DNA from: an uncultured Coriobacteriaceae bacterium
GTDB taxonomy: Bacteria > Actinomycetota > Coriobacteriia > Coriobacteriales > Coriobacteriaceae
Reading direction: 5' to 3'
Length of the DNA: 64,000 nt
NCBI GenBank assembly: GCA_944322305.1
Contig: CALUOP010000002.1
Span: 1 to 64,000 of the forward strand
The notes under the pieces are model-generated. The model was not told where the DNA came from, did no database searches, and saw only the letters and a program-made list of their open reading frames with translations. This document shows, one piece after another, positions 1 through 64,000 of the stretch (positions are counted from its first letter, which is position 1; every line of letters starts with the position of its first letter). Both the position numbers and the translations under genes were made by a program.

Positions 1-60
1 TCGGATGCTTTGGATCGGCCATCGAGCCTCCTTCCATAGGCCCTCGTGAAACTGTCCAAC

Positions 61-1023
61 CTAGTGTAGCCAATCCATGTCGTACACCGTCCGGCCGCCC
101 TCGTCGAACGCCTTGAGGCGCCCCTCGCGGTACCAGGAGACGTAGCGGGACAGCTCCGCGATGAAGGCCTCGGCGGTCCAGCCCGACCAGTCCCTGCCGT
201 GGAAGAGCTCAACCTTCAGCCTGCCGAAGAAGCCCTCGCAGGCGGCGTTGCCGGGCGAGTGGCCCTTGCGCGACATCGACCTGGTGACCCCGGCTGCGGC
301 GCACGCCCTCACCCAGTCGGGGGTGCGGTAGTGCCAGCCGCGGTCGGAGTGCAGGGTGAAGCCGCCGCCCGTTGCGGCCACGGCCCCCCCCAGCATCTCC
401 GCCACCAGCGCCTTGGAGGGGCTCGTGCCCGCCGAGAAAGCCACAACGTCGCCGTCGTAGAGGTCGACGACGGGGCTGAGGTGGATCTTGCGGCCCTCGC
501 CGGGCAGCCTGAACTCGGTGACGTCGGTGACCAGCCTCTCGCCCGGGCGGGCGGCGGAGAAGTCGTGCCGGTCTCGGGCCGCGTCGGCCAGCAGCAGGTT
601 CGGCGCGGCGGCGCGCCCCTCCTCTCCGGAGTAGGAGCTGTAGCGCCGGCGCCGCGGGCGCGCCGCCTCGAGCCCCTCCTCGCGCATGACGCGCCTCACG
701 CGCTTCTCGGAGACGCGCAGGCCGCGTCTCGCGAGCTCGGCGTGCACGCGCCGGTACCCGTAGCGCTCCATCCCCGCCCCGAAGGCCTCCCGGACCGGCG
801 CCCTGAGCGCGGCGTCGCGGTCGCGCCCGAGCCTGGCCCGGTGGTACTCACAGGGGCTCCTCGAGATCCTCAAGAAAGCGGTGATCTCTCGGAGGGGCAG
901 GCCGGTCGCCGCGCGCAATCTCTCGCCGAGCGCGGCCTTTCTCGCGTTCGACATCGAAGGCGGGGCGCAGCCTTCCCCTTTTAGGTCGCCCGACACCGCC
1001 CTGAGCAGCATGTTCTCGGTCAT
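61..1023 (-). CDS. IS3-family transposase OrfB (DDE integrase core)
   Basis: This 320-residue protein has an N-terminal HTH_21-like segment (about residues 70-125, RYGYRRVHAELARRG) and an integrase core from about 155. The catalytic triad is visible as D in VTDVTEF, D in LHSDRGWHYR and E in NAACEGFFGRLK. It would catalyse excision and insertion of the element together with the OrfA part. The ATG at 1023 has no convincing ribosome site, which fits expression as a fusion with OrfA. The core looks intact. Whether the element is active depends on how the upstream frame is joined. Confidence 0.85.
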   Translation of the reverse strand: MTENMLLRAVSGDLKGEGCAPPSMSNARKAALGERLRAATGLPLREITAFLRISRSPCEYHRARLGRDRDAALRAPVREAFGAGMERYGYRRVHAELARRGLRVSEKRVRRVMREEGLEAARPRRRRYSSYSGEEGRAAAPNLLLADAARDRHDFSAARPGERLVTDVTEFRLPGEGRKIHLSPVVDLYDGDVVAFSAGTSPSKALVAEMLGGAVAATGGGFTLHSDRGWHYRTPDWVRACAAAGVTRSMSRKGHSPGNAACEGFFGRLKVELFHGRDWSGWTAEAFIAELSRYVSWYREGRLKAFDEGGRTVYDMDWLH

Positions 1024-1264
1024 CGCGGCCCCGTGGGCCTTCCTCTCCCCCCGCGTTCAAGCGCGCCTCCTCACGCCGGGCACTCCCCGGCATCTTAGCG
1101 CCCGCGCGCGCCGGGGGCGAGCCCTTGAACGAGTGCGGCAGGTCGCCCGCGGCCCAGGCGGCCACCGACCTCAGGGAGCAGCCGGCGAGCTGGGCCGCCT
1201 CGAGCTGGGTCATCCCCTCCTCGTGGGCGAGCAGGGCGAGCTCGATCGTCTCGCTGTCGTACAT
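848..1264 (-). CDS. IS3 OrfA-like helix-turn-helix protein, C-terminal part probably out of frame
   Basis: The first 45 residues look like a transposase helix-turn-helix (EGMTQLEAAQLAGCS followed by an LRSVAAW recognition helix). The ATG at 1264 has a GGAGG-type site just upstream. After about residue 60 the translation becomes Arg/Gly-rich and no longer resembles the family, while family-like sequence (ENMLLRAV) resumes in the OrfB frame. OrfB lies in the +1 frame relative to OrfA, not the -1 frame expected of IS3 programmed frameshifting. An indel near the G-run at about 1048-1053 could explain this. It may therefore be a decayed or frameshifted copy. Confidence 0.55.
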   Translation of the reverse strand: MYDSETIELALLAHEEGMTQLEAAQLAGCSLRSVAAWAAGDLPHSFKGSPPARAGAKMPGSARREEARLNAGGEEGPRGRDDREHAAQGGVGRPKRGRLRPAFDVEREKGRARREIARGDRPAPPRDHRFLEDLEEPL

Positions 1265-1324
1265 GCGGACCTCCGATCCGGATCTCCCGGTCCAACTTTT
1301 CGTCCGCATCCCCTAAGGGCTCGT

Positions 1325-1375
1325 TACGGACACGGAATGCATGCGGAAAGCTGCGGCTGATACGGGATGCATGCA
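1325..1375. repeat. Two ACGGRATGCATGC copies in tandem (dispersed family member)
   Basis: The motif ACGGAATGCATGC at about 1331 and ACGGGATGCATGC at about 1360 are about 29 bases apart. The second is preceded by GCTGAT. The same string, GCTGATACGGAACGCATGC, occurs at 27084-27102, inside the right half of an intergenic hairpin element. This suggests a dispersed intergenic repeat family. Confidence 0.5.
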
Positions 1376-1424
1376 CAACCGTGCGGCCGGCACGTCGTGC
1401 GGGCCGATCCCAGCGGCGGCGGGC

Positions 1425-1544
1425 GCGCAGCCGTCTGCGGCGACAGGGGCGCAGTCATCGACAGCAGCAGAGGCGTAGCCGTCGATAGCGGCAGAGGCAC
1501 AGCCGTCGGCAGTGGCAAGCGTGCGATCATCGGTAGCGCCGCAT
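1425..1544. repeat. Five degenerate 24-bp tandem repeats
   Basis: Units start at 1425, 1449, 1473, 1497 and 1521, each exactly 24 bases. They follow a pattern like GCGCAGTCATCGACAGCAGC plus four bases, with scattered substitutions. Read on the minus strand, the array gives an eight-residue repeat (TADGCASA, AIDGYASA, AVDDCAPV, AADGCAPA). It sits inside an open frame from 1573 to 1313 that has no recognisable start signal or homology, so I treat it as a repeat and not as a gene. The rest of 1310-1685 holds nothing recognisable apart from the repeats at 1325-1375. Confidence 0.6.
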
Positions 1545-1685
1545 GCCACGATCCAGCATCGCCGCGCGCTCAAGCGGCAGTATCACCTGCGCTAACGTGC
1601 TGGCGCGCGGCGCATGCGCGGACGTATACTTACCTCAACAGGGTTGCGGCGTCTGCGCAGACGCCGATATGGAAAGGTAACAACT

Positions 1686-1976
1686 ATGAAGACCATCGTT
1701 TTGGCATGCGGCTCGGGCATCGCCACGTCAACCGCCGTTGCAAAGAAAGTGGCGGACCTGCTCGATGCAAACGGCTACCAGAACCAGTACAAGATCGTGC
1801 AGTGCGCCATCGCCGAGGCCCGCGCCACATGCGAGAAGCGCCACGCCGTTGTCCTTATCGCCACAACGGTTAAGCCGGAGGGGCTGCCCTGCCCGTTTGT
1901 AAACGGCGTGCCCTTCCTCACCAGCGTGGGCCGCTCGGCCTGCGAGCAGAAGGTGCTCGAGATCATGGCGCGCTAA
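1686..1976 (+). CDS. PTS galactitol-type IIB component, orphan
   Basis: This 96-residue cytoplasmic protein belongs to the PTS IIB galactitol/lactose-type fold. It would accept phosphate from a IIA domain on a cysteine and pass it to sugar at a IIC permease. The phosphocysteine loop is visible at residues 7-15 (ACGSGIATS). The chosen ATG has GGAAAGG seven bases upstream. The unusual point is context: neither IIA nor IIC lies nearby. It may serve a transporter elsewhere or act in regulation. The assignment to the IIB fold is secure, but the sugar is unknown. Confidence 0.8.
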   Translation: MKTIVLACGSGIATSTAVAKKVADLLDANGYQNQYKIVQCAIAEARATCEKRHAVVLIATTVKPEGLPCPFVNGVPFLTSVGRSACEQKVLEIMAR

Positions 1977-2162
1977 CGGCACTAACAGCGCAAGCGGCGC
2001 TAACGGCGCAACCCGCGGAACCTGCGGGCGGCGCGCCATGGTCGGCGTCCCTGCTTGTGACGTGCCGCAGTTGCCACAGGAGGCGGGTATCGGCGGCAGG
2101 TCGCGCGCTCTGCCAGGGGTACCCGTCCCCCGTGGCACGCGAATGTCAAGCGCACATAACAA

Positions 2163-2205
2163 GAGGCCACGAAGGCGCATCGTTCAGGCGCGCCTTCGTG
2201 GCCTC
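2163..2205. terminator. 16-bp perfect hairpin between convergent genes
   Basis: GAGGCCACGAAGGCGC at 2163-2178 pairs with its complement at 2190-2205 around an 11-nt loop. It lies between the convergent PTS IIB gene and the membrane sulfatase gene, so it probably serves both as a bidirectional terminator. Neither side has a long T-run. The rest of 1977-2395 shows nothing recognisable. Confidence 0.6.
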
Positions 2206-2395
2206 TCTCAGGAGCTCTTCTTACCAAAACGGGACGGGCTGGGCCCGAGCGAGAAGGCGGGCGCCATACCCCGCCATGGGCATGGCCGCCCCGCCGCGGC
2301 ACTGTCGCCTGCCTGAGCGCCCGCCCCGCGCGGCCCGCCGGTCCGCCGCACCCGGCCGCGGCACCGCCCGCACGACCGCCCAGCCGCCCGGCCGC

Positions 2396-4684
2396 CTACA
2401 GCGCGCCCGGCACTGCCGTGGTGCCTGGGGCGAGGTTGGGGTTGGTCTCGTTGGCCTCGGTCTGCTGGGACAGCGTGAACACCGGTTCGCCGTTGTCAAA
2501 CAGCGCGCGGTACTGCATGGCCCACAGCTGGTTGTACAGCTCGGTGGCCAGGCTGTCGTCCTCCTGCCCGTTGAGGTGCCACACGCCGTCCGCGCCCTGG
2601 TAGCCGATCACGTTCACCAACGGCAGCTGCTTGCGCAGCGCAAGCTCGGCCTCCTGGCTCTCGGTCAGCGGCGCGCCGATGGCCTGCATCATGAGCGCGG
2701 CCAGGTAGTTGGTGCTCGTGTCGATCTGCTGGCTGGTCTGCGCGTTGCCCGCCACGTCGTAGTTGGCCCACACGAAGTACTGCGTGTGCCACAGGCGCTC
2801 GGTGTGCGTGCCCTCGTCCTCGCCGGTGAACCACAGGTCGTTGTAGGTGTCGGGGAAGCTGGGCTGGTGGTCGCCGAAGAACACCACCACCACCGGCCGG
2901 TCGAGCTCGCGCAGCTCGTTGATGAACTCCTCGAGGTCGCGGTCGGACTGCTCGATGAGCGAGAGGTACTCGTTAACCTCCGGGTTCTCCTCGCCGTCGA
3001 TGGCGTAGTGCTCGAGCTTGGAGGAGGGGATCAGGCCGGTGTCGTAGCCGGAGTGGTTCTGCATCGTCACGTCGAAGATGAACTGCGGATCCGAGCTCGA
3101 CTGCAGCTGCTCGAGCACCTTGTCGTAGGTGGAGCCGTCGGTCACCATGCCGCGCAGGGTCTCGGCGCCCTCGAAGTCGTCGATGCTGAGGAAGTTGTCA
3201 AAACCCAGGTCCCGGTACACGTTCTCGCGGTTCCAGTTGTTGGCGTGGTTGGGGTGCATGGCGGTGGTGGTGTAGCCCATCTCGCTGAACTGCTTCACCA
3301 GGGAGGGGACGGCGCGCTGGTTGTACACCATGTAAGGGTACAGGCCCGTGCCCATGTAGGCCATGGAGCTGCCGGTGAGGAACTCCCACTCGGTGTTGCA
3401 GGTGCCGCCGCCGTAGGCCGAGACGTACAGGTCGCCGCGGAACAGCGTGTCCTGCAGGCTCTTGAAGTACTGCGGGCCCTCGTAGCCGGCGTGCATGTTC
3501 TGGTAGATGGACAGGTCCGAGAAGGTCTCGTTCATGACCACCACCACGCTGGGCTTGGTCTCGGAGAACTGCTGCTCGGCGGCGGCGCGGTCGGGCGAGG
3601 CGCCCAGCTCGGGGTCCTCGGCGTAGTCAGCGGCCAGCTCCTCGCGGATGGTGTCGGTCTCGTCGGCGTCGTAGCCCTTGGGCTTTTGCGGCACCATGAG
3701 CTGCGCGTTGGAGATGAACGAGGGGAGGAACCCCTGGCGGTAGTAGCTCTCCAGCGGCCGCCAGGTGTACACCTGGATCGAGAGGGTGTGGTAGTAGTCG
3801 ATAAGCGTCACGTGCGCGGTCACGCCGGCGAGAAGCGCCAGGCCCACGAGCGCGTTGACGGCGATGGCGCGCCTGCGGCGGGGCGCCTTGGCGGGCGCGG
3901 GGCGCTTGGCGTGCAGGCCGATGCCCTGAGCGGCGGCGTTGGCGCCCTGGGCCTCAGCGCCGGCGTCCGCGCTGCCCGCGGCCAGGCGTTGGGCCTTGGC
4001 AAGGGAGCCGAGCGGGGTGGTCAGCGTGACGGCGCCGGCGAGAAACACCAGGCTGTAGAGGCAAAACGCCGTGAGGCTGTAGGTGTAGCCCGTGCCCGCC
4101 ACGGCTGCGGCGGTGTTCAGGGCAAACAGGTCACTCGGGGTGATGGGCATGGTTTTGAAGGTGATCACGAAGTACTGGGCGATACCCACGAACCACAGCG
4201 CAACGGCAACGGCCGCGCTGGGCGAGCCGTGGCGCTGCGTGAGGAAGAAGAGTCCCGCCTGCACGGCCAGGATGAGACAGGCCTCGAGCAGTAGGCACAG
4301 CGGGTACATGTAGGTGAGGTCGTGGTTCGAGGGGATCTCGAGCGCCAGCGTGGTCATGACGGCGCCCAGCACCAGGGCGATAAGCGCCACGGCGAGCGGG
4401 TGGTCAAACGAGCTCAGGCGCTTGACCACGGCGGCGCGGTTGAAGCTCGCGCACGCGGCGCCGGCGAGCGCGGCGGCCGCGAGCACCGAGGAGATAAGGT
4501 CGTTGGCCACCAGCCCCAACGCGCTCCACACCACGAGAAACACCTGGAGCGCGGTAAGGATGGCGCCCCACACGGTGCCGGAGACGGTAAGCTTGCCGCG
4601 GCCTGCGCGATGGGCGCGCACGGCGAGAGCAAAGCTGGCGACGGTGGCGACCAGCGAGAGGGTAAAGGCTATCGTTGGGATCAT
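2396..4684 (-). CDS. LTA synthase-like membrane sulfatase/phosphoglycerol transferase
   Basis: This 762-residue protein has a multi-pass N-terminal membrane part (about eight segments within residues 1-315, with a basic loop KAPRRRR before the last one). An extracellular alkaline-phosphatase/sulfatase fold domain follows at about 380-710. Motifs typical of LtaS/MdoB enzymes are visible: MNETFSDLS near 383, GGTCNTEWEFLTG near 430 with the likely catalytic Thr, HPNHANNW, and GDHQPSF near 605. Such enzymes transfer glycerol-phosphate or similar groups to cell-surface glycans or lipids. I start at 4684 because AAGGAG lies 11 bases upstream. An in-frame ATG at 4729 would add 15 residues without a ribosome site. 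The substrate is not known. Confidence 0.85.
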   Translation of the reverse strand: MIPTIAFTLSLVATVASFALAVRAHRAGRGKLTVSGTVWGAILTALQVFLVVWSALGLVANDLISSVLAAAALAGAACASFNRAAVVKRLSSFDHPLAVALIALVLGAVMTTLALEIPSNHDLTYMYPLCLLLEACLILAVQAGLFFLTQRHGSPSAAVAVALWFVGIAQYFVITFKTMPITPSDLFALNTAAAVAGTGYTYSLTAFCLYSLVFLAGAVTLTTPLGSLAKAQRLAAGSADAGAEAQGANAAAQGIGLHAKRPAPAKAPRRRRAIAVNALVGLALLAGVTAHVTLIDYYHTLSIQVYTWRPLESYYRQGFLPSFISNAQLMVPQKPKGYDADETDTIREELAADYAEDPELGASPDRAAAEQQFSETKPSVVVVMNETFSDLSIYQNMHAGYEGPQYFKSLQDTLFRGDLYVSAYGGGTCNTEWEFLTGSSMAYMGTGLYPYMVYNQRAVPSLVKQFSEMGYTTTAMHPNHANNWNRENVYRDLGFDNFLSIDDFEGAETLRGMVTDGSTYDKVLEQLQSSSDPQFIFDVTMQNHSGYDTGLIPSSKLEHYAIDGEENPEVNEYLSLIEQSDRDLEEFINELRELDRPVVVVFFGDHQPSFPDTYNDLWFTGEDEGTHTERLWHTQYFVWANYDVAGNAQTSQQIDTSTNYLAALMMQAIGAPLTESQEAELALRKQLPLVNVIGYQGADGVWHLNGQEDDSLATELYNQLWAMQYRALFDNGEPVFTLSQQTEANETNPNLAPGTTAVPGAL

Positions 4685-4856
4685 GGTGGTATATGCTCCT
4701 TCGGGGACACAATATATACACGCGCGCATACCATATATCTACCGCGCGCAAGCAACCATAATACGAGCGTGCCTGCGGCTTTGCCACTTGCCTACAAAAA
4801 GGGCAGAGCTGTCAAGAAACGATCTACGTGCGGGCAGGGCGGCGCGGCCCGGCACG

Positions 4857-4875
4857 AAAAACGGGGCAGCCCCGT
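4857..4875 (-). terminator. Terminator of the hsp20 gene
   Basis: On the minus strand ACGGGG, a three-base loop and CCCCGT are followed by TTTT, about 55 bases past the hsp20 stop. This is a compact intrinsic terminator. Confidence 0.7.
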
Positions 4876-4930
4876 GTAGAGCCGCCCCGCTGCCTGTGCT
4901 GTCTTGTGCTACCCGGTGCGTTGCGCCGCG

Positions 4931-5353
4931 CTAGTCGATGGCGATCTTGGTGACGTTCTTCTTCTCAACGAACTTCGGGACGTTGATGGTCAGGATGCCG
5001 TCGGCGAGCTTGGCGGTGAGGCCGTCGGTTGCCGCGTCCTTCAGATACACGCCGCGGGTCGCGCTGTAGCTCGTGAACTCCTTGGCCAGGTAGTTCTTGT
5101 CCTTGTCCTCTTCCTTGTCCTCAACGTTGACGGCAATGGAGAGGCGGCCCTCGTTGAGCTCAACGTCGATCTCATCGCGGCTGACGCCGGCCAGGTAAGC
5201 CTTGACCACGTACGCGTCACCGGTGTCCTCCACGTCCATCGGGAAGGCGGCGCCGGAAACCGCGGTGTTGGCGATGTTGGCCAGGTCGTCGAAGGCGTCG
5301 AACCAGCTGCTCATAGGACGGATGCCAAAACGATAAGGAACCATGCTGCTCAT
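4931..5353 (-). CDS. Hsp20/alpha-crystallin family small heat-shock protein
   Basis: This 140-residue protein has an alpha-crystallin domain from about residue 38 (FPMDVEDTGDAYVVKAYL) to the C-terminus. It includes the conserved A-x-x-x-(D)G-(I)L-T-(I)-x-V-P signature (KLADGILTINVPKF). It would be a cytoplasmic ATP-independent holdase that keeps unfolding proteins soluble. The ATG at 5353 has AAGGAG upstream. The gene stands alone, with its own terminator and a long upstream region holding a promoter and a perfect inverted repeat, which suggests dedicated heat-shock control. Confidence 0.9.
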   Translation of the reverse strand: MSSMVPYRFGIRPMSSWFDAFDDLANIANTAVSGAAFPMDVEDTGDAYVVKAYLAGVSRDEIDVELNEGRLSIAVNVEDKEEDKDKNYLAKEFTSYSATRGVYLKDAATDGLTAKLADGILTINVPKFVEKKNVTKIAID

Positions 5354-5500
5354 GATGTCTCACTCCTTTGCGATGCCCCGCGCCGAATGCCGTTTGCCTT
5401 CGCTGCGCGGGACGTTCTTTCTGATCGCTTCTAGTTATGCCCGCAGGGAGGGATCCTATTCATGCAACGGAAGGTTTTTTGAGCGTCACAGACTCATCAC

Positions 5501-5564
5501 ATCTAAGTGTATAAGACTTAGATTTATGGCTTAAGCAGATTATAGGGTTGTGTAATTCCGGACA
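5501..5564 (-). promoter_or_regulatory. hsp20 promoter with HAIR-like operator
   Basis: A perfect TATAAT lies on the minus strand at 5544-5539, with a TTGTCC/CCTTGT -35 region 15-17 bases upstream. Just downstream of the expected start point is a perfect inverted repeat: ATCTAAGT at 5501-5508 and ACTTAGAT at 5516-5523, with a 7-base spacer. The HspR operator HAIR has the same arm-and-spacer geometry (7-bp arms, 7-bp spacer) but a different arm sequence. No hspR gene is in the window. Confidence 0.5.
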
Positions 5565-5646
5565 AGGACGGAGGGCGCAACGGGTTTCGCGCAGGTGCGT
5601 ACCTACAATGAGGGGCAAGCATGGTTTCTTGAGAAAGCGCGTCGGT

Positions 5647-6276
5647 ATGGACGAAGATCTCGCACAGGGCACACCCCAGCGCAGCGGAGCGGATGCAGCT
5701 CCTGCGGACGGTGCTCAACCTGTTTCCGCAGCACGGACACCCTATCAGCCATATCGTCGCCAGGTGCGCCACATCACGCAGGAGCCCATCGATGACGTTG
5801 AGCCCGATTACGTGACGCTCGACCGCTACGAGACGCTGGAAGACCGGCGCGCCCGTCGCGGCGGCAGGGGCGCGCGTGCGGCAGCTTCCGGGACGCCGGC
5901 GCCTGCGAGCGCCGCAGGACAGGCGGCGGCTGCGCGCGCGGCATACTCGGGTTCCGGTTCGCGTGCGGGCGCGCGGTCCGACGCGCGGGTGCCGGGGGCG
6001 TCCCACAGCGCTGCTCGCGCCGGCAACGCCGCGCCGCCGCGCAGCGGGGCGGCCCACAAGCACATGGGCGTCGCCACGAGCGACCCGAGCTACATGCCCG
6101 ACGCAAAGCCCGAGGGCGCGGCTGCCATCAACTACAGCCGCTACCTCGAAACTCCCAAGCCGGGCAAGACGATCTTTGCCGGCCGCGGTCGCCGCAAGCC
6201 GTGGACGCGCTTTGTCCCGCTGGTCGTTGCCCTGGCGGTTGTGTTGGCGGTTGCCTGGTTCCTGTTTTTGCGCTAA
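5647..6276 (+). CDS. Unknown protein, low complexity with C-terminal membrane anchor
   Basis: This 209-residue protein has no domain I recognise. Residues 1-55 are acidic/polar with a PYQPYRRQ segment. Residues 65-135 are Ala/Gly/Arg-rich. A single hydrophobic helix closes the protein (VPLVVALAVVLAVAWFLFL), preceded by GRRKPWTR. This is a tail-anchored, cytoplasm-facing topology. The start at 5647 is the most plausible, but its ribosome site is weak, and an ATG at 5608 or a frame opening at 5548 would lengthen it. Function unknown. Confidence 0.6.
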   Translation: MDEDLAQGTPQRSGADAAPADGAQPVSAARTPYQPYRRQVRHITQEPIDDVEPDYVTLDRYETLEDRRARRGGRGARAAASGTPAPASAAGQAAAARAAYSGSGSRAGARSDARVPGASHSAARAGNAAPPRSGAAHKHMGVATSDPSYMPDAKPEGAAAINYSRYLETPKPGKTIFAGRGRRKPWTRFVPLVVALAVVLAVAWFLFLR

Positions 6277-6443
6277 CGAGGACTCCGCTCCGCCGGGAGT
6301 TCGTCTCACACGTGGGTTGTGCGGTTGACGCTGCAAGAGGCGGCCGAGCGCCGGACGTGCGTCACGCGCACATGTCGTATGACGCTTGCCGCATCGGGCT
6401 AACCCTCCCCGCAAAACCGGAGCTGTTTTGAGCCCTTTTCACT

Positions 6444-6563
6444 AAACCTGTTGTTTTCTGGCTACCTGTTATGTATACAATGACCGTGGCAATTTTTTGA
6501 CCTGCGGAAACGTTGTCGCACCAAACGCCGCTACTTTGCATAGCCCGCTCAAACAACAGGTTT
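6444..6563. repeat. 13-bp perfect inverted repeat flanking a promoter
   Basis: AAACCTGTTGTTT at 6444-6456 and its exact complement AAACAACAGGTTT at 6551-6563 bracket 94 bases. The left copy contains the -35 element TTGTTT of a forward promoter whose -10 is inside the bracket. The layout resembles an invertible promoter or a very long hairpin. The remaining part of 6277-6669 shows no other feature. Confidence 0.55.
6451..6479 (+). promoter_or_regulatory. Candidate sigma70-type promoter upstream of the cysteine desulfurase gene
   Basis: TTGTTT (6451-6456), a 17-base spacer, then TATACA (6474-6479). It would start transcription about 185 bases before the cysteine desulfurase start. The -35 element is part of the 13-bp inverted repeat. 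Confidence 0.5.
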
Positions 6564-6669
6564 AATGCACGCCGGCGTACAATGCTGGGCATACGTACCG
6601 CGGAACGGGATGCTTTGTAACGCTGTTTCGTAAAACATCACTCCGCTTCGCACGCAGAATCGAGGATCC

Positions 6670-8025
6670 ATGGGCATGCCTTCCACACCTGACGCCGCAT
6701 CGGCTGCGTCCGCCGCGCCTGACACCTATATATATGCGGACAACGCCGCCACCACACCGCTTTCCCCCCGCGCGCTGGAGGCCATGACGCCGTACCTCAC
6801 CAGCCGCTTCGGCAACCCGAGCGGCATCCACCGTGTGGCGCGCGAGGCCGCCCGGGCCCTGGCCGACGCTCGCGCGCGCATGGCGGAGCTCCTAGGCGCC
6901 GACGACCCCACCGAGATCTTCTTCACCAGCGGCGGCACCGAGTCCGACAACTGGGTGCTGCGCGGCGCGGTGGCCCGCTGGCGCGCGGAGCGGGAGCGCG
7001 CCGGCGCTGCGCCCGCCAACCGCGCCACCGCCGAGGCCGCTGCTGCTTGCTCGGCCGCTTCGGATAAGAAGAACCCCAGTTACGGGCGCTGTGCGGCCGC
7101 CGGCACCGCTGGCGGCCCCCGCGCCTCTATGCCGCTCGTGGTCACCAGCGCCATCGAGCACCATGCCGTTCTGCACACCTGTGAGGCGCTGGCCGCCGAA
7201 GGGGCCCAGGTAACCTATCTGCCGGTGGACGCCGCGGCGCAAGTGGGCACCGGGGCGCTCGAAGACGCGCTTGCCGGGCAGGACGGCCGCGTTGCCCTCG
7301 TGTCGGTCATGCTCGCCAACAACGAGATCGGCACGATCGAGGACGTTGCGGCCCTTGCGCGCGCGGCGCACGCCCACGGCGCCCCCTTTCACACGGACGC
7401 CGTGCAGGCGGTGGGCCACATTCCCGTGAGCGTGGGCGCGCTCGGCGTGGACGCGCTGTCGCTTTCGGCCCACAAGTTCCACGGGCCGCGAGGCGTCGGC
7501 GCGCTGTACCTGCGCCGCGGCTTCAACATCCCGGCGTTTATCCGCGGCGGCGCCCAGGAGATGGGCCTGCGCGCCGGCACCGAGAACCTAGCCGGCGCGG
7601 TGGGCATGGTCGCCGCGCTGGAAGAGCAACTCGAAGGGCTGGAGGCCAACCAGCGGCGCGTCGCCGGCCTGCGCAACAAGCTGGTGGACGCGGTGTGCGC
7701 CGCGCTGCCGGGCATCCACCCCACGGGCGACGCGGTGCGGCGCCTGCCCAGCATCGCCTCGTTTGCCTGCGAGAACATCGACGGTGAGCTCGCCGTGGTG
7801 ATTCTCGACCAGCTGGGCGTGGCCGCCGCCACGGGCTCGGCCTGCTCAACCGGCTCGACCGACCCCTCGCACGTGGTGGCTGCCATCGGCGCGCCCGCCA
7901 ACACGCTGCACGGGACGCTGCGTCTCTCGCTCGCCGACACGGTGACGGAGGCGGAGGTTGACCTGCTCATCCAGCGCACGGTGGAGGCCCTGCGCCGTGC
8001 CCGCAGCCTGAGCGCCATGGTTTAG
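6670..8025 (+). CDS. Cysteine desulfurase (NifS/IscS family)
   Basis: This 451-residue cytoplasmic PLP enzyme takes sulfur from cysteine onto an active-site cysteine for Fe-S cluster and thio-cofactor synthesis. Visible landmarks are YADNAATTPLS at the N-terminus, the cofactor-contact histidine in SAIEHHAV, HTDAVQAVGH, the PLP lysine in SLSAHKFHGPRG near 268, and the catalytic cysteine in TGSACSTGS near 391. It is about 60 residues longer than usual. An Ala-rich insertion at about 112-155 follows the EIFFTSGGTESDN motif and should sit on a surface loop. No iscU or thiI neighbour is present. Confidence 0.93.
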   Translation: MGMPSTPDAASAASAAPDTYIYADNAATTPLSPRALEAMTPYLTSRFGNPSGIHRVAREAARALADARARMAELLGADDPTEIFFTSGGTESDNWVLRGAVARWRAERERAGAAPANRATAEAAAACSAASDKKNPSYGRCAAAGTAGGPRASMPLVVTSAIEHHAVLHTCEALAAEGAQVTYLPVDAAAQVGTGALEDALAGQDGRVALVSVMLANNEIGTIEDVAALARAAHAHGAPFHTDAVQAVGHIPVSVGALGVDALSLSAHKFHGPRGVGALYLRRGFNIPAFIRGGAQEMGLRAGTENLAGAVGMVAALEEQLEGLEANQRRVAGLRNKLVDAVCAALPGIHPTGDAVRRLPSIASFACENIDGELAVVILDQLGVAAATGSACSTGSTDPSHVVAAIGAPANTLHGTLRLSLADTVTEAEVDLLIQRTVEALRRARSLSAMV

Positions 8026-8164
8026 GAGCGCGCCGGTTGGGGGCTTGGCGCACGCACCTGCCGCAGGGCGCCGTTGGGGACAGGGATGCTCCGGCCCGCG
8101 CTGACCGCCTGCCGTTGGGGGGTGGCGGTCCCGCCCCCGGCTCGCCTGTTTTGCGCCCGCCTGA

Positions 8165-8182
8165 AAGTTAGTCGTGTATAAC
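8165..8182 (+). promoter_or_regulatory. Possible metal-responsive promoter segment before feoAB
   Basis: AAGTTAGTCGTGTATAAC contains a plausible -10 (TATAAC) and an AAGTTAG half-site. The same half-site occurs at 28468-28474 in the leader of the DUF3793/flavodoxin genes. A DtxR-family site is possible but unproven. The surrounding 8026-8276 holds nothing else recognised. Confidence 0.25.
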
Positions 8183-8276
8183 GCGTAAAAAATCACCCCA
8201 AGTTGGCGCGCGCCCCTATGCGACCCTGCCCGGCGCGTTTAGAATCGCCTACGGAAACCAACCGTTGGAGATCCGC

Positions 8277-10691
8277 ATGAAACAACAGAGAACCGCGCGC
8301 GCCGGCTCGGAGCCGACCGCGCTGCACGCCGATACGCTGGACACCCTGCCCATCGGCAAGGACGCCGTCATCGCCTCCGTCGACACCGACGACGCGGTGC
8401 TGCGCCAGCACATCTTCGACATGGGCCTCACCCCTGGCACCGAGGTTACCATGATGAAGTACGCCCCCATGGGCGACCCGCTGGAGATCCGCCTGCGCGG
8501 CTACGAGCTCACGCTCCGCAAGGCCGACGCGGAGCGCATCACGCTCGTGAACATCCACGACGCGCACAACAACCCGCGCAAGAACCCGCCGGCCAGCAGG
8601 GTGGCGCACCCGGCGCTGGGCGAGGGTCCCGCGCGCCCGCGCCGCGAGGGCGCCGCGCCGCTGCCGGAGTCCGCGCCGCTGCACTTTGCGCTGGCCGGCA
8701 ACCAGAATTGCGGCAAGACCACGCTGTTCAACCAGCTCACCGGCTCAAACCAGCACGTGGGCAACTTTCCCGGCGTCACGGTGGATCGCAAGGACGGCCA
8801 GATCAAGGGCCACCCCAACGCCACGATCACCGACCTGCCGGGCATCTACTCGCTTTCCCCCTACACGAGCGAGGAGGTGGTGAGCCGCCAGTTCATCCTC
8901 GAGGAGAACCCCAGCGCGATCATCGACATCGTGGACGCCACCAACATCGAGCGCAACCTCTACCTCACGCTCCAGCTCATGGAGCTCGACCGGCCGATGG
9001 TGCTCGCCCTCAACATGATGGACGAGGTCACCGCCAACGGCGGCACGGTCGACGTCAACGCGCTCGAGACGGCGCTCGGCATCCCGGTGGTGCCCATCTC
9101 GGCGGCGAAGAACGAGGGCATCGGCGAGCTCACCGAGCACGCGCTGCACGTGGCGCGCTACCGCGAGCACCCCGGCCGCCTCGACTTCTGCGCGGCGGAC
9201 GGCCCCGACGGCGGCGCGCTCCACCGCTGCATCCACGGTATCTGCCACCTGATCGACGACCACGCCGCGACCGCGCACATCCCCGTGCGCTTCGCCGCCA
9301 CCAAGCTCATCGAGGGCGACCAGCTGGTCATCGAGGCGCTGGCGCTCGACCAAAACGAGCTCGACGCCGTGGAGCACATCATCTCCCAGATGGAGGAGGA
9401 GGCCGGCACCGACCGCATGGCCGCGCTGGCTGACATGCGCTTCTCGTTTATCGAGGGCGTGTGCAACGCCTGCGTGGTGAAGCCGCGTGAGAGCCGCGAG
9501 CACCTGCGCTCCGTGGCGGCCGACCGCGTCCTCACCGGCAAGTACACGGCCATCCCGGTGTTCATCCTCATCATGGTGCTGGTGTTCTGGCTGACCTTCG
9601 ACGTGGTGGGCCAGCGCCTCTCCGACCTGCTCGAGCTGGGCATCGCGTGGGTGACCGCGCAGGTTGACGCGGGGCTTACGGCGTTCGGGGTGAACCCGGT
9701 GGTGCACTCGCTGGTGATCGACGGCGTGTTCGCCGGCGTGGGCAGCGTGCTGTCGTTCCTGCCCATCATCGTGGTGCTCTTCACGCTGCTCTCCGTGCTC
9801 GAGGACTCGGGCTACATGGCGCGCGTGGCCTTCGTGATGGACAAGATCCTGCGCAAGCTGGGCCTTTCGGGCCGCAGCTTCGTGCCCATGCTCATCGGCT
9901 TCGGCTGCAGCGTGCCGGCCATCATGGCCACGCGCACCCTGCCCTCCGAGCACGACCGCAAGATGACGGTGATGCTCACGCCGTTCATGAGCTGCTCGGC
10001 AAAGCTGCCGGTGTACGCGCTGTTCGCGGCGGCGTTCTTCCCCAACAGCGCGCCGCTGGTGATGGTGGCCATGTACCTCATGGGCATGGCCGTGGGCGTG
10101 CTCGTGGCGCTGGTGCTCAAACACACCGCGTTCAAGGGCGACCCGGTGCCGTTTGTGATGGAGCTGCCCAACTACCGCCTGCCCAGCGCCAAGACCACCG
10201 CGCGCCTGGCGTGGGACAAGGCCAAGGGCTTCGCCACCAAGGCGTTCACCATCATCTTCGTGGCGAGCGTGATCATCTGGTTCCTGCAGACCTTCGACAT
10301 CCGCTTCAACGTGGTGGACGACCAGACCCAGAGCATGCTGGCCGCGCTGGGCACCCTCATCGCGCCGGTTCTCGCGCCTTTGGGCTTCGGCAGCTGGATC
10401 GCCGCCGCGGCGCTCGTGGCGGGCTTCGGCGCCAAAGAGAACGTGGTGGCCACGCTCACGGTGCTCATGGGCGGCTCCACGGCGGCGCTCACGACCCTGT
10501 TCACGCCGCTCGCGGCGTTTGGCTTCCTCACGTTCACGCTGCTGTACACGCCCTGCGTGGCAGCGGTCTCGGCGGTTAAAAACGAGCTCGGCGCGCGCTA
10601 CGCCGTCTACGTGGTGCTCATGCAGTGCGGCGTGGCGTGGGTCGTGGCGCTGGCCGTGCGGCTCATCGGCACGGCGCTGGGCCTGGCGTAG
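8277..10691 (+). CDS. feoB: FeoA-FeoB fusion ferrous iron transporter
   Basis: This 804-residue fusion has a FeoA SH3-like domain at about residues 10-90 (LRQHIFDMGLTPGTEVTM) joined by a Pro/Arg linker to FeoB. The G domain shows G1 GNQNCGKTTLFNQLTG near 140, G3 DLPGIYSLSPYTSEE and G4 NMMDEV. The membrane part follows from about 420, with two Gate-type repeats separated by a FeoB_C segment. The motif GFGCSVPAIMATRTL is the conserved cysteine-bearing pore helix. The protein imports Fe2+ across the cytoplasmic membrane under GTPase control. I start at the ATG at 8277 because TTGGAG lies six bases upstream. It is the only Feo gene here and needs no separate feoA. Confidence 0.95.
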   Translation: MKQQRTARAGSEPTALHADTLDTLPIGKDAVIASVDTDDAVLRQHIFDMGLTPGTEVTMMKYAPMGDPLEIRLRGYELTLRKADAERITLVNIHDAHNNPRKNPPASRVAHPALGEGPARPRREGAAPLPESAPLHFALAGNQNCGKTTLFNQLTGSNQHVGNFPGVTVDRKDGQIKGHPNATITDLPGIYSLSPYTSEEVVSRQFILEENPSAIIDIVDATNIERNLYLTLQLMELDRPMVLALNMMDEVTANGGTVDVNALETALGIPVVPISAAKNEGIGELTEHALHVARYREHPGRLDFCAADGPDGGALHRCIHGICHLIDDHAATAHIPVRFAATKLIEGDQLVIEALALDQNELDAVEHIISQMEEEAGTDRMAALADMRFSFIEGVCNACVVKPRESREHLRSVAADRVLTGKYTAIPVFILIMVLVFWLTFDVVGQRLSDLLELGIAWVTAQVDAGLTAFGVNPVVHSLVIDGVFAGVGSVLSFLPIIVVLFTLLSVLEDSGYMARVAFVMDKILRKLGLSGRSFVPMLIGFGCSVPAIMATRTLPSEHDRKMTVMLTPFMSCSAKLPVYALFAAAFFPNSAPLVMVAMYLMGMAVGVLVALVLKHTAFKGDPVPFVMELPNYRLPSAKTTARLAWDKAKGFATKAFTIIFVASVIIWFLQTFDIRFNVVDDQTQSMLAALGTLIAPVLAPLGFGSWIAAAALVAGFGAKENVVATLTVLMGGSTAALTTLFTPLAAFGFLTFTLLYTPCVAAVSAVKNELGARYAVYVVLMQCGVAWVVALAVRLIGTALGLA

Positions 10692-10889
10692 GCGCTGCGG
10701 CGGCGCGTGCGCGGCGGTGCGCAAAGCCGTGTCCGCACGGGATGGTATGCTGCGCATCGTGGTAGGCAGGCGACAAGCGCGGCCGCGGCTGCCGGGTGGG
10801 CGCAGGCGCGCCGGGCGAGAAGGGCCGGCGGCCTTGCGCTGCCGCCGCGGGCGAGAAGAGCGGCCGCAACGCGAGGGGAAGGAGGCGCC

Positions 10890-11711
10890 GTGGCGCGGCA
10901 CGTGTTGGCGCTGCACATCTTGGGCAGCGGCTCCAAGGGCAACTGCGCGCTCGTTGAGGGCCCGCAGGGGCTCGTGATGATAGACGACGGGTTCTCCCGC
11001 CGCGAGGCTCTGCGCCGCATGCGCGAGCTGGGCATAGACGAGGACCGCGTCAAGGCGCTGATCCTCACGCACGAGCACACCGACCACGTGAGCGGCGTGG
11101 GCGTGTGGAGCCGGCGCTTTGCCGGCCCGCTGTTTGCGAGCGAGGGCACGCCCGCGGCGCGCCGCAGCTTGGAGGGCATTGCGTTTGAGACGTTCGCTCC
11201 CGGCGACGAGCTCACGGTGGCGGGCATCCGCGTCACCACGTTCTCTACGTCGCACGACGTGGTGAACCCGGTGGGGTTCCGCTTCGAGTGCCGGGGCGAC
11301 GCGGTGAGCTTTGCCACCGACAGCGGCGTGGTGACCCCGGGCGCCCGCGCGGCGCTGGCCGACGCGCGCATCCTCGCGCTCGAGAGCAACCACGACGTGG
11401 CGATGCTGAAAACCGGCGACTACCCGGCCATGGTCAAGGCGCGCATCCTCTCCGAGCAGGGACACCTTTCCAACGACCAGGCCGCCGAGGCCGCTCGCGA
11501 GCTGGTGACCGACCGCACCGAGCAGCTGGTGGCCATGCACCTCTCGCAGGACAACAACCGCCCGAGCATCGCAGTGCGCACGCTCGCCGCAGCGCTCGGC
11601 GCGGAGCTGGACAACGAGCTCGGCAGCAGCGCCACGCGCGCCTCTCGCGGCGCCGGCGGCGAGCTGCGCATCCGCGCCGCTGGCCAAAACCGCCCGATCA
11701 CCGTGCGGTAG
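10890..11711 (+). CDS. YycJ/WalJ-like MBL-fold metallohydrolase
   Basis: This 273-residue cytoplasmic metallo-beta-lactamase-fold protein has the opening HILGSGSKGNCALVEG and the metal motif THEHTDH near residue 58. Further ligands appear in STSHDVVNPVGF, ATDSG and NHDVAMLKTGDYP, all typical of the YycJ group (often linked to WalRK or to DNA processing). The start is a GTG with GGAAGGAGG seven bases upstream. A longer open frame exists but its extra 60 residues are Arg/Ala-rich non-homologous sequence. It lies between feoAB and tilS, 42 bases before the tilS start. The precise substrate is unknown. Confidence 0.85.
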   Translation: MARHVLALHILGSGSKGNCALVEGPQGLVMIDDGFSRREALRRMRELGIDEDRVKALILTHEHTDHVSGVGVWSRRFAGPLFASEGTPAARRSLEGIAFETFAPGDELTVAGIRVTTFSTSHDVVNPVGFRFECRGDAVSFATDSGVVTPGARAALADARILALESNHDVAMLKTGDYPAMVKARILSEQGHLSNDQAAEAARELVTDRTEQLVAMHLSQDNNRPSIAVRTLAAALGAELDNELGSSATRASRGAGGELRIRAAGQNRPITVR

Positions 11712-11753
11712 GGGGTTGTCCTGCGGCTCGGCATGACTACGTGAGGAGGCACG

Positions 11754-13343
11754 ATGACAACCGTTTCCCGTCGCTACCAGCGCCAGTTCGGGCGCGCGCA
11801 CGCAGGCTCAGCGCAGGCGCACGCGTCTGCCGAGGTCCTGCGCGCGCCAGTGGTCCTCATGGTCTCGGGCGGCGCCGACTCAACGGCGCTTCTCGTGCGC
11901 GCTTGCACCGGCACCCTCAACTTGGACGACGGCCGCGGCGAGGCGCGCGTTGCCCGCGAGCGCCTGCACGTGCTGCACGTGAACCACCACCTGCGCGGCG
12001 CCGACTCCGACGCCGACGAGGCCTTTGTGCGCGAGCTCTGCGCGGCCTACGGGGTGCCGGTGCGCGTTGAGCACTTCGACCCGGAGGCGCCGCGCGCCGA
12101 GCGCAACCTGGAGGCTGCCGCGCGCGAGGAGCGCTACCGCTTTGCCGCGCGCTACCTGGCCGAGCTCTGCCGCGCGTTCAAGGTGCCGCGCCGCGACGGG
12201 CGCATCGCCACGGCGCACACCGCCTCCGACCGCGCCGAGACCTTCTTCATGAACGCCATCAAGGGCGCGGGCGCGGCGGGCCTCTCGAGCATCCCGCGGC
12301 GCCGCGGCGCCATCGTGCGCCCGCTTCTTGACGCCACGCACGCCGAGCTCTGCCGCTACCTGCTCGTGCGCGGTCAGCCCTGGCGCGAGGACGAGAGCAA
12401 CCAGGACACCTCGTACCTGCGTAACTTCGTGCGCAACCGCATCGTGCCGCTTGCGGCCGAGCGCAACGCGCATGTCGAGCGCACCGTGAGCGCCGCCTGC
12501 GACATCCTGGGCGACGAGGACGCCTTCATGAGCGGGCTGGCCCAGACGGCCCTGCGCGCGCTCACGCGCCGCGACGGGGCCGGCGTGCTCGTGCTGGACG
12601 CCGCGCGCCTCGCCGCCGCCGACATCGCGCTGGCGCGCCGCGTGGTGCGCCAGGCGGTCCTGCGCGTCTCGCCGCAGGGAACCCGGCTCGACCTGCGCCA
12701 CGTTGAGGCGGTTCTCGCCTGCGTGGCGGCCGGAGAGGGCTCGGTCACCCTCCCCGGCGGGGTGGACGCCCGTGTGGAGTTCGGGACGCTCGCGCTGCGC
12801 GACGCCCCGGCGCGCGAAGAGGCGGTGGCGGCATGGCTTCCCCTGCCGGGGCGCGTGGCGGTTGCCGACGGGGCGGTTCTCGAGGGGAGCCTGGTGCGCC
12901 TGGCGGCGGGGATCGACCCGGTGGCCTACGTGCGCTCAGAGCTGCGCGAATGGGGGCGCGACCGCGCCTTTGCCGACGCGGCGGCCCTGGGCTTTGCCGA
13001 GCGCGACCTGGAGCGCATCTCCTCGGGCGGCGCGGGCCTGCCGGCCGAGGCGCGCGCGGCGCGCCTGTGGGTGGACGGCCCGCAGCCCGGCGACGTCATC
13101 TGCCCGCTCGGCATGCAGGGGCGCTCCAAGAAGCTCTCGGACCTTCTGGGCGCCGAGCGCGTCCCGGTGGCCGAGCGCCCGCGCGTGCCGGTGGTGCGCA
13201 CCGCGCCGGGCGGCTCGGTGGTGTGGGTTGCGGGTATTCGGCCGGACGAGCGCTTCAAATGCACGCCCACCACGCGCGTCTTGGTAAAATTAGAGCTTAC
13301 CCGCCTAAACTCTCTGGATAGAACCGAGGGCGATGGGCGATAA
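11754..13343 (+). CDS. tilS: tRNA(Ile)-lysidine synthase
   Basis: This 529-residue enzyme converts the C34 of the CAU anticodon of tRNA-Ile into lysidine, using ATP and lysine, which changes both charging and decoding. The PP-loop SGGADSTAL is at residues 38-46. HVNHHLRGADSDADEAFVREL, AHTASDRAET and RNRIVPL follow, as in the family. The C-terminal TilS domain (QGRSKKLSDLLG) is present. The gene is followed at once by hpt and ftsH, a gene order kept in many Gram-positive bacteria. It ends 85 bases before the hpt start. Confidence 0.95.
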   Translation: MTTVSRRYQRQFGRAHAGSAQAHASAEVLRAPVVLMVSGGADSTALLVRACTGTLNLDDGRGEARVARERLHVLHVNHHLRGADSDADEAFVRELCAAYGVPVRVEHFDPEAPRAERNLEAAAREERYRFAARYLAELCRAFKVPRRDGRIATAHTASDRAETFFMNAIKGAGAAGLSSIPRRRGAIVRPLLDATHAELCRYLLVRGQPWREDESNQDTSYLRNFVRNRIVPLAAERNAHVERTVSAACDILGDEDAFMSGLAQTALRALTRRDGAGVLVLDAARLAAADIALARRVVRQAVLRVSPQGTRLDLRHVEAVLACVAAGEGSVTLPGGVDARVEFGTLALRDAPAREEAVAAWLPLPGRVAVADGAVLEGSLVRLAAGIDPVAYVRSELREWGRDRAFADAAALGFAERDLERISSGGAGLPAEARAARLWVDGPQPGDVICPLGMQGRSKKLSDLLGAERVPVAERPRVPVVRTAPGGSVVWVAGIRPDERFKCTPTTRVLVKLELTRLNSLDRTEGDGR

Positions 13344-13428
13344 TCGCAAAAGGGCGCGGGCAAGCTCGCGCTTCGGCGGGGCGCGCGCCAGCGCCGCCCT
13401 CAAGACAGGTCGTCAGGAAAGGGGCCGT

Positions 13429-13983
13429 ATGGACACGATGGACAAGGACATCGAGCGCGTCCTGTTCTCCGAGGAGGACATCCGCCAGATCGTGCAGCGC
13501 ATGGGCGCTCAGATCTCCGAGGATTACGCTGGTGAAGACAAGGATCTGGTGCTTATCGCCGTGCTGCGCGGTGCCGTGGTGTTCATGGGCGACCTCATGC
13601 GCGCCATCGACGTGCCGCTGGCCATCGACTTCATGGCTGTCTCGAGCTATGGCGACAAGGCCAAGAGCTCGGGCATCGTGCGCATCATCAAGGATCTCGA
13701 CGTTGACATCAAGGATCGCGACGTGCTTATCGTCGAGGACATCCTCGACAGCGGCCTCACGCTGAAGTACCTGATGAAGAACCTGTCTGCCCGCCATCCC
13801 GCTTCCATCGAGGTCGCCACGTTCCTGTGGAAGGACATCGAGGGCAAGCAGGCGGCGATCAATCCCAAGTACGTGGGCACGCACTGCCCCGACGCCTTCG
13901 TGGTGGGTTACGGCCTCGACTTTGCCGAGAAGTACCGCAACCTGCCGTACGTGGGCGTGCTCAAACCGGAGGTTTATTCCTAG
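13429..13983 (+). CDS. hpt: Hypoxanthine phosphoribosyltransferase
   Basis: This 184-residue cytoplasmic purine-salvage enzyme makes IMP/GMP from hypoxanthine or guanine and PRPP. The PRPP-binding motif [15 protein letters not shown] is near residue 98, with the substrate loop [16 protein letters not shown] before it and [18 protein letters not shown] near the end. I start at 13429, where GGAAAGG precedes an ATG. The frame is open farther upstream, but that part is Arg/Ala-rich and unrelated. It ends one base before the ftsH ATG, so the two are translated together. Confidence 0.95.
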
Positions 13984-13984
13984 G

Positions 13985-16432
13985 ATGCACAAGAGACACA
14001 ACGAGAACGCTCTGCTGGGGCGCCTGGTCCCGGCGGGGCCTTGGGCGCGGCAGACGGAGCGCGCCGGCCTGCTTTTTGCCGGTGCGGACAAGGACGCCAA
14101 GCCCGAGCGGCCCGGCACGGGCACGTCGGGCGGCGCCGACAGCGAGGGCGCCGACCGCGCGCCCGAGAAGCCCCAGGCGCCCAACGCGCCCGCCCGGCCC
14201 GAGAAACCCGAGCGCCGCGCGGAGGACGAGGGGTTCTTCGGTTTGGGCGGGTCGTTTTTGGACGGCGGGCCTGCCGGCGGCCCCGGCAAGGGCGGTCCCT
14301 TTCGCGTGAACTGGGCCTACCTGCTGGTGCTTGTTGCCCTGGCGGTGTATCTGGGCTTCAACTTCGGGCAGGGCGGCACCGCCGCCTCCAGCCCAACCGA
14401 GCTCCCTACGAGCGAGTTCGTGACGGCGGTGGAGGAGGATCGCGTCGCCACCGCGCGCTACACGGTGCTGAACGGCGAGGTGTCCGGCCAGTACTGGAAG
14501 AAGAAGGCCGACCGCGGCGAAGAGGACAAGCTCTCCGACTACACCTCCACCTACGTGGGCGAGGACTCGCTGGCCGAGCTCATGGCCGACCACGCCGACA
14601 CCACCACCTACGAGGTGGACACCTCCGACCCCGACTTCTTGGCCAACATGCTCATGACGGCGCTGCCCACGGTGGTTATCGTGCTGGTGATGTTCTACTT
14701 CATGCGGCAGATGCTGGGCGCCAACAACAAGGCCATGCAGTTCGGCAAGACCAACGCCAAGACCAACGAGGCCACGCGCCCCAAGGTCAAGTTCAAGGAC
14801 GTGGCCGGCATCGACGAGGCCGTGGAGGAGCTGCAGGAGGTCAAGGACTTCCTCTCCGAGCCCGAGCGCTACCGCAAGCTGGGCGCCAAGATCCCGCGCG
14901 GCGTGCTGTTGGTGGGCCCGCCCGGCACGGGCAAGACGCTTCTGGCCAAGGCCGTGGCCGGCGAGGCGGGCGTGCCGTTCTTCTCGATCTCGGGCTCCGA
15001 CTTCGTGGAGATGTTCGTGGGCGTGGGCGCCTCCCGCGTGCGCGACCTCTTCTCCAAGGCCAAGGAGCAGAGCCCCTCGATCATCTTCATCGACGAGATC
15101 GACGCGGTGGGCCGCCAGCGCGGCGCGGGCCTGGGCGGCGGGCACGACGAGCGCGAGCAGACGCTCAACCAGCTGCTGGTAGAGATGGACGGCTTCGAGG
15201 AGAACGAGAGCGTGATCCTCATCGCCGCCACCAACCGCCCCGACATCCTCGACCCGGCGCTGCTGCGCCCTGGCCGCTTTGACCGCCAGATCACCGTGGA
15301 TCGCCCGGACGTGGCCGGCCGCGAGCAGATTCTGAAGGTGCACGCCGCCAACAAGCCCATCGACCCCGAGGTCGACTTCTCCAAGCTGGCGCAGCTCACC
15401 GTGGGCTTTACCGGCGCCGACCTGGCGAACCTGCTCAACGAGGCCGCGCTGCTCACCGCGCGCCGCAAGCGCTCGCTCATCAGCATGGACGAGATCGAGG
15501 AGTCCATGGAGCGCGTCATCGCCGGCCCGGAGCGCAAGGCCCGCGTGATGACGGCCACCGAGCGCTCCACCATCGCCTACCACGAGAGCGGCCATGCGCT
15601 CGTGGGGCACGTGCTGGAGCACTCCGACCCGGTGCACAAGATCACGATCATCCCGCGCGGCCAGGCGCTGGGCTACACCATGCAGCTACCCACCGAGGAC
15701 CACTTCCTCAAGACCAAGAACGAGATGCTCGACGAGCTTGCGGTCTTTCTGGGCGGCCGCGTGGCCGAGGAGCTCATGTGCGACGACGTGACGAGCGGCG
15801 CGAGCAATGACCTTGAGCGCGCCACCAAGATGGCGCGCGAGATGGTGACGCGGCTCGGCATGAGCGAGGCGCTGGGCACGCAGGTCTTCGGCGAGGCGCA
15901 GCACCAGGTGTTCCTGGGCCGCGACTACGCCGACCACGAGAACTACTCCGAGGAGACGGCGCGCCGCATCGACGAGGAGGTCCAGCGCATCATGCGCGAG
16001 GCCCACGCCCGGGCCGAGAAGATCCTGTCCGAGCGCCGCGAGCAGCTGGAGCTCATGCGCAACGTGCTGCTCGAGCGCGAGACCGTTGAGGGCGAGGCCG
16101 TGGAGGCGCTGCTCGAGAACCGCTGGGACGAGTACCTGGCGCGCGAGGGCGGCATCGTTGCGGCCAAGGAGGCGCGCAACGCCGCGGCGGCGGCCGAGGC
16201 GGGCGCAGGCACCGACGCGGCTTCCGGAGCGGATGCGGCGCCGGCCGCGCACCCGCGCAAGCGGCGCGTGCTCACGCCCGAGGAAGAGGAGCAGCTGCGC
16301 GAGGAGGCGGCCCGCTACGCCCGCGAGCAGCTGGCGGCCGAAGCGTCCGAGCAGGGCGAGCAGGGTGAGAAGCCCGCGGAGCCCGCGTCCCAAGAGCCCG
16401 CCGAGGGCGAGGGCGACGGGCAGGAAAGCTAG
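13985..16432 (+). CDS. ftsH: ATP-dependent membrane zinc protease FtsH
   Basis: This 815-residue protein degrades membrane and short-lived cytoplasmic proteins. The order is a Pro/Arg/Glu-rich cytoplasmic extension of about 100 residues, membrane helix at about 107-127, an external domain, second helix at about 222-245, then the AAA+ domain. That domain shows Walker A GPPGTGKT near 311, Walker [12 protein letters not shown] and second region of homology [16 protein letters not shown]. The zinc protease domain has HESGHA near 533. The tail after about 700 is Ala/Glu-rich. The N-terminal extension is unusual compared with standard FtsH. The ATG follows directly after the hpt stop and has GGAGG upstream. 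Confidence 0.96.
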
Positions 16433-16445
16433 CGCGTTGACGAGA

Positions 16446-16479
16446 AGCGCGGGGTCCCGAGGGCCCCGCGCTTTTTTTG
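16446..16479 (+). terminator. Terminator of tilS-hpt-ftsH run
   Basis: GCGCGGGG and CCCCGCGC form a strong stem around TCCCGAGGG-type loop sequence and are followed by seven T residues, about 40 bases after the ftsH stop. Confidence 0.9.
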
Positions 16480-16487
16480 GAAGGGTT

Positions 16488-16573
16488 GGTTGGGGACGGT
16501 TCGGTTGGTTGGGGACGGTCCCGTTTCAGCCCCTCTTGCCTAAGGCGACACGGGTTGAAACAAAACCGTCTCC
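16488..16573. repeat. GGTTGGTTGGGGACGG intergenic element with long imperfect hairpin
   Basis: GGTTGGTTGGGGACGGT occurs twice in tandem, at about 16484 and 16503. The second copy opens a hairpin. GGGGACGGT (16511-16519) pairs with ACCGTCTCC (16565-16573), and GTTTCAGCCC (from 16523) pairs with GGGTTGAAAC (16552-16561). Related pieces occur at about 35735, 56745 and 62951, so this is a dispersed intergenic family. Confidence 0.6.
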
Positions 16574-16660
16574 AAATCACCCCTTCGAGTATTCGCGTAT
16601 CGCGCGCAGTACAATACGGCGCAGGAAGCAAAGCGGGGGCATCCCCGGGAAGGCGGCATC

Positions 16661-17836
16661 ATGAACGAGACCATGTACGCGTACGGCGCGGCGAAGTCGG
16701 CCATCCGCGAGATATCGGCATACGCCGCGGCGCGCAAGGCCGAGATCGGCGCGCAGAACGTGTTCGACTTCAGCATCGGCAACCCCAGCGTCCCGGCGCC
16801 GGAGGCGGTGCGCGCCTCCATCGAGCGCGCGCTCGAGCTGCCGCCCACCGAGCTGCACGGCTACACGCCGGCGGCCGGTCTGCCGGCGGCGCGCGCGGCT
16901 GTGGCCGCCTCGCTCAACCGGCGCTTCGGCACTGCCTACACCGCTGCCGACCTGTACCTCACCGTAGGCGCGGCCGCCTCGCTCTCCATCAGCCTGCACG
17001 CGCTCACCAACCCGGGGGACGAGGTTGTCGTCATCGCGCCGTACTTCCCGGAGTACCGCGTGTGGATCGAGGTGGCGGGCTGCACCTGCGTGGAGGTTTC
17101 GGCCGACCCGGAGACCTTCCAGGTGGACGCCGCCGCGGTTGCCGCGGCGGTGGGCCCCCGCACGCGCGCGGTTATCGTGAACTCGCCCAACAACCCCACG
17201 GGCGCGGTGTACACGCGCGCCACCCTCGAGGCGCTGGCCCAGGTTCTGCGCGACGCTTCCGCCGCGCACGGCCAGCCGGTCTACCTTATCTGCGACGAGC
17301 CGTACCGCGAGATCACCTACGGCGCGGAGGTCCCGTGGGTGCCGGGCATCTACGAGCACACGGTGGTGTGCTACTCGTACTCCAAGTCGCTCTCGCTGCC
17401 GGGCGAGCGCATCGGCTGGGTGCTGGTGCCCAACACCATGCCGGACGCCGAGCGCCTTATGGCGGCCGTGGCCGGCGCGGGCCGTGCGCTGGGCTTCGTG
17501 TGCGCGCCGGCGCTGTTCCAGCGCGTGCTTGTCGATTGTGTGGACGAGCCGAGCGACGTGGCGGCCTACGCGCGCAACCGCGAGGCGCTCACCGCGGGCC
17601 TTGCGCGTGCCGGCTACACCTACGTGGAGCCCGACGGCGCGTTTTACCTGTGGGTTCGCGCGCTCGAGCCCGACGCCGAGGCGTTCTTTGCGCGCGCCCG
17701 CGCCCACGAGCTGCTGCCCGTGCCGAGCACCAGCTTCGGTGCGCCGGGCTGGGTGCGCGTGAGCTACTGCGTGCCGTACGAGACGATCACGGGCTCGCTG
17801 CCCGCGTGGGAGGCCCTGGCGGCGGAGTATCGCTAG
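16661..17836 (+). CDS. Class I/II PLP-dependent aminotransferase
   Basis: This 391-residue cytoplasmic fold-type I aminotransferase resembles the aspartate/alanine branch. Landmarks are DFSIGNPSVPAP, the phosphate-loop YLTVGAAAS, NSPNNPTGAVYT, the aspartate in ICDEPYREITY, the PLP lysine in SYSKSLSLPGERIGW near 241, and the terminal substrate Arg in WVRVSYCV. It would interconvert an amino acid and a 2-oxo acid. Exact substrates cannot be read from the sequence. It is followed by a PHP-domain gene in the same direction. Confidence 0.88.
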   Translation: MNETMYAYGAAKSAIREISAYAAARKAEIGAQNVFDFSIGNPSVPAPEAVRASIERALELPPTELHGYTPAAGLPAARAAVAASLNRRFGTAYTAADLYLTVGAAASLSISLHALTNPGDEVVVIAPYFPEYRVWIEVAGCTCVEVSADPETFQVDAAAVAAAVGPRTRAVIVNSPNNPTGAVYTRATLEALAQVLRDASAAHGQPVYLICDEPYREITYGAEVPWVPGIYEHTVVCYSYSKSLSLPGERIGWVLVPNTMPDAERLMAAVAGAGRALGFVCAPALFQRVLVDCVDEPSDVAAYARNREALTAGLARAGYTYVEPDGAFYLWVRALEPDAEAFFARARAHELLPVPSTSFGAPGWVRVSYCVPYETITGSLPAWEALAAEYR

Positions 17837-18031
17837 CGCCGCAGGCTGCGGGACGGGATGTCGCCGTGCTGCGTCCCGTCCCGTCCCGGTGGCGGGCCTC
17901 CGCGCCGAGCCGCGGCGATTGTCACGCATTTGTCAGAGCTGGCCGCCGCCGTGGAGGCGTGCGGTTGCGTGCCGTACAATACGGCCGACGCGCCGTCCGG
18001 GCGCGCTGTTCTCGTTTGCCAAGGAGTTGCC

Positions 18032-18841
18032 ATGCCCTACACCATCCGCGGAGACGTGCACACCCACACGCTGTTCTCGCGCCACGCCTACTCAACCATC
18101 GCCGAAGACGTTGCCGCTGCCGCGGCCGCCGGGCTTGACCTGCTGGGCTCGACCGATCACTTCAGCTCCATGCTGTTCCCCGAGCAGCACGTGCGCAACT
18201 TCCAGTACCTCCTGAACCGCAGCTGCTGGCCGCGCAGGTGGGACGGCGTCACCGTGCTGCGCGGCGCCGAGGTCGACATTACCGGGCTCGACGGCTCGTT
18301 CTTTGGGCAGGATATCCCGGTGCCCGAAAGCATCAGCGGCCATCCGGAGAAAGCGGGGACCACGCTGTTTGGCCTGGTGGCCGCGCAGTGCGATTACCTG
18401 ATCGCGAGCGTGCACAACGAGCTGTTCGCCGCGGGCGCCACGCGCGACCAGGCGGCCGACATGTATATCCGCGCGCTCGAGCACCCGCAGGTGCTCGTCT
18501 TAGGCCACGTGGGCCGCGCGGGCGTGCCGTTTGACGTGGACCGCGTGCTCAAGCGGGCGCGCGAGCTGGGCAAGCTCATCGAGATCAACGAGCACAGCTT
18601 GGAGGCGCGCCGCCCCGCAACCGACAGCGCCTGCCGCCATATAGCCGAGCGCTGCGCCGAGCTGGGCGTGGGCATTGTGGTGAACTCCGACGCGCACATA
18701 GCCGCGGCTATCGGGCGCTACCCGCATGCCGAAGCGCTGCTCGGGGAGATCGGTTTCCCCGAGGAGCTTGTGGCCAACCGCAGCGCCGAGGCGTTCTGCG
18801 CGGCCATGGTGGCCGCCGGCCTGCCCGACCCGCGGGCGTAA
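18032..18841 (+). CDS. PHP-domain phosphoesterase
   Basis: This 269-residue metal-dependent hydrolase has the PHP fold. Metal ligands are visible in DVHTHTLFSRHAYST at the start, GSTDHFSS, EVDIT, ASVHNE, LGHVGR and the terminal NSDAHIA. The overall pattern is closest to the YcdX-like phosphatase group. The ATG at 18032 has AAGGAG five bases upstream. Likely substrates are small phosphate esters, but none is shown by context. Confidence 0.85.
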   Translation: MPYTIRGDVHTHTLFSRHAYSTIAEDVAAAAAAGLDLLGSTDHFSSMLFPEQHVRNFQYLLNRSCWPRRWDGVTVLRGAEVDITGLDGSFFGQDIPVPESISGHPEKAGTTLFGLVAAQCDYLIASVHNELFAAGATRDQAADMYIRALEHPQVLVLGHVGRAGVPFDVDRVLKRARELGKLIEINEHSLEARRPATDSACRHIAERCAELGVGIVVNSDAHIAAAIGRYPHAEALLGEIGFPEELVANRSAEAFCAAMVAAGLPDPRA

Positions 18842-19091
18842 GGGCCGGCGGGCGAGAAGCGCGCTGGGCCTGCGCTCACCCTCCGGCGCTGAGCGTGCCG
18901 TTCATCAGGGGAACCCGCTGCCGTGCGACGAGGTGGCGGGTTCCTGCAGTTTGGGAGAAATGCCCCCGGTTCGCTGCATATGCAGGCCGGCTGTGCGAAA
19001 ATAGCGGATGCTTCTGCCGGCGGCGCACGGCGCCCGCGCAGGGCACGGTCGGGAACGCATCGGCTGACGAGAGACCAAGGGGTTGTGGGTT

Positions 19092-20468
19092 ATGGCACCT
19101 TCCGATACCAAGGACAATGCGGCTGCGGCCGCGAACAAGCCGCGCGACGGGCACGGGAACAGCCCGGCTGCGGACGCGACGCATACGGAACGCAAGGCGG
19201 GCAAGGCTCGCGCGGGCAAAAAAGGCATGGGTCATCGCTCGGCCGCGCGCGCCTCGGTGAAGCGCGAGGCGGCGCCCGAGGCCGCGGAGGCGCCCAAGTC
19301 CAAGGGCGAGAAGCGCCGCGAGCGCCACGAGCACCTGTCCAAGGCCGGCAAGATCGTGCTGGTGGCGATTGGCTGTTTGGCCATGCTGCTTTCGGTCACG
19401 GCCATGGCGTGCTCGGGCTTCCTCAGCCAGGAGAGCACCGGCTACCACCTCACGGGCGGCGTGGCGGCTACCGTGAACGGCACCAACATCACCGAGGACA
19501 CGGTGACGCGCCAGATCATGAGCCAGCGTAGCTCGGGCGGCTACGACTCCGACGAGGACTGGGCCCAGTACCTGGTCGACAACGGCATGACCCCCGAGAG
19601 CCTGCGCCAGAGCATCATCGACAGCTACGTCGAGCAGCTCACCATCCAGCAGGCCATCAAGGACAACAACATCACCGTTTCGGACGAGGACGTTGAGGAC
19701 GCGTGGAACGACGCCGTTTCCAACTACGACAGCGAGGACGCGTTTTTGAGCCTGCTCTCCCAGATGGGCTACACCGAGGACACCTACAAGGAGACGCTGC
19801 GCTCCAACCTCGAACAGCAGAAGCTGCGCGACACGGTGGCCGCGGTGGACGACCCGTCCGACCAGGATATTCTCGACTACCTGAACGAGAACCTCGACAC
19901 CTACAACGACGCGCGCAAGAGCTCGCACATCCTGTTCAAGGTTGATTCCGACGGCAGCAACGACGCCGAGCAGCAGGCGGCCGCCCAGGAGGTTCTCGAC
20001 AAGATCAACGCCGGCGAGATCAGCTTCGAGGACGCCGCCAAGGAGTACTCCGAGGACACCTCGGCCGAAGACGGCGGCAACGTGGGCTGGGACTGCCTCA
20101 CGAGCTTCGTGACCGAGTACGAGGACGCGCTCAAGCAGCTCCAACCGGGACAGGTGAGCGGGCTGGTGAAGTCGACCTACGGCTACCACATCATCACCTG
20201 CACGGACCTGTTCCAGGTGGACGGCAGCGTGGAGAGCATCGACCAGGTGCCGGACGAGATCAAGGACTACATCTCCAACATCATCAAGACCCAGGAGGAG
20301 AACGACGCGTACAACACGTGGTACGAGGACTACTCCTCCAAGATGGACGTCACGGTGAACGACATGCCTGCGGACGTGCCGTACAGCGTGAGCCTGGACG
20401 GCGTCGAGCCCTCGTCGAACGATGACGCGGCGAGCGCTGATACAAGCGCGGACGCGAGCGCCGAGTAG
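19092..20468 (+). CDS. Membrane-anchored SurA/PrsA-like parvulin peptidyl-prolyl isomerase
   Basis: This 458-residue foldase has a basic cytoplasmic part of about 85 residues and one hydrophobic segment (LVAIGCLAMLLSVTAMAC). A SurA_N-type chaperone domain (AATVNGTNITEDTVTRQIM) and a parvulin domain at about 275-385 follow, with RKSSHILFKV, FEDAAKEYSEDTSAEDGGN and VKSTYGYHII. It would help folding of exported proteins outside the membrane. The segment ends in a weak lipobox-like AMAC, but the long N-terminal part makes a plain membrane anchor more likely. The Asp/Glu-rich tail is low complexity. The ATG at 19092 has AAGGGG upstream. Confidence 0.87.
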   Translation: MAPSDTKDNAAAAANKPRDGHGNSPAADATHTERKAGKARAGKKGMGHRSAARASVKREAAPEAAEAPKSKGEKRRERHEHLSKAGKIVLVAIGCLAMLLSVTAMACSGFLSQESTGYHLTGGVAATVNGTNITEDTVTRQIMSQRSSGGYDSDEDWAQYLVDNGMTPESLRQSIIDSYVEQLTIQQAIKDNNITVSDEDVEDAWNDAVSNYDSEDAFLSLLSQMGYTEDTYKETLRSNLEQQKLRDTVAAVDDPSDQDILDYLNENLDTYNDARKSSHILFKVDSDGSNDAEQQAAAQEVLDKINAGEISFEDAAKEYSEDTSAEDGGNVGWDCLTSFVTEYEDALKQLQPGQVSGLVKSTYGYHIITCTDLFQVDGSVESIDQVPDEIKDYISNIIKTQEENDAYNTWYEDYSSKMDVTVNDMPADVPYSVSLDGVEPSSNDDAASADTSADASAE

Positions 20469-20504
20469 GGGCATCGCTGCGGGCAGCGCGCTTGGACGCG
20501 ATTT

Positions 20505-20760
20505 CGACATCTGGCGAGCGGTTGGTCGCTCGTTCGACATGAATTGACCAGTTGGTCGCTCAAAACGCAGCTAAAACCGGGATAACCGGGAATTAGCTGT
20601 CGTGCGAGCGACCAACTGCTATTTAGATGTCATAGGCGCGATCAACGCAACCCTTGGACGACGAATTAGCGACCAGCTGATTCCTTGCCTGACAGATAAG
20701 CGACCAACCGATTTTGCCGTAGCCCTTGGCCGACGCTTGCGCGACCAACCGCTGCCCCTC
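20505..20760. repeat. Cluster of GCGACCAAC/GTTGGTCGC repeats with nested hairpin
   Basis: At least six copies of GTTGGTCGC, or its complement, lie in this gene-free stretch. Two pair exactly: CAGTTGGTCGCTC (20549-20561) with GAGCGACCAACTG (20606-20618). Inside that pair AGCTAA (20569-20574) pairs with TTAGCT (20593-20598). A second locus with the same nested layout lies at 55937-56032. The rest of 20469-20924 shows nothing else recognisable. Confidence 0.65.
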
Positions 20761-20924
20761 TGACGACCTCGCCGCGCTGTTGCCGCGCGCTTACCGTTCC
20801 GCGTCTTTTATCGTCCGCTGGCAAGGTTGTGCGAAAGCCGGCGCGTCCGTTGGGTAGACGATCTACTACAGTGGTTCCAACGGTAAGATGGCCGCATGGC
20901 CGTTGAGGTGAAAGGAGCGCGATC

Positions 20925-21218
20925 ATGGGAGTGAAGGCAGAGGAGACGGTAACGTTCGCATATGACGAGTTCGTCAACTACCTGCGCGCCAAGACGCGTA
21001 TTTTTATGGAGTACGACGGGCACGAGTACTACCTCACCCACACCGACGGCTACTGGCGCGCGCAGGACTGCGCCAAGCTGAACGAGAAGCAGCACTTCAC
21101 CGACTGCTCCGAGCTGGTAACTACGCTGGCCGAGTTCTTGGAGCTCCCGTGGCTGGACGATAAGAGCGTCAAGGACGTCTTCGACGACGCCACCTTCTAC
21201 GAGTCCATCCAGGAGTAA
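20925..21218 (+). CDS. Small conserved-looking protein of unknown function
   Basis: This 97-residue, acidic, probably cytoplasmic protein is rich in aromatic residues (EYDGHEYYLTHTDGYWRAQD). It has a helical C-terminal half (LVTTLAEFLELPWLDDKS). I do not recognise the family. The coding sequence is convincing: AAAGGAG upstream, normal codon use and a terminator-like hairpin directly after it. No partner genes nearby suggest a role. Confidence 0.7.
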   Translation: MGVKAEETVTFAYDEFVNYLRAKTRIFMEYDGHEYYLTHTDGYWRAQDCAKLNEKQHFTDCSELVTTLAEFLELPWLDDKSVKDVFDDATFYESIQE

Positions 21219-21258
21219 CACGCGCATCTGACCCGAGCGCATCGAACGTGAGGGAACG

Positions 21259-21330
21259 AGGTCGGCCGGTAAGGAACCCGAAATGTGCCCGATATCACAT
21301 TTCGGAACCCTTACCGGCCGACCTCTTTTT
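21259..21330 (+). terminator. Two-level hairpin, copy 1 (terminator-like)
   Basis: The outer stem of 16 bp (21259-21274 with 21309-21324) encloses a 3-by-3 internal bulge and an inner stem of 10 bp (CCGAAATGTG with CACATTTCGG). The loop is CCCGATAT. A CTTTTT run follows, so it can end transcription of the upstream small gene. Its bulge, inner stem ends and loop are repeated, with compensatory changes, on the opposite strand at 21381-21452. Confidence 0.8.
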
Positions 21331-21380
21331 GCTGTGTAAGCTGGATTGAGATGCTGGGTGACGTGCTGCCGCGCCTGAGA

Positions 21381-21452
21381 GAGGGGCTGGGCGACAAGAG
21401 TTCCGAATTTTGATATCGGGCAAAATTCGGGTTCCTTGTCGCCCAGCCCCTC
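21381..21452 (-). repeat. Two-level hairpin, copy 2, opposite orientation
   Basis: The outer stem of 18 bp (21381-21398 with 21435-21452) encloses an inner stem of 10 bp (CCGAATTTTG with CAAAATTCGG). Read on the minus strand the loop is the same CCCGATAT as in copy 1, and AAGGAACCCGAA precedes it as in copy 1. The outer stem sequence differs completely from copy 1 while the pairing is kept. Confidence 0.75.
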
Positions 21453-21487
21453 GTGTTGCGTAAAGGGGCAGATGCGCTTCTCGGGGG

Positions 21488-21566
21488 CATACCACTGGTT
21501 CTTTCTTGGGCTGGCGGTGTGAAAGTTGCAAACTGGTATGGCCAATTTAATACCACTGTGGTTCAA
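21488..21566. promoter_or_regulatory. Repeated ATACCACTG/TGGTAT sites before glmS
   Basis: ATACCACTGGTTC (from 21488) and ATACCACTGTGGTTC (from 21552) are near-direct repeats. TGGTAT near 21534 is inverted relative to the second, 10 bases away. They lie 75-150 bases before the glmS start and could be operators for a GntR/NagR-type amino-sugar regulator or part of the promoter. This is inference only. Confidence 0.3.
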
Positions 21567-21640
21567 TAGTGCCCACGCGCACGCGGGGCCGGGTGCTGGC
21601 GTGCCGAGGTTTTGCATATACGGCGGGGAAGGAGCCTCCC

Positions 21641-23509
<1,869 letters not shown>

Positions 23510-23536
23510 GGCGCCAAGGCGGCGAGAACTGCGAGC

Positions 23537-23567
23537 AAGGGGGTGCGTAGGCGCCCCCCCCTTTTTT
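23537..23567 (+). terminator. Terminator after glmS
   Basis: A G-run stem (AGGGGG) pairs with a C-run (CCCCCC) and is followed by six T residues, about 30 bases after the glmS stop. Confidence 0.75.
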
Positions 23568-23770
23568 GCTGCGCGCCAGGTCTCTGCCCAACGCGCCCGG
23601 TCCGGGTGCAGGGGCGAGAACGGCGCAGGCTTCGGGTTTTGGGGCTGTGGGCCGCCGCACGCGGGCTGCGGGCGGTGCGGCGGCTCTTGTCGCAGGGGCG
23701 CTTTCTCGCATTTTGCTATACTGCCGGCTTGGATATGCAAGGCATCGTGCGAAGGCTAAAGGGGAGCAGC

Positions 23771-24433
23771 ATGCCGATTCAAGCCGTGGTTTTTGATATG
23801 GACGGCGTCTTGGTGGACACCGAGTTCTTTTACCGCGAGCAGCTGCAGCGGTTTTTCTCCAAAAACGGCATCGAGGTTCCTCTTGAGGCGCTGAACGCGC
23901 AGGTGGGGCAGTCGCACCCGTATTACCTGGCGTTCCTCCAAAAATGGTGGGAGCACGGCACGGGCGAGCGCCTGGCCGGCCCCGTGCTCGAGCGCATGGT
24001 GGCCGAGCAGACCGCCGACGTGCCGGTTGACTACGCGGCGCTGCTCAACCCCGGCGTGCCCGAGACGTTGGACGCGCTGCGCGCTCGCGGGTACCGCGTG
24101 GCGCTGGCCTCTTCCTCAAAGCACGACAACATCGCCCAGGTGCTGGGCGCATGCGGCCTTACCGGGCGCTTTGAGCTGATCGTATCGGGCGAGGACTTCA
24201 CCGAAAGCAAGCCCAACCCCGAGATCTACCTGCACACGGTGGCGGCGCTCGGCCTGCCGGCGGAGGCGTGCGCCGCGGTGGAGGACTCCGACGTGGGCAT
24301 CACGGCGGCGCGCCGCGCCGGGCTTACGGTTATCGCCAAGCGCGAGGAACGCTTTGCTTTGACGCAGGAGGGGGCCGACTGCAAGATCGACGCGATTCCC
24401 GACTTGCTGCCCCTGTTGGAGCGCTTGGGGTAA
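23771..24433 (+). CDS. HAD-superfamily sugar-phosphatase or phosphomutase-like hydrolase
   Basis: This 220-residue cytoplasmic HAD hydrolase has the C1-type cap. Motif I is DMDGVLVDTE at residues 9-18, motif II SSSKHDN, motif III the Lys of ESKPNPEIY and motif IV EDSDVGITAARRAG. This pattern suits beta-phosphoglucomutase-like proteins and small phosphatases. It follows glmS but has a terminator in between, so no pathway link can be claimed. Confidence 0.85.
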   Translation: MPIQAVVFDMDGVLVDTEFFYREQLQRFFSKNGIEVPLEALNAQVGQSHPYYLAFLQKWWEHGTGERLAGPVLERMVAEQTADVPVDYAALLNPGVPETLDALRARGYRVALASSSKHDNIAQVLGACGLTGRFELIVSGEDFTESKPNPEIYLHTVAALGLPAEACAAVEDSDVGITAARRAGLTVIAKREERFALTQEGADCKIDAIPDLLPLLERLG

Positions 24434-24491
24434 GAGCGGGTGCTTGGGCGCCTGCGGCTGCCGTACCGCGCCGCCTGCGGCCGCCCTTCTC

Positions 24492-25448
24492 TTATCCGGC
24501 GAGAAGCTCCTGCCACTCGCGGAGGATCGCCCGGTAGCGCGGGGCGTACAGGCTTCCCGCCTGCCAGATGAGCGTGAAGTCGTGCGTCAGGGCAAAGTCG
24601 GCGGGCGTTATGTCAACCAAGGTGCCGGCGGCAAGCTCGCGCTCAACGGCGACGCGGTACAGAAACGTTGCGCCCAGCCCCGCTTCCGCGCAGGCCTTGA
24701 GAGCTGCGACGCTGCCGATTTCAACGGTGCGGGCAAAGTCGGCGGGGGAGAGCTCGCGGGTTGCCAGGTGCCGCTCCAAGATCTCGCGGGTGCCCGAGCC
24801 CTCTTCGCGCAGGATCAGCGGCAGGGCGAGCAGGTCGGCAAGCTGTGTCTGAGTCGCCTTGCCGCGGTCGGGGCCAGGGCTGTGGTCGGCGGTCTGCGTC
24901 GGCGCGATGTCGTGCCCCGCTGCGAGCGCCGGCGCGCAAACCGCCGCGATCGGTTCGTGCGAGAAGGGCTCCGAGGCAAAGGAGCTGTGGTCAAACGAAC
25001 CTTCTACCAGCGCAAAGTCTATCGATCCGGCTTCGAGGGCCTGCAGGAGCCCCTGGGTGTTGCCCACGGTGAGGAGGAAGTGCGCCTCGGGGTGCGCGGC
25101 GAGGTAGGCGGGCAGGACGCAGGGCATCACGTAGTCGCCGATGGTGCGGGTGGCCCCAAGCCGCACTGGCTGCAGATCGGCCGCGCCGCTGGCGAGCTCG
25201 CGGGTCTCGGCCTGCAGGCGCTGCTCGTCGTTGGCGATGCGGGCGAGCGCCTGGTACAGCAGGCGGCCGGCTGGCGTGATGACGGTTGCGCGGCCGCGCT
25301 TCTCGAACAGGCGCGCCTGGTAATGGCGCTCGAGCGCGCGGATGTGCTGGGACACGGCCGGCTGCGTGATGTGCAGGTGGCTGGCAGCGGTGGTAAAGCT
25401 GCCGCAGCGGCATACTTCCAAAAACGTGAGAGTGCGCGGGTCGAGCAT
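24492..25448 (-). CDS. LysR-family regulator, YeiE/CysL-like
   Basis: This 318-residue protein has a winged helix-turn-helix at residues 1-60 (FLEVCRCGSFTTAASHLHITQPAVSQHI). A LysR substrate-binding domain follows from about 90. It is divergent from yeiH, the usual neighbour of YeiE-type regulators, so it probably senses a sulfur metabolite and controls yeiH. I place the start at 25448, where AAGGAGG is six bases upstream. A frame opening at 25511 would add residues without homology. A short Asp/Gly-rich loop (HSPGPDRGKATQTQ) is longer than typical. Confidence 0.88.
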   Translation of the reverse strand: MLDPRTLTFLEVCRCGSFTTAASHLHITQPAVSQHIRALERHYQARLFEKRGRATVITPAGRLLYQALARIANDEQRLQAETRELASGAADLQPVRLGATRTIGDYVMPCVLPAYLAAHPEAHFLLTVGNTQGLLQALEAGSIDFALVEGSFDHSSFASEPFSHEPIAAVCAPALAAGHDIAPTQTADHSPGPDRGKATQTQLADLLALPLILREEGSGTREILERHLATRELSPADFARTVEIGSVAALKACAEAGLGATFLYRVAVERELAAGTLVDITPADFALTHDFTLIWQAGSLYAPRYRAILREWQELLAG

Positions 25449-25471
25449 GGTAGCCTCCTTGTTTACGTTCC

Positions 25472-25611
25472 AGCCTAGGTCTCCGGTGCTTAACTTAGGG
25501 CGCCGATTCATCAGTTCGGTGCTCCAACCTGGGTTGCCGATCTCCTAGCCCAGGTGTTCAACCTGGACAGTCGATCTTTTAGCCTAGGTCTCCGGCGTTC
25601 CAACCTAAGGC
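25472..25611. repeat. Four tandem 34/41-bp repeats with dyads between lysR gene and yeiH
   Basis: Units begin at 25472, 25513, 25547 and 25581. Units 2 and 3 are 34 bases. Unit 1 is 41 because of an extra TCTCCGG, which the partial fourth unit also carries. Each unit contains a form of CCWRGGT followed by AACCTRGG. In unit 3 CCAGGT and ACCTGG form a perfect dyad around five bases. The position in a divergent LysR-target intergenic region makes multiple operator sites a natural reading. Confidence 0.6.
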
Positions 25612-25748
25612 ATAAGCAATATTTATCTAATAATAACAACAAATGATTTTACGTTATGCCATAAACCGCGTAGCATGACATCTGCACGCCAGTCACGGCG
25701 GTATCGCCTGCGCGCTGGTTCAAGCACCCCCGGCGAGAGGATCCCCTC

Positions 25749-26792
25749 ATGCAAACGCTCCGCTCTTCCTGGAAAGGCCTGCTGTTCTGCCTGGCCATCT
25801 CCATCCCCGCCTGGCTGTTCGGCCAGCGGTTCGAAGTCATTGGCGGCCCGGTCTTCGCCATCCTCATCGGCATGGGGCTTGCGCTTGTCGTTCCGGCGCG
25901 TGCTTCTCGCCCGCTCGAGCCCGGTGTGAAGTTCACCAGCAAAAAGATCCTTCAGTACGCGGTGGTGCTGCTCGGCTTCGGGCTCAACCTCTCGCAGATC
26001 GCCCAGGTGGGTACCACCTCGCTGCCCATCATCGTCTCCACCATCGCCACGTCGCTGGTGATCGCGTTCGTGCTGTCCCGCGTGCTCAACATCCCCGGCA
26101 AGATCTCCACGCTCGTGGGCGTGGGTTCCTCAATCTGCGGCGGCTCGGCTATCGCCGCCACCGCGCCGGTCATCGACGCTGACGACGAGGAGATCGCCCA
26201 GTCCATCAGCGTTATCTTTCTGTTCAACGTCATCGCGGCGCTGATCTTTCCCACGCTCGGCAGCGTGCTCGGGCTTTCCAACGAGGGGTTCGGCCTGTTC
26301 GCGGGCACCGCGGTGAACGACACCTCGTCGGTCACGGCCGCAGCCGCCGCGTGGGACGGCATGCACCCTGCCGCGAACACGCTCGACGCGGCTACCATCG
26401 TCAAGCTCACGCGAACCCTGGCGATCATCCCCATCACGCTCGCGTTGGCCGCCTGGCAGCTGCGTCAGGCCAAGCGCGCCGCCGCGGCGGGCGAGGGCTC
26501 GGGCGAGGCCGCCGGCACCTTCGACCTCAAGAAGATCTTCCCGTTCTTCATCGTGTTCTTCGTCCTTGCCAGCGTGGTCACCACGGTCTTCGCGCTGCCA
26601 GCGGCCGTGACGGCGCCCATCAAAGAGCTCAGCAAGTTCTTCATCGTCATGGCCATGGCCGCCATCGGCTTCAACACCAACATCGTGAAGCTGGTGCGCA
26701 CAGGCGGCAAGCCCATCCTCATGGGCGCCTGCTGCTGGGTGGGTATCGCCGCGGTGAGCTTGGGGATGCAGCACGTTCTGGGCATCTGGTAG
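25749..26792 (+). CDS. yeiH: YeiH-family putative sulfate/anion exporter
   Basis: This 347-residue protein has about ten membrane helices. Family motifs are visible: [49 protein letters not shown] and [12 protein letters not shown]. YeiH proteins (UPF0324) are linked to sulfur-compound stress by their LysR neighbour, but their substrate is not firmly established. The divergent LysR gene and the repeat-bearing intergenic region support local regulation. Translation starts at the ATG at 25749 with GAGAGG upstream. Confidence 0.88.
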
Positions 26793-26835
26793 GCCGGCGC
26801 CGGCGCTTGCTCTCGCCGCAAAAGGTGCACGCACG

Positions 26836-26915
26836 AACGCTCCGCTTGCATCTTGTTTCTCTAATGGGCCGGATTCGGGCGTTTAGGTGACAAGAAGTGC
26901 AAGCGGAGCGTTTTT
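26836..26915 (+). terminator. 15-bp perfect stem hairpin with T-run, repeat copy 1
   Basis: AACGCTCCGCTTGCA (26836-26850) pairs exactly with 26898-26912 and is followed by TTTTT. TCTTGT and ACAAGA extend the stem inward. The loop contains TTTCTCTAATGGGCCGG. It follows yeiH by 45 bases and looks like its terminator, but the whole 73-bp unit recurs at 27036-27107. Confidence 0.7.
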
Positions 26916-26922
26916 ATCGACA

Positions 26923-26966
26923 AACTCTGCAAGCGCGGCGGCTGCTCAATGCAAGCGCGGCGACTG
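26923..26966. repeat. Two 22-bp tandem repeats of TGCAAGCGCGGCG
   Basis: CTGCAAGCGCGGCGGCTGCTCA is followed directly by a near copy, ATGCAAGCGCGGCGACTGTTCA. They lie between the two hairpin copies and echo their TGCAAGCG arm. Confidence 0.5.
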
Positions 26967-27035
26967 TTCAAAGGCGGCCGGCGGCGACGCGTGCGAGCCG
27001 GCAGGCGTTCCGCATGCAAACGGTATGCACAGAAG

Positions 27036-27107
27036 CGTTCCGCTGGCACTTTGTTTCTCTAACAGGCCGTTTTTGGGCTCTAGCTGATACGGAACGCATG
27101 CGGAACG
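27036..27107. repeat. Hairpin element copy 2
   Basis: CGTTCCGC (27036-27043) and GCGGAACG (27100-27107) are the ends. The interior TTTGTTTCTCTAACAGGCCG closely matches copy 1, and GCTGATACGGAACGCATGC matches the repeat at 1355-1374. The remainder of 26793-27142 contains no gene. Confidence 0.6.
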
Positions 27108-27142
27108 TTGTTGGGATGCGCGCGGTGGGCCGCAGAGCCGCG

Positions 27143-27562
27143 TTACGCCAGCGCGGCGCCCAAAGCGTGGCACGCCTCGGCGGCCTCGTCGTCGGGGTAG
27201 TCCTTGGCGATGACGGCGTCGGCAATCGAGACCCCGGCGTTCTCGGCGCGCTCTTTCCACAGGTCCATCCATTCGCCGTCCGCCCAGTCGTAGCTGCCGA
27301 ACAGCGCTACCTTGCGGCCGGGCAGCCCGGGCTCAACGTCGTCCCACATGGGCTCGAACTCATCGCTTTCAAGCTCCTCGAAGCCCATGGCCGGGCACCC
27401 GAAGGCAAAGGCGTCGTACTCGTCAAGCTTGGCCGAGGAGAACTCCGCTGCCTGCAGAACGTCGACTTCGGCGCCGGCCGTGCGCGCTCCCTCGGCCACC
27501 AGGTCGGCCATGGCCTCGGTGTTGCCCGTGCCGCTCCAAAACACCACTGCTACCTTGCTCAT
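27143..27562 (-). CDS. Short-chain flavodoxin
   Basis: This 139-residue flavodoxin carries FMN and shuttles electrons in place of ferredoxin. The phosphate-binding loop WSGTGNTEAMA is at residues 8-18. The flavin-flanking aromatic loops (GCPAMGFEELE and FGSYDWADGEWMD) are present. The ATG at 27562 has GAAAGGA upstream. It is the second gene after a DUF3793 gene in the same direction, a pairing I associate with anaerobes that save iron by using flavodoxin. Confidence 0.92.
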   Translation of the reverse strand: MSKVAVVFWSGTGNTEAMADLVAEGARTAGAEVDVLQAAEFSSAKLDEYDAFAFGCPAMGFEELESDEFEPMWDDVEPGLPGRKVALFGSYDWADGEWMDLWKERAENAGVSIADAVIAKDYPDDEAAEACHALGAALA

Positions 27563-27672
27563 TGCTTGTCCTTTCTCGTCATGCCCGCACATGCGGGCGG
27601 ATTACCGATAGGGTGGGCGCTTCGTTTTGCACGCCCGTTCGGGCGGTTGCCGCGCTCGCGCGGGGCGCGGCG

Positions 27673-28410
27673 TTATCGCCTGGCCCCTGCGGGACGGGGC
27701 GTTGCCGGGCGGGCCAAGTCGGCGAGGGTTGCCCCGGCGCTCCGCAGGCGCGCCGCCCTGCGCGCGCAGCGCTTGAACCGCGAGAAGCTCCGAAGCGCTT
27801 GCCGCGGGTTGGCGTACACCTTCCAACAGCCGAAGCAGATGAAGTTGCGCCCGCGGTGCGCTATGAAGCCCGCCACGTCCTCGTAGGGGTATCCCAAGAA
27901 GAAGCCGATCTCGTGCGGGACGCCCGTCTCGCACGAGAAGCGCGCGCCCAGCTGTTCGAGAAGCGCGTCGAGCCAAGCGGCGTCACCGGCTGCGCGCCCT
28001 GCTTGCGAAGCGCGGTAGCCTCCGAGCGCAAGCGCCCGCGACACGCGCGGGTCGGCCATGCTGCGCGCCAGGCGATCGGGGCGGTACACGAAGACGATGG
28101 CGCCGCAGGGACGCCAGGATAGAATCCGAGCGCGGATGCCGGCGTGGGAGAGGTTCTTCTCGCAGGCGTCCAGCAGCTGGGTAAGGCGCCTGCGCCGGCT
28201 GCGCTGGCCGTCGGTGAGGGGCGCGGCGTCTGCGCACCCGTTGCTTCTGCCCCAAGACATGCAGGGCCCCTGCGCCTGCGCCGTTCCGCGGGAAGAGGCG
28301 AAATCGCCCACAAAGGTGAACATGCTGGCCGGTCGGGCGTCGAGCAGTACGGCGGCGCAGTGGTACGCGATGGCGTCTTCCAGCGCATCCGACGTAAGCG
28401 GGCGTTCCAT
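27673..28410 (-). CDS. DUF3793-family protein
   Basis: This 245-residue, probably cytoplasmic protein of unknown biochemical role is recognised by the C-terminal block HEIGFFLGYPYEDVAGFI and the nearby CFGCWKVY. Genes of this family often stand next to flavodoxin, as here, where flavodoxin starts 110 bases downstream. The C-terminus is Arg-rich. The ATG at 28410 has AGGAGG upstream. Possible regulation by iron is suggested only by the neighbour and by leader motifs. Confidence 0.75.
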   Translation of the reverse strand: MERPLTSDALEDAIAYHCAAVLLDARPASMFTFVGDFASSRGTAQAQGPCMSWGRSNGCADAAPLTDGQRSRRRRLTQLLDACEKNLSHAGIRARILSWRPCGAIVFVYRPDRLARSMADPRVSRALALGGYRASQAGRAAGDAAWLDALLEQLGARFSCETGVPHEIGFFLGYPYEDVAGFIAHRGRNFICFGCWKVYANPRQALRSFSRFKRCARRAARLRSAGATLADLARPATPRPAGARR

Positions 28411-28461
28411 GGGACCTCCTTTGGTTGCGGCGTGCAGCGGGCGGCGGGCCAACGCAAGGCC

Positions 28462-28522
28462 TAACATAAGTTAGCCAGTTAAAACTTTTAGTGACTATAC
28501 GGCAGCGCACAACAAGAGTAAA
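28462..28522 (-). promoter_or_regulatory. Promoter of the DUF3793-flavodoxin genes with palindromic leader motif
   Basis: On the minus strand TTTACT (28522-28517), 17 bases, then TATAGT (28499-28494) make a good promoter. About 20 bases past the start point lies CTAACATAAGTTAG, a palindrome with 5-bp arms. It shares AAGTTAG with the feoAB upstream region. The rest of 28523-28921 shows nothing recognisable. Confidence 0.45.
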
Positions 28523-28921
28523 CCGCATCTAACAAATCTGAAACGAAGCCAAGCAGACTTGGGCTGCGGGCCGTGTGCCCGCCCGCGCGTCGCCCGCCTG
28601 ACGGCGTTGGCGCGCTGTGGGGCCGTATTGTGCGTTGCACACCCTGCTACCTGCGAAAAGCAACTGCTGGGCGCTTTTCGGTTGCGAGAAAACCGCAGAA
28701 ATGCAGCCCGCCGGTTGGTAGAGGAGCATGCGGCGTTCGCGTAATCTCATGGGTGCCGGCACAAACAGAACGACACGACCGGGGCGTTGCCGCCCGTCCG
28801 GATCGCGCCGCGCTCTGCCCGCGCCGATCGCCGCCTGCTCTGCACGCTCGCGTATACTGGTGCAGATGATGTGGCGCCCGCGCGCGGAGACCCGCGGCCG
28901 ACGCAACCAGAAAGGTCCGCC

Positions 28922-29962
28922 ATGAGCTTCCGCGAAAACCTTCAGCACCTGCGCGCCACGCGCAACATGACCCAGGAGCAGCTCGCCATGCTGCTCGGCG
29001 TTTCACGCCAGAGCGTTACCAAGTGGGAAGCTGCGAAAAGCTATCCCGAGATGGACAAGCTCCTCAAGCTCTGCCAGATATTCGAATGCAGCTTAGACGA
29101 CTTGGTCCAAGGCGACCTTACGGATCGCGCGCCCGAGCCTGCGGCTGCCGCTGTGCCCGCCGGGCCGCCCACCGACGTTTGCGGCTACGACGAGCACCAG
29201 CGCACGATGGCTTGGAAGGTTCCCACCGGCGTTGCCGCCATTCTCGTGGGCATCGCGATCGGCCTGTTCTTCGAGGGCGCGGTTGACCTTGCGTCGGTGG
29301 GTGTGCGCGACGGGCTGTTCGTCATCATCGTTCTCGCGGGCGTCCTGCTGGGGCTGGTGTTCCTCGTGCCGGCCGGCATGGAGCACACGGCCTTCCAGAA
29401 AGCGCATCCCTACGTGGAGGACTTCTACACCGAAGACGACCGCGCCCGTGCCCGCAAAGCGTTCTCAACGGGGCTGGTCGCGGGTATCGCGCTCATCTTC
29501 GTGGGCGTCGGCTTTTTCATCGTGCTCGGCGAGGACCGCGCGCTGGAAAACGTCGCCCTCTTTTTCCTGCTGCTCTTCATCGCGCTGGGCGTGTGGAACA
29601 TCATGCATTACGGCATGCTGCTCGGCCGCACCAACGTGGCGGAGTACAACCGCTCCGTAGGCGAGGAGCTCGAGATCGAGGACATCATGGAGGTACAGGT
29701 GCGCGACGAGATCCGCGAGGGGATGCTCGCCAGCAAGAAGAAGAACAAGAAGATCGGGGCCGTTTGCGGGGCCATCATGATCTTTGCCACGATCGTTGCC
29801 TTCGTGCTGCTGTTTGCGCCGGTGCTCACCTCGCCCGACCCGGACGCGTTCGACCCTGCCGGCACGTCGGCCATGTGGTTCTGGGTCGCCTGGCCCGTGG
29901 GCGGCATGCTTTGCGGCGTCGTCTCGCTGCTCGCCGAGGCGTTCACGTCGGACGAGAAGTAA
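28922..29962 (+). CDS. XRE-family helix-turn-helix protein with membrane domain
   Basis: This 346-residue protein has an XRE/Cro HTH at residues 5-62 (MTQEQLAMLLGVSRQSVTKWE) and a short linker. About six membrane helices follow between 95 and 340, with a charged cytoplasmic loop (EIEDIMEVQVRDEIREGMLASKK, about 245-270). Such proteins are membrane-tethered regulators whose signal may be envelope state. The ATG at 28922 has GAAAGG upstream. It could also be a self-contained regulator of a neighbouring export system, but no target is adjacent. Confidence 0.8.
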   Translation: MSFRENLQHLRATRNMTQEQLAMLLGVSRQSVTKWEAAKSYPEMDKLLKLCQIFECSLDDLVQGDLTDRAPEPAAAAVPAGPPTDVCGYDEHQRTMAWKVPTGVAAILVGIAIGLFFEGAVDLASVGVRDGLFVIIVLAGVLLGLVFLVPAGMEHTAFQKAHPYVEDFYTEDDRARARKAFSTGLVAGIALIFVGVGFFIVLGEDRALENVALFFLLLFIALGVWNIMHYGMLLGRTNVAEYNRSVGEELEIEDIMEVQVRDEIREGMLASKKKNKKIGAVCGAIMIFATIVAFVLLFAPVLTSPDPDAFDPAGTSAMWFWVAWPVGGMLCGVVSLLAEAFTSDEK

Positions 29963-30203
29963 GCGTCGGCCGCAGGGCCCGCCTCGCTTGCGGGTGCAGA
30001 CTGGGGGGGTTGTCGGCAGGGGGCGCGGACGGCCGCGCTTGTTGTCCGGATTGTGATGAACGTGAAGGCCCTGCTGCCTCGCTGCCTGCGGGCGTGTTGC
30101 AGGCATGGAAATAGCCCGCATGGGGTATCATGGCCACACCGTGTTCGCCGTTGCGCCCGGTGCCGCGCCCGATGCGCGCCCGAGCCCCGGCCAGGAGGTT
30201 TCC

Positions 30204-30902
30204 ATGAACGAGCTCAACCAGTACCAGGGCCCCGTTGCCGAGGAGCCGCGCTTGCGCGCGGGCGGCAAGCTGCTTTCGGCGCGCGCCTACAACGCGCTGC
30301 TCGCCGGGCTCATCCTTGTGTCGTTTCTTGTGATGGGCGTCTGCGCCCAGTGGAGCAGCACGCCGGAGTTTCTGCGGACGGTCGGCCAAAACGCCCTTGG
30401 CTTCACCGTGGGCACGTTGGTCGGCACGTTTGGAGGGCTCATCGCCATGCGCGTGGGGCGCTCTAAGGAGAGCCTGGGCATCAGCTTGGTAGGTTACGCG
30501 GTCTTTACCGTGACGTTTGGCTTCACCACGTCCATGGCGCTTGCGGCGTACTCGTTGGAGAGCATTTCCACGGCGCTTCTGGCCACGGCCGGCATCGTGG
30601 CGGTGTTCGGCGCGGCGGGGCTGGCGTTCCCGCGGTTCTTCGCGCGCATCCAAGGCGTGGTCGGCATCGGGTTGTTGGCGGTGATCGTGGTCGAGATGGT
30701 GCTCATGTTCATGGGCATCAGCCAGAACGTGACCGACATCGTGGTGATCGTGCTGTTCTGCGGCTTCATCGGCTACGACGTGTACCGCGCCTCGACCGAC
30801 GTTCCCACGGTCGCCAACGCGCTGTGGTACGCGGTGGAGATGTTCCTCGACATCATCAACGTGTTCCTGCGCCTGCTGGCGCTGTTCGGCAACCGCGACT
30901 AA
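30204..30902 (+). CDS. Bax inhibitor-1/YccA-like membrane protein
   Basis: This 232-residue protein has about seven membrane helices and a cytoplasmic start. The family end motif is recognisable: CGFIGYDVYRASTDVP and then VEMFLDIINVFLRLLALFGNRD-like residues near the C-terminus. Bacterial members are thought to be proton-linked calcium leak channels or FtsH-interacting proteins. No role is assigned here. The ATG has AGGAGG seven bases upstream. It is a single gene with its own terminator. Confidence 0.87.
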   Translation: MNELNQYQGPVAEEPRLRAGGKLLSARAYNALLAGLILVSFLVMGVCAQWSSTPEFLRTVGQNALGFTVGTLVGTFGGLIAMRVGRSKESLGISLVGYAVFTVTFGFTTSMALAAYSLESISTALLATAGIVAVFGAAGLAFPRFFARIQGVVGIGLLAVIVVEMVLMFMGISQNVTDIVVIVLFCGFIGYDVYRASTDVPTVANALWYAVEMFLDIINVFLRLLALFGNRD

Positions 30903-30988
30903 GCGCGGCCCCACCGGCTGGCCTTCGGGTTTTGCCGGGTTGGGCAGCGCAACGCCATAGGGCTGCAACGCGCGTTCCGACAACGAAG

Positions 30989-31042
30989 AGCCTCCCCTTT
31001 TCCGGACAGGGCAACGAGCGTCCGAGAGAGGGGAGGCTTTCT
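30989..31042 (+). terminator. Terminator after the Bax-inhibitor-like gene
   Basis: AGCCTCCCC (30989-30997) pairs with GGGGAGGCT (31030-31038), with TCCGGA/TCCGA-type inner pairing, and is followed by TTTCTTG. Confidence 0.75.
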
Positions 31043-31157
31043 TGTTCGTCGACCGTCGGCTCAAACGCGAGCGGCTGCCTAGGGAGGGCGGTGCTGCGAC
31101 GGCGGGCGGAGGGGATGGCTCGGGGCGGTGTCGCGGCGTCAGGCGGACGGGGGTAAC

Positions 31158-31204
31158 CCCGGGCGGGTTCGTTTCATCTCGCGCGCACGCCCGGGCGCTT
31201 TTTT
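31158..31204 (+). terminator. Second hairpin with T-run before the coaX 3' end
   Basis: CCCGGGCG (31158-31165) pairs with CGCCCGGG (31188-31195), followed by CGC and six T residues. It may stop read-through toward the convergent coaX. Nothing else is seen in 30903-31213. Confidence 0.65.
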
Positions 31205-31213
31205 GCTGCGGGG

Positions 31214-32176
31214 TTAGCGTTGGTTTCTCATCCAGAGCAGGGCGAGCCCGCGCAGGGTGAGCGTGTCGTCAACCACGGCGCTGTGGCGCAGCAGGCGGGC
31301 GATGGTTTTCGCGCCGTCACCGGTGAGCACGATGGGGAAGGACTGTTCGGCCGCGTTGCCGCCGTCGGCGTCTGACGCGGCGAGGCCCTCTGCCGCCAGC
31401 TCTGCCAAGATGCCGTCAAGCAGGCCGTCGATGCGCGCAACCTCCCCCAGCACCAGGCCGGACTGCATGGCGGCGCGCGTGTTGCGGCCGATCACCTGCG
31501 CGGGGGCGCGCAGCTCGATCATGGGCAGGCGCGCCGCGGCCTCGGCAAGCGCGCGGGCGCCCAGCGCGACGCCGGGGGCGATAACCCCGCCGGCAAACGC
31601 GCCGCCGGCGTCAAGCACCTCGAAGGTGGTCGTGGTGCCCAGGTCGACGGCCACCGCCGGCGCGCCGTAGGTCTCGCGCAGGGCCACCACGTCGGCCACG
31701 CGGTCGGGTCCCACCTCAGAGGGGTCGTCGTAGCGCATGGGCACGCCGCTTTTGAGGCCGGGCCCCACTATGAGCGCCCGCGCCGCGCACGCGCGCCCGC
31801 AGGCGCTGCGCCACGCCGCCGTAACGGCAGGGATCACGCAGGAGAGGATGGCTCCGTCGAGGCGCGCCTCTGGCAACAGTCCGAGCGCGTGGCGGATCTG
31901 GATCAGCGCCTCGTCGGCGGTGACCGGCGAGCGCGTGGTGACCTCGCACGAGCCGAGAAGCTCCGGCGCGGGGACGGCGGCCTTCGCGGGGCCGCCCGCG
32001 CCGGCGTTCGCAGGGACGCGGAGGGCGCCCGCGCTGCCGTCGCCGTCGGAGGTTCCGCGGCCGGAGCGCGTATCGCCCACGGCGAACAGGCCGAAGCGCG
32101 TAGTGGTGTTGCCAATGTCTACGCACAGCACGTGCTTCTCGCCCATGATGGGTGCCGTCTCGCCTCTCTCGGCCAT
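31214..32176 (-). CDS. coaX: Type III pantothenate kinase
   Basis: This 320-residue ASKHA-fold kinase makes 4-phosphopantothenate for coenzyme A. Motifs are CVDIGNTTTRFGLF near the N-terminus, the pantothenate/phosphate segment DDPSEVGPDRVADVVAL, the second phosphate loop VDLGTTTTFEVLD, GGVIAPGVALGARAL and the adenosine motif VLTGDGAKTI. It is somewhat long owing to Ala/Gly-rich insertions at about 40-70 and 270-285. The ATG at 32176 has GGAGG five bases upstream. It is divergent from the OPT transporter. Confidence 0.93.
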   Translation of the reverse strand: MAERGETAPIMGEKHVLCVDIGNTTTRFGLFAVGDTRSGRGTSDGDGSAGALRVPANAGAGGPAKAAVPAPELLGSCEVTTRSPVTADEALIQIRHALGLLPEARLDGAILSCVIPAVTAAWRSACGRACAARALIVGPGLKSGVPMRYDDPSEVGPDRVADVVALRETYGAPAVAVDLGTTTTFEVLDAGGAFAGGVIAPGVALGARALAEAAARLPMIELRAPAQVIGRNTRAAMQSGLVLGEVARIDGLLDGILAELAAEGLAASDADGGNAAEQSFPIVLTGDGAKTIARLLRHSAVVDDTLTLRGLALLWMRNQR

Positions 32177-32349
32177 ATGCTCCTCCGCTTCTGCTGGGCT
32201 CCCGCCTCTGCGGCCGTTTTAGGTGCGCCGGCCTTGCGCGTTCCCTGTTATCTTTAGCCGCGCGCGCCTTGCCCTGCATTATACTGAACGGACTGCCGTA
32301 ACCCGACTCCCCGACCAAGAGGGGGAGCGGATATACGAAGGAGAACAAC

Positions 32350-34221
32350 ATGAGCAAGGCAAGCAGCCGCGCAGGTCTGCGCGGGCAGCTTTCTGTGGCC
32401 GGTGTCGCTATCGGCTGCGTGGGCTGCGTCATCATCACCGCGTCCTCGGTGTACACCGCCCTGAAGATGGGCGCGCTGCCGTGGCCGACCATCTTCACCT
32501 CGCTCACCGCGTTGGTGCTGCTGCGCGCGGTGGGCCGCACGAACCTCAACGAAGCGAATATCACGCAGGTCGTCATGTCGGCCGGCTCCATGGTGGCCGG
32601 CGGCTTGGCGTTTACCATCCCCGGTATCTGGATTTTGCATGCGGCGGGCGGCGGTGCCGACGCCGGCGGCGAGGCGGTGAGCTGGCCCGAGATGCTTGCC
32701 GTGGCGCTGGCGGGCACGCTTCTGGGCTTGGTGTGCACGGCGCTGATCCGCCGCCACTTTGTGGACGAGTCCGACCTGGAGTACCCCATCGGCACTGCCG
32801 CAGCCGAGACGCTGCTGGCCAGCCACGCGGGCGGCTCAACCGGGCGCAAGCTCTTTGGCTCCATGGCGGCGGCGGGCGTCTGGACCGTGGCGCGCGACGT
32901 GCTCGGGTGGATCCCGTCCATGGTGGCGCAGCTGCCGCTGCCCGGCGTGGCCTTTGGCGTGCAGCTTTCGCCCATGCGGCTGGCCATCGGCTTTTTGGTG
33001 GGCGGGCGCTCCATTGCGTTTTGGTTTGCCGGCGCGGTGTTGGCGGCGTTTGGCATTACGTTGGGCGGCACTGCGCTGGGGCTGTGGGACACGGCGGGCG
33101 CGCAGGGCGTGGTGTCCAGCTTGGGCATGGGCCTCATGATGGGATCGGGCGCGGGCGTTGTGGTGAAAGACGTGATCTGGCCCGCGTTGCGCTCCCATGC
33201 CCTTTCTGGTGCAAAGCTTCGAGTTAAAGTGCGAACGACTCATGGTGTGCCGAGTAGACCGCAGCATCTTGCGAACATAACCCCAGGTAATGAGGTTGCC
33301 GATTCCAGGGCTACTGACAGGGAGCCCGGCGATGTGCACTTTAACCCGGAGGTTTGGCAGCGCGGCCGGAATCAAAGGCGGCGGACGGGCGTTTCGCCCG
33401 CCCAACGCCGCGCGTCCCGCTTCCTCGACGCCTTCTCGCGCGCGGACGCGGGGGTGCTTGCCTTCATGGCCGCCGCCGCGGCGCTCATCGCCTGCGTTGT
33501 CTTGGGGTTGGGGCCGGTGGTGAGCGTGGTCATCGTGCTGATGGCGTTTGTGACCGCGGTGATGAGCGCCCAGTCGGTGGGGCAGTCGGGTATCGACCCC
33601 ATGGAGATCTTCGGCCTCATCGTGCTGCTGTTCGTGGCGGCGTTTGCCCAAGTCACGCGCGTGCAGCTGTTCTTTGTCGCCGGCATCGTGGCGGTGGCGT
33701 GCGGCTTGGCCGGCGACGTCATGAGCGACTTCAAAACCGGCCAGATCATCGGCACCAACCCGCGCGCGCTGTGGTTGGGCCAGGTGGTGGGCGCGCTGCT
33801 CGGCGCGGTGGTTGCCGTGGCGGTGCTGGTGGCGCTGGTGGCGGCCTACGGCACCGACGCGTTCGGTGGCGACGGCACCTTCGTGGCGGCGCAAGCCGAG
33901 GTGGTGGCGACCATGGTGGCCGGCGTGCCGAGCGTGCCGGCGTTTGCGCTGGGCCTTGGGGCCGGCGCGGTGCTGTACTGCGCGGGCATCCCCGCCATGA
34001 TGCTGGGGCTCGGCGTGTACCTGCCGTTTTACATGAGCCTCTCGGCCGCGCTCGGCGCCGTGGTGCGCTGGGCGTACGACCGCGCCTGCGCGGCGCGCGG
34101 CACCGAGGCCCAGGCGGCCGAGGAAACCGGCGTGGTGGTGGCAAGCGGCCTGTTGGGCGGCGAGTCCGTCATCGGCGTGATCGTGGCCTTTGCCAGCGTG
34201 GCCGCAGGGCTGATGGGCTAG
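32350..34221 (+). CDS. OPT-family oligopeptide/metal-chelate transporter
   Basis: This 623-residue protein has about 14-16 membrane helices and belongs to the OPT superfamily. Signature stretches include SSVYTALKMGALPWPTIFTS near the N-terminus, EYPIGTAAAETLL, and in the second half DFKTGQIIGTNPRALWLGQ and GIPAMMLGLGVYLPFYM. It would import peptides or metal chelates, substrate unknown. A cytoplasmic loop at about 285-345 is encoded by DNA clearly poorer in G+C than the rest and is bounded by an inverted repeat (33223-33345). The ATG has AAGGAG upstream. Confidence 0.9.
   Translation: MSKASSRAGLRGQLSVAGVAIGCVGCVIITASSVYTALKMGALPWPTIFTSLTALVLLRAVGRTNLNEANITQVVMSAGSMVAGGLAFTIPGIWILHAAGGGADAGGEAVSWPEMLAVALAGTLLGLVCTALIRRHFVDESDLEYPIGTAAAETLLASHAGGSTGRKLFGSMAAAGVWTVARDVLGWIPSMVAQLPLPGVAFGVQLSPMRLAIGFLVGGRSIAFWFAGAVLAAFGITLGGTALGLWDTAGAQGVVSSLGMGLMMGSGAGVVVKDVIWPALRSHALSGAKLRVKVRTTHGVPSRPQHLANITPGNEVADSRATDREPGDVHFNPEVWQRGRNQRRRTGVSPAQRRASRFLDAFSRADAGVLAFMAAAAALIACVVLGLGPVVSVVIVLMAFVTAVMSAQSVGQSGIDPMEIFGLIVLLFVAAFAQVTRVQLFFVAGIVAVACGLAGDVMSDFKTGQIIGTNPRALWLGQVVGALLGAVVAVAVLVALVAAYGTDAFGGDGTFVAAQAEVVATMVAGVPSVPAFALGLGAGAVLYCAGIPAMMLGLGVYLPFYMSLSAALGAVVRWAYDRACAARGTEAQAAEETGVVVASGLLGGESVIGVIVAFASVAAGLMG
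33223..33345. repeat. In-frame low-GC segment bounded by GTTAAAGTGC inverted repeat
   Basis: GTTAAAGTGC (33223-33232) and its exact complement GCACTTTAAC (33336-33345) enclose a stretch with lower G+C than its surroundings. The total is 123 bases, exactly 41 codons, so the frame is kept. It codes a polar loop (KVRTTHGVPSRPQHL and following) in the OPT transporter. This looks like a small in-frame insertion. Confidence 0.45.
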
Positions 34222-34303
34222 CCGGCGTCGTATCCGTCTGCGCGTTCTTGTCCGGCGGGCGACAAGAGCCCTGCGGCGGTGACACATACGCAAAACTCTG
34301 TGC

Positions 34304-34336
34304 AAGCGGGCGGTCTTTACGGACCGCCCGCTTTTT
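34304..34336 (+). terminator. Terminator after the OPT gene
   Basis: AGCGGGCGGTC (34305-34315) pairs exactly with GACCGCCCGCT (34322-34332) and is followed by TTTT. The remaining gene-free DNA up to 34598 shows no other feature. Confidence 0.9.
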
Positions 34337-34598
34337 GCGCCGCAGGACGGGTGCCCGCGCAGAAAACCAGCCGGCGCGCGGCATCAGGCGAAGCCTTGGG
34401 CCAATGCGCTCGGGGCGCTTATCGCCCGGCCGGAGGTCTGGCGGCCGCGCCCGGCGGTGCTTCTCGCCCGCAGCTCGCAGCTGTAACGTCGGCGTAACAC
34501 TGCGGCCAAGGTTGCCAGCGCCTCTGCGCCGGGGTGTATGATGTTCCAATCCGTATACAGGACGGCCGGGCCTTGGGGCGCGGCGGAAGGAGCATAGC

Positions 34599-35642
34599 AT
34601 GGCGGTCGAGAAGAAGGACATCGACTGGGGCAGCCTCGGGTTCGCCTACCAGCCCACGGACTATAGCTACGTCTGCAACTACAAGAACGGCGCGTGGGAG
34701 GAGGGTGGCCTCACCACGGACCACACCCTCACGCTCTCCGAGTGCGCGGGCATTTTCCATTACTGCCAGGAGGTCTTCGAGGGCCTCAAGGCCTACACCA
34801 CCGAGGACGGCCGCATCGTATGCTTCCGCCCCGACCTCAACGCGTCTCGCATGGCCGACTCCGCCCGTCGCATCGTGATGCCGCCCTTCCCGGAGGACAA
34901 GTTCATCGAGGCCGTGAAGATGGTCGTCAAGGCCAACGAGGCCTGGGTGCCGCCGTTCGGCTCGGGCGCCACGCTCTACGTGCGCCCCTTCATGGTGGCA
35001 ACCGGCGAGGTCATCGGCGTCGCCCCGGCCGACGAGTACCAGTTCCGCATCCTCGTGACGCCCGTGGGCCCCTACTACTCCGGCGGCGTCAAGCCCGTGG
35101 CCGTGAAGGTGCCCGAGTACGACCGCGCCGCCCCGCACGGCACCGGCGCCATCAAGGCCGGCCTCAACTACGCCATGAGCCTCTATCCGAGCGTTCAGGC
35201 GCACGCCGAGGGCTTTGCCGACAACATGTTCCTGGATCCGCAGACCCACACCTATGTGGAGGAGTCCGGCGGCGCCAACTTCCTGTTCGTGGACAAGGAT
35301 GGCACGCTCGTGGTGCCGCAGAGCGCCACGAACTCCATCCTGCCTTCCATCACGCGCCGGAGCTTGGTGCAGGTGGCGCAAGACATGCTCGGCATGAAGG
35401 TTGTCGAGCGCCCGGTCAAGTTCGAGGAGGTTGCCGCGGGCGCCTTCACCGAGTGCGGCATGTGCGGCACCGCCGCGGTCATCAGCCCGGTGGGCAAGGT
35501 CGTCAACGGCGACGAGGAGATCGTCTTTGCCAGCGGCATGGACGAGGTCGGCCCCGTCATGAAGAAGCTGCGCGAGACCCTGACCGGCATCCAGTCCGGC
35601 GAGATCGCGGGCCCCGACGGCTGGATCGTCGAGATCGCGTAG
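34599..35642 (+). CDS. ilvE: Branched-chain amino acid aminotransferase
   Basis: This 347-residue fold-type IV PLP enzyme catalyses the last step of Leu/Ile/Val synthesis or the first step of their breakdown. Landmarks are FHYCQEVFEGLKAY, FRPDLNASRMADSARR, the PLP lysine in GAIKAGLNYAMSL near 187, and FLDPQTHTYVEESGGANFLF with the Glu that contacts the cofactor. SGMDEVGPVMKKLRETLTGIQ is at the C-terminus. This pattern is the larger BCAT group. The ATG has GGAAGGAG upstream. It is a single gene with terminators on both sides. Confidence 0.94.
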   Translation: MAVEKKDIDWGSLGFAYQPTDYSYVCNYKNGAWEEGGLTTDHTLTLSECAGIFHYCQEVFEGLKAYTTEDGRIVCFRPDLNASRMADSARRIVMPPFPEDKFIEAVKMVVKANEAWVPPFGSGATLYVRPFMVATGEVIGVAPADEYQFRILVTPVGPYYSGGVKPVAVKVPEYDRAAPHGTGAIKAGLNYAMSLYPSVQAHAEGFADNMFLDPQTHTYVEESGGANFLFVDKDGTLVVPQSATNSILPSITRRSLVQVAQDMLGMKVVERPVKFEEVAAGAFTECGMCGTAAVISPVGKVVNGDEEIVFASGMDEVGPVMKKLRETLTGIQSGEIAGPDGWIVEIA

Positions 35643-35674
35643 CGGTTGGTACGCGCATAGGCGGTACGCGCTGC

Positions 35675-35721
35675 AACGCGGCGGGCGGTGGGCGAGAAGC
35701 GCCCGCGCCCGCCGCGTTTTT
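35675..35721 (+). terminator. Terminator after ilvE
   Basis: ACGCGGCGGGC pairs with GCCCGCCGCGT around an inner GGGCG/CGCCC stem and is followed by TTTT. Confidence 0.85.
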
Positions 35722-35730
35722 GTGTCTGCC

Positions 35731-35765
35731 ACGGGTTGGTTGGGGACGTGTTCCAACCAACCCTG
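35731..35765. repeat. GGTTGGTTGGGGACG hairpin fragment
   Basis: GGGTTGGTTGG near 35734 is complementary to CCAACCAACCC near 35754 across a short loop containing GGACGTGTT. It is a compact member of the GGTTGGGGACGG intergenic family seen at 16.5 kb. Confidence 0.5.
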
Positions 35766-35824
35766 TTGTGCCCCGCGCGGGGTTTTCCATCCGTGCCCGG
35801 ATCCACGGTACGTCAACGGAGGCT

Positions 35825-36754
35825 TCAGACGACAGGGAGGGCGAGCTCGATCACGAGGTCGGCACCGTCCACGCGGGCCTCGGCCGTGCCGTCCATGGCG
35901 CCTACGAGCTTGGCCACGATGGCGAGCCCCAGCCCGTTGCCCTGGCCGGTGCGGGCGGCCTCAGCCTTGTAAAAGCGGTCGAAGAGCCGTGCGGCGTCGA
36001 TCTCGTCCGGCTCGGCCACGGGGTTGGAGAACCGCAGGGTCACCTGTGGGCGCGCGCCGTCGTTGTCGACGCGGAGACCCTGGGTGATGCGCGGAGCGCC
36101 AGCGCCGTAGCGCAGCGCGTTGCTCACGAGGTTGGTGAGCACGCGCGCAAGGGCCTCGGGATCGGCGAGCACCCGCACGTCCTCGTCGGCAAAGGAGAGC
36201 CGGGGCTCCCAGCCGCGCTCGGCAAACGCGGGGTAAAAGCTCAGCAGCACGTCGGCGAGGGCGGGGGCGAGCGCCACCGGCTCGCGCTCAAGCTTGAGCG
36301 AGGGGTCGCTGGCCTTGGCGTAGTCAAACAGCCCGTCTACCAGCGAACGCATGGCGTCCAGCCGCTCAACGGCCTGCGCGGTGTAGCGGCCGCGCTCGGC
36401 GGGGTCGGCGGCGCGCTCGGCAAGCTGCAGGTAGCCTTGGGCACCGGCGAGGGGCGTGCGGATGTCGTGCGAAAGCGAGGCCAGGTCTTCCTGGAAGGCG
36501 GCCTGGGCCCGCGCGTCGGCGGTGTGGCGCTCGCGCTCGCCCTCGAGCTCGGCGTTGACGCTGCTCGCCAGGGCGACAAGCCCGGGGCTGCGCATCTGCA
36601 GCGTGAGGCGCGCGTTGCTGGCAGGGTCGCGCTCGTTAAGCTCGGCGGCGATGCGCGCAAGCTCGCGGTCGTGGCGGATAAGCGCGGCGAGCGAGATGCC
36701 GGCAACCGCCGTGGCGGCAACGAGCAATATGAGCAAGCCGGTCGAGACGCTCAT
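35825..36754 (-). CDS. Sensor histidine kinase of an ABC-exporter locus
   Basis: This 309-residue kinase has one N-terminal membrane helix (about residues 5-26) and no sizeable external domain. HisKA with the phosphorylated His in SLSHDIRTPLAG is near 93. The ATPase domain shows N-box NLVSNALRYG near 208 and G-box GQGNGLGLAI. Intramembrane-type kinases of this shape usually sense through a partner transporter. It is the last gene of the run ATPase, three permeases, kinase. Its likely response regulator (41496-42401) is separated by the gdx insertion. The start at 36754 has AAAGGAG upstream. Confidence 0.9.
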   Translation of the reverse strand: MSVSTGLLILLVAATAVAGISLAALIRHDRELARIAAELNERDPASNARLTLQMRSPGLVALASSVNAELEGERERHTADARAQAAFQEDLASLSHDIRTPLAGAQGYLQLAERAADPAERGRYTAQAVERLDAMRSLVDGLFDYAKASDPSLKLEREPVALAPALADVLLSFYPAFAERGWEPRLSFADEDVRVLADPEALARVLTNLVSNALRYGAGAPRITQGLRVDNDGARPQVTLRFSNPVAEPDEIDAARLFDRFYKAEAARTGQGNGLGLAIVAKLVGAMDGTAEARVDGADLVIELALPVV

Positions 36755-36932
36755 GGGCTTCTCCTTTGCAGGGGGGGCGGCCAAGGGTTCGGCGCGGGGT
36801 TCGCGCGGCCGGTCAGGTTGAGTGGCCCCATTATCGGTCAAGACGCGGCAAGCGTGGCGCGCGAGTTGCCCTTGCGGTGCCGGAGGCGCTTGCGACGTTG
36901 CCGGCCCGGCTTCGCCGCAAGGCTGGCGAGCG

Positions 36933-37724
36933 TTACGCCACAGGGCGTCTGCGCAGGCAGAACAACGTGAGCGCCAGCGACGCCGCCAGCCAGCCAAGCG
37001 GCACGAGCAGCGCCTGCGCCAAGGCCGCGGGGTTGCCGAGCAGCTCGGCGGGGTATTTCAGAAGCCCGGCTATGGAGACCAGCAGGCACGACGCCACGGC
37101 GTTGGCGACGGGCGCCGCCACCGGCACGAACTGCGCGACAAGGCCCATAAACCCGCGCCACGAGGCGTCGAGAAGCCCGAGCGACCACGCAACGCCGAAC
37201 GCCATGGCAAGGCCCTCGAGGCCTGCGCCGACAGAAACGGCAAAGGGAAGCGCGGCGTAGCCGGCCGCGAAGAGGGCGACGCCAACGAAGCAGACGCCGA
37301 TTGCCGAGGGTGCGACCGGCGTCAGCGCAACGCCGAACGCGGCGCAGGCAACCGCGGTTGCGGCGAGCTGCAGAGCGCCGAGCGCGCCGGCGACCATGCC
37401 CAACACGGCTGCATGGGCCAACACGTAGCTTCGCTGCCAGCCCGGTCGGCAGGCGATGCTCTTGAGCGCCTGCCCGCGCTGCTCCTCGTTGGCGAGGCTC
37501 ACCGAGCAGACGGTTACCAGAAACGGCAGGATCGCATAGGCCCCAACGGTTGCAGGCGTAAGGTCAACGGCGGGCACCGCCTCGCTTGTCCCGGGGAAGA
37601 GGGCCGCAGAGGCGGCGGGAGCCACCACGGCCAAGGCGGTTCCGAAGGCAAACAGCACGGCGATCCAAAACACCTTGCGGCGCACAAGGCGGTACAGCTC
37701 GGCGCGTAGATAGGCGAGAAACAT
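36933..37724 (-). CDS. ABC-2 type permease (third of three)
   Basis: This 263-residue protein has six predicted membrane helices and opens with MFLAYLRAELYRLVRRKVFW, the start typical of lantibiotic-immunity-type EG permeases. The sequence after helix two (CSVSLANEEQRGQALKSIACRPGW) matches the cytoplasmic coupling region of its two neighbours (VASDYKNGSHKTMLAIPRAR). It would form the membrane channel with the other permeases and the ATPase at 39576-40559. AGGAGG precedes the ATG at 37724. The codon use and G+C are like its neighbours. Confidence 0.85.
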   Translation of the reverse strand: MFLAYLRAELYRLVRRKVFWIAVLFAFGTALAVVAPAASAALFPGTSEAVPAVDLTPATVGAYAILPFLVTVCSVSLANEEQRGQALKSIACRPGWQRSYVLAHAAVLGMVAGALGALQLAATAVACAAFGVALTPVAPSAIGVCFVGVALFAAGYAALPFAVSVGAGLEGLAMAFGVAWSLGLLDASWRGFMGLVAQFVPVAAPVANAVASCLLVSIAGLLKYPAELLGNPAALAQALLVPLGWLAASLALTLFCLRRRPVA

Positions 37725-37797
37725 AGCGTCCTCCTCAAACGGTCGGGAAACGGCGGGGCGACGTCCGCGCAGCGCGGCGGCGGTGACGCCTTGCGCC

Positions 37798-38607
37798 TTA
37801 CAGCGCCTTGCGGCGGAACGACAGGCGGGCGAGCAGGCCCGCGCCAACAGTCCAGGCGAGCGGCACGAGCGCAACGTGCGCCACGGCGCCCGCGTTGGCA
37901 AGGAAGCCGGTACCGGTGGATACGGTGCTGCTCCAAGTGACGAGCATCCCGTCGGTCACCGCGCGTGCCAGCGGGGCGAGCTCAGAGACGAACAGCGCCG
38001 CAAGGCCAACCAACTGGATGACGGTTATGTCCACGAGCCCCAGGCCCATGAACAGCGCAAGACACCAGCCCAGGGTTTCGTTTCGCGTCAGCAGGGCAAG
38101 CAGCATGCAGGCGGCGCCATACCCGAGACACACGAGCGTGGCGCATCCCCACCACCCAAGCGTTTCCCCCACGCTGGGCACGGAAGCGTATCGCAAGCCA
38201 AAGAGCGGCGGCAGCACGGCGGCCAGCGCCAAGGCGAGCGCGCAGAGCACGGCGCTGACAAGGGCAGCGAACGCCACCTTCGATCCCACGTAGGCGGTGC
38301 GCGCGCGGGGGATTGCCAGCATGGTTTTGTGCGAGCCGTTCTTGTAATCGCTGGCCACGAGGTAGACGGTACACCAAGCAGACAGCAGCGGCAGGTAGTT
38401 GGCGTTGAAGAGCGAGCTGGCAGCCAGGCTCGCAAACGACCCGTTGACGGTGCCGCCCACGGCGGCGTTTCCCGGCAGCAGGCCGGCGTACGCGGCGGCG
38501 TCCATGCCGACGACTAGGATCAGTACGCCGAAAAGGGCTCCGACCATGCCGATGAGCGTGCCGCTTTTCCACGAGCGGTACAGATCGGCGCGCAGGTAAT
38601 TGAGCAT
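37798..38607 (-). CDS. ABC-2 type permease (second of three)
   Basis: This 269-residue protein has six predicted membrane helices and starts MLNYLRADLYRSWKSG. It is a paralogue of the next permease, which has the same opening and the same VASD coupling segment. The two probably form a heteromeric pore, as in LanE/LanG pairs. A ribosome site (AAGGAG) precedes the ATG at 38607. It lies 73 bases before the third permease gene in the same direction. Confidence 0.87.
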   Translation of the reverse strand: MLNYLRADLYRSWKSGTLIGMVGALFGVLILVVGMDAAAYAGLLPGNAAVGGTVNGSFASLAASSLFNANYLPLLSAWCTVYLVASDYKNGSHKTMLAIPRARTAYVGSKVAFAALVSAVLCALALALAAVLPPLFGLRYASVPSVGETLGWWGCATLVCLGYGAACMLLALLTRNETLGWCLALFMGLGLVDITVIQLVGLAALFVSELAPLARAVTDGMLVTWSSTVSTGTGFLANAGAVAHVALVPLAWTVGAGLLARLSFRRKAL

Positions 38608-38686
38608 CGTGTTCTCCTTAACAGATATCCGGGTGCCGAGCGGGGCTCGACGTGCTGCGAGGGAGGTCGCTGCGGTAGCGCGGCCC

Positions 38687-39478
38687 TTACAGCGTCCTGC
38701 GTTTGAAGGCGGCCAGCGCCAGCACGGTGCTTGCGGCGGCCCAGGCGAGCGGTGCGAGCGTGACGCGCAGCGTTGCCGCAGCGGAAAGACCGAGCGCCTC
38801 GAGGCCCATGCCGACCGCGCGCGCCTGGGGGAGGAGCATTCCGGAGAGCATCGCGTTGGCGATGTCGGTACATGCCGGAACCGCCGTTACGGCAAGCGCA
38901 AGGACGGCTTGGCCTATGTTTTCCAGGGTTCCCAGGCCCGTGAGCGTGAGCAGCAGATACGCCACGGTTTCGTTGCCCGCGAGCAGGCTCAGAAGCGTGC
39001 TCAGCGCAGCGTACCCAAAGCACACGACCGACGCCTCGCCCAGCCATTGCAGCGCGGACGCGAGGTCGGGGACGGTTTCGTAGGGAATGCCCGCCAGCTC
39101 CGGTACCACCGCGAAGGTTGCGAGCATGATGATCGGGTTGACGACTGCGAAGAGGGCACACTGCGCGATTTTCGACAGTACGTAGCTTCTGCGCGCGTGC
39201 GGTGTGGCGAGCAGGCTCTTGAGCCCGCGCGTTGTCCAGTCCGACGCGACGAGGTACGTTGCGGCGAAGCCGCTCGCAAGCGGCAGCATGCCTGCGCCGA
39301 AGCCCATGTTGGCCGTCATGTCCACAAGCGACGACATCGACCATTCGTTGCGGGCCGCGCCTGCCAGCAGGTTCACGGCCACAAGCAGGCCCATGATGGC
39401 CAGCGGGTACAGCGCGATGCCGAGCAGCACGCCCGAAGCGCGAAGACGGTACAGGTCAGCGCGCAGGTAGTTCAACAT
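38687..39478 (-). CDS. ABC-2 type permease (first of three)
   Basis: This 263-residue protein has six predicted membrane helices, starting MLNYLRADLYRLRASG. The coupling segment is VASDWTTRGLKSLLATPHAR. I use the ATG at 39478 with AAGGAGG upstream. An in-frame ATG 18 bases earlier would overlap that ribosome site. It follows the ATPase gene by about 97 bases. The three-permease arrangement is larger than the usual two-permease immunity transporter. Confidence 0.87.
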   Translation of the reverse strand: MLNYLRADLYRLRASGVLLGIALYPLAIMGLLVAVNLLAGAARNEWSMSSLVDMTANMGFGAGMLPLASGFAATYLVASDWTTRGLKSLLATPHARRSYVLSKIAQCALFAVVNPIIMLATFAVVPELAGIPYETVPDLASALQWLGEASVVCFGYAALSTLLSLLAGNETVAYLLLTLTGLGTLENIGQAVLALAVTAVPACTDIANAMLSGMLLPQARAVGMGLEALGLSAAATLRVTLAPLAWAAASTVLALAAFKRRTL

Positions 39479-39575
39479 CGTATCCTCCTTCAGCAAACGC
39501 CGCGACGGGCGAATGGCTCTGCGGGTGGCGACCGTCGGCGTGCCCCTTCGTGGGGCCGCAGCCCGGCGCGCGGGC

Positions 39576-40559
39576 TTAGCGGCGCGGGAAATGGCGGGGA
39601 TCGCTGGGCAGTTCGGCGCCCGTAGTGGGATGCTCTTCTTCTCCTCCGCCCATCAGGTCTACGAAAAAGCCCTCGGCGTCGCGCTCTGCGCGGTGCAGGT
39701 CGGTCACGGCGATGCCCTCGCTCATGAGCAGCTCGCCCAGGGCCGCCTGGTCTGCCGGGCCGTCGATGCGGATGGTGTCGTTGGGCAGCACGGAGAGCGA
39801 AAGCGCGGGGAAGCGCTCGGTTACAAGCGCCAGCGCACGGGCCGGCTCGCTGCAGGTAAGCTCCAGGTAGCTGGCGCAAGCGGCGTCCAGCTCATCGGAG
39901 GTGAGCTCGCGCGCCATGTGGCCGCCTGCGATGATGCCGTAGCGGGTGCAGATGCGCTCGAGCTGGTCCAAGATGTGCGAGCTGACAAGCACGGTGACGC
40001 CGCGCTCGCGGTTGAGACGGACGATAAGCTCGCGCAGGGCGCGGGCGCCTTCGGGGTCGAGGCCGTTCAGCGGCTCGTCGAGCAGCAGGATGTCGGGGTT
40101 GCCGATAAGCGCCAGCGCCAGGCCCAGCCGCTGCTTCATGCCCATGGAGAAGCGCTTGGCCTTTTCGCGAGCGCGGGAGGCGCCGGGTGCGTGCGCGGAA
40201 AGGCCCACGGTGCCGAGCAGCTCGGCGGCGCTGCGACGCGGGTTCACAAGACCGAGCGCCAGGCCTTTGACCATGAGGTTGTCGAAGGCGCTGAGGTTGG
40301 GATAGATGCCGGGCTGCTCGATGAGCGAGCCCACCAGCGGGCTGGGCTCGCAGGGGGCGAGCGGCTGGCCCATGACGCGGACCTCGCCGGCGGTGGCGGG
40401 CATGAGTCCGCAGATGAGCTTCATGGTGGTGGACTTGCCCGAGCCGTTTTTGCCCACGAAGCCGTAGATGTCGCCTCGGGACACATGGAGGTTGAGGTCG
40501 CGGATGACGCGGTGGCCGCGGAAGCTCTTGGCCAGGCCGGCTGTTTCGATGGCGTACAT
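39576..40559 (-). CDS. ABC transporter ATP-binding protein, lantibiotic-immunity/BcrA type
   Basis: This 327-residue ATPase has Walker A GKNGSGKST near 37, the Q-loop in LIEQPGIYPNLS, signature FSMGMKQRLGLA near 142, Walker B ILLLDEPLNGLDPEG near 165 and the switch His in VSSHILDQLERI. The C-terminal extension after about 225 is the accessory region common in BcrA/LanF proteins. It powers the three downstream permeases, probably to expel antimicrobial peptides from the membrane. It is first in the run ending with the histidine kinase. Confidence 0.92.
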   Translation of the reverse strand: MYAIETAGLAKSFRGHRVIRDLNLHVSRGDIYGFVGKNGSGKSTTMKLICGLMPATAGEVRVMGQPLAPCEPSPLVGSLIEQPGIYPNLSAFDNLMVKGLALGLVNPRRSAAELLGTVGLSAHAPGASRAREKAKRFSMGMKQRLGLALALIGNPDILLLDEPLNGLDPEGARALRELIVRLNRERGVTVLVSSHILDQLERICTRYGIIAGGHMARELTSDELDAACASYLELTCSEPARALALVTERFPALSLSVLPNDTIRIDGPADQAALGELLMSEGIAVTDLHRAERDAEGFFVDLMGGGEEEHPTTGAELPSDPRHFPRR

Positions 40560-40733
40560 GGCGCTCCTTTCGCGCTGCGCTGCCTGCTCTGCTGACACAC
40601 AGTATGCCGGGCGAGTTTTCAGAAACATCCGGCGAAGTTACAAGAAAGTTGCAAGAAACGGGCGGGGCCTGCGCGGCTGGGCCAGGGTGGGGATCGGGCA
40701 TAGGGCGGTTGACGGAGCTGAGACGGCGGTTGG

Positions 40734-40914
40734 TGTGCAAATATTTGAGTTATGAACGATTCTCCACGGGACGCTTTGAGGTGGCTTTCGCAAAATGTAT
40801 ATTTAGGCGATATTACCTGCGCGTATTATTTCTCATATGCATAATATAAGGGTCAACGCGGACATCAGAAAACACAGGTCAATCCAAATCGTTCATAACT
40901 CGAATTATTGCACA
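40734..40914. mobile_element. AT-rich 181-bp element with 28-bp terminal inverted repeats (MITE-like)
   Basis: The left end TGTGCAAATATTTGAGTTAT plus 8 bases (40734-40761) and the right end (40887-40914) are inverted copies with about four mismatches. Both begin TGTGCAA when read inward. The 125-base interior is AT-rich, unlike the surrounding DNA, and has no convincing gene. A GG flanks both ends, too short to prove a target duplication. It lies between the ABC ATPase gene and gdx. The rest of 40560-41088 shows only a GGGTTGGTCGGGGGC-like string near 40938. Confidence 0.55.
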
Positions 40915-41088
40915 GGAGACCTACGCGCGATGCCCCACGGGTTGGTCGGGGGCGCGGGTTGGTCGAGGGCGCGTTCCTTTCGGCCTGTTCCTTTCGACCT
41001 GCCGCGCGGCTTTCGCCAGCGGGTTATTGCGCCGTGTCTGCACGCGGCCGTTTGCTAAGATAAGGGACGGTTCCGCTATCTGCGGACT

Positions 41089-41128
41089 CCTGACGAGGGC
41101 TGCCGTACCAGGCCTGAAAAGACGGCAG
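41089..41128 (+). ncRNA. Guanidine-III riboswitch (ykkC-III)
   Basis: The segment CCTGACGAGG, GC, TGCCGTACCAGG and then AAAAGACGGCAG matches the known guanidine-III aptamer layout (ACGAGG core, GCCGUACC and a downstream ACGGC). CCTG pairs with CAGG for P1. TGCCGT pairs with ACGGCA to make the pseudoknot. The aptamer ends about 6 bases before the GAGGAG ribosome site of gdx, so guanidine binding can control translation initiation. The match was made from memory of the motif, and the gene that follows is the expected one. Confidence 0.85.
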
Positions 41129-41144
41129 ACAGAGAGGAGTTCGC

Positions 41145-41465
41145 ATGAGTTGGATTATCTTGATCGCGTCGGGGTGCATGGAGGCCGTATGGGCCGCCGC
41201 GCTGGATCACGCCGAGGGCTTCACCAAGCCGCTTCCCACCGTGGTGTTCTTAGTGGCGTTGGCGCTCAGCATGTTCGGGCTGAGCCACGCCGTGCGCAGC
41301 ATCCCCCTGGGCACGGCGTACGCCGTGTGGGTTGGCGTGGGCGCGTCCATCACCGTGTGCTACAGCATGCTTACCGGCGCGGAGTCGTTCAGCTGGGTGA
41401 AGCTCTTGCTCATCGCCGGCCTCGTGGCGTGCGTGGTGGGGCTCAAGCTCGTCCACGGCGAGTAG
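41145..41465 (+). CDS. gdx: SMR-family guanidinium exporter (Gdx/SugE)
   Basis: This 106-residue protein has four membrane helices and functions as an antiparallel dimer exchanging guanidinium for protons. The essential Glu is in IASGCMEAVWAAALDHAEGF (Glu13). The family motif PLGTAYAVWVGVGA lies in helix three. SugE-type features (the W after EAV and the short N-terminus) separate it from drug-exporting EmrE. The guanidine-III riboswitch directly upstream supports the guanidinium role strongly. It sits in the opposite direction inside what looks like a regulator-ABC exporter locus. Confidence 0.93.
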   Translation: MSWIILIASGCMEAVWAAALDHAEGFTKPLPTVVFLVALALSMFGLSHAVRSIPLGTAYAVWVGVGASITVCYSMLTGAESFSWVKLLLIAGLVACVVGLKLVHGE

Positions 41466-41495
41466 GGCGGAGCCGCCCGGCGACGCGCGGCCGCG

Positions 41496-42401
41496 TTAGG
41501 CTTGCGGCCGGCGCAGCTTGAAGCCGATGCCCCAGACGGTTTCGAGGTAGCTGTCGGTGCCGGTGGCCTTGAGCTTGGCGCGCAGGTTGCCTACGTGCGT
41601 GCTCACAGTCTTCTCGTCCGACGACGTGTAGGCGCCTGCGACGGCGTTGGCCTGGGCTGCGGCGTTGTGGCAGGCGGCCCGGTACAGGTCGCGCTTGGAA
41701 AACACGCGCTCAGGCTGGCGCATCAAGGCCTCTACCAGGTCGAACTCGGTACGCGTGAGCTTGAGCGCGGTGCCGTTTACAGCAAACGAGCGCGTGGCGG
41801 GGTTAAGGCGCCAGGCGCCGAAGGTAAGCGCGTCCGAGCTTTCCGCGGCGTCGGCGGCGTTGGGAACCGTGGTCCCGGGGCTGCCTGCGGGGCCTTGCCA
41901 GGGCGCCCCCTGCCCCTGCCCTTGCCCTTGGCCTGCGCCTGCCCCGCGCAGGCGCAGCTGCACGTCTATGCGGGCGAGAAGCTCTTCCAAGTCAAAGGGT
42001 TTCACCAGGTAGTCGTCCGCGCCGGTGCGCAACAGCGCCACGCGGTCGGACACGGCGCCCTTGGCCGAGGTCACGATCACCGGCACGTTGCCCAGGCGCT
42101 CGCGCACCACCGGCACGAGCTCTTCGCCGGGAAGGCCCGGCAGCATGAGGTCGGTTATCACGAGGTCGAAAGCTGGGAGGGGCGTCGCGGCCGCGTTGGC
42201 GTTGCGCTCGGCAGGCACGTCGCGCTCGGCGGCGTCTCTCGCCCTGTCGGCCTGCTCTAACAGCATCCGAGCCTCGGTGCCCGAGAACGCCGGCGTGCAG
42301 GCGAAACCTTCCTGCTCAAGGAAGGTGCAGACGATTTCGTTAAGCGAGGCGTCGTCCTCGATGACCAGGACGCGTCGCGCGGGGCGAGCAAAAGCGGCCA
42401 T
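41496..42401 (-). CDS. OmpR-family response regulator
   Basis: This 301-residue regulator has a receiver domain (VLVIEDDASLNEIVCTFLEQ), with the phosphoacceptor Asp in LVITDLMLPGLPGEE near 82, the Thr/Ser in VIVTSAKG and Lys in YLVKPFD. The winged-helix DNA-binding domain is at about 195-300 (LKLTRTEFDLVEALMRQPERVFS). An insertion of about 25 residues (AERDVPAERNANAAAT) lies inside the receiver, pushing the Asp well past its usual place near 52. The linker is a GQGQGQGQG run. It is the probable partner of the kinase at 35825-36754. Confidence 0.9.
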   Translation of the reverse strand: MAAFARPARRVLVIEDDASLNEIVCTFLEQEGFACTPAFSGTEARMLLEQADRARDAAERDVPAERNANAAATPLPAFDLVITDLMLPGLPGEELVPVVRERLGNVPVIVTSAKGAVSDRVALLRTGADDYLVKPFDLEELLARIDVQLRLRGAGAGQGQGQGQGAPWQGPAGSPGTTVPNAADAAESSDALTFGAWRLNPATRSFAVNGTALKLTRTEFDLVEALMRQPERVFSKRDLYRAACHNAAAQANAVAGAYTSSDEKTVSTHVGNLRAKLKATGTDSYLETVWGIGFKLRRPQA

Positions 42402-42533
42402 GGCTCCTCATCATTCGCAAGCGGGGTGGTATGCGTGATGGTACCACAGGCCCTGGCGCGGCTGGGAGCTGATGCCGGGGTCGGGCGCGCAGGATGGGCG
42501 CGCAGGTCGGGTGTGTGCGCTCAAGCCCTCCGG

Positions 42534-43244
42534 TCAGACAAGCTGCGGAGCCACGCGAGCGGGCCGTGCGCTGTTGGCTGCCGGGGCGGCGCCGCAGGCT
42601 GCGCGCGCAAGCAGCGTCTCGGCGCCTACGGCAACCACCACGCCCAGCGCCGATCCCGAGGCCACGGTGGTGCCGGCAAAGATCAGGTTGTAGCAGGTGG
42701 CGGCACTCGGCGCGGTCTCTTCCACGCGCTCGGCGTTCTTCTTCTGCACGGAGCGCTCGCCGGCCAGCACCGACTGGTCTGCCAGCAGGTCGTCGGTCGC
42801 CTCGATGAGCCGCAGGTCGGCGGGCACGAGGTCGCCGGCGCTGATGCGCACGATGTCGCCCACCACGAGGTCGCCGGCGCGCGCGGGCTTCTCGCCCGTT
42901 GAGGAGCGGATCGCGTGGCAGGTGGTCTGCGCCAGACGCTGCGCAAACGACGCGGCGCTCATGCCCAAAAGGCGCGGCATGGCCAGCGCGCGCCCGGCGT
43001 AGCGGCGAAGCTGTGCGGTCTGCGCGGCGGTGAGGGCGTTGCGGCCGTGGTCCTCGCGCGAGAACAGCACCGCCTCGCGGTTGAGGCCGTGCCGGTGCGC
43101 GTGCAGGCGGTACAGGGCGTCGTCCACCGAGGCGGTGGCGGCGTAAGCGTGGCAAGCCGGCAGCTGCTGGCTGGTGAGGGCGTTGTGAACCGCTGCGCGG
43201 CGCGCGGGATGCGCAAACGCAAACGGTACGCTGAACGGAAACAT
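42534..43244 (-). CDS. Truncated P-type cation ATPase, actuator-domain-only protein
   Basis: This 236-residue protein resembles the first quarter of MgtA/calcium-type P-ATPases. The N-terminal cation-ATPase segment is about 38-60. The actuator domain shows VVGDIVRISAGDLVPADLRL and GTTVASGSALGVVVAVGAET. The conserved TGE of the dephosphorylation loop appears as AGE (SVLAGERS). The expected first membrane helix pair is absent, as are the phosphorylation motif DKTG and everything after. It may be a remnant or a stand-alone regulatory domain. The ATG has AAGGAG upstream and a candidate leader peptide lies before it. Confidence 0.6.
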   Translation of the reverse strand: MFPFSVPFAFAHPARRAAVHNALTSQQLPACHAYAATASVDDALYRLHAHRHGLNREAVLFSREDHGRNALTAAQTAQLRRYAGRALAMPRLLGMSAASFAQRLAQTTCHAIRSSTGEKPARAGDLVVGDIVRISAGDLVPADLRLIEATDDLLADQSVLAGERSVQKKNAERVEETAPSAATCYNLIFAGTTVASGSALGVVVAVGAETLLARAACGAAPAANSARPARVAPQLV

Positions 43245-43416
43245 CGCTGCATCTCCTTCATGCGGGGCCGCGCGGCGGCCAACGAGGCGTGCGGGAATGC
43301 AAGCTCAAGCCCGCCGCGGCAACGCGGGCGGGAACAGGCGATTGTGCGGAAGCGATGTCAGGTGCGCTGGGATGCAGACGTGCCGGGTGCCGGCCGCGCC
43401 AAGTCCGAGCAGGGCG

Positions 43417-43518
43417 TTACGCCGTGCGAGAAGAACCGCTGCTGCGGAGCGTGCGCCTGACCGCGAGCAATCGCGGGCTTGCGGAGTCAGTGGTTCTTCG
43501 ACTGTGACCGCCGTCCAT
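43417..43518 (-). CDS. Candidate 33-residue leader peptide
   Basis: AAGGAGG lies seven bases before an ATG at 43518, and the frame ends at TAA after 33 codons (start MDGGHSRRTTDSASPRLL). The coding stretch folds: GGTTCTTC/GAAGAACC form an outer stem (43430-43437 with 43492-43499), and CCGCGA/TCGCGG an inner stem with a four-base loop (43461-43476). The excellent ribosome site and structured RNA before the truncated ATPase suggest translation-coupled attenuation, but nothing proves expression. The region 43519-43824 shows no other gene. Confidence 0.4.
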   Translation of the reverse strand: MDGGHSRRTTDSASPRLLAVRRTLRSSGSSRTA

Positions 43519-43824
43519 GGCGCACCTCCTTCAGGTTGGGTTCGTGGGAGCCGCATGCGCGGCTGTGAGCGTGGGACGCGTGCGTCCGACGCCGCTCTCC
43601 ATTATGTGCCCGCAAGCTGGCAAGTCAAGCGGTGCGCAGGGCGTTTCCACAACTTCTGGCAAGGTGAGCGCGCCGACGCCGCGCGCAGGCACGGGTGGGG
43701 TGCGGCGCGCCCCAAAAAGGAGCGGCGGGCAAAAACGCCCCGCTGCCAAAACGTGTCATAATGGCGGGGACGAGCAACGCAGCCCGACGCGCCCCGCGCC
43801 CGGCGCCTGGAAGGAAGGAGCCCC

Positions 43825-44505
43825 ATGGAGGCTTACAAGCGGGAGTTCATTGAGTTCATGGTTGAGTCCGACGTGCTCAAGTTCGGCGAGTTCACGCTCA
43901 AAAGCGGCCGCAAGAGCCCGTTTTTCATGAACGCGGGCGCCTACGTAACCGGCGAGCAGCTCAAGCGTCTGGGCGAGTACTACGCCCGCGCCATCCACGA
44001 CAACTTCGGGCTGGACTTCGACGTGCTGTTCGGGCCGGCGTACAAGGGCATCCCGCTCGCGGTGGTCACGGCCATCGCCCTGCACGACCTGTACGGCAAG
44101 GAGGTCAGGTACTGCGCCGACCGCAAGGAGGTTAAAGATCACGGCGCCGACAAGGGCGGCATGCTGGGCTACGAGCTCAAGGACGGCGACCGCGTGGTCA
44201 TGGTGGAGGACGTCACCACGTCGGGCAAGTCCATCGACGAGACGTACCCCAAGCTCATGGCGGCGGCCAACGTTGAGGTCAAAGGCCTTATCGTGAGCCT
44301 GAACCGCATGGAGGTGGGCAAGGGCGGCAAGGTGACCGCGCAGCAGGAGGTGCAGGAGCGCTACGGGTTCCCGGTGGCGAGCATCGTCAGCATGGCCGAG
44401 GTGACCGAGGTGCTTTACAACCACGAGCTCGGCGGCCGCGTGGTGATCGACGACAAGATCAAGGCCGCGCTGGACGCCTACTACGAGCAATACGGCGTGA
44501 AGTAG
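43825..44505 (+). CDS. pyrE: Orotate phosphoribosyltransferase
   Basis: This 226-residue cytoplasmic enzyme joins orotate to PRPP to form OMP in pyrimidine synthesis. Visible motifs are KFGEFTLKSGRKSPFFMNAG at the start, GPAYKGIPLA for orotate, and the catalytic loop region DRKEVKDHGADKGGMLG. The PRPP motif is RVVMVEDVTTSGKSIDET near 120-137. The ATG at 43825 has GGAAGGAG upstream. No other pyr gene is nearby. Confidence 0.95.
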   Translation: MEAYKREFIEFMVESDVLKFGEFTLKSGRKSPFFMNAGAYVTGEQLKRLGEYYARAIHDNFGLDFDVLFGPAYKGIPLAVVTAIALHDLYGKEVRYCADRKEVKDHGADKGGMLGYELKDGDRVVMVEDVTTSGKSIDETYPKLMAAANVEVKGLIVSLNRMEVGKGGKVTAQQEVQERYGFPVASIVSMAEVTEVLYNHELGGRVVIDDKIKAALDAYYEQYGVK

Positions 44506-44530
44506 CGGCGGCAGTGGCATAAGCGTTTGG

Positions 44531-44564
44531 GCGGGGCGCGTCACGACGGTGGCGCGCCCTTGTC
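44531..44564 (+). terminator. Weak hairpin after pyrE
   Basis: GGGCGCG and CGCGCCC can pair around about 12 bases and are followed by TTGT. This is a possible terminator for pyrE. Confidence 0.4.
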
Positions 44565-44715
44565 GTAGCCAACCGTTTGCCGATGGACGCTGAAAGCAAA
44601 CTAAAAACGCTGGGCATCCCTGTAGGCTGTAAAGCAGGGCATCGGGCTCTGATAGCCAAGCGGCCCGCGTGTGAGCGAGCCCCGTATGACGGGCGGATGG
44701 CGGAGGGAGCTTGCC

Positions 44716-45339
44716 ATGATGAGAAGACGTTCGGTGTTTGCGATGTTGGCGGCGCTGCTGCTTGTTCTGGCGGGGGTGGGCGTCGGCTGTTCGAGCGGGC
44801 CTTCGGCCGAGGAGCTGATCACGCAGGACATCAACGAGCAGCTCAGCGCGGTGCAGGACACGGGCTCCGACCTGTATGCCTCGCTTGCGGAGGACCTCGA
44901 GGCGTCCAACGGCGAGGATTTCGACATGCTGGGTGTTGACGCCGCCGAGTACGTGACCTCGCTGCTCGACGGGTTCGCGTACGAGGTCAACGGCGTGAGC
45001 GTTGACGAGGAGGCCGGCACCGCCAAGGCGGACGTGACCATCACCTGCAAGTCGCTGTACAGCGCGATGGAGAAGTTCGGCACGGCAACCGAGGGCTATG
45101 CCGAGCAGTACGTGGCAGACGCCATCGCCGCGGGTCAGACCGAGGTGGACGAGGCGGCGCTGTACCAAGATATGGGTCGGCTGCTCATGGAGGCTGTCGA
45201 CGGCGCGGAGATAAAGGAAAACGACTGCACCTTTGCCTACACGCGCGACGACGAGGGAACGTGGACGGCGGATGAGAGCGTGGAGACCGAGCTGGTTGCG
45301 GCGATGCTCGGTGCGCCGACGGCTGCGTCAACTGAGTAG
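44716..45339 (+). CDS. Lipoprotein of unknown function
   Basis: This 207-residue protein has a clear lipoprotein signal: MMRRRS, a hydrophobic stretch and lipobox AGVGVGCSS with the modified Cys near 25. The mature part is acidic and mostly helical with a repeating pattern of short helices (EELITQDINEQLSAVQDTGS, ALYQDMGRLLMEAV). It resembles DUF5105-type lipoproteins of Gram-positive gut bacteria, but I am not sure of the family. The double ATG at 44716 has GGAGGGAG upstream. It faces the RsmB-like gene across a long perfect hairpin. Confidence 0.75.
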   Translation: MMRRRSVFAMLAALLLVLAGVGVGCSSGPSAEELITQDINEQLSAVQDTGSDLYASLAEDLEASNGEDFDMLGVDAAEYVTSLLDGFAYEVNGVSVDEEAGTAKADVTITCKSLYSAMEKFGTATEGYAEQYVADAIAAGQTEVDEAALYQDMGRLLMEAVDGAEIKENDCTFAYTRDDEGTWTADESVETELVAAMLGAPTAASTE

Positions 45340-45362
45340 GGCACGTCTACTCGGGCGCATGT

Positions 45363-45438
45363 CGCCGTGGGGGACGGGTACGGATGGCAGATGTGCGCGG
45401 CACGTGCCATCTGCCATCCGTACCCGTCCCCCACGGCG
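45363..45438. terminator. 31-bp perfect inverted repeat between convergent genes
   Basis: Positions 45363-45393 and 45408-45438 are exact complements around a 14-base loop. The arm begins CGCCGTGGGGGACGGGTACG. It can end transcription from both sides, with TTTTTT from 45450 in the forward direction, although far from the stem. The length is far beyond an ordinary terminator stem. Confidence 0.6.
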
Positions 45439-45442
45439 AGTC

Positions 45443-46666
45443 TTAGAGTTTTTTCAGCTGCGCTACGAAGAAGCCCTCGTAGCGGTCGGTGGGGCACACG
45501 CAGAGGGTGCCGGGGACGCGCGTGGGCAGCAAGGGCACGCCGGTGAAGCGCTCGGGATCCAGGGGGATAAGCTCGCAGGCGGGGGAGCGGCGTGCGCCCG
45601 CGCTGCCGCGGCTTGCTTGGGCGGCAGGGCCGGGTGCTGCGCCCTCGGTGTCCCAGCCATCGTCCAGCGCGCCGAAGCGCGCGGCGCGCGCGGTGTCCTT
45701 GCGACCGCGCCCGCCTTTCTTGCCGCGCCCCCGGCGTCCGCGTCCGCCGGCGTTGCGGCTCCGGTTGCTCGCGCTTTCATCGTCGCTCACGCCGCTGAGC
45801 AGCGCGCGATCGAGCGCCGCCTGCACCACGTCCTCGTTCTCATCGGCCAGCACCGAGCAGGTGGAGTACGTAACCACGCCGCCTGCCGGCACGGCCTCAA
45901 GCGCACGGGCCAGCAGCGCGCGCTGCGTGCGGGCTGTCCGGGCTAGCAGGTCGGGCGCGAAGCGCTGCTTGCGGGCTTGGCGCTCGTCGGCAAGCAACAC
46001 CGTTCCACTGCCCGAGCACGGCGCGTCCAGCAGCACCGCGTCAAAGATGAACAGCGGGTCGAGCTGCCGCGCGTCGCAGACCATCACGTTGGCGCGGCCG
46101 GCGCCCTGCTTCTCCAGGTTGTAGCGCAGACGCTCGGCGCGGGCGGCGTTTTTCTCGCACGCGGTGATAAGCGCTCCGCCCCCTGACAACGCGGCGATCT
46201 GGCAGGTCTTGCCGCCCGGCGCGGCGCACATGTCGAGAACCGCCTGACCGGCGCGCGGCGCCATAACCAGCGCGGGTATCATGGCGGAGAGATTCTGCAG
46301 GTAGATAGCACCGTCTTGGTAGAGGGGGTGCGTGCGCAGCACGTCGAGCACGCCCAAGCGCTGCGGGATGCGCTGCTCGTCCGCCTGACCTTCAGCAGCG
46401 TCGCCGGCGTGCGCTTCCAGCCACGCGCGGGCACGTTTCTCGTCTAGGCTGCGCACCGCCAGCGCGTCGGCGTACCAGGCAACCGTTTCCGTGAGCACGC
46501 CCGCCTCGTCAAGTGCTTGGCGCACCTCGCCGCGCGCGGCCTTGAGCGTGTTCACGCGCAGGGTGCAGGCACGCTCGACGCGAAACCCCGCTTCGATCTT
46601 GACGGCGAGGCTGCTGCCGTACTGCTCTTCAAGCTTGTGGTGGAGAAACTCGGGGACGGGGCGCAT
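45443..46666 (-). CDS. RsmB/RsmF-like rRNA cytosine-5 methyltransferase
   Basis: This 407-residue enzyme of the NOL1/NOP2/Sun family uses SAM to methylate a cytosine in rRNA. The SAM motif VLDMCAAPGGKTCQIAAL is near 145. The two catalytic cysteines are in DAPCSGSG near 215 and YSTCS near 266. Residues 290-365 are a highly basic, low-complexity insertion (GRGRRGRGKKGGRGRK) before the last family strand, which ends RYEGFFVAQLKKL. Which rRNA position is modified is not clear. The ATG has GAAAGG upstream. Confidence 0.87.
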   Translation of the reverse strand: MRPVPEFLHHKLEEQYGSSLAVKIEAGFRVERACTLRVNTLKAARGEVRQALDEAGVLTETVAWYADALAVRSLDEKRARAWLEAHAGDAAEGQADEQRIPQRLGVLDVLRTHPLYQDGAIYLQNLSAMIPALVMAPRAGQAVLDMCAAPGGKTCQIAALSGGGALITACEKNAARAERLRYNLEKQGAGRANVMVCDARQLDPLFIFDAVLLDAPCSGSGTVLLADERQARKQRFAPDLLARTARTQRALLARALEAVPAGGVVTYSTCSVLADENEDVVQAALDRALLSGVSDDESASNRSRNAGGRGRRGRGKKGGRGRKDTARAARFGALDDGWDTEGAAPGPAAQASRGSAGARRSPACELIPLDPERFTGVPLLPTRVPGTLCVCPTDRYEGFFVAQLKKL

Positions 46667-46759
46667 GGCGGGCCTTTCTCTGAGAAGCGCCGTTGCTTTT
46701 GGTCGCGCGGACGGCGCCTAACGGGAGCGAACCGGGGTGGTTGGCGTACGGAGCGGCGG

Positions 46760-47506
46760 CTAACGCGGGTCGGCGGCGGCCCCGTCGGGGCCGCTTGCGT
46801 TGTTGGCGCCGCCGGTTTGCCCGCCGCTGTTCTCGTCGGCGCCATTCGCACCCAGCACCAGGCGCGTGATGTCGGCGGGCGTCTCGGCTATATAGTCGGC
46901 GCCGGCGGCTGCAAGCTCGGCGCGGCCGCGGAAGCCCCACGCAACGCCGCAGACTTCCATCCCCGCGTTGTGCCCGGTGAACACGTCCACGTCGGAGTCG
47001 CCCACGTACAGCGTGCGCGCGGCGTCGGTCTCCATGCGGGCGAGCAGCGCGCGCGTCACGGCCGGGTCGGGCTTGGGCGCAAAGCCGGCCGCAAGCCCCT
47101 GCGCGGTGTCGAAGCGCCCGGGGAAGTACTCCTCGGCCAGCGGCATCACGGCGCTGTGGTCCTTGTTCGAAAGCACGCCCAGGCGCACGCCGGCCGTGTG
47201 CAGGGCGTCGAGCATGGCAAGGATGCCGGGGTAGGGGCCGGTGGTGTTTCGCTTGCAGGCGTCGTAGGCGGCGCGCTGCTCGGCCATGGTCTGGGCGTAG
47301 AGCTCGGGGTCGGCGGCGGCCAAGCCGGCGGGCATGTAGCGTTCCACCAGTTTGGGCACGGCGTTGCCTACCATGAGCTTGTACTCGTCTACCGTGTGGG
47401 TGGGCCAGCCGTGTGCCGCGCACACCTGGTTGGCGGCCGTTGCCAGGTCGTTGATGGTGTCCAGCAGCGTGCCGTCCATGTCAAAGATAACGTGCGTAAA
47501 GCGCAT
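46760..47506 (-). CDS. HAD phosphatase, phosphoglycolate phosphatase-like
   Basis: This 248-residue HAD hydrolase has motif I FDMDGTLLDT at about 6-15, motif II VLSNKDH, motif III FAPKPDPAVT and motif IV YVGDSDVDVFTGHNAG. The helical cap resembles Gph. It would remove phosphate from 2-phosphoglycolate or similar small substrates. The last 25 residues are Gly/Asn/Ala-rich and not part of the fold. I start at 47506 with AGAAGGA upstream. An upstream frame extension to 47596 runs into AT-rich intergenic DNA. Confidence 0.87.
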   Translation of the reverse strand: MRFTHVIFDMDGTLLDTINDLATAANQVCAAHGWPTHTVDEYKLMVGNAVPKLVERYMPAGLAAADPELYAQTMAEQRAAYDACKRNTTGPYPGILAMLDALHTAGVRLGVLSNKDHSAVMPLAEEYFPGRFDTAQGLAAGFAPKPDPAVTRALLARMETDAARTLYVGDSDVDVFTGHNAGMEVCGVAWGFRGRAELAAAGADYIAETPADITRLVLGANGADENSGGQTGGANNASGPDGAAADPR

Positions 47507-47734
47507 GCGGGTTCCTTCTGGTTTTGACAGTGTTGCAGTCTTTGGATACGCAGAGATAAAACGGGAAGAAGCGGTAAATGTTGCACGAATGCCCACTTCT
47601 TTTGCGAGCTTTCTTATTCTACAGAAGATTGAATTTGCTAGCTTGAAAGGTATCGGTCATAAAAAATCTGAAAATGTAAGCAACTTCGATTTGGCAAGGG
47701 GCGCTTAAGTAATAGAACGAAAGGGGATCTCGGT

Positions 47735-47968
47735 ATGGATTACTTTAATAGATATAAGGCTTCTTTCGTCTTATGCGTTCTTGTTTGTTTGCTAGCGTGT
47801 CTACCACCTGGAAGTTTGTTCTCTGTTACTCTACACTTTCTGCTGGCTGCTTTCTCTCTTTTTCTGGCTTGGGTTAACAAGGGCTTTTCTCGATATGCCC
47901 ACTTTGCTTTTGCAGTGCTGGTTTTAGGCAGTCTGTTAGTGCAATGCGCAAATAAGGGGGTGTATTGA
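47735..47968 (+). CDS. Small two-helix membrane protein, low G+C
   Basis: This 77-residue protein is mostly hydrophobic with two or three membrane helices (FVLCVLVCLLACLPPGSLFS, LHFLLAAFSLFLAWV, FAFAVLVLGSLLVQC). GAAAGGGG lies upstream of the ATG. G+C is far lower than in neighbouring genes, and codon choice (TTA, ATA, AGA) also differs, which suggests foreign origin. I do not recognise the family. It could be a toxin-like or hypothetical membrane peptide. Confidence 0.5.
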   Translation: MDYFNRYKASFVLCVLVCLLACLPPGSLFSVTLHFLLAAFSLFLAWVNKGFSRYAHFAFAVLVLGSLLVQCANKGVY

Positions 47969-48077
47969 TAGCGCTCTATATGCATGAGAGATTGATTAAC
48001 GCTTCGTCGCGTGGTTAGCCTGTACGCGGCAACGTGCCACAGTATATTAATGGGCTGCAAAGGAAGTGTGTGCTTGT

Positions 48078-48120
48078 GATGGGCCGACTTAAAACGGAAC
48101 AGACATTCTGTCGGCCCATC
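48078..48120. terminator. Bidirectional hairpin before the hypE 3' end
   Basis: GATGGGCCGAC (48078-48088) pairs with GTCGGCCCATC (48110-48120). ACAG and CTGT form a small inner stem. It lies 8 bases past the hypE stop on the minus strand. Confidence 0.65.
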
Positions 48121-48128
48121 ATAATGCG

Positions 48129-49205
48129 TCAGCAGATCCTAGGGAGCTGCTCGCCCACCAGCATGTCCAGGATGCGGCTCGAGCCCCAGGGGGTGCGCAC
48201 GCGCACGCTGGGCTCGACGCCTTCGGCCAGCTCCAGCACCTCGCCGATAATCGCGGCGTTCTCGCCGTAGCGGCAAGCGCGCATGGCCGCAAGCGCGGCG
48301 TCGGCCTCGTCGGCCGGCACCACGGCCACCATCTTGCCCTCGTTGGCCACCTGCAGCACGTCGTAGCCGAGCATCTCGCACGCGCCGCGCACGGCGTCGC
48401 GCACGGGCACGGCCTCTTCGTCTATGTCGATGCGCACATGGCTTGCGGCGGCGAACTCGTTCAAGGTGCTCGCCAGGCCGCCGCGCGTGGGGTCGCGGAA
48501 GCACCGCACGTGCGGAGCCGCGTCCATAACGGCGGCGATCAGGTGGTTCAGCGGCGCGGCGTCCGACTCGACCGGCGTGGAGAAGGCCAGCCCCTCGCGC
48601 TGGCTCATGATGGCGATGCCGTGGTCGCCCAGCGTGCCGGACACCAGGACCTTGTCGCCCGGTTGGCAGGCCGCGCCCGAAAGGTTCACGCCCGGCGCCA
48701 CCTCGCCCACGCCGGCGGTGTTGATGTACACACCGTCCGCGCCGCCGCGCTCCACCACCTTGGTGTCGCCGGTGATGATGGCCACGCCGGCTTCGCGCGC
48801 GGTGGCGGCCATGGTGCGGCAGATCTCGCGCAGCTTGTCCATGGGGTAGCCCTCCTCTAGGATGAACCCGCAGGAGAGGTAGCGCACCGCAGCGCCCGAG
48901 GTGGCCACGTCGTTCACGGTGCCGCACACGGCCAGCCGCCCGATGTTGCCGCCGGGGAAGAACTGCGGCGTCACTACGAAGCTGTCGGTGGAAAGGGCGA
49001 TGCGCGGGGCGTCGGCATTGGCGCCAGCGTCTGTGCTGTCCGCGCTGCCGGTCGCGCCGAAGCCGGCCAGCGGCGCCACGCCCGCGTCGTTGCCCGCGCA
49101 GAGCGCCGGGTTGCCGAACTCCTCCAAAAAGACCTCGTCGATGAGGCGCTTCATCATCTGGCCGCCGGATCCGTGGCCGAGAAGAACGGTGGTGTCGCTT
49201 GCCAT
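48129..49205 (-). CDS. hypE: Hydrogenase maturation protein HypE
   Basis: This 358-residue member of the PurM-like family receives a carbamoyl group from HypF on its C-terminal cysteine and dehydrates it to the cyanide ligand of the [NiFe] centre. The essential C-terminus is intact (LPRIC). ATP-binding landmarks are LLGHGSGGQMMKRLI, STDSFVVTPQFFPGGNIG and CFRDPTRGGLASTLNEFA. A short Ala/Asp-rich insertion lies at about 55-72. The start at 49205 has AAAGGAG upstream. It is the last gene in the order hypF, hypC, hypD, small peptide, hypE. Confidence 0.96.
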   Translation of the reverse strand: MASDTTVLLGHGSGGQMMKRLIDEVFLEEFGNPALCAGNDAGVAPLAGFGATGSADSTDAGANADAPRIALSTDSFVVTPQFFPGGNIGRLAVCGTVNDVATSGAAVRYLSCGFILEEGYPMDKLREICRTMAATAREAGVAIITGDTKVVERGGADGVYINTAGVGEVAPGVNLSGAACQPGDKVLVSGTLGDHGIAIMSQREGLAFSTPVESDAAPLNHLIAAVMDAAPHVRCFRDPTRGGLASTLNEFAAASHVRIDIDEEAVPVRDAVRGACEMLGYDVLQVANEGKMVAVVPADEADAALAAMRACRYGENAAIIGEVLELAEGVEPSVRVRTPWGSSRILDMLVGEQLPRIC

Positions 49206-49229
49206 AGCGGCTCCTTTCGCGGGCACAAG

Positions 49230-49355
49230 CTAAAAGGTGAACTCCCAATGACCGCTGACCTCGGTCTCGCCGGTGAGGGCGAACACGATCAGCGCAATAA
49301 CGATAACAACGACGGATATGATGATAAACGGCCAGGGGCTTTTCGTCTTGAACAC
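49230..49355 (-). CDS. 41-residue single-helix membrane peptide in the hyp cluster
   Basis: A GTG at 49355 has AAAGGAG seven bases upstream and opens a 41-residue peptide: a basic start (FKTKSPWP), one membrane helix (FIIISVVVIVIALIVFAL) and a polar tail ending EVSGHWEFTF. It ends 25 bases before the hypE start, so it is probably co-translated with hypE. Function unknown. A longer overlapping frame upstream is Arg/Ala-rich repeat sequence and does not look coding. Confidence 0.55.
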   Translation of the reverse strand: MFKTKSPWPFIIISVVVIVIALIVFALTGETEVSGHWEFTF

Positions 49356-49436
49356 GGGTGCTCCTTTGCTGGGGTGTGGGTGAGTGGAGCGGAACGTTGC
49401 CGGGCGGGTGGGACGCCGGTGCGCGGCGCGTGCTGA

Positions 49437-49504
49437 GTTCGGGCGTTTGCCGTGCGCGCCGGCTGTGGCACGTAGGTTCGGGCGTTTGCCGTGCGCGCCG
49501 GCTG
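49437..49504. repeat. 29-bp perfect direct repeat, 39-bp period
   Basis: GTTCGGGCGTTTGCCGTGCG plus nine bases occurs at 49437-49465 and again at 49476-49504. It is in the otherwise empty stretch 49356-49669 between hypD and the small peptide gene. Confidence 0.7.
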
Positions 49505-49669
49505 CGGCGCGCGGGCGGTGCGCAGCGGCGTGGGCGTGCGGCGGCCGGATGCCCCATGCGCTGAGCAGACGCGCTGGGGCCGCTGCGGTGACGAGGCCCG
49601 GGCGGCGCGCGTAGCAGACGCTCTTCTTATCCAGCGCCGTGCGACCGTTTGCCCCGTCCGCCGCAGCGC

Positions 49670-50926
49670 CTACTCCCGGTAGCGGAAATACGCCGCGCAG
49701 CTGCCCTCGCTTGAGACCATGCACGGCCCCACGGGGTGCTCCGGCGTGCACACGCGGCCGAAGAGCGGGCAGCCGCTCGGCGCGATGGCGCCGCGCAGCA
49801 CGTCGCCGCAGCGGCAGCCGGCCGGCTCGCGCGTGGGTACGGTCAGCTCGTCGAGCTCGGCGGCAAAGCGCCGGCGCGCGTCGAAGCCTGCGAACTCCTC
49901 GCGCAGCGCAAGGCCCGAGGCCGGGAGCGTCCCCAGCCCGCGCCACACGGCGTCGCAAGGCTCGAACACTTGGTCAACCAAGGCGCGTGCCACGGGGTTG
50001 CCGTTTTGCGCCACGCCGCGCTGATAGGCGTTCTCGATGCGCGCCTCGCCGCGCGCTGCCATGCGGCACAGCAGCTCCACGCTGGCCAGGATGTCCACCG
50101 GCTCAAAGCCCGTCACCACGCCGGGGATGCCGAACTCCTCCACCAAAAAGCGGTACGGCGCAAGCCCGGTGATGGTGGAGACGTGCCCCGGCAGGATAAA
50201 GCCGTCGATCCGCGTCTCCGGGTCGTCGGCGATGGCGCGCAGGGCCGGCGGGGTGGTTTTGTGCGCGCAGAACACCGTGAAGTTGGCAAGGCTGCGCGCC
50301 TCGGCCTCGAGCACGGTGGCGGCGATGGCAGGCGCGGTGGTCTCAAAGCCCACGGCGATAAAGGCCACCTGCCGGGCGGGCTCGCGTTCGGCCAGGTCAA
50401 GCGCGTCAGTGGGGGAGTAAACCATGCGCACGTCGGCGCCTGCGGCCTTCTCGGCCGCCAGCGTGGTGGCCGAGCCGGGCACGCGCATCATGTCGCCGAA
50501 GGTGGTGACGGTGACGCCCGGGACGCGCGCCAGCGCGATGGCGCGGTCGATGTCCTCGTTGGCGGTGACGCACACCGGGCAACCCGGGCCCGAAAGCAGC
50601 GTGAGCCCGGCGGGCATGACCGAGCGGAAACCGTAGCGGCCGATGCTCATGGTGTGTGTGCCGCAGACCTCCATGAGGTTGAGCGGCCGGCCGGCCGAGG
50701 TCACCGTGCGGTTTATGGCGTCGATAAGCTCGCGGGCGAGCGCGGGGTCGCGAAACGCCGCGAAGTCCGGGGTGCGCGGGGCGCTTGCGCTTGTGCGCGG
50801 AGCGGCGCCTGCGGGTGCGCTTGCGCTCGGGGCGGCGCTAGCGGGTGCGCTTGCGCTCGGGGCGGCGCTAGCGCATGCATCGGCGCTTGCGCTTGCGCGC
50901 GGGGTCTGCGGGCTCTTGTCGGCCAT
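49670..50926 (-). CDS. hypD: Hydrogenase maturation protein HypD
   Basis: This 418-residue Fe-S protein works with HypC to assemble the Fe(CN)2CO unit. Conserved cysteine motifs are visible: EVCGTHTMSIGRYG, SGPGCPVCVT and the C-terminal cluster set CRCGDVLRG, GCPLFGRVC, GPCMVSSEGSCAAYFRY. PGHVSTITG and VGFETTAPA are also typical. The first 53 residues are an Ala/Ser/Pro repeat, coded by a 30-bp tandem repeat at about 50815-50880, not seen in standard HypD. Three bases separate its ATG from the hypC stop. Confidence 0.96.
   Translation of the reverse strand: MADKSPQTPRASASADACASAAPSASAPASAAPSASAPAGAAPRTSASAPRTPDFAAFRDPALARELIDAINRTVTSAGRPLNLMEVCGTHTMSIGRYGFRSVMPAGLTLLSGPGCPVCVTANEDIDRAIALARVPGVTVTTFGDMMRVPGSATTLAAEKAAGADVRMVYSPTDALDLAEREPARQVAFIAVGFETTAPAIAATVLEAEARSLANFTVFCAHKTTPPALRAIADDPETRIDGFILPGHVSTITGLAPYRFLVEEFGIPGVVTGFEPVDILASVELLCRMAARGEARIENAYQRGVAQNGNPVARALVDQVFEPCDAVWRGLGTLPASGLALREEFAGFDARRRFAAELDELTVPTREPAGCRCGDVLRGAIAPSGCPLFGRVCTPEHPVGPCMVSSEGSCAAYFRYRE
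50815..50880. repeat. 30-bp tandem repeat inside hypD 5' end
   Basis: GCGGGTGCGCTTGCGCTCGG plus ten bases is repeated twice, with partial copies on both sides. It codes ASAPASAAPSASAPAG-type sequence in HypD. The 30-base period keeps the reading frame. Confidence 0.7.
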
Positions 50927-50929
50927 GGC

Positions 50930-51256
50930 TCAGTGCTCCACGGCGTCGGCCAGCGCGGCGCTTACGGCGCCCACCGGCACGGGCTCGCCTGCGGGTGCGG
51001 GCGCAAAGGGGTCGGGCGCGTCGTCGGGCAGGTCGTCGGCGATGAGCTCGGGCATCTGGGCGATAAGCTCCAGGGTCTCGGCGGCCTCGGCCGGGTCCAC
51101 CACCTGGATGCCGAAGCCGGCGTGCACGAGGATGTAGTCGCCCACCTGGGCGTCGGGGATAAGGCGGGTGCTGGCGCGCTGCTGGGTGCCGAGCATGTCA
51201 ACGGTTGCGCTGGTGCCGCTGAGCTCGATGATCTGCGCGGGTACGGCAAGGCACAT
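50930..51256 (-). CDS. hypC: Hydrogenase maturation chaperone HypC
   Basis: This 108-residue protein of the HypC/HupF family starts MCLAVPAQIIEL. The cysteine directly after the initiator Met is essential for binding HypD and the iron-ligand intermediate. The beta-barrel strands VGDYILVHAGFGIQVVD are clear. A Pro/Ala tail (DDAPDPFAPAPAGEPVPVG) makes it longer than the usual 75-90 residues. The start is fixed by the MC motif. A longer frame upstream has no homology. It runs straight into hypD. Confidence 0.96.
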   Translation of the reverse strand: MCLAVPAQIIELSGTSATVDMLGTQQRASTRLIPDAQVGDYILVHAGFGIQVVDPAEAAETLELIAQMPELIADDLPDDAPDPFAPAPAGEPVPVGAVSAALADAVEH

Positions 51257-51339
51257 AGGTAAGCCTTTCAGTCGCGGTTTGTCCTGCCTAACTATAGCGC
51301 GGCGCTGCTGGTTTACCAAGCCGCTCGCGCGGAGCACTC

Positions 51340-51520
51340 GGGCGAAAACGGTATTCATACGAGCAAGCTAGGGCGGCAGTTATGTTCAGGCGACCTGCCT
51401 GGGCGAAAACGTCACCCATACGAAGCGTTTGGGCGAAAACGTCACCCATACGAAGCGTTTGGGCGAAAACGTCACCCATACGACGCGCGTGGGCGAGAAC
51501 CGCGCTCGTACGAGCAGGTT
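51340..51520. repeat. Array A: six 30-bp tandem repeats
   Basis: Units of 30 bases start at 51340, 51371, 51401, 51431, 51461 and 51491. The clearest is GGGCGAAAACGTCACCCATA followed by CGAAGCGTTT, which occurs twice in perfect tandem. The conserved parts are GGGCGAAAAC and CATACG. It lies upstream of hypC and in the opposite orientation to array B. Confidence 0.85.
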
Positions 51521-51613
51521 TTTCGCGCAAGAGGCCGGCACGGGGCTCGCACGGCAGCCGGGCGCGGCGCACCGTTCGAAGGACACGTCGTCTACCAGGC
51601 ATTTTCCCGTTGT

Positions 51614-51642
51614 CGCTTCCGCCCGGAAACGCTTTCGGAAGC
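51614..51642. other. Hairpin in the spacer between the two repeat arrays
   Basis: CGCTTCCG and CGGAAGCG can pair around about 13 bases. It is the only structured element in the roughly 146-base spacer that separates array A from array B. Confidence 0.4.
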
Positions 51643-51666
51643 GGCGGGGGGCTAGGGAGCGGCGAG

Positions 51667-51966
51667 CGCGCCTCGTATGAGCGCCATTCTCGCCCATTGC
51701 GTTCGTATGAGCGCAACTTTCGCCCAAGTGGCTCGTATCAGTGCATTTTTCGCCCAACACGCTCGTATGGGTGAAGCTTTCGCCCACACGTCTCGTATGA
51801 GCAAGGTTTTCGCCCCCAGAAACCTCACGCCAACGTTATCCCATCCCGCGCGTTCGTATGGGCGCAATTCTCGCCCACGCGAGCCGTATGAACGCATCTT
51901 TCGCCCGCGTGAGTCGTACGAGCTCGTTTTTCGCGCACGCGAGTCGTATGAGTTGGCATTTCGCCC
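51667..51966. repeat. Array B: ten 30-bp tandem repeats, opposite orientation
   Basis: Exactly 300 bases split into ten units of 30, starting at 51667 and every 30 bases to 51937. The shared pattern is TCGTATGAGCGC, about four variable bases, then TTTCGCCC. This is the reverse complement of the array A unit. The sixth unit (51817-51846) is degenerate but keeps the length. Several frames stay open through the array and would give ten-residue repeats (RMSATFAQVA and similar), so short hypothetical genes called here are probably artefacts. Confidence 0.85.
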
Positions 51967-52008
51967 GGACGGTGCGCCGGCGTGGGCGCTGCGTGCAGTG
52001 GCTTTGCG

Positions 52009-54921
52009 CTACGCAAGCCCCGCGGCGAGGCGGGCGCGGGCGATGGCGGCTTGGCCGTAGGCGATGCAGCCGTCGTTTACCGGTACCGTGCTCGGAACAA
52101 GCACGGCGAGGCCTGCGGCGCGCAGCAGCTGCCGCACGCGCTCGAGCAGCAGGCGGTTCATAAAGACGCCGCCCGAAAGCGCCACCGTTTCAAGACCGGT
52201 TTGCGCGCCCAAGCGCACTGCCACCCGGCAGGTTGCCTGCGCCACAGCCTCGTGAAACGCCAGGGCCAATAGCCCCGCATCCATGCCGCGCTCCTGCGCC
52301 TCAAGCAGGGCGAGAAGCACCGGCGCCGGGTCAAGCACGCGAGGGGTCAGCACGCGAGGGGCGGTTGCGTGTTGCCCGCCTGCAACGCATCGGTCGCTCG
52401 CGTTGCGTCTCCCGTCCGAAATGCTTTCGTTATCCGCGGCCTGTCGCTCGCCAGCAATGCTCCGCTCGCCCGCGCCGCACCGATCGTCCACGCTGCACCG
52501 ATCGCCCGCGCCGTGCTGGTCGTTTGCAGCGTCTCGGACGCCTATGCCGCACTGCTCACTCGCGTCGCACGAGGCGCCCGCTCGCTCACTCGTGCCGTGG
52601 TTCTCGCCGGTAAGCGCGGCAATCTCGTCACCGACAAACACGGTTGCCGCCGCGGCTTCCAGCGCGCGCCCGGCGCTGTTCTCACCCACGGCGCGCCAGG
52701 CGGCGGCTTCCAGCTCTATGGCGGGCTCGCCCTCGTAGGTTGCCTGGCCGCAGATGCCCAGCAGCGCCGCTGCGGCGTCAAAGAGGCGGCCCATGCTGGT
52801 GGTAACGGGGCTGTTGAGGCTGCGCTTGAGCATGGCGTGGGTCACGGAGCGCACCTCGTCGCCGAGCTCCGCCGCGAAGCCCTGGGCAGCGGGCTCATCC
52901 AGCAGGCCGTAGTCACTGAGCAGGGCGTAGGCGTTGCGCCGCGCGTCGCGCACCGAGGCAGCGCCGCCGGGCAGGCGCCACGGCCGCAGGTGGGCCGCGC
53001 GCTCAAAGCCGGTGAGGCTTGCGATAAGCACCTCGCCGCCCCAGATGGTGCCGTCCGGCTCAAGGGTACCGGCGCCGAGCAGGGCGGCGTTTGCGGGCCG
53101 GGCGGAAGCGGATCCGTCCCGGAGGGGATCGCGATCTGCGCAGTACGTTGCCCCGGCGCCCGTGCCGTCAAAGGCGACGCCGATCACGCGCGCATCGGCG
53201 CAGGCGTGCCCGTCGCAAGCCGCCTCGGCAAGCACGGCGGCAAGGTGCGCGTGGTGATGCTGCACCTCTACCAGCGGGATCCCGCGGCGCGCGGCCTCGG
53301 CGCGCGCCCACTGGCTCGCAAGGTAGCGTGGGTGCGCGTCACAGACCAGCGCGTCGGCCGCAAGGTCGAAAAGCTGGGAAAACCGCGTGCGCGCCTCGTG
53401 CCAGGCGTCCATGGTCTCGGCGTTCTCGATGTCGCCGATGTGCTGCGAGAGAAAGCACGCTGCGGCGCCGTCCCCGTTCTCGCGCGTGTACGCAAAGGTG
53501 GCCTTTTGCTCGGCGCCGCAGCAGAGAAGCGCGGGGATGCGCGTCGGGTTCGCCGCCGTTGGCAGCGGCAGCGGCGGCGGCGCGTACCCGCGGGCGCGGC
53601 GTACGGGCAGCGGCGCGCCGTCTGCGCCTACTCGCACCACCGAGTCGTCGTAGCGCGAGAGAATCGCGCGGTCGTTGCCCAAAAGCGCGTCGGCAATGCC
53701 GCTCGCTACCAGGCGTTTCCACGCCAGATCGTCGTCGGTCTCGATCGGCTCCTCGGAAAGGTTGCCGCTCGTCATCACCAGCGCGCGCACGCCCGTTTCG
53801 GCGCATGCCGCCATCAGCAGGTGCTGCAGCGGCGTGTAAGGCAGCATCACGCCCACTTCCGGCAGGTCAAAGGTCACCGCCGGGGCGAGAAGCACCGGCG
53901 CGCCCGCGGCGTGCGTGGCGCCGGAGGCCGCCGGCGGGGTGGGGGACGTGCGGGCGCCGCAATCTGTCGCTCTTCTTCTCAGCAGCACGATGGGGCGCAC
54001 CGACCCGCTGAGCAGCTCGCGCTCGGCGGGGCTCACGCGGCAAAGGGCCTCGGCGTCGCGTAGGGTGCGGACCATGACGGCCAGCGGCTTGTTGCTGCGG
54101 CGCTTGCGGCGGCGCAGCTCGCGCACGGCCGTGTCGTCGCCGGCGTTGCAGGCGAGATGAAAGCCGCCCAGGCCCTTCACGGCCACGATGCCGCCTTGGG
54201 CGATAAGCGCGGCGCAGCGTGCGATGACGGCGTCGCTTTCCTCGCGCGTAGTGCCCACGGCGGGTGTGGCCTTGCCGTCGGCCTTGCCCGCCGCGTCCGC
54301 GCGCTCGCGCCAGGTGAGGTGCGGCCCGCAGGCGAAGCAGGCGTCGGGCTGGGCGTGGAAGCGCCGGTCGAGCGGGTCGGCGTACTCGGCGGCGCAGGAC
54401 GGGCACAGGGGGAAGGGCGCCATCGAGGTGGCCGGACGGTCGTAGGGCAGGTCGCGGATGATGGTGAAGCGCGGCCCGCAGTTGGTGCAGTTGATGAAGG
54501 GGTAGTGGTAGCGCCGGTCGGCGGGGTCGAAGAGCTCGCGGACGCAGTCGGGGCAGGTGGCGATGTCGGGCGAGACGAGCGTGGTGCGCGCCGTGTCGGC
54601 GTTCGAGGTGCGGATCTCGAAGCGGGGGGCGCCGGCGCCAGCGCGCCCGGCGGCCGCGTTGTCGGCAGCCCCGTCGCCGTTTTTCTCGTCCAGCCAGGAA
54701 ACCTGCACGGCATCGACCCGCGCGGCGGCAGGGGCGTTGGCGCTCAGGGCTCGTGCGAACTTCTCAACGGTCGCACGCGCGCCGACGGCCTCAACGTGCA
54801 CGCCGTCCGAGGCGTTGAGCACCCAACCGGCCAGCCCGCGCGCCACCGCCTCGCGGTACACAAAGGGGCGGAACCCCACCCCCTGCACGATCCCGGTTAT
54901 ATATATGCGCGCCCGTGCCAT
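52009..54921 (-). CDS. hypF: Carbamoyltransferase HypF
   Basis: This 970-residue enzyme turns carbamoyl phosphate into a carbamoyl-adenylate and loads HypE. The order is acylphosphatase domain at about 1-92 (GIVQGVGFRPFVYREA), paired zinc fingers (CPDCVREL, INCTNCGPRF, CPSCAAEY, CFACGPHL) and a YrdC-like domain (GIVAVKGLGGFHLACNA, KPLAVMVR). A Kae1-like domain with metal histidines (EVQHHHAHLAAVLAE) follows. An insertion of about 75 residues near 773-847 is a degenerate six-residue repeat (GAGDRC, SVDDRC, GAGERS). The family usually has about 750 residues. The start at 54921 has GAGGGG upstream. Confidence 0.95.
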   Translation of the reverse strand: MARARIYITGIVQGVGFRPFVYREAVARGLAGWVLNASDGVHVEAVGARATVEKFARALSANAPAAARVDAVQVSWLDEKNGDGAADNAAAGRAGAGAPRFEIRTSNADTARTTLVSPDIATCPDCVRELFDPADRRYHYPFINCTNCGPRFTIIRDLPYDRPATSMAPFPLCPSCAAEYADPLDRRFHAQPDACFACGPHLTWRERADAAGKADGKATPAVGTTREESDAVIARCAALIAQGGIVAVKGLGGFHLACNAGDDTAVRELRRRKRRSNKPLAVMVRTLRDAEALCRVSPAERELLSGSVRPIVLLRRRATDCGARTSPTPPAASGATHAAGAPVLLAPAVTFDLPEVGVMLPYTPLQHLLMAACAETGVRALVMTSGNLSEEPIETDDDLAWKRLVASGIADALLGNDRAILSRYDDSVVRVGADGAPLPVRRARGYAPPPLPLPTAANPTRIPALLCCGAEQKATFAYTRENGDGAAACFLSQHIGDIENAETMDAWHEARTRFSQLFDLAADALVCDAHPRYLASQWARAEAARRGIPLVEVQHHHAHLAAVLAEAACDGHACADARVIGVAFDGTGAGATYCADRDPLRDGSASARPANAALLGAGTLEPDGTIWGGEVLIASLTGFERAAHLRPWRLPGGAASVRDARRNAYALLSDYGLLDEPAAQGFAAELGDEVRSVTHAMLKRSLNSPVTTSMGRLFDAAAALLGICGQATYEGEPAIELEAAAWRAVGENSAGRALEAAAATVFVGDEIAALTGENHGTSERAGASCDASEQCGIGVRDAANDQHGAGDRCSVDDRCGAGERSIAGERQAADNESISDGRRNASDRCVAGGQHATAPRVLTPRVLDPAPVLLALLEAQERGMDAGLLALAFHEAVAQATCRVAVRLGAQTGLETVALSGGVFMNRLLLERVRQLLRAAGLAVLVPSTVPVNDGCIAYGQAAIARARLAAGLA

Positions 54922-54994
54922 GTCCCCTCGCTTCACGCCCGGATAAGCAGAACAACCCCGCCCCAGCAGGTGCCGGCGGCCATCGCAGGCCGCC

Positions 54995-55426
54995 CTACAG
55001 CTCCAAGCTTGTGCCGGTGGCGGCGCAGGTCAGCGCGCCGTGGTGCACGCCGCGCAGCGCCAAGAGCTTGTCGGCCAGCTCGTACACGCGCGCGCCGACG
55101 CCCTTGAGCGCCAGGATCTCCAGGCAGTTGTGGTGGTCCAGGTGCACGTGCATGGTCGAGACGATCTCGGCGGTGTAGTCGTGTTGGATGTCGTCTAGCC
55201 GGCGCGTGAGGTCGCCGGTGTGGTGGTCGTAGATCATCGTGAGCGAGCCGATGACCTCCTCCTCGGGCGTGCGCAGCTCGTCAGCCACCAGGGCCTGGCG
55301 GATAAGGTCGCGCACGGCCTCGGAGCGGTTGCGGTCGCCGCGCGTGCGCTCGTTGAGCTTGTCAAACTGGTTGAGCAGGTTCTCGGGCACGGCGATGGAG
55401 AACCGCGTGAGGTCGTTCTCGGCCAT
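54995..55426 (-). CDS. nikR: Nickel-responsive regulator NikR
   Basis: This 143-residue protein has a ribbon-helix-helix domain at 1-48 (LTRFSIAVPENLLNQFDKLN). The C-terminal ACT-like domain carries the nickel ligands, seen in YDHHTGDL, HDYTAEIVSTMHVHLDHHNCLE. It represses nickel-uptake or related genes when nickel is plentiful. The position beside hypF and the other maturation genes fits a [NiFe] hydrogenase system. The ATG at 55426 has AAGGAGG upstream. A candidate palindromic operator lies before the preceding small gene. Confidence 0.96.
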   Translation of the reverse strand: MAENDLTRFSIAVPENLLNQFDKLNERTRGDRNRSEAVRDLIRQALVADELRTPEEEVIGSLTMIYDHHTGDLTRRLDDIQHDYTAEIVSTMHVHLDHHNCLEILALKGVGARVYELADKLLALRGVHHGALTCAATGTSLEL

Positions 55427-55537
55427 GATGCCTCCTTGGCGCGGGTAAGGGCGACGGGCAAGCGGGAGGGGGCGGGGCCGCCGTTGCTGCGCGGCGCACG
55501 GCGTACGGCGCGCTGCGTGCGGTCCCACCCCGCTTCG

Positions 55538-55786
55538 CTACACCAGCTTGACGGAGCCCACGGAGTTGTGGTCGCTCTCGATGGCCTCCTCGTAGCCCTC
55601 GAGCGCGGCGTGCGCCTCGCCCAGCGCGGCCATGGCCTGCTCCAGCTTGTGGGCGATGCGGTCCATCTGGAACGCCTCGGTAGCGTGGGTGAGGTCGTGC
55701 GCCCAGTTGTGCGCGAGCTCCACCGTGTCGTCGATCTGCTTGACGGTCATGGCGAGCTGGCTCATGTTCATTCCGACGTCGTGCAT
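55538..55786 (-). CDS. Small helical His-containing protein beside nikR
   Basis: This 82-residue protein is almost entirely helical (MSQLAMTVKQIDDTVELA, FQMDRIAHKLEQAMAALG) with scattered His and Met (MHDVGMNM, HNWAHDLTHA, DHNS) that could bind metal. I do not recognise the family. It precedes nikR by 111 bases in the same direction and has a good ribosome site (AAAGGA). It follows a long palindrome that may be a NikR site. A role in nickel handling is a guess from context. Confidence 0.65.
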   Translation of the reverse strand: MHDVGMNMSQLAMTVKQIDDTVELAHNWAHDLTHATEAFQMDRIAHKLEQAMAALGEAHAALEGYEEAIESDHNSVGSVKLV

Positions 55787-55851
55787 GGCAAGTCCTTTCT
55801 GCATGGGCGAGAAGCACTCCGGTTGATCAGCTTGCCTAAGTGTACTACGCC

Positions 55852-55890
55852 GCATGCGCCAAACTAGGCCGTGCTTAATTTGGCGCGTGC
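55852..55890. promoter_or_regulatory. 39-bp palindrome, candidate NikR operator
   Basis: GCATGCGCCAAA (55852-55863) and TTTGGCGCGTGC (55879-55890) are inverted with one mismatch in 12, around a 15-base spacer. NikR operators in other bacteria are also widely spaced dyads. It lies 66 bases before the small gene upstream of nikR. Confidence 0.5.
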
Positions 55891-55936
55891 GCGGCTTCCG
55901 GCTCGGTTGGTTATGCCAACAGCAGTCCACGGCTTA

Positions 55937-56032
55937 GTTGGTCGCGCTGTCGACAGGCGAAATCCAGTTGGGAGCTCGCACGACACGTAACTGCCGATTA
56001 TTCGAGAATTACGTGCCGTTTGCGCGACCAAC
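55937..56032. repeat. GTTGGTCGC nested hairpin, second locus
   Basis: GTTGGTCGCGC (55937-55947) pairs with GCGCGACCAAC (56022-56032). Inside, CACGTAA (55984-55990) pairs with TTACGTG (56009-56015). The same nested design, with a different inner stem, is at 20549-20618. Nothing else is seen in 55891-56110. Confidence 0.65.
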
Positions 56033-56113
56033 CGTTCCTTGTCTGCTGAAACGGCGATCAACCAAGCCGCACCAACCTTTCTTTTCGCTGCGCCCCTCCA
56101 TCCCGCGCCATGC

Positions 56114-56152
56114 AAAAGCGCCGCCGCCCTGCGCGGGGGCGGCGGCGCTTCT
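56114..56152 (-). terminator. Terminator of the trxA gene
   Basis: AGCGCCGCCGCCC pairs with GGGCGGCGGCGCT, and on the minus strand TTTT follows. It lies about 70 bases past the trxA stop. Confidence 0.85.
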
Positions 56153-56223
56153 AAAGGGAGAGCATCGCGGGGTTGGCGCGGCGGTGCAACGGTACGGCGG
56201 CGCACCAGCGCGCAGCCAAGCGC

Positions 56224-56544
56224 TTACAGGTTGCGCTTGATCTCCTCGAACAGGCGGACCTTGGGCATGGCGCCCACCGTGCGGCCGATCTCCTGGCCGT
56301 TCTTGAACAGCACCAGCGTGGGGATGGACATCACGTGGAAGCGCATCGCGAGGTCCTGATTGTCGTCAACGTTGCACTTGGCGACGTTGATGGTGCCGGC
56401 CATCTCGCCGGCGATCTCCTCAACCACGGGGGACAGCGCGCGGCACGGTCCGCACCACGGCGCCCAGAAGTCCACGAGCGTGGGGGTGGCGGAGGCGATC
56501 GTTTCGTCGAACGTGTCGAGCGTGAGTTCTTTCAGAGCTGCCAT
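56224..56544 (-). CDS. trxA: Thioredoxin
   Basis: This 106-residue cytoplasmic disulfide reductant has the active site WAPWCGPCRALSP near 27-39, the cis-proline in MSIPTLVLFKNG and the length typical of TrxA. The start at 56544 has AAAGGAG upstream. It is a single gene with its own terminator. No thioredoxin reductase is adjacent. Confidence 0.96.
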   Translation of the reverse strand: MAALKELTLDTFDETIASATPTLVDFWAPWCGPCRALSPVVEEIAGEMAGTINVAKCNVDDNQDLAMRFHVMSIPTLVLFKNGQEIGRTVGAMPKVRLFEEIKRNL

Positions 56545-56734
56545 AGGATTCTCCTTTGCAAGCGACGGCGCGACGCGGGTGCTGCCCTGCGCTTGATGGC
56601 GGGGTTGCGCCCCGCGGAGCGTGCCGGCCGTGGTTGACATCGCTTGCCTTATACCCAAGGCCACGCAAGATGTGACGCGCCAAAACTGCCCATTTTGTTG
56701 CAAGATCGGGGGAGCGGAGCATATGTGGTGTCCA

Positions 56735-56805
56735 AGGGCGTCCAGCCGACACGGGTTGAAACGAACACGTCCCCATCCAACCCATCCAACCCGTTGCCGT
56801 GCCCC
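56735..56805. repeat. Partial GGTTGGGGACG-family element
   Basis: GACACGGGTTGAAACGAACA and CGTCCCCATCCAACCCATCC match the right half of the element at 16488-16573 (GACACGGGTTGAAAC is identical). The left half is missing. Apart from this, 56545-56899 holds no feature I can name. Confidence 0.5.
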
Positions 56806-56899
56806 GCGTCAGCTCCGGGCGCAGGGTACAATGCAGCCAAAAGCGACGCGGGCGCTCAGCGCGCCTCCGCCTGCCCGAACCTTTGCGAAAGGGGTTCTC

Positions 56900-57457
56900 A
56901 TGCCCGTTGTGCCCACTGCCGAGATTCGCGCCGCCTACGTGGAGGCGCTGCGCAGCCAGCTGAGCGCTCTGGCCGAGCGCGGCGCGTGGGTGGCGGGCAA
57001 CGTGTTTTCGCCGGTGGTGCTGGTGAAAGGCGACCTCAACGCGGCGGAGCGCGCCGGCGGGGAGCTTTTGGCCGGCGCCGACGGGGCGGCCCTGCGCGCG
57101 GCACTCGAGCGCCTGGGCTACGCGCCGGAGGATTTCTGCGCGCTCGCCGCGTGCTCGGACGCCGGGGAGGCGCTGCCAACCGCGCTTTTCCGCGAGGCGC
57201 TTGAGCTGCTCGACCCCGAGGCAATCGTTGCGCTGGACGGGATCGCCGCCGACGCGGTGCGCGCGGCGTACGCCGACGAGCTCGCGTGCGTGGAGGACGC
57301 GGCCCAGGCGGCGCTGGTGCCCGGCGTGGTGGCGCGCGTGCTGGGCCGGCGGGTGCTTGCGCTCGACGGCTTTGAAGCGGCGCTTGCGAACCCGCGCGAC
57401 AAGCAGCGCATGTGGGCCTACCTCAAGCAGCTGCCGCCCGAGGGCGCGCCGTACTAA
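56900..57457 (+). CDS. Unknown protein, possibly related to the uracil-DNA glycosylase fold
   Basis: This 185-residue, Ala/Leu-rich soluble protein has ordered stretches: GNVFSPVVLVKGDLNAAERA near 32-51, ELLDPEAIVALDGIAADAVR and PGVVARVLGRRVLALDGFEA. The middle (xLxPxxIVALG-like) faintly recalls family-4 uracil-DNA glycosylases, but no catalytic or Fe-S motif is present, so I do not assign it. GAAAGGGG lies before the ATG at 56900. A longer frame upstream is repeat DNA. The end is a clear KQRMWAYLKQLPPEGAPY. Confidence 0.6.
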   Translation: MPVVPTAEIRAAYVEALRSQLSALAERGAWVAGNVFSPVVLVKGDLNAAERAGGELLAGADGAALRAALERLGYAPEDFCALAACSDAGEALPTALFREALELLDPEAIVALDGIAADAVRAAYADELACVEDAAQAALVPGVVARVLGRRVLALDGFEAALANPRDKQRMWAYLKQLPPEGAPY

Positions 57458-57601
57458 GCGCTCTACCATGCCCGGCGCCGTTCGCCCTGCTCTTCTCGCC
57501 CAGGCGAATGCCGGTGCGGTAATCTGGGCATCCTTGTGCCGTAGGAACCACGCCGAACCGCCGGCCTCGCCCGCCGCGGAACGGCAAGAGGGGAGTTGCA
57601 T

Positions 57602-58222
57602 ATGAAGGCGTTGCTCATCAACGGCGGCCCGCACAAGCAGGGCTGCACCAACCTGGCTCTGGAGCACGTGGCGCGCGGCCTGGCCGAGGGCGGCTGCGAT
57701 TCCGAGATCGTCTGGCTGGGCAACAAGCCCATCGCGGGCTGCATGGCGTGCGGCCGGTGCCGCGAGCTCGGCCGCTGCGTGATCGACGACGTGGTGAACG
57801 AGCTCATCCCCAAGGCCCGCGAGGCCGACGGCATCGTGATCGGCTCGCCGGTGCACTACGCGGCGCCCGCCGCCCAGGCGGTCGCGGCGATGCACCGCCT
57901 GTTCTACACCCGCGCGGTCGACTGGTCGGGCAAGGTGGGCGCCAGCGTCGTGAGTTGCCGCCGCGGTGGCTCGGCCACGGCGTTTGACCAGCTCAACAAG
58001 TATTTCTCCATTTCGGGCATGCCGCAGGTGTCGTCGTATTACTGGAACGAGATCCACGGCAACACCCCCGAGGAGGCTCTGCAGGACGAGGAGGGCCTCG
58101 CTACCATGCAGCAGCTGGGCCTCAACATGGCGTGGCTCATCAGCTGCATCAAGGCGGGCGAGAAGAGCGGCCACCCCTATCCCGGTCACGTCCACAGCGC
58201 CAAGACCAACTTCATCCGCTAA
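57602..58222 (+). CDS. Flavodoxin-fold NADPH-dependent FMN reductase/iron-sulfur flavoprotein-like
   Basis: This 206-residue protein has a flavodoxin fold. The N-terminal phosphate loop is NGGPHKQGCTN. A cysteine-rich loop (GCMACGRCRELGRC) follows at about 50-63, typical of iron-sulfur flavoproteins and related FMN reductases. Then comes the flavin contact GIVIGSPVHYAAPAAQ. It would reduce flavins or small molecules using NAD(P)H. AGGGGAG lies before the ATG at 57602. It precedes the nad operon but has a terminator between, so co-transcription is unlikely. Confidence 0.85.
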   Translation: MKALLINGGPHKQGCTNLALEHVARGLAEGGCDSEIVWLGNKPIAGCMACGRCRELGRCVIDDVVNELIPKAREADGIVIGSPVHYAAPAAQAVAAMHRLFYTRAVDWSGKVGASVVSCRRGGSATAFDQLNKYFSISGMPQVSSYYWNEIHGNTPEEALQDEEGLATMQQLGLNMAWLISCIKAGEKSGHPYPGHVHSAKTNFIR

Positions 58223-58315
58223 GGAAGCGCCGACCCATCCGCTGCGGGGGACGAACGCGCGGGGACGGACGCCAAAGGCATGCGTGGCGCTAAAGCTGCC
58301 GCGTGCGCAGCTTGC

Positions 58316-58361
58316 GGGCCGGGCCCCGGGATTTGGCAAGATCTCGGGGTCCGGCCCTTTT
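58316..58361 (+). terminator. Terminator after the flavin reductase gene
   Basis: GGGCCGGGCCCCG pairs with CGGGGTCCGGCCC and is followed by TTTT. Confidence 0.85.
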
Positions 58362-58423
58362 GCGTTTGCACGGCCCGCGTCCCTGCGCCCCACCCCTGCA
58401 TTTCGTGTATAAGACTTTACAGC

Positions 58424-58456
58424 TGTCTTGTCACATGACAACACACGTGCCATACT
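58424..58456 (+). promoter_or_regulatory. nad operon promoter with candidate NiaR operator
   Basis: TTGTCA (58428-58433), 17 bases and CATACT (58451-58456) form the promoter. The -35 element is half of a palindrome, TGTCTTGTCA, CA, TGACAACACA (58424-58445), with one mismatch. The operon ends with the repressor gene niaR, so this is the natural site for niacin-dependent autorepression. Confidence 0.6.
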
Positions 58457-58487
58457 AGCGCAGATTTTGCCCTGCGGAAGGAGCCCT

Positions 58488-59552
58488 ATGGCCAACGTGT
58501 CCGACATCCCAGCACCAACGTCCGAGCTTGCCCGCGAGCTCGCCGAGCTCAAGCGCTCGCGCAACGCGGTGCTGCTCTCCCATTACTACGTAGCCCCCGA
58601 GATCCAAGCCGCGGCTGATTACGTGGGCGACTCGTTTGCCCTGGCCAAGCTCGCGGTGAGCCTGCCGCAGCAGACCCTCGTGATCGCCGGCGTCTCGTTC
58701 ATGGGCGAAAGCATGAAGCTGCTCAACCCCCAAAAGACCGTGCTGCTGCCAAACCCGCAGGCAGACTGCCCCATGGCGCACATGGTGACCCGCGCGGACG
58801 TCGAGCGCGCCCGCGCCGCGTACGGGGACGACCTCGCGGTGGTGTGCTACGTCAACTCAACCGCCGAGATCAAAAGCTGGTCGGACGTGTGCGTGACCTC
58901 GTCCAACGCCGTGAAGATCGTGCGCGCGCTGCCGCAGGGCACTGTCCTGTTCATCCCCGACCAGAACCTCGGCCGGTACGTGGCCGCCCACGTGCCCGAG
59001 AAGCGCGTCCTGCTCAACGACGGCTGCTGCCCCTACCACCGCGACCTCGCCTTGGACGAGGTCCGCGTGCTCAAGCAGGCGCACCCGGACGCGCTGGTTT
59101 TGGCGCACCCGGAGTGCGCGCCCGAGGTGGTGGCCGAGGCCGACTATGCGGGCTCCACGGCCGGCATCATCGCGTATGCCGAGAAGAGCCCGGCGCGCGA
59201 GTTCATCGTGCTCACCATGGACGGCGTGGCTGCCGAGCTGGAGAAACGCTGCAACGGGGCGATCGCAGCGCCGGAGGCGGCCGACGAGGGCGCCGCGGGC
59301 GAGAAGGACGAGAAGCACGCTGCGGGGGAGAAGGACGCTGCTCCCGCCGCGTCTGCCGCGCCGCGCAAGCGCTTTTACTTCCCGGCACAGGCCACCTGCC
59401 CCGAGATGGCCTCGATCACGCTGGAGCAGGTGGTGGCGTGCCTGCGGGCCGAGGACCCGGCGGCCTCGCCGTATGCGGTGAGCGTGGACGCGGCGCTGGC
59501 GGGACCTGCCAAGCAGATGCTCGACCGCATGCTTGCCTACGCCGCGCAGTGA
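58488..59552 (+). CDS. nadA: Quinolinate synthase
   Basis: This 354-residue [4Fe-4S] enzyme condenses iminoaspartate with dihydroxyacetone phosphate to quinolinate. Landmarks are LLSHYYVAPEIQAAADYVGD, FMGESMKLLNPQKTVLLPN and the cluster cysteines in ADCPMAHM near 93, HPECAPE near 208 and ATCPEM near 303. CYVNSTAEIKSWSDVCVTSS is another conserved block. An insertion of about 35 Ala/Glu/Lys-rich residues (about 260-295) lies before the last cysteine. The ATG has GGAAGGAG upstream. It begins the nadA-nadB-nadC-niaR operon. Confidence 0.96.
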   Translation: MANVSDIPAPTSELARELAELKRSRNAVLLSHYYVAPEIQAAADYVGDSFALAKLAVSLPQQTLVIAGVSFMGESMKLLNPQKTVLLPNPQADCPMAHMVTRADVERARAAYGDDLAVVCYVNSTAEIKSWSDVCVTSSNAVKIVRALPQGTVLFIPDQNLGRYVAAHVPEKRVLLNDGCCPYHRDLALDEVRVLKQAHPDALVLAHPECAPEVVAEADYAGSTAGIIAYAEKSPAREFIVLTMDGVAAELEKRCNGAIAAPEAADEGAAGEKDEKHAAGEKDAAPAASAAPRKRFYFPAQATCPEMASITLEQVVACLRAEDPAASPYAVSVDAALAGPAKQMLDRMLAYAAQ

Positions 59553-59561
59553 GGGGGGCCG

Positions 59562-61253
59562 ATGACTGACGTGATGCAAACGCCGCAGGCGGGTTCTTGC
59601 GCGGCGGATTTCAACGCGAGCAGAGCAGGCCTCAGCGCCAACGCCTCTGGAGCGTCGGTGACCGCGGCCGACCCATCGGCCGCCGCCAGCCCGGCCACGG
59701 CCAGCCCGGTTACCACCGCCGGCTCGGCCACCACCAGCCCGGCCGCCGCGTGCGCTCCCGCGACCGACCCCGTCGCCTCCGCCCCGCGCGACCTTACCTG
59801 CGACGTGGTGATCGTGGGTTGCGGCGTCGGCGGGCTCTACACCGCGCTCAAGCTGCCGTCCACGCTCGACGTCGTGATGCTATCCAAGGGCGCGGTGGAC
59901 GAGTGCGACTCCATGCTCGCGCAGGGCGGCATCTGCGTGCTCGCCGACGCCGACGACTACGACGCCTACGTTGAAGACACCCTGCGCGCCGGTCATTACG
60001 AGAACCGCCTCGAAAGCGTGGACGTCATGGTGCGCTCGAGCCGCGCGGTGATCGACGACCTCGTTGACCTGGGCGTCGACTTCGAGCGCACGTCGGGCGG
60101 GGCGCTCGCCTTCACGCGCGAGGGGGCCCACTCGCGCCCGCGCATCTGCTACCACGCCGACATCACGGGCGAGGCCATCACCACGGCGCTGCTCGCCCGC
60201 GTGCGCGAGCGCGCTAACGTGCGCATCTTAGAGCACACCGCCATGATCGACCTGCTGGACGCGCCGACGGACGCCGCGGATGCACCGGCCGGCACCTCAG
60301 GCGCGACCCCCGCGCCCGGCGCCGCGCCCGCGTGCGCCGGCGTGCGCGCCGTGCCCGTGGCGCCCGGCGCGGAAAACCAGCGCGCCGAGGAGCTCACCGG
60401 TGCCGCCGGGCGCGCCGCGGCCGCGGGAGGCGCAGGCAATGCGGGCGGGGAGGAAACCTGCCCGGCGCCTGCACCAAGAGGCTCTTCTGATCCCGCCGCG
60501 CCGAACGCCTTTTGCATCTACGCGCGGGCCACGGTGCTTGCGTGCGGCGGCATCGGCGGGCTGTACGAGCGCTCCACCAACTTCCCGAGCCTCACCGGCG
60601 ACGCCTGCCGCATCGCCGAGCGCCACGGCGCGGTGCTGGAGCACATGGATTACGTGCAGATCCACCCCACGAGCCTCTACGCCGGCCCGGCCCGCACCGC
60701 CGAGGCCAACCTGCCCGGCCAGCCGCCCCGCACCGCCGACGACCGCGCCTTCCTCATCTCGGAGTCGTGCCGCGGCGAGGGCGCGGTGCTTTTGGACGCC
60801 GCCGGCGAGCGCTTCTGCGACGAGCTGCAGCCGCGCGACGTGGTCACCGCGGCCATCCGCGCCAAGATGGCCGAGGAGGGCTCCGACCACGTGCGCCTCT
60901 CGTTTGAACACGTGCCGGCCGAGGTGGTCCGCACGCACTTCGCACATATATATGAGCGCTGCCTGGAGGAGGGCTACGACATCACGCGCGAGCCCGTTCC
61001 CGTGGTGCCGGCGCAGCATTACTTCATGGGCGGCATCCATGTGGACGTGGACGGGCGCACCGGTGTGCCGGGGCTGTTCGCGGTGGGCGAGACCAGCTGC
61101 ACGGGCGTGCACGGCAAGAACCGCCTGGCGAGCAACAGCCTGCTCGAGGCGCTGGTGTGGGCGCGCCGCGCGGCGCAGGTGATCGCCAGCGGTGAGAGCC
61201 TGCCGGTCGAGAAGATCGGCGAGCCGGCGCTGCCGGGCGAGAAGCGCGCGTAG
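59562..61253 (+). CDS. nadB: L-aspartate oxidase
   Basis: This 563-residue FAD enzyme oxidises aspartate to iminoaspartate, the substrate of NadA. The dinucleotide motif VVIVGCGVGGLYTALKL is near 84. The FAD contact is SMLAQGGICV, REGAHSRPRICYHADITG follows, and the catalytic Arg region is PVVPAQHYFMGGIHVDVDG. FAD binding is completed by GLFAVGETSCTGVHGKNRLA. Two unusual parts are a 78-residue Ala/Ser/Thr-rich N-terminal extension and a 60-residue Ala/Gly-rich insertion at about 245-305. It starts 9 bases after the nadA stop. Confidence 0.95.
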   Translation: MTDVMQTPQAGSCAADFNASRAGLSANASGASVTAADPSAAASPATASPVTTAGSATTSPAAACAPATDPVASAPRDLTCDVVIVGCGVGGLYTALKLPSTLDVVMLSKGAVDECDSMLAQGGICVLADADDYDAYVEDTLRAGHYENRLESVDVMVRSSRAVIDDLVDLGVDFERTSGGALAFTREGAHSRPRICYHADITGEAITTALLARVRERANVRILEHTAMIDLLDAPTDAADAPAGTSGATPAPGAAPACAGVRAVPVAPGAENQRAEELTGAAGRAAAAGGAGNAGGEETCPAPAPRGSSDPAAPNAFCIYARATVLACGGIGGLYERSTNFPSLTGDACRIAERHGAVLEHMDYVQIHPTSLYAGPARTAEANLPGQPPRTADDRAFLISESCRGEGAVLLDAAGERFCDELQPRDVVTAAIRAKMAEEGSDHVRLSFEHVPAEVVRTHFAHIYERCLEEGYDITREPVPVVPAQHYFMGGIHVDVDGRTGVPGLFAVGETSCTGVHGKNRLASNSLLEALVWARRAAQVIASGESLPVEKIGEPALPGEKRA

Positions 61254-61319
61254 CGAACGCGCGGCGGTGCCGGCCAGGCGGGCCGGCGCCGCGAGAACAG
61301 CGGACGAGAAGGGACGCAG

Positions 61320-62273
61320 ATGGATCCGATCACGATGAAGCTGCAGGCCGAGCCGGTTATCCTGGCGGCGCTGCGCGAGGACATGAACGCCGGCGACCTC
61401 TCCACCGAGGCGGTGATGCCCGAGCCGCACGCCGCGGTGGTTGACCTGATCGCCAAGCAGGACGGCGTCATCGCCGGGCTTGACGTGTTCGAGCGCACGT
61501 TTACGCTGCTGGACGCCGCGGCGCGCGTGGAGCTCATGCCGCGCGGCACAAGCGCGGAGGCCGAGGGCACCTCGGCCGCGCCGGCAGACTCCGGTGCTGC
61601 GGAGGCCGGCGTTGCCGAGGCCGGCACCTGCGCCCGCCCGGTCCGCGACGGCGACGAAGTGCGCGCCGGCGAGCTTGTCGCCCGCGTGTACGCCGACGCG
61701 CGCGTGCTGCTCTCGGGCGAGCGCGTGGCGCTGAACTTCCTGCAGCGCATGAGCGGCATCGCCACCTACACCCGCCGCGTGGCGGGCTACCTGGAGGGCA
61801 CCGGCACCTGCCTGGTCGACACGCGCAAAACCACGCCGGGCCTGCGCGTGTTCGAGAAGGAGGCCGTGCGGGCCGGCGGCGCGCGCAACCACCGCTACAA
61901 CCTCTCGCAGGCTGTGATGCTCAAAGACAACCACATCGCCGCGGCCGGCGGCATCGCCCAGGCGGTGGCGGCCGCCCGGGAGCGCGCACCGTTCGTGTGC
62001 ACGGTTGAGGTGGAGGTCGAGAGCCTCTCGCAGGTGCGCGAGGCGCTTGCCGCTGGTGCGGACATCGTCATGCTCGACAACATGACGCACGCCGAGATGG
62101 CCGAGGCCGTCCAGGTCATCGACGGGTGGGCCAAGACGGAGTGCTCGGGCAACGTGACGGCCGAGAACGTGCGCGCCCTGGCCGACTTGGGCGTGGACTA
62201 CATTTCCTCCGGCGCGCTGACCCATTCGGCTGGTATCCTCGATCTCAGCATGAAGTACCTGCGCCTGCTGTAG
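61320..62273 (+). CDS. nadC: Nicotinate-nucleotide pyrophosphorylase (carboxylating)
   Basis: This 317-residue quinolinate phosphoribosyltransferase makes NaMN from quinolinate and PRPP. Motifs are EDMNAGDLSTEAVMP, LNFLQRMSGIATYTRR, DTRKTTPGLRVFEKEAVRAG, HRYNLSQAVMLKDNHI, EVEVESLSQVREAL and DIVMLDNMT, then YISSGALTHSA at the C-terminus. An Ala/Glu-rich insertion at about 77-103 lengthens the N-terminal domain. The ATG at 61320 has a weak GAGAAGG-type site upstream. It is the third gene of the NAD operon. Confidence 0.96.
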   Translation: MDPITMKLQAEPVILAALREDMNAGDLSTEAVMPEPHAAVVDLIAKQDGVIAGLDVFERTFTLLDAAARVELMPRGTSAEAEGTSAAPADSGAAEAGVAEAGTCARPVRDGDEVRAGELVARVYADARVLLSGERVALNFLQRMSGIATYTRRVAGYLEGTGTCLVDTRKTTPGLRVFEKEAVRAGGARNHRYNLSQAVMLKDNHIAAAGGIAQAVAAARERAPFVCTVEVEVESLSQVREALAAGADIVMLDNMTHAEMAEAVQVIDGWAKTECSGNVTAENVRALADLGVDYISSGALTHSAGILDLSMKYLRLL

Positions 62274-62369
62274 GCGGGTGCGGATGCGTTTGGCACGGGG
62301 TCGCGCGCATGTAGCGCGGCTCCGGGGCCGGCGGCTTACCGGGCGGGCGAGAAGGGCAGGGAGGCGGTT

Positions 62370-62927
62370 ATGAGCGGAGAAGAGCGCAGGCGCGCGCTGA
62401 CGGCCGAGCTTGCGGCGGCCGCGGCGCCGGTTGCGGGCGCTGAGCTGGCGCGGCGCCTGGGCGTGAGCCGCCAGGTCATCGTGCAGGACGTGGCGCTGCT
62501 GCGCAGCCGCGGCACGCAGGTGCTCTCCACCAACCGCGGCTATGTGCTGGCCCCTGCGCCGGCCGCTGCCCCCGCGCGCCCGCAGCGCGTTTTCAAGACC
62601 TGCCACACGGCTGAGCAGACGCGCGACGAGCTCACCTGCATCGTAGACTTGGGCGCGCGCGTGGAGGACGTGCAGGTGAACCACCGCGCCTACGGCCGGC
62701 TCCGCGCGCCTCTGGGTATCGCGAGCCGCCGCGACGTGGACGCGTTTATCCACGACATCGAGACGGGCAAGTCCTCGCCGCTCATGACGGTGACCTCGGG
62801 CTACCACTTCCACACGGTCTCGGCAGATGCAGAGGAGATCTTGGACGAGGTGGCCGCGGCCCTTGCCGCGCGCGGCTACCTGGCCAAGCTAATGCCCTAC
62901 GAGCAAGCCGAGTTCGGCGCTGCGTAA
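62370..62927 (+). CDS. niaR: Niacin-responsive repressor NiaR (HTH_11 plus 3H domain)
   Basis: This 185-residue regulator has an N-terminal winged HTH (GAELARRLGVSRQVIVQDVALL, about 20-42). The 3H domain is named for conserved histidines, seen in NHRAYGR, FIHDIETG and GYHFHTVSA. It binds niacin and represses NAD-synthesis or niacin-uptake genes. A Pro/Ala linker (APAPAAAPARPQ) joins the two parts. It lies 97 bases after nadC and is most likely co-transcribed, giving autoregulation through the palindrome at 58424-58445. Confidence 0.93.
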   Translation: MSGEERRRALTAELAAAAAPVAGAELARRLGVSRQVIVQDVALLRSRGTQVLSTNRGYVLAPAPAAAPARPQRVFKTCHTAEQTRDELTCIVDLGARVEDVQVNHRAYGRLRAPLGIASRRDVDAFIHDIETGKSSPLMTVTSGYHFHTVSADAEEILDEVAAALAARGYLAKLMPYEQAEFGAA

Positions 62928-62971
62928 CGACGCACCGCAGGGGCCTGCCATTGGGGACGGGTGGACCGGCG

Positions 62972-64000
<1,029 letters not shown>

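Follow-up and report, generated by a model that had tools for sequence, protein, structure and literature searches.

Identity of two facing hairpins between a small ORF and a glmS-like gene

Between two plus-strand genes of an uncultured Coriobacteriaceae bacterium, two long hairpins face each other across 55 nt. This arrangement raises a question of what these hairpins are, and an original prediction made from the letters alone had considered them to be not simple terminators, offering a new family of structured intergenic elements, a protein-binding RNA hairpin or a REP-like unit instead. We analyzed the pair in its window, a stretch of 64,000 nt (contig CALUOP010000002.1) to which all plain coordinates refer, in the genome to which the window belongs (G000, a draft of 2.35 Mb) and in comparison genomes that are drafts as well. 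The gene upstream of the pair is a 97-aa ORF (20925-21218, plus strand) without a Pfam family above the cut-off, and about 40 nt lie between its stop codon and the start of the first hairpin. The gene downstream (21641-23509, plus strand) is glmS-like and combines SIS domains with a glutamine amidotransferase domain.

Copy 1 (21258-21325, plus strand) folds into a two-tier hairpin and scores 88.0 bits with the covariance model described below. Its outer stem of 17 bp (21258-21274 with 21309-21325) is followed by an AAC/AAC internal loop (21275-21277 and 21306-21308), a 10-bp inner stem (21278-21287 with 21296-21305) and the loop CCCGATAT (21288-21295). A terminator-like U-tract, TTTTT (21326-21330), stands immediately 3' of this copy, and a 50-nt spacer (21331-21380) leads to its convergent partner. 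Copy 2 (21381-21452, minus strand; 88.5 bits) is antisense, in front of glmS, and folds in the same manner, with the outer stem at 21452-21434 and 21399-21381, the internal loop at 21433-21431 and 21402-21400, the inner stem at 21430-21421 and 21412-21403, and the same loop CCCGATAT at 21420-21413.

The folding energies were -52.1 kcal/mol for copy 1 (z = -11.6 against shuffles) and -54.2 kcal/mol for copy 2 (z = -11.2); both hairpins thus exist where they had been predicted, with z values below -11. The shared core with its variable triplet, AAGGAACCCGAA-NNN-TGCCCGATATCA, was also found as described, with two exact occurrences in the window, one per strand; none would be expected by chance, and shuffled window sequences contained none. 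The triplet difference between the inner stems (ATG/CAT versus TTT/AAA) had been read correctly. The outer stems had been called perfect and devoid of common sequence. Perfect pairing holds for copy 1, but copy 2 has one G.U wobble among its 19 pairs. The claim of unrelated sequences has to be given up, as the arms of the two outer stems are 58% identical and, across the family, the inner ten pairs follow the consensus GGGCGATAAG. The hairpin pair is bracketed, at 21222-21234 and 21465-21477, by an inverted repeat of 13 nt (GCGCATCTGACCC and GGGGCAGATGCGC, 92%); other hairpin pairs did not regularly show such bracketing.

A family of about 50 two-tier palindromes in two sister species

A search of G000 that allowed the core three mismatches at most gave 27 copies, and the reversed control gave 0. 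A covariance model was built on the alignment of these 27 pattern-found copies. With this model, at least 47 copies were accepted in G000 and 9 in G003, a congener (sister species) represented by the uncultured Coriobacteriaceae MAG CALULH01. Both counts are lower bounds because some first-look candidates went unscored. The original prediction had staked itself on further copies in relatives, and the nine copies of the sister species supply them. G002 holds one remnant, cut by the contig start, at a site orthologous to copies of G000 and G003, and no element was found in G001.

We also checked how far the family extends. Among 299 genomes of the order searched with the covariance model, strong matches were obtained only in G000 and G003, and a weak one in G286. 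The exact core pattern was found only in CALULH01 among 84,980 species genomes, a collection from which the window genome's own records were possibly left out, and viral contigs contained no exact core. No Rfam family exceeded its gathering score; the sub-threshold matches were miRNA and sRNA models only, which are the ones that fit any long hairpin. A literature search found nothing on palindromes in Coriobacteria. Apparently, this family of some 50 two-tier palindromes in one Coriobacteriia bacterium and its sister species has not been described before.

Stems change in pairs around a near-invariant cap

In the element, about 17 bp of outer stem lead to a symmetric internal loop (AAC/AAC). 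Beyond it, an inner stem of 10 bp carries a loop of 8 nt with the consensus CCCGWTAT, which reads CCCGATAT or, less often, CCCGTTAT. Pairing is near-complete at columns 6/7-22 with 57-72/73 and in the 10-bp inner stem, and drops towards chance just outside; the size of the element is therefore nearly fixed at about 68 nt. The cap is better conserved among copies (mean identity 77%) than the outer arms (52%). Twelve columns show no variation in the 27 aligned copies, and every one of them belongs to the cap, between the two arms of the internal loop.

Performing a covariation test on 26 pairs in 27 sequences, we find that 96.9% of the cells pair and that double changes occur at 22 of the 26 pairs. 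The covariation score was 0.698, compared with 0.208 (sd 0.016) for shuffles, and none of the 500 shuffles reached the observed value. When the partner was slid, the score was at most 0.171. At five ortholog pairs of G000 and G003, 20 of 135 base pairs differ, and 8 of these differences are compensated on both sides. Thus, both orthologous sites and paralogous copies conserve the structure, either through selection or through a copying process. A covariance-model search of Coriobacteriia genomes and a covariation test had been suggested beforehand; both turned out positive, and the expectation of a structured intergenic family with a near-invariant tip and covarying stems proved sound. In the stems, G.U and A.C mispairs stand at 26:26 in the full-length copies and at 16:11 in the strong copies. 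As G.U is not clearly favored over A.C, these ratios do not single out RNA, rather than DNA, as the selected form.

A copying process could keep such palindromes perfect mainly by mutation and with little selection, if template switching during replication copied one arm onto the other. The outer stems are indeed free to vary and yet remain paired. Moreover, the whole AAC/AAC mismatch has turned into three perfect pairs in 4 of the 48 full-length copies (L079 3194, L094 3145, L100 3216 and L108 3259), and this is what correction of an imperfect palindrome by template switching would be expected to produce. However, the mismatch is kept unpaired in about 44 of the 48, the loop hardly varies, the outer stem ends sharply at about 17 bp and the copies show a strong bias in their position relative to genes. 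A blind correction process does not explain the retained mismatch, loop, stem length and placement, and we consider it very unlikely to be the main cause.

Most elements follow stop codons on the strand of the gene

To describe the placement, genes were called by our own simple codon-usage caller, and 56 copies were examined. Every copy is intergenic (0 of 56 inside genes). In 42 of the 56, the preceding gene lies on the same strand as the element (binomial p = 2e-4), and these copies have a feature of intrinsic terminators, namely, a stable G+C-rich hairpin just after the stop codon. The distance from stop codon to element is 3-151 nt with a median of 33.5, and it stays within 60 nt in 35 of the 42 co-directional copies. 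The remaining 14 copies, copy 2 of the window among them, are not co-directional with the preceding gene. Close copies on opposite strands are ordered plus-then-minus in 12 of 12 groups (11 in G000, one of them a triple, and 1 in G003) and never minus-plus, and many of these groups sit between convergent genes. At five places, one of them in the window, the second member of a pair precedes the downstream gene in antisense orientation.

The 8 nt past the 3' foot contain on average more T on the strand of the element (2.54) than on the other strand (1.50; p = 3e-4). A T-run follows some copies, including copy 1, but five or more T in these 8 nt were seen in only 5 of the 56, and most copies are without a strong U-tract. 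The elements further differ from intrinsic terminators in that their loop, internal loop and size are conserved. In place of the pair, the G003 site orthologous to that of the window has a hairpin with a T-run (AGAACCAGTGGTCACGACCACTGGTTCTTTTT) of ordinary terminator-like appearance. The placement, the orientation, the T bias and this substitute hairpin in G003 together favor a function at gene ends, though they do not prove termination. As the cap might have entered the loop of a terminator that was already there, we also looked for empty sites at about 12 element loci in G003, where the intergenic DNA is too diverged for exact insertion boundaries.

The position just after stop codons would also suit a 3'-UTR RNA element with a tip that binds a protein or is cleaved by RNase III; such an element would be a processing or stabilization signal and not a terminator. 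Conservation is highest in the cap, which holds all the invariant columns, a helix of 27-30 bp would suit RNase III, and the U-tract is missing from most copies. On the other hand, the stems lack a clear G.U preference, and some copies are antisense or lie between genes that end elsewhere. We regard such a signal as an unlikely explanation of the family.

The consensus outer stem carries an abundant 10-mer as an inverted pair

The consensus of element columns 13-22, GGGCGATAAG, is a variant of a 10-mer, GGGCGAKAAG, that is abundant in the genus. We counted this 10-mer 462 times in G000 and 748 times in G003; its reversed control gave 19 and 16. Members of the genus contain 178-748 copies per genome and other genera of the family about 10-80, while the reversed control reaches at most about 30 per genome. 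Counts were compared with expectation from third-order composition in 1.9 of the 2.3 Mb of G003, where GGGCGAGAAG occurred 508 times (22 expected) and GGGCGATAAG 119 times (4.3 expected). These 627 places show no strand skew, 219 of them are intergenic, and their extended form is CGGGCGAGAAGCGC. In a second family of the Coriobacteriales, GGGCGAGAAG alone is present in about 110-800 copies in genera g18, g54, g59, g65 and part of g56. The window itself has 22 copies of GGGCGAKAAG on both strands, at 4375, 10813, 10849, 18850, 19304, 35690, 41972, 51058, 52308, 53883, 54198, 55805, 58156, 59297, 61235 and 62345, and, on the minus strand, at 25903, 32135, 34418, 34460, 42888 and 57492.

Allowing one mismatch to GGGCGAKAAG, the 5' arm matches in 19 of 48 copies and the 3' arm in 14 of 48; other offsets in the 5' arm match in 0-1 of 48. 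The element is thus, in its consensus, an inverted word pair around the cap.

Inverted uptake sequences of Neisseria (DUS) and Pasteurellaceae (USS) act as Rho-independent terminators (PMC2397512). The inverted-DUS terminators of Neisseria are the closest parallel of the element in its proposed function. As with DUS and USS, a short word is over-represented genome-wide in hundreds of copies on both strands, and its inverted pairs form the arms of hairpins at gene ends. Unlike in those systems, the two words of the element are separated by a 34-nt conserved cap with an inner stem of its own, most copies carry only a degenerate word, an uptake role of the word is putative, and the host belongs to the class Coriobacteriia. 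A ComEC-type competence protein is encoded in all four genomes of the genus; the ComEC-type family is widespread. To our knowledge, uptake-signal-like words of this kind are known only from Neisseriaceae and Pasteurellaceae, and in the literature we found nothing on uptake signals in Olsenella and nothing relevant to the 10-mer.

A RAYT-like gene has a repeat of its own

G000 and G003 each have a single copy of a Y1 transposase gene, which follows the phosphoglycerate mutase gene at the same site in both; G001 and G002 have none. Its product is REP_Tyr_transpos-like, with a score below the cut-off of that model. The co-occurrence in two of four genomes, those that carry the element as opposed to those with none or one, prompted us to examine the element as the REP of this RAYT-like gene. 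If so, the element would be a mobile REP/BIME-like DNA palindrome moved as a single-stranded hairpin by the Y1 (HUH) transposase, the internal loop and the loop would be recognition features, and the 3' placement would reflect where insertion is tolerated. The elements do resemble REPs, BIMEs and REPINs in being dispersed intergenic palindromes, often in inverted pairs, and E. coli REPs likewise need a conserved stem mismatch (PMC8266576). The lack of strand preference among mispairs agrees with mobility, too.

However, the palindromes that flank the RAYT-like gene in G000 (C4:265091) are GGGGACGTGTTCC repeats, and the nearest element (C4:257131) is about 8 kb away; being flanked by a different palindrome, the gene is a poor candidate for the mover of the element. 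The definition of REP/RAYT systems includes a GTAG- or GTGG-type tetranucleotide 5' of the hairpin (PMC6006769, PMC8266576), and no conserved tetranucleotide was seen in columns 1-5 of the 48 full-length copies. Of 67 genomes of the family, 55 have Y1 genes, whereas strong element copies occur in only two genomes, and the copies, with their mean outer-arm identity of 52%, are far from near-identical. In contrast to REPs, the stems vary while the tip is fixed, with a strong bias to the direction of the upstream gene. The element is not a classical REP, and its spread as a mobile palindrome of this type appears improbable to us. The predicted label "REP-like" therefore fits insofar as the element is a dispersed intergenic palindrome, and it fails on the missing tetranucleotide and on the RAYT-like gene, which has another repeat.

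Integron attC sites were considered as a further candidate and set aside: in an R-box, the AAC would pair with GTT, but it is unpaired on both arms of the element. ERIC, of about 126 bp, is a long intergenic imperfect palindrome; compared by description only, the element is likewise intergenic, palindromic and dispersed.

The GGGGACGTGTTCC repeat is probably the RAYT-like gene's own REP. There are 11 exact copies and one GGGGACGTGCTCC in G000. Within palindromes, it was noted in the window at 35742-35754 (plus strand), where it sits in GGTTGGTTGGGGACGTGTTCCAACCAACC, and at 56763-56774 (minus strand), and also at L145 2002-2075. Other repeats were observed in G003. A GGGGACGGGTA-type repeat is found at 48-61 places, and GTTTGGTGTG occurs 63 times in 1.9 Mb, always intergenic and with conserved flanks GGCCCGCTTTCTGTTTGGTGTGGCC, as a dispersed repeat family. 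Another structured repeat, GGGCTTATCGTCCCGGCGCAGTTCTGCAG...GATGATAAGCCC, is intergenic, measures about 96 nt and lies at L090 7772-7866 (minus strand), L086 3283-3377 and L109 3334-3429. It gave 23 blastn matches in G003, several of them close inverted pairs, and no Rfam match in L086 or L090.

Proposed function and meaning

We propose, with about as much confidence as doubt, that the element is a gene-end hairpin, either a terminator or a 3'-end barrier, made from an inverted pair of the 10-mer and a conserved cap. As RNA, the hairpin of about 68 nt would lie in the 3'-UTR of the preceding gene and would terminate transcription or protect the 3' end; convergent pairs would act as a block on either strand. 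An inverted pair of GGGCGAKAAG would have given rise to the body of the outer stem, in the way that Neisseria terminators derive from inverted DNA uptake sequences. A specific contact presumably keeps the cap (AAC/AAC, the 10-bp inner stem and the CCCGWTAT loop) near-invariant, and its ligand could be a protein or another nucleic acid.

A wider scheme can be drawn, to which we attach only a small chance. Coriobacteriales of at least two families would have an uptake-signal-like word, (C)GGGCGAKAAG(CGC), and, in this genus, inverted pairs of it would have become capped gene-end hairpins with a conserved tip read by a dedicated protein. Given the 10-mer in two Coriobacteriales families, uptake-signal-like words are perhaps not confined to two proteobacterial families. 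The element family also offers a natural case in which about 50 paralogous hairpins combine paired change in the stem with a fixed tip, and what the tip, the mismatch and the stem each contribute to 3'-end function may therefore be readable from the sequence.
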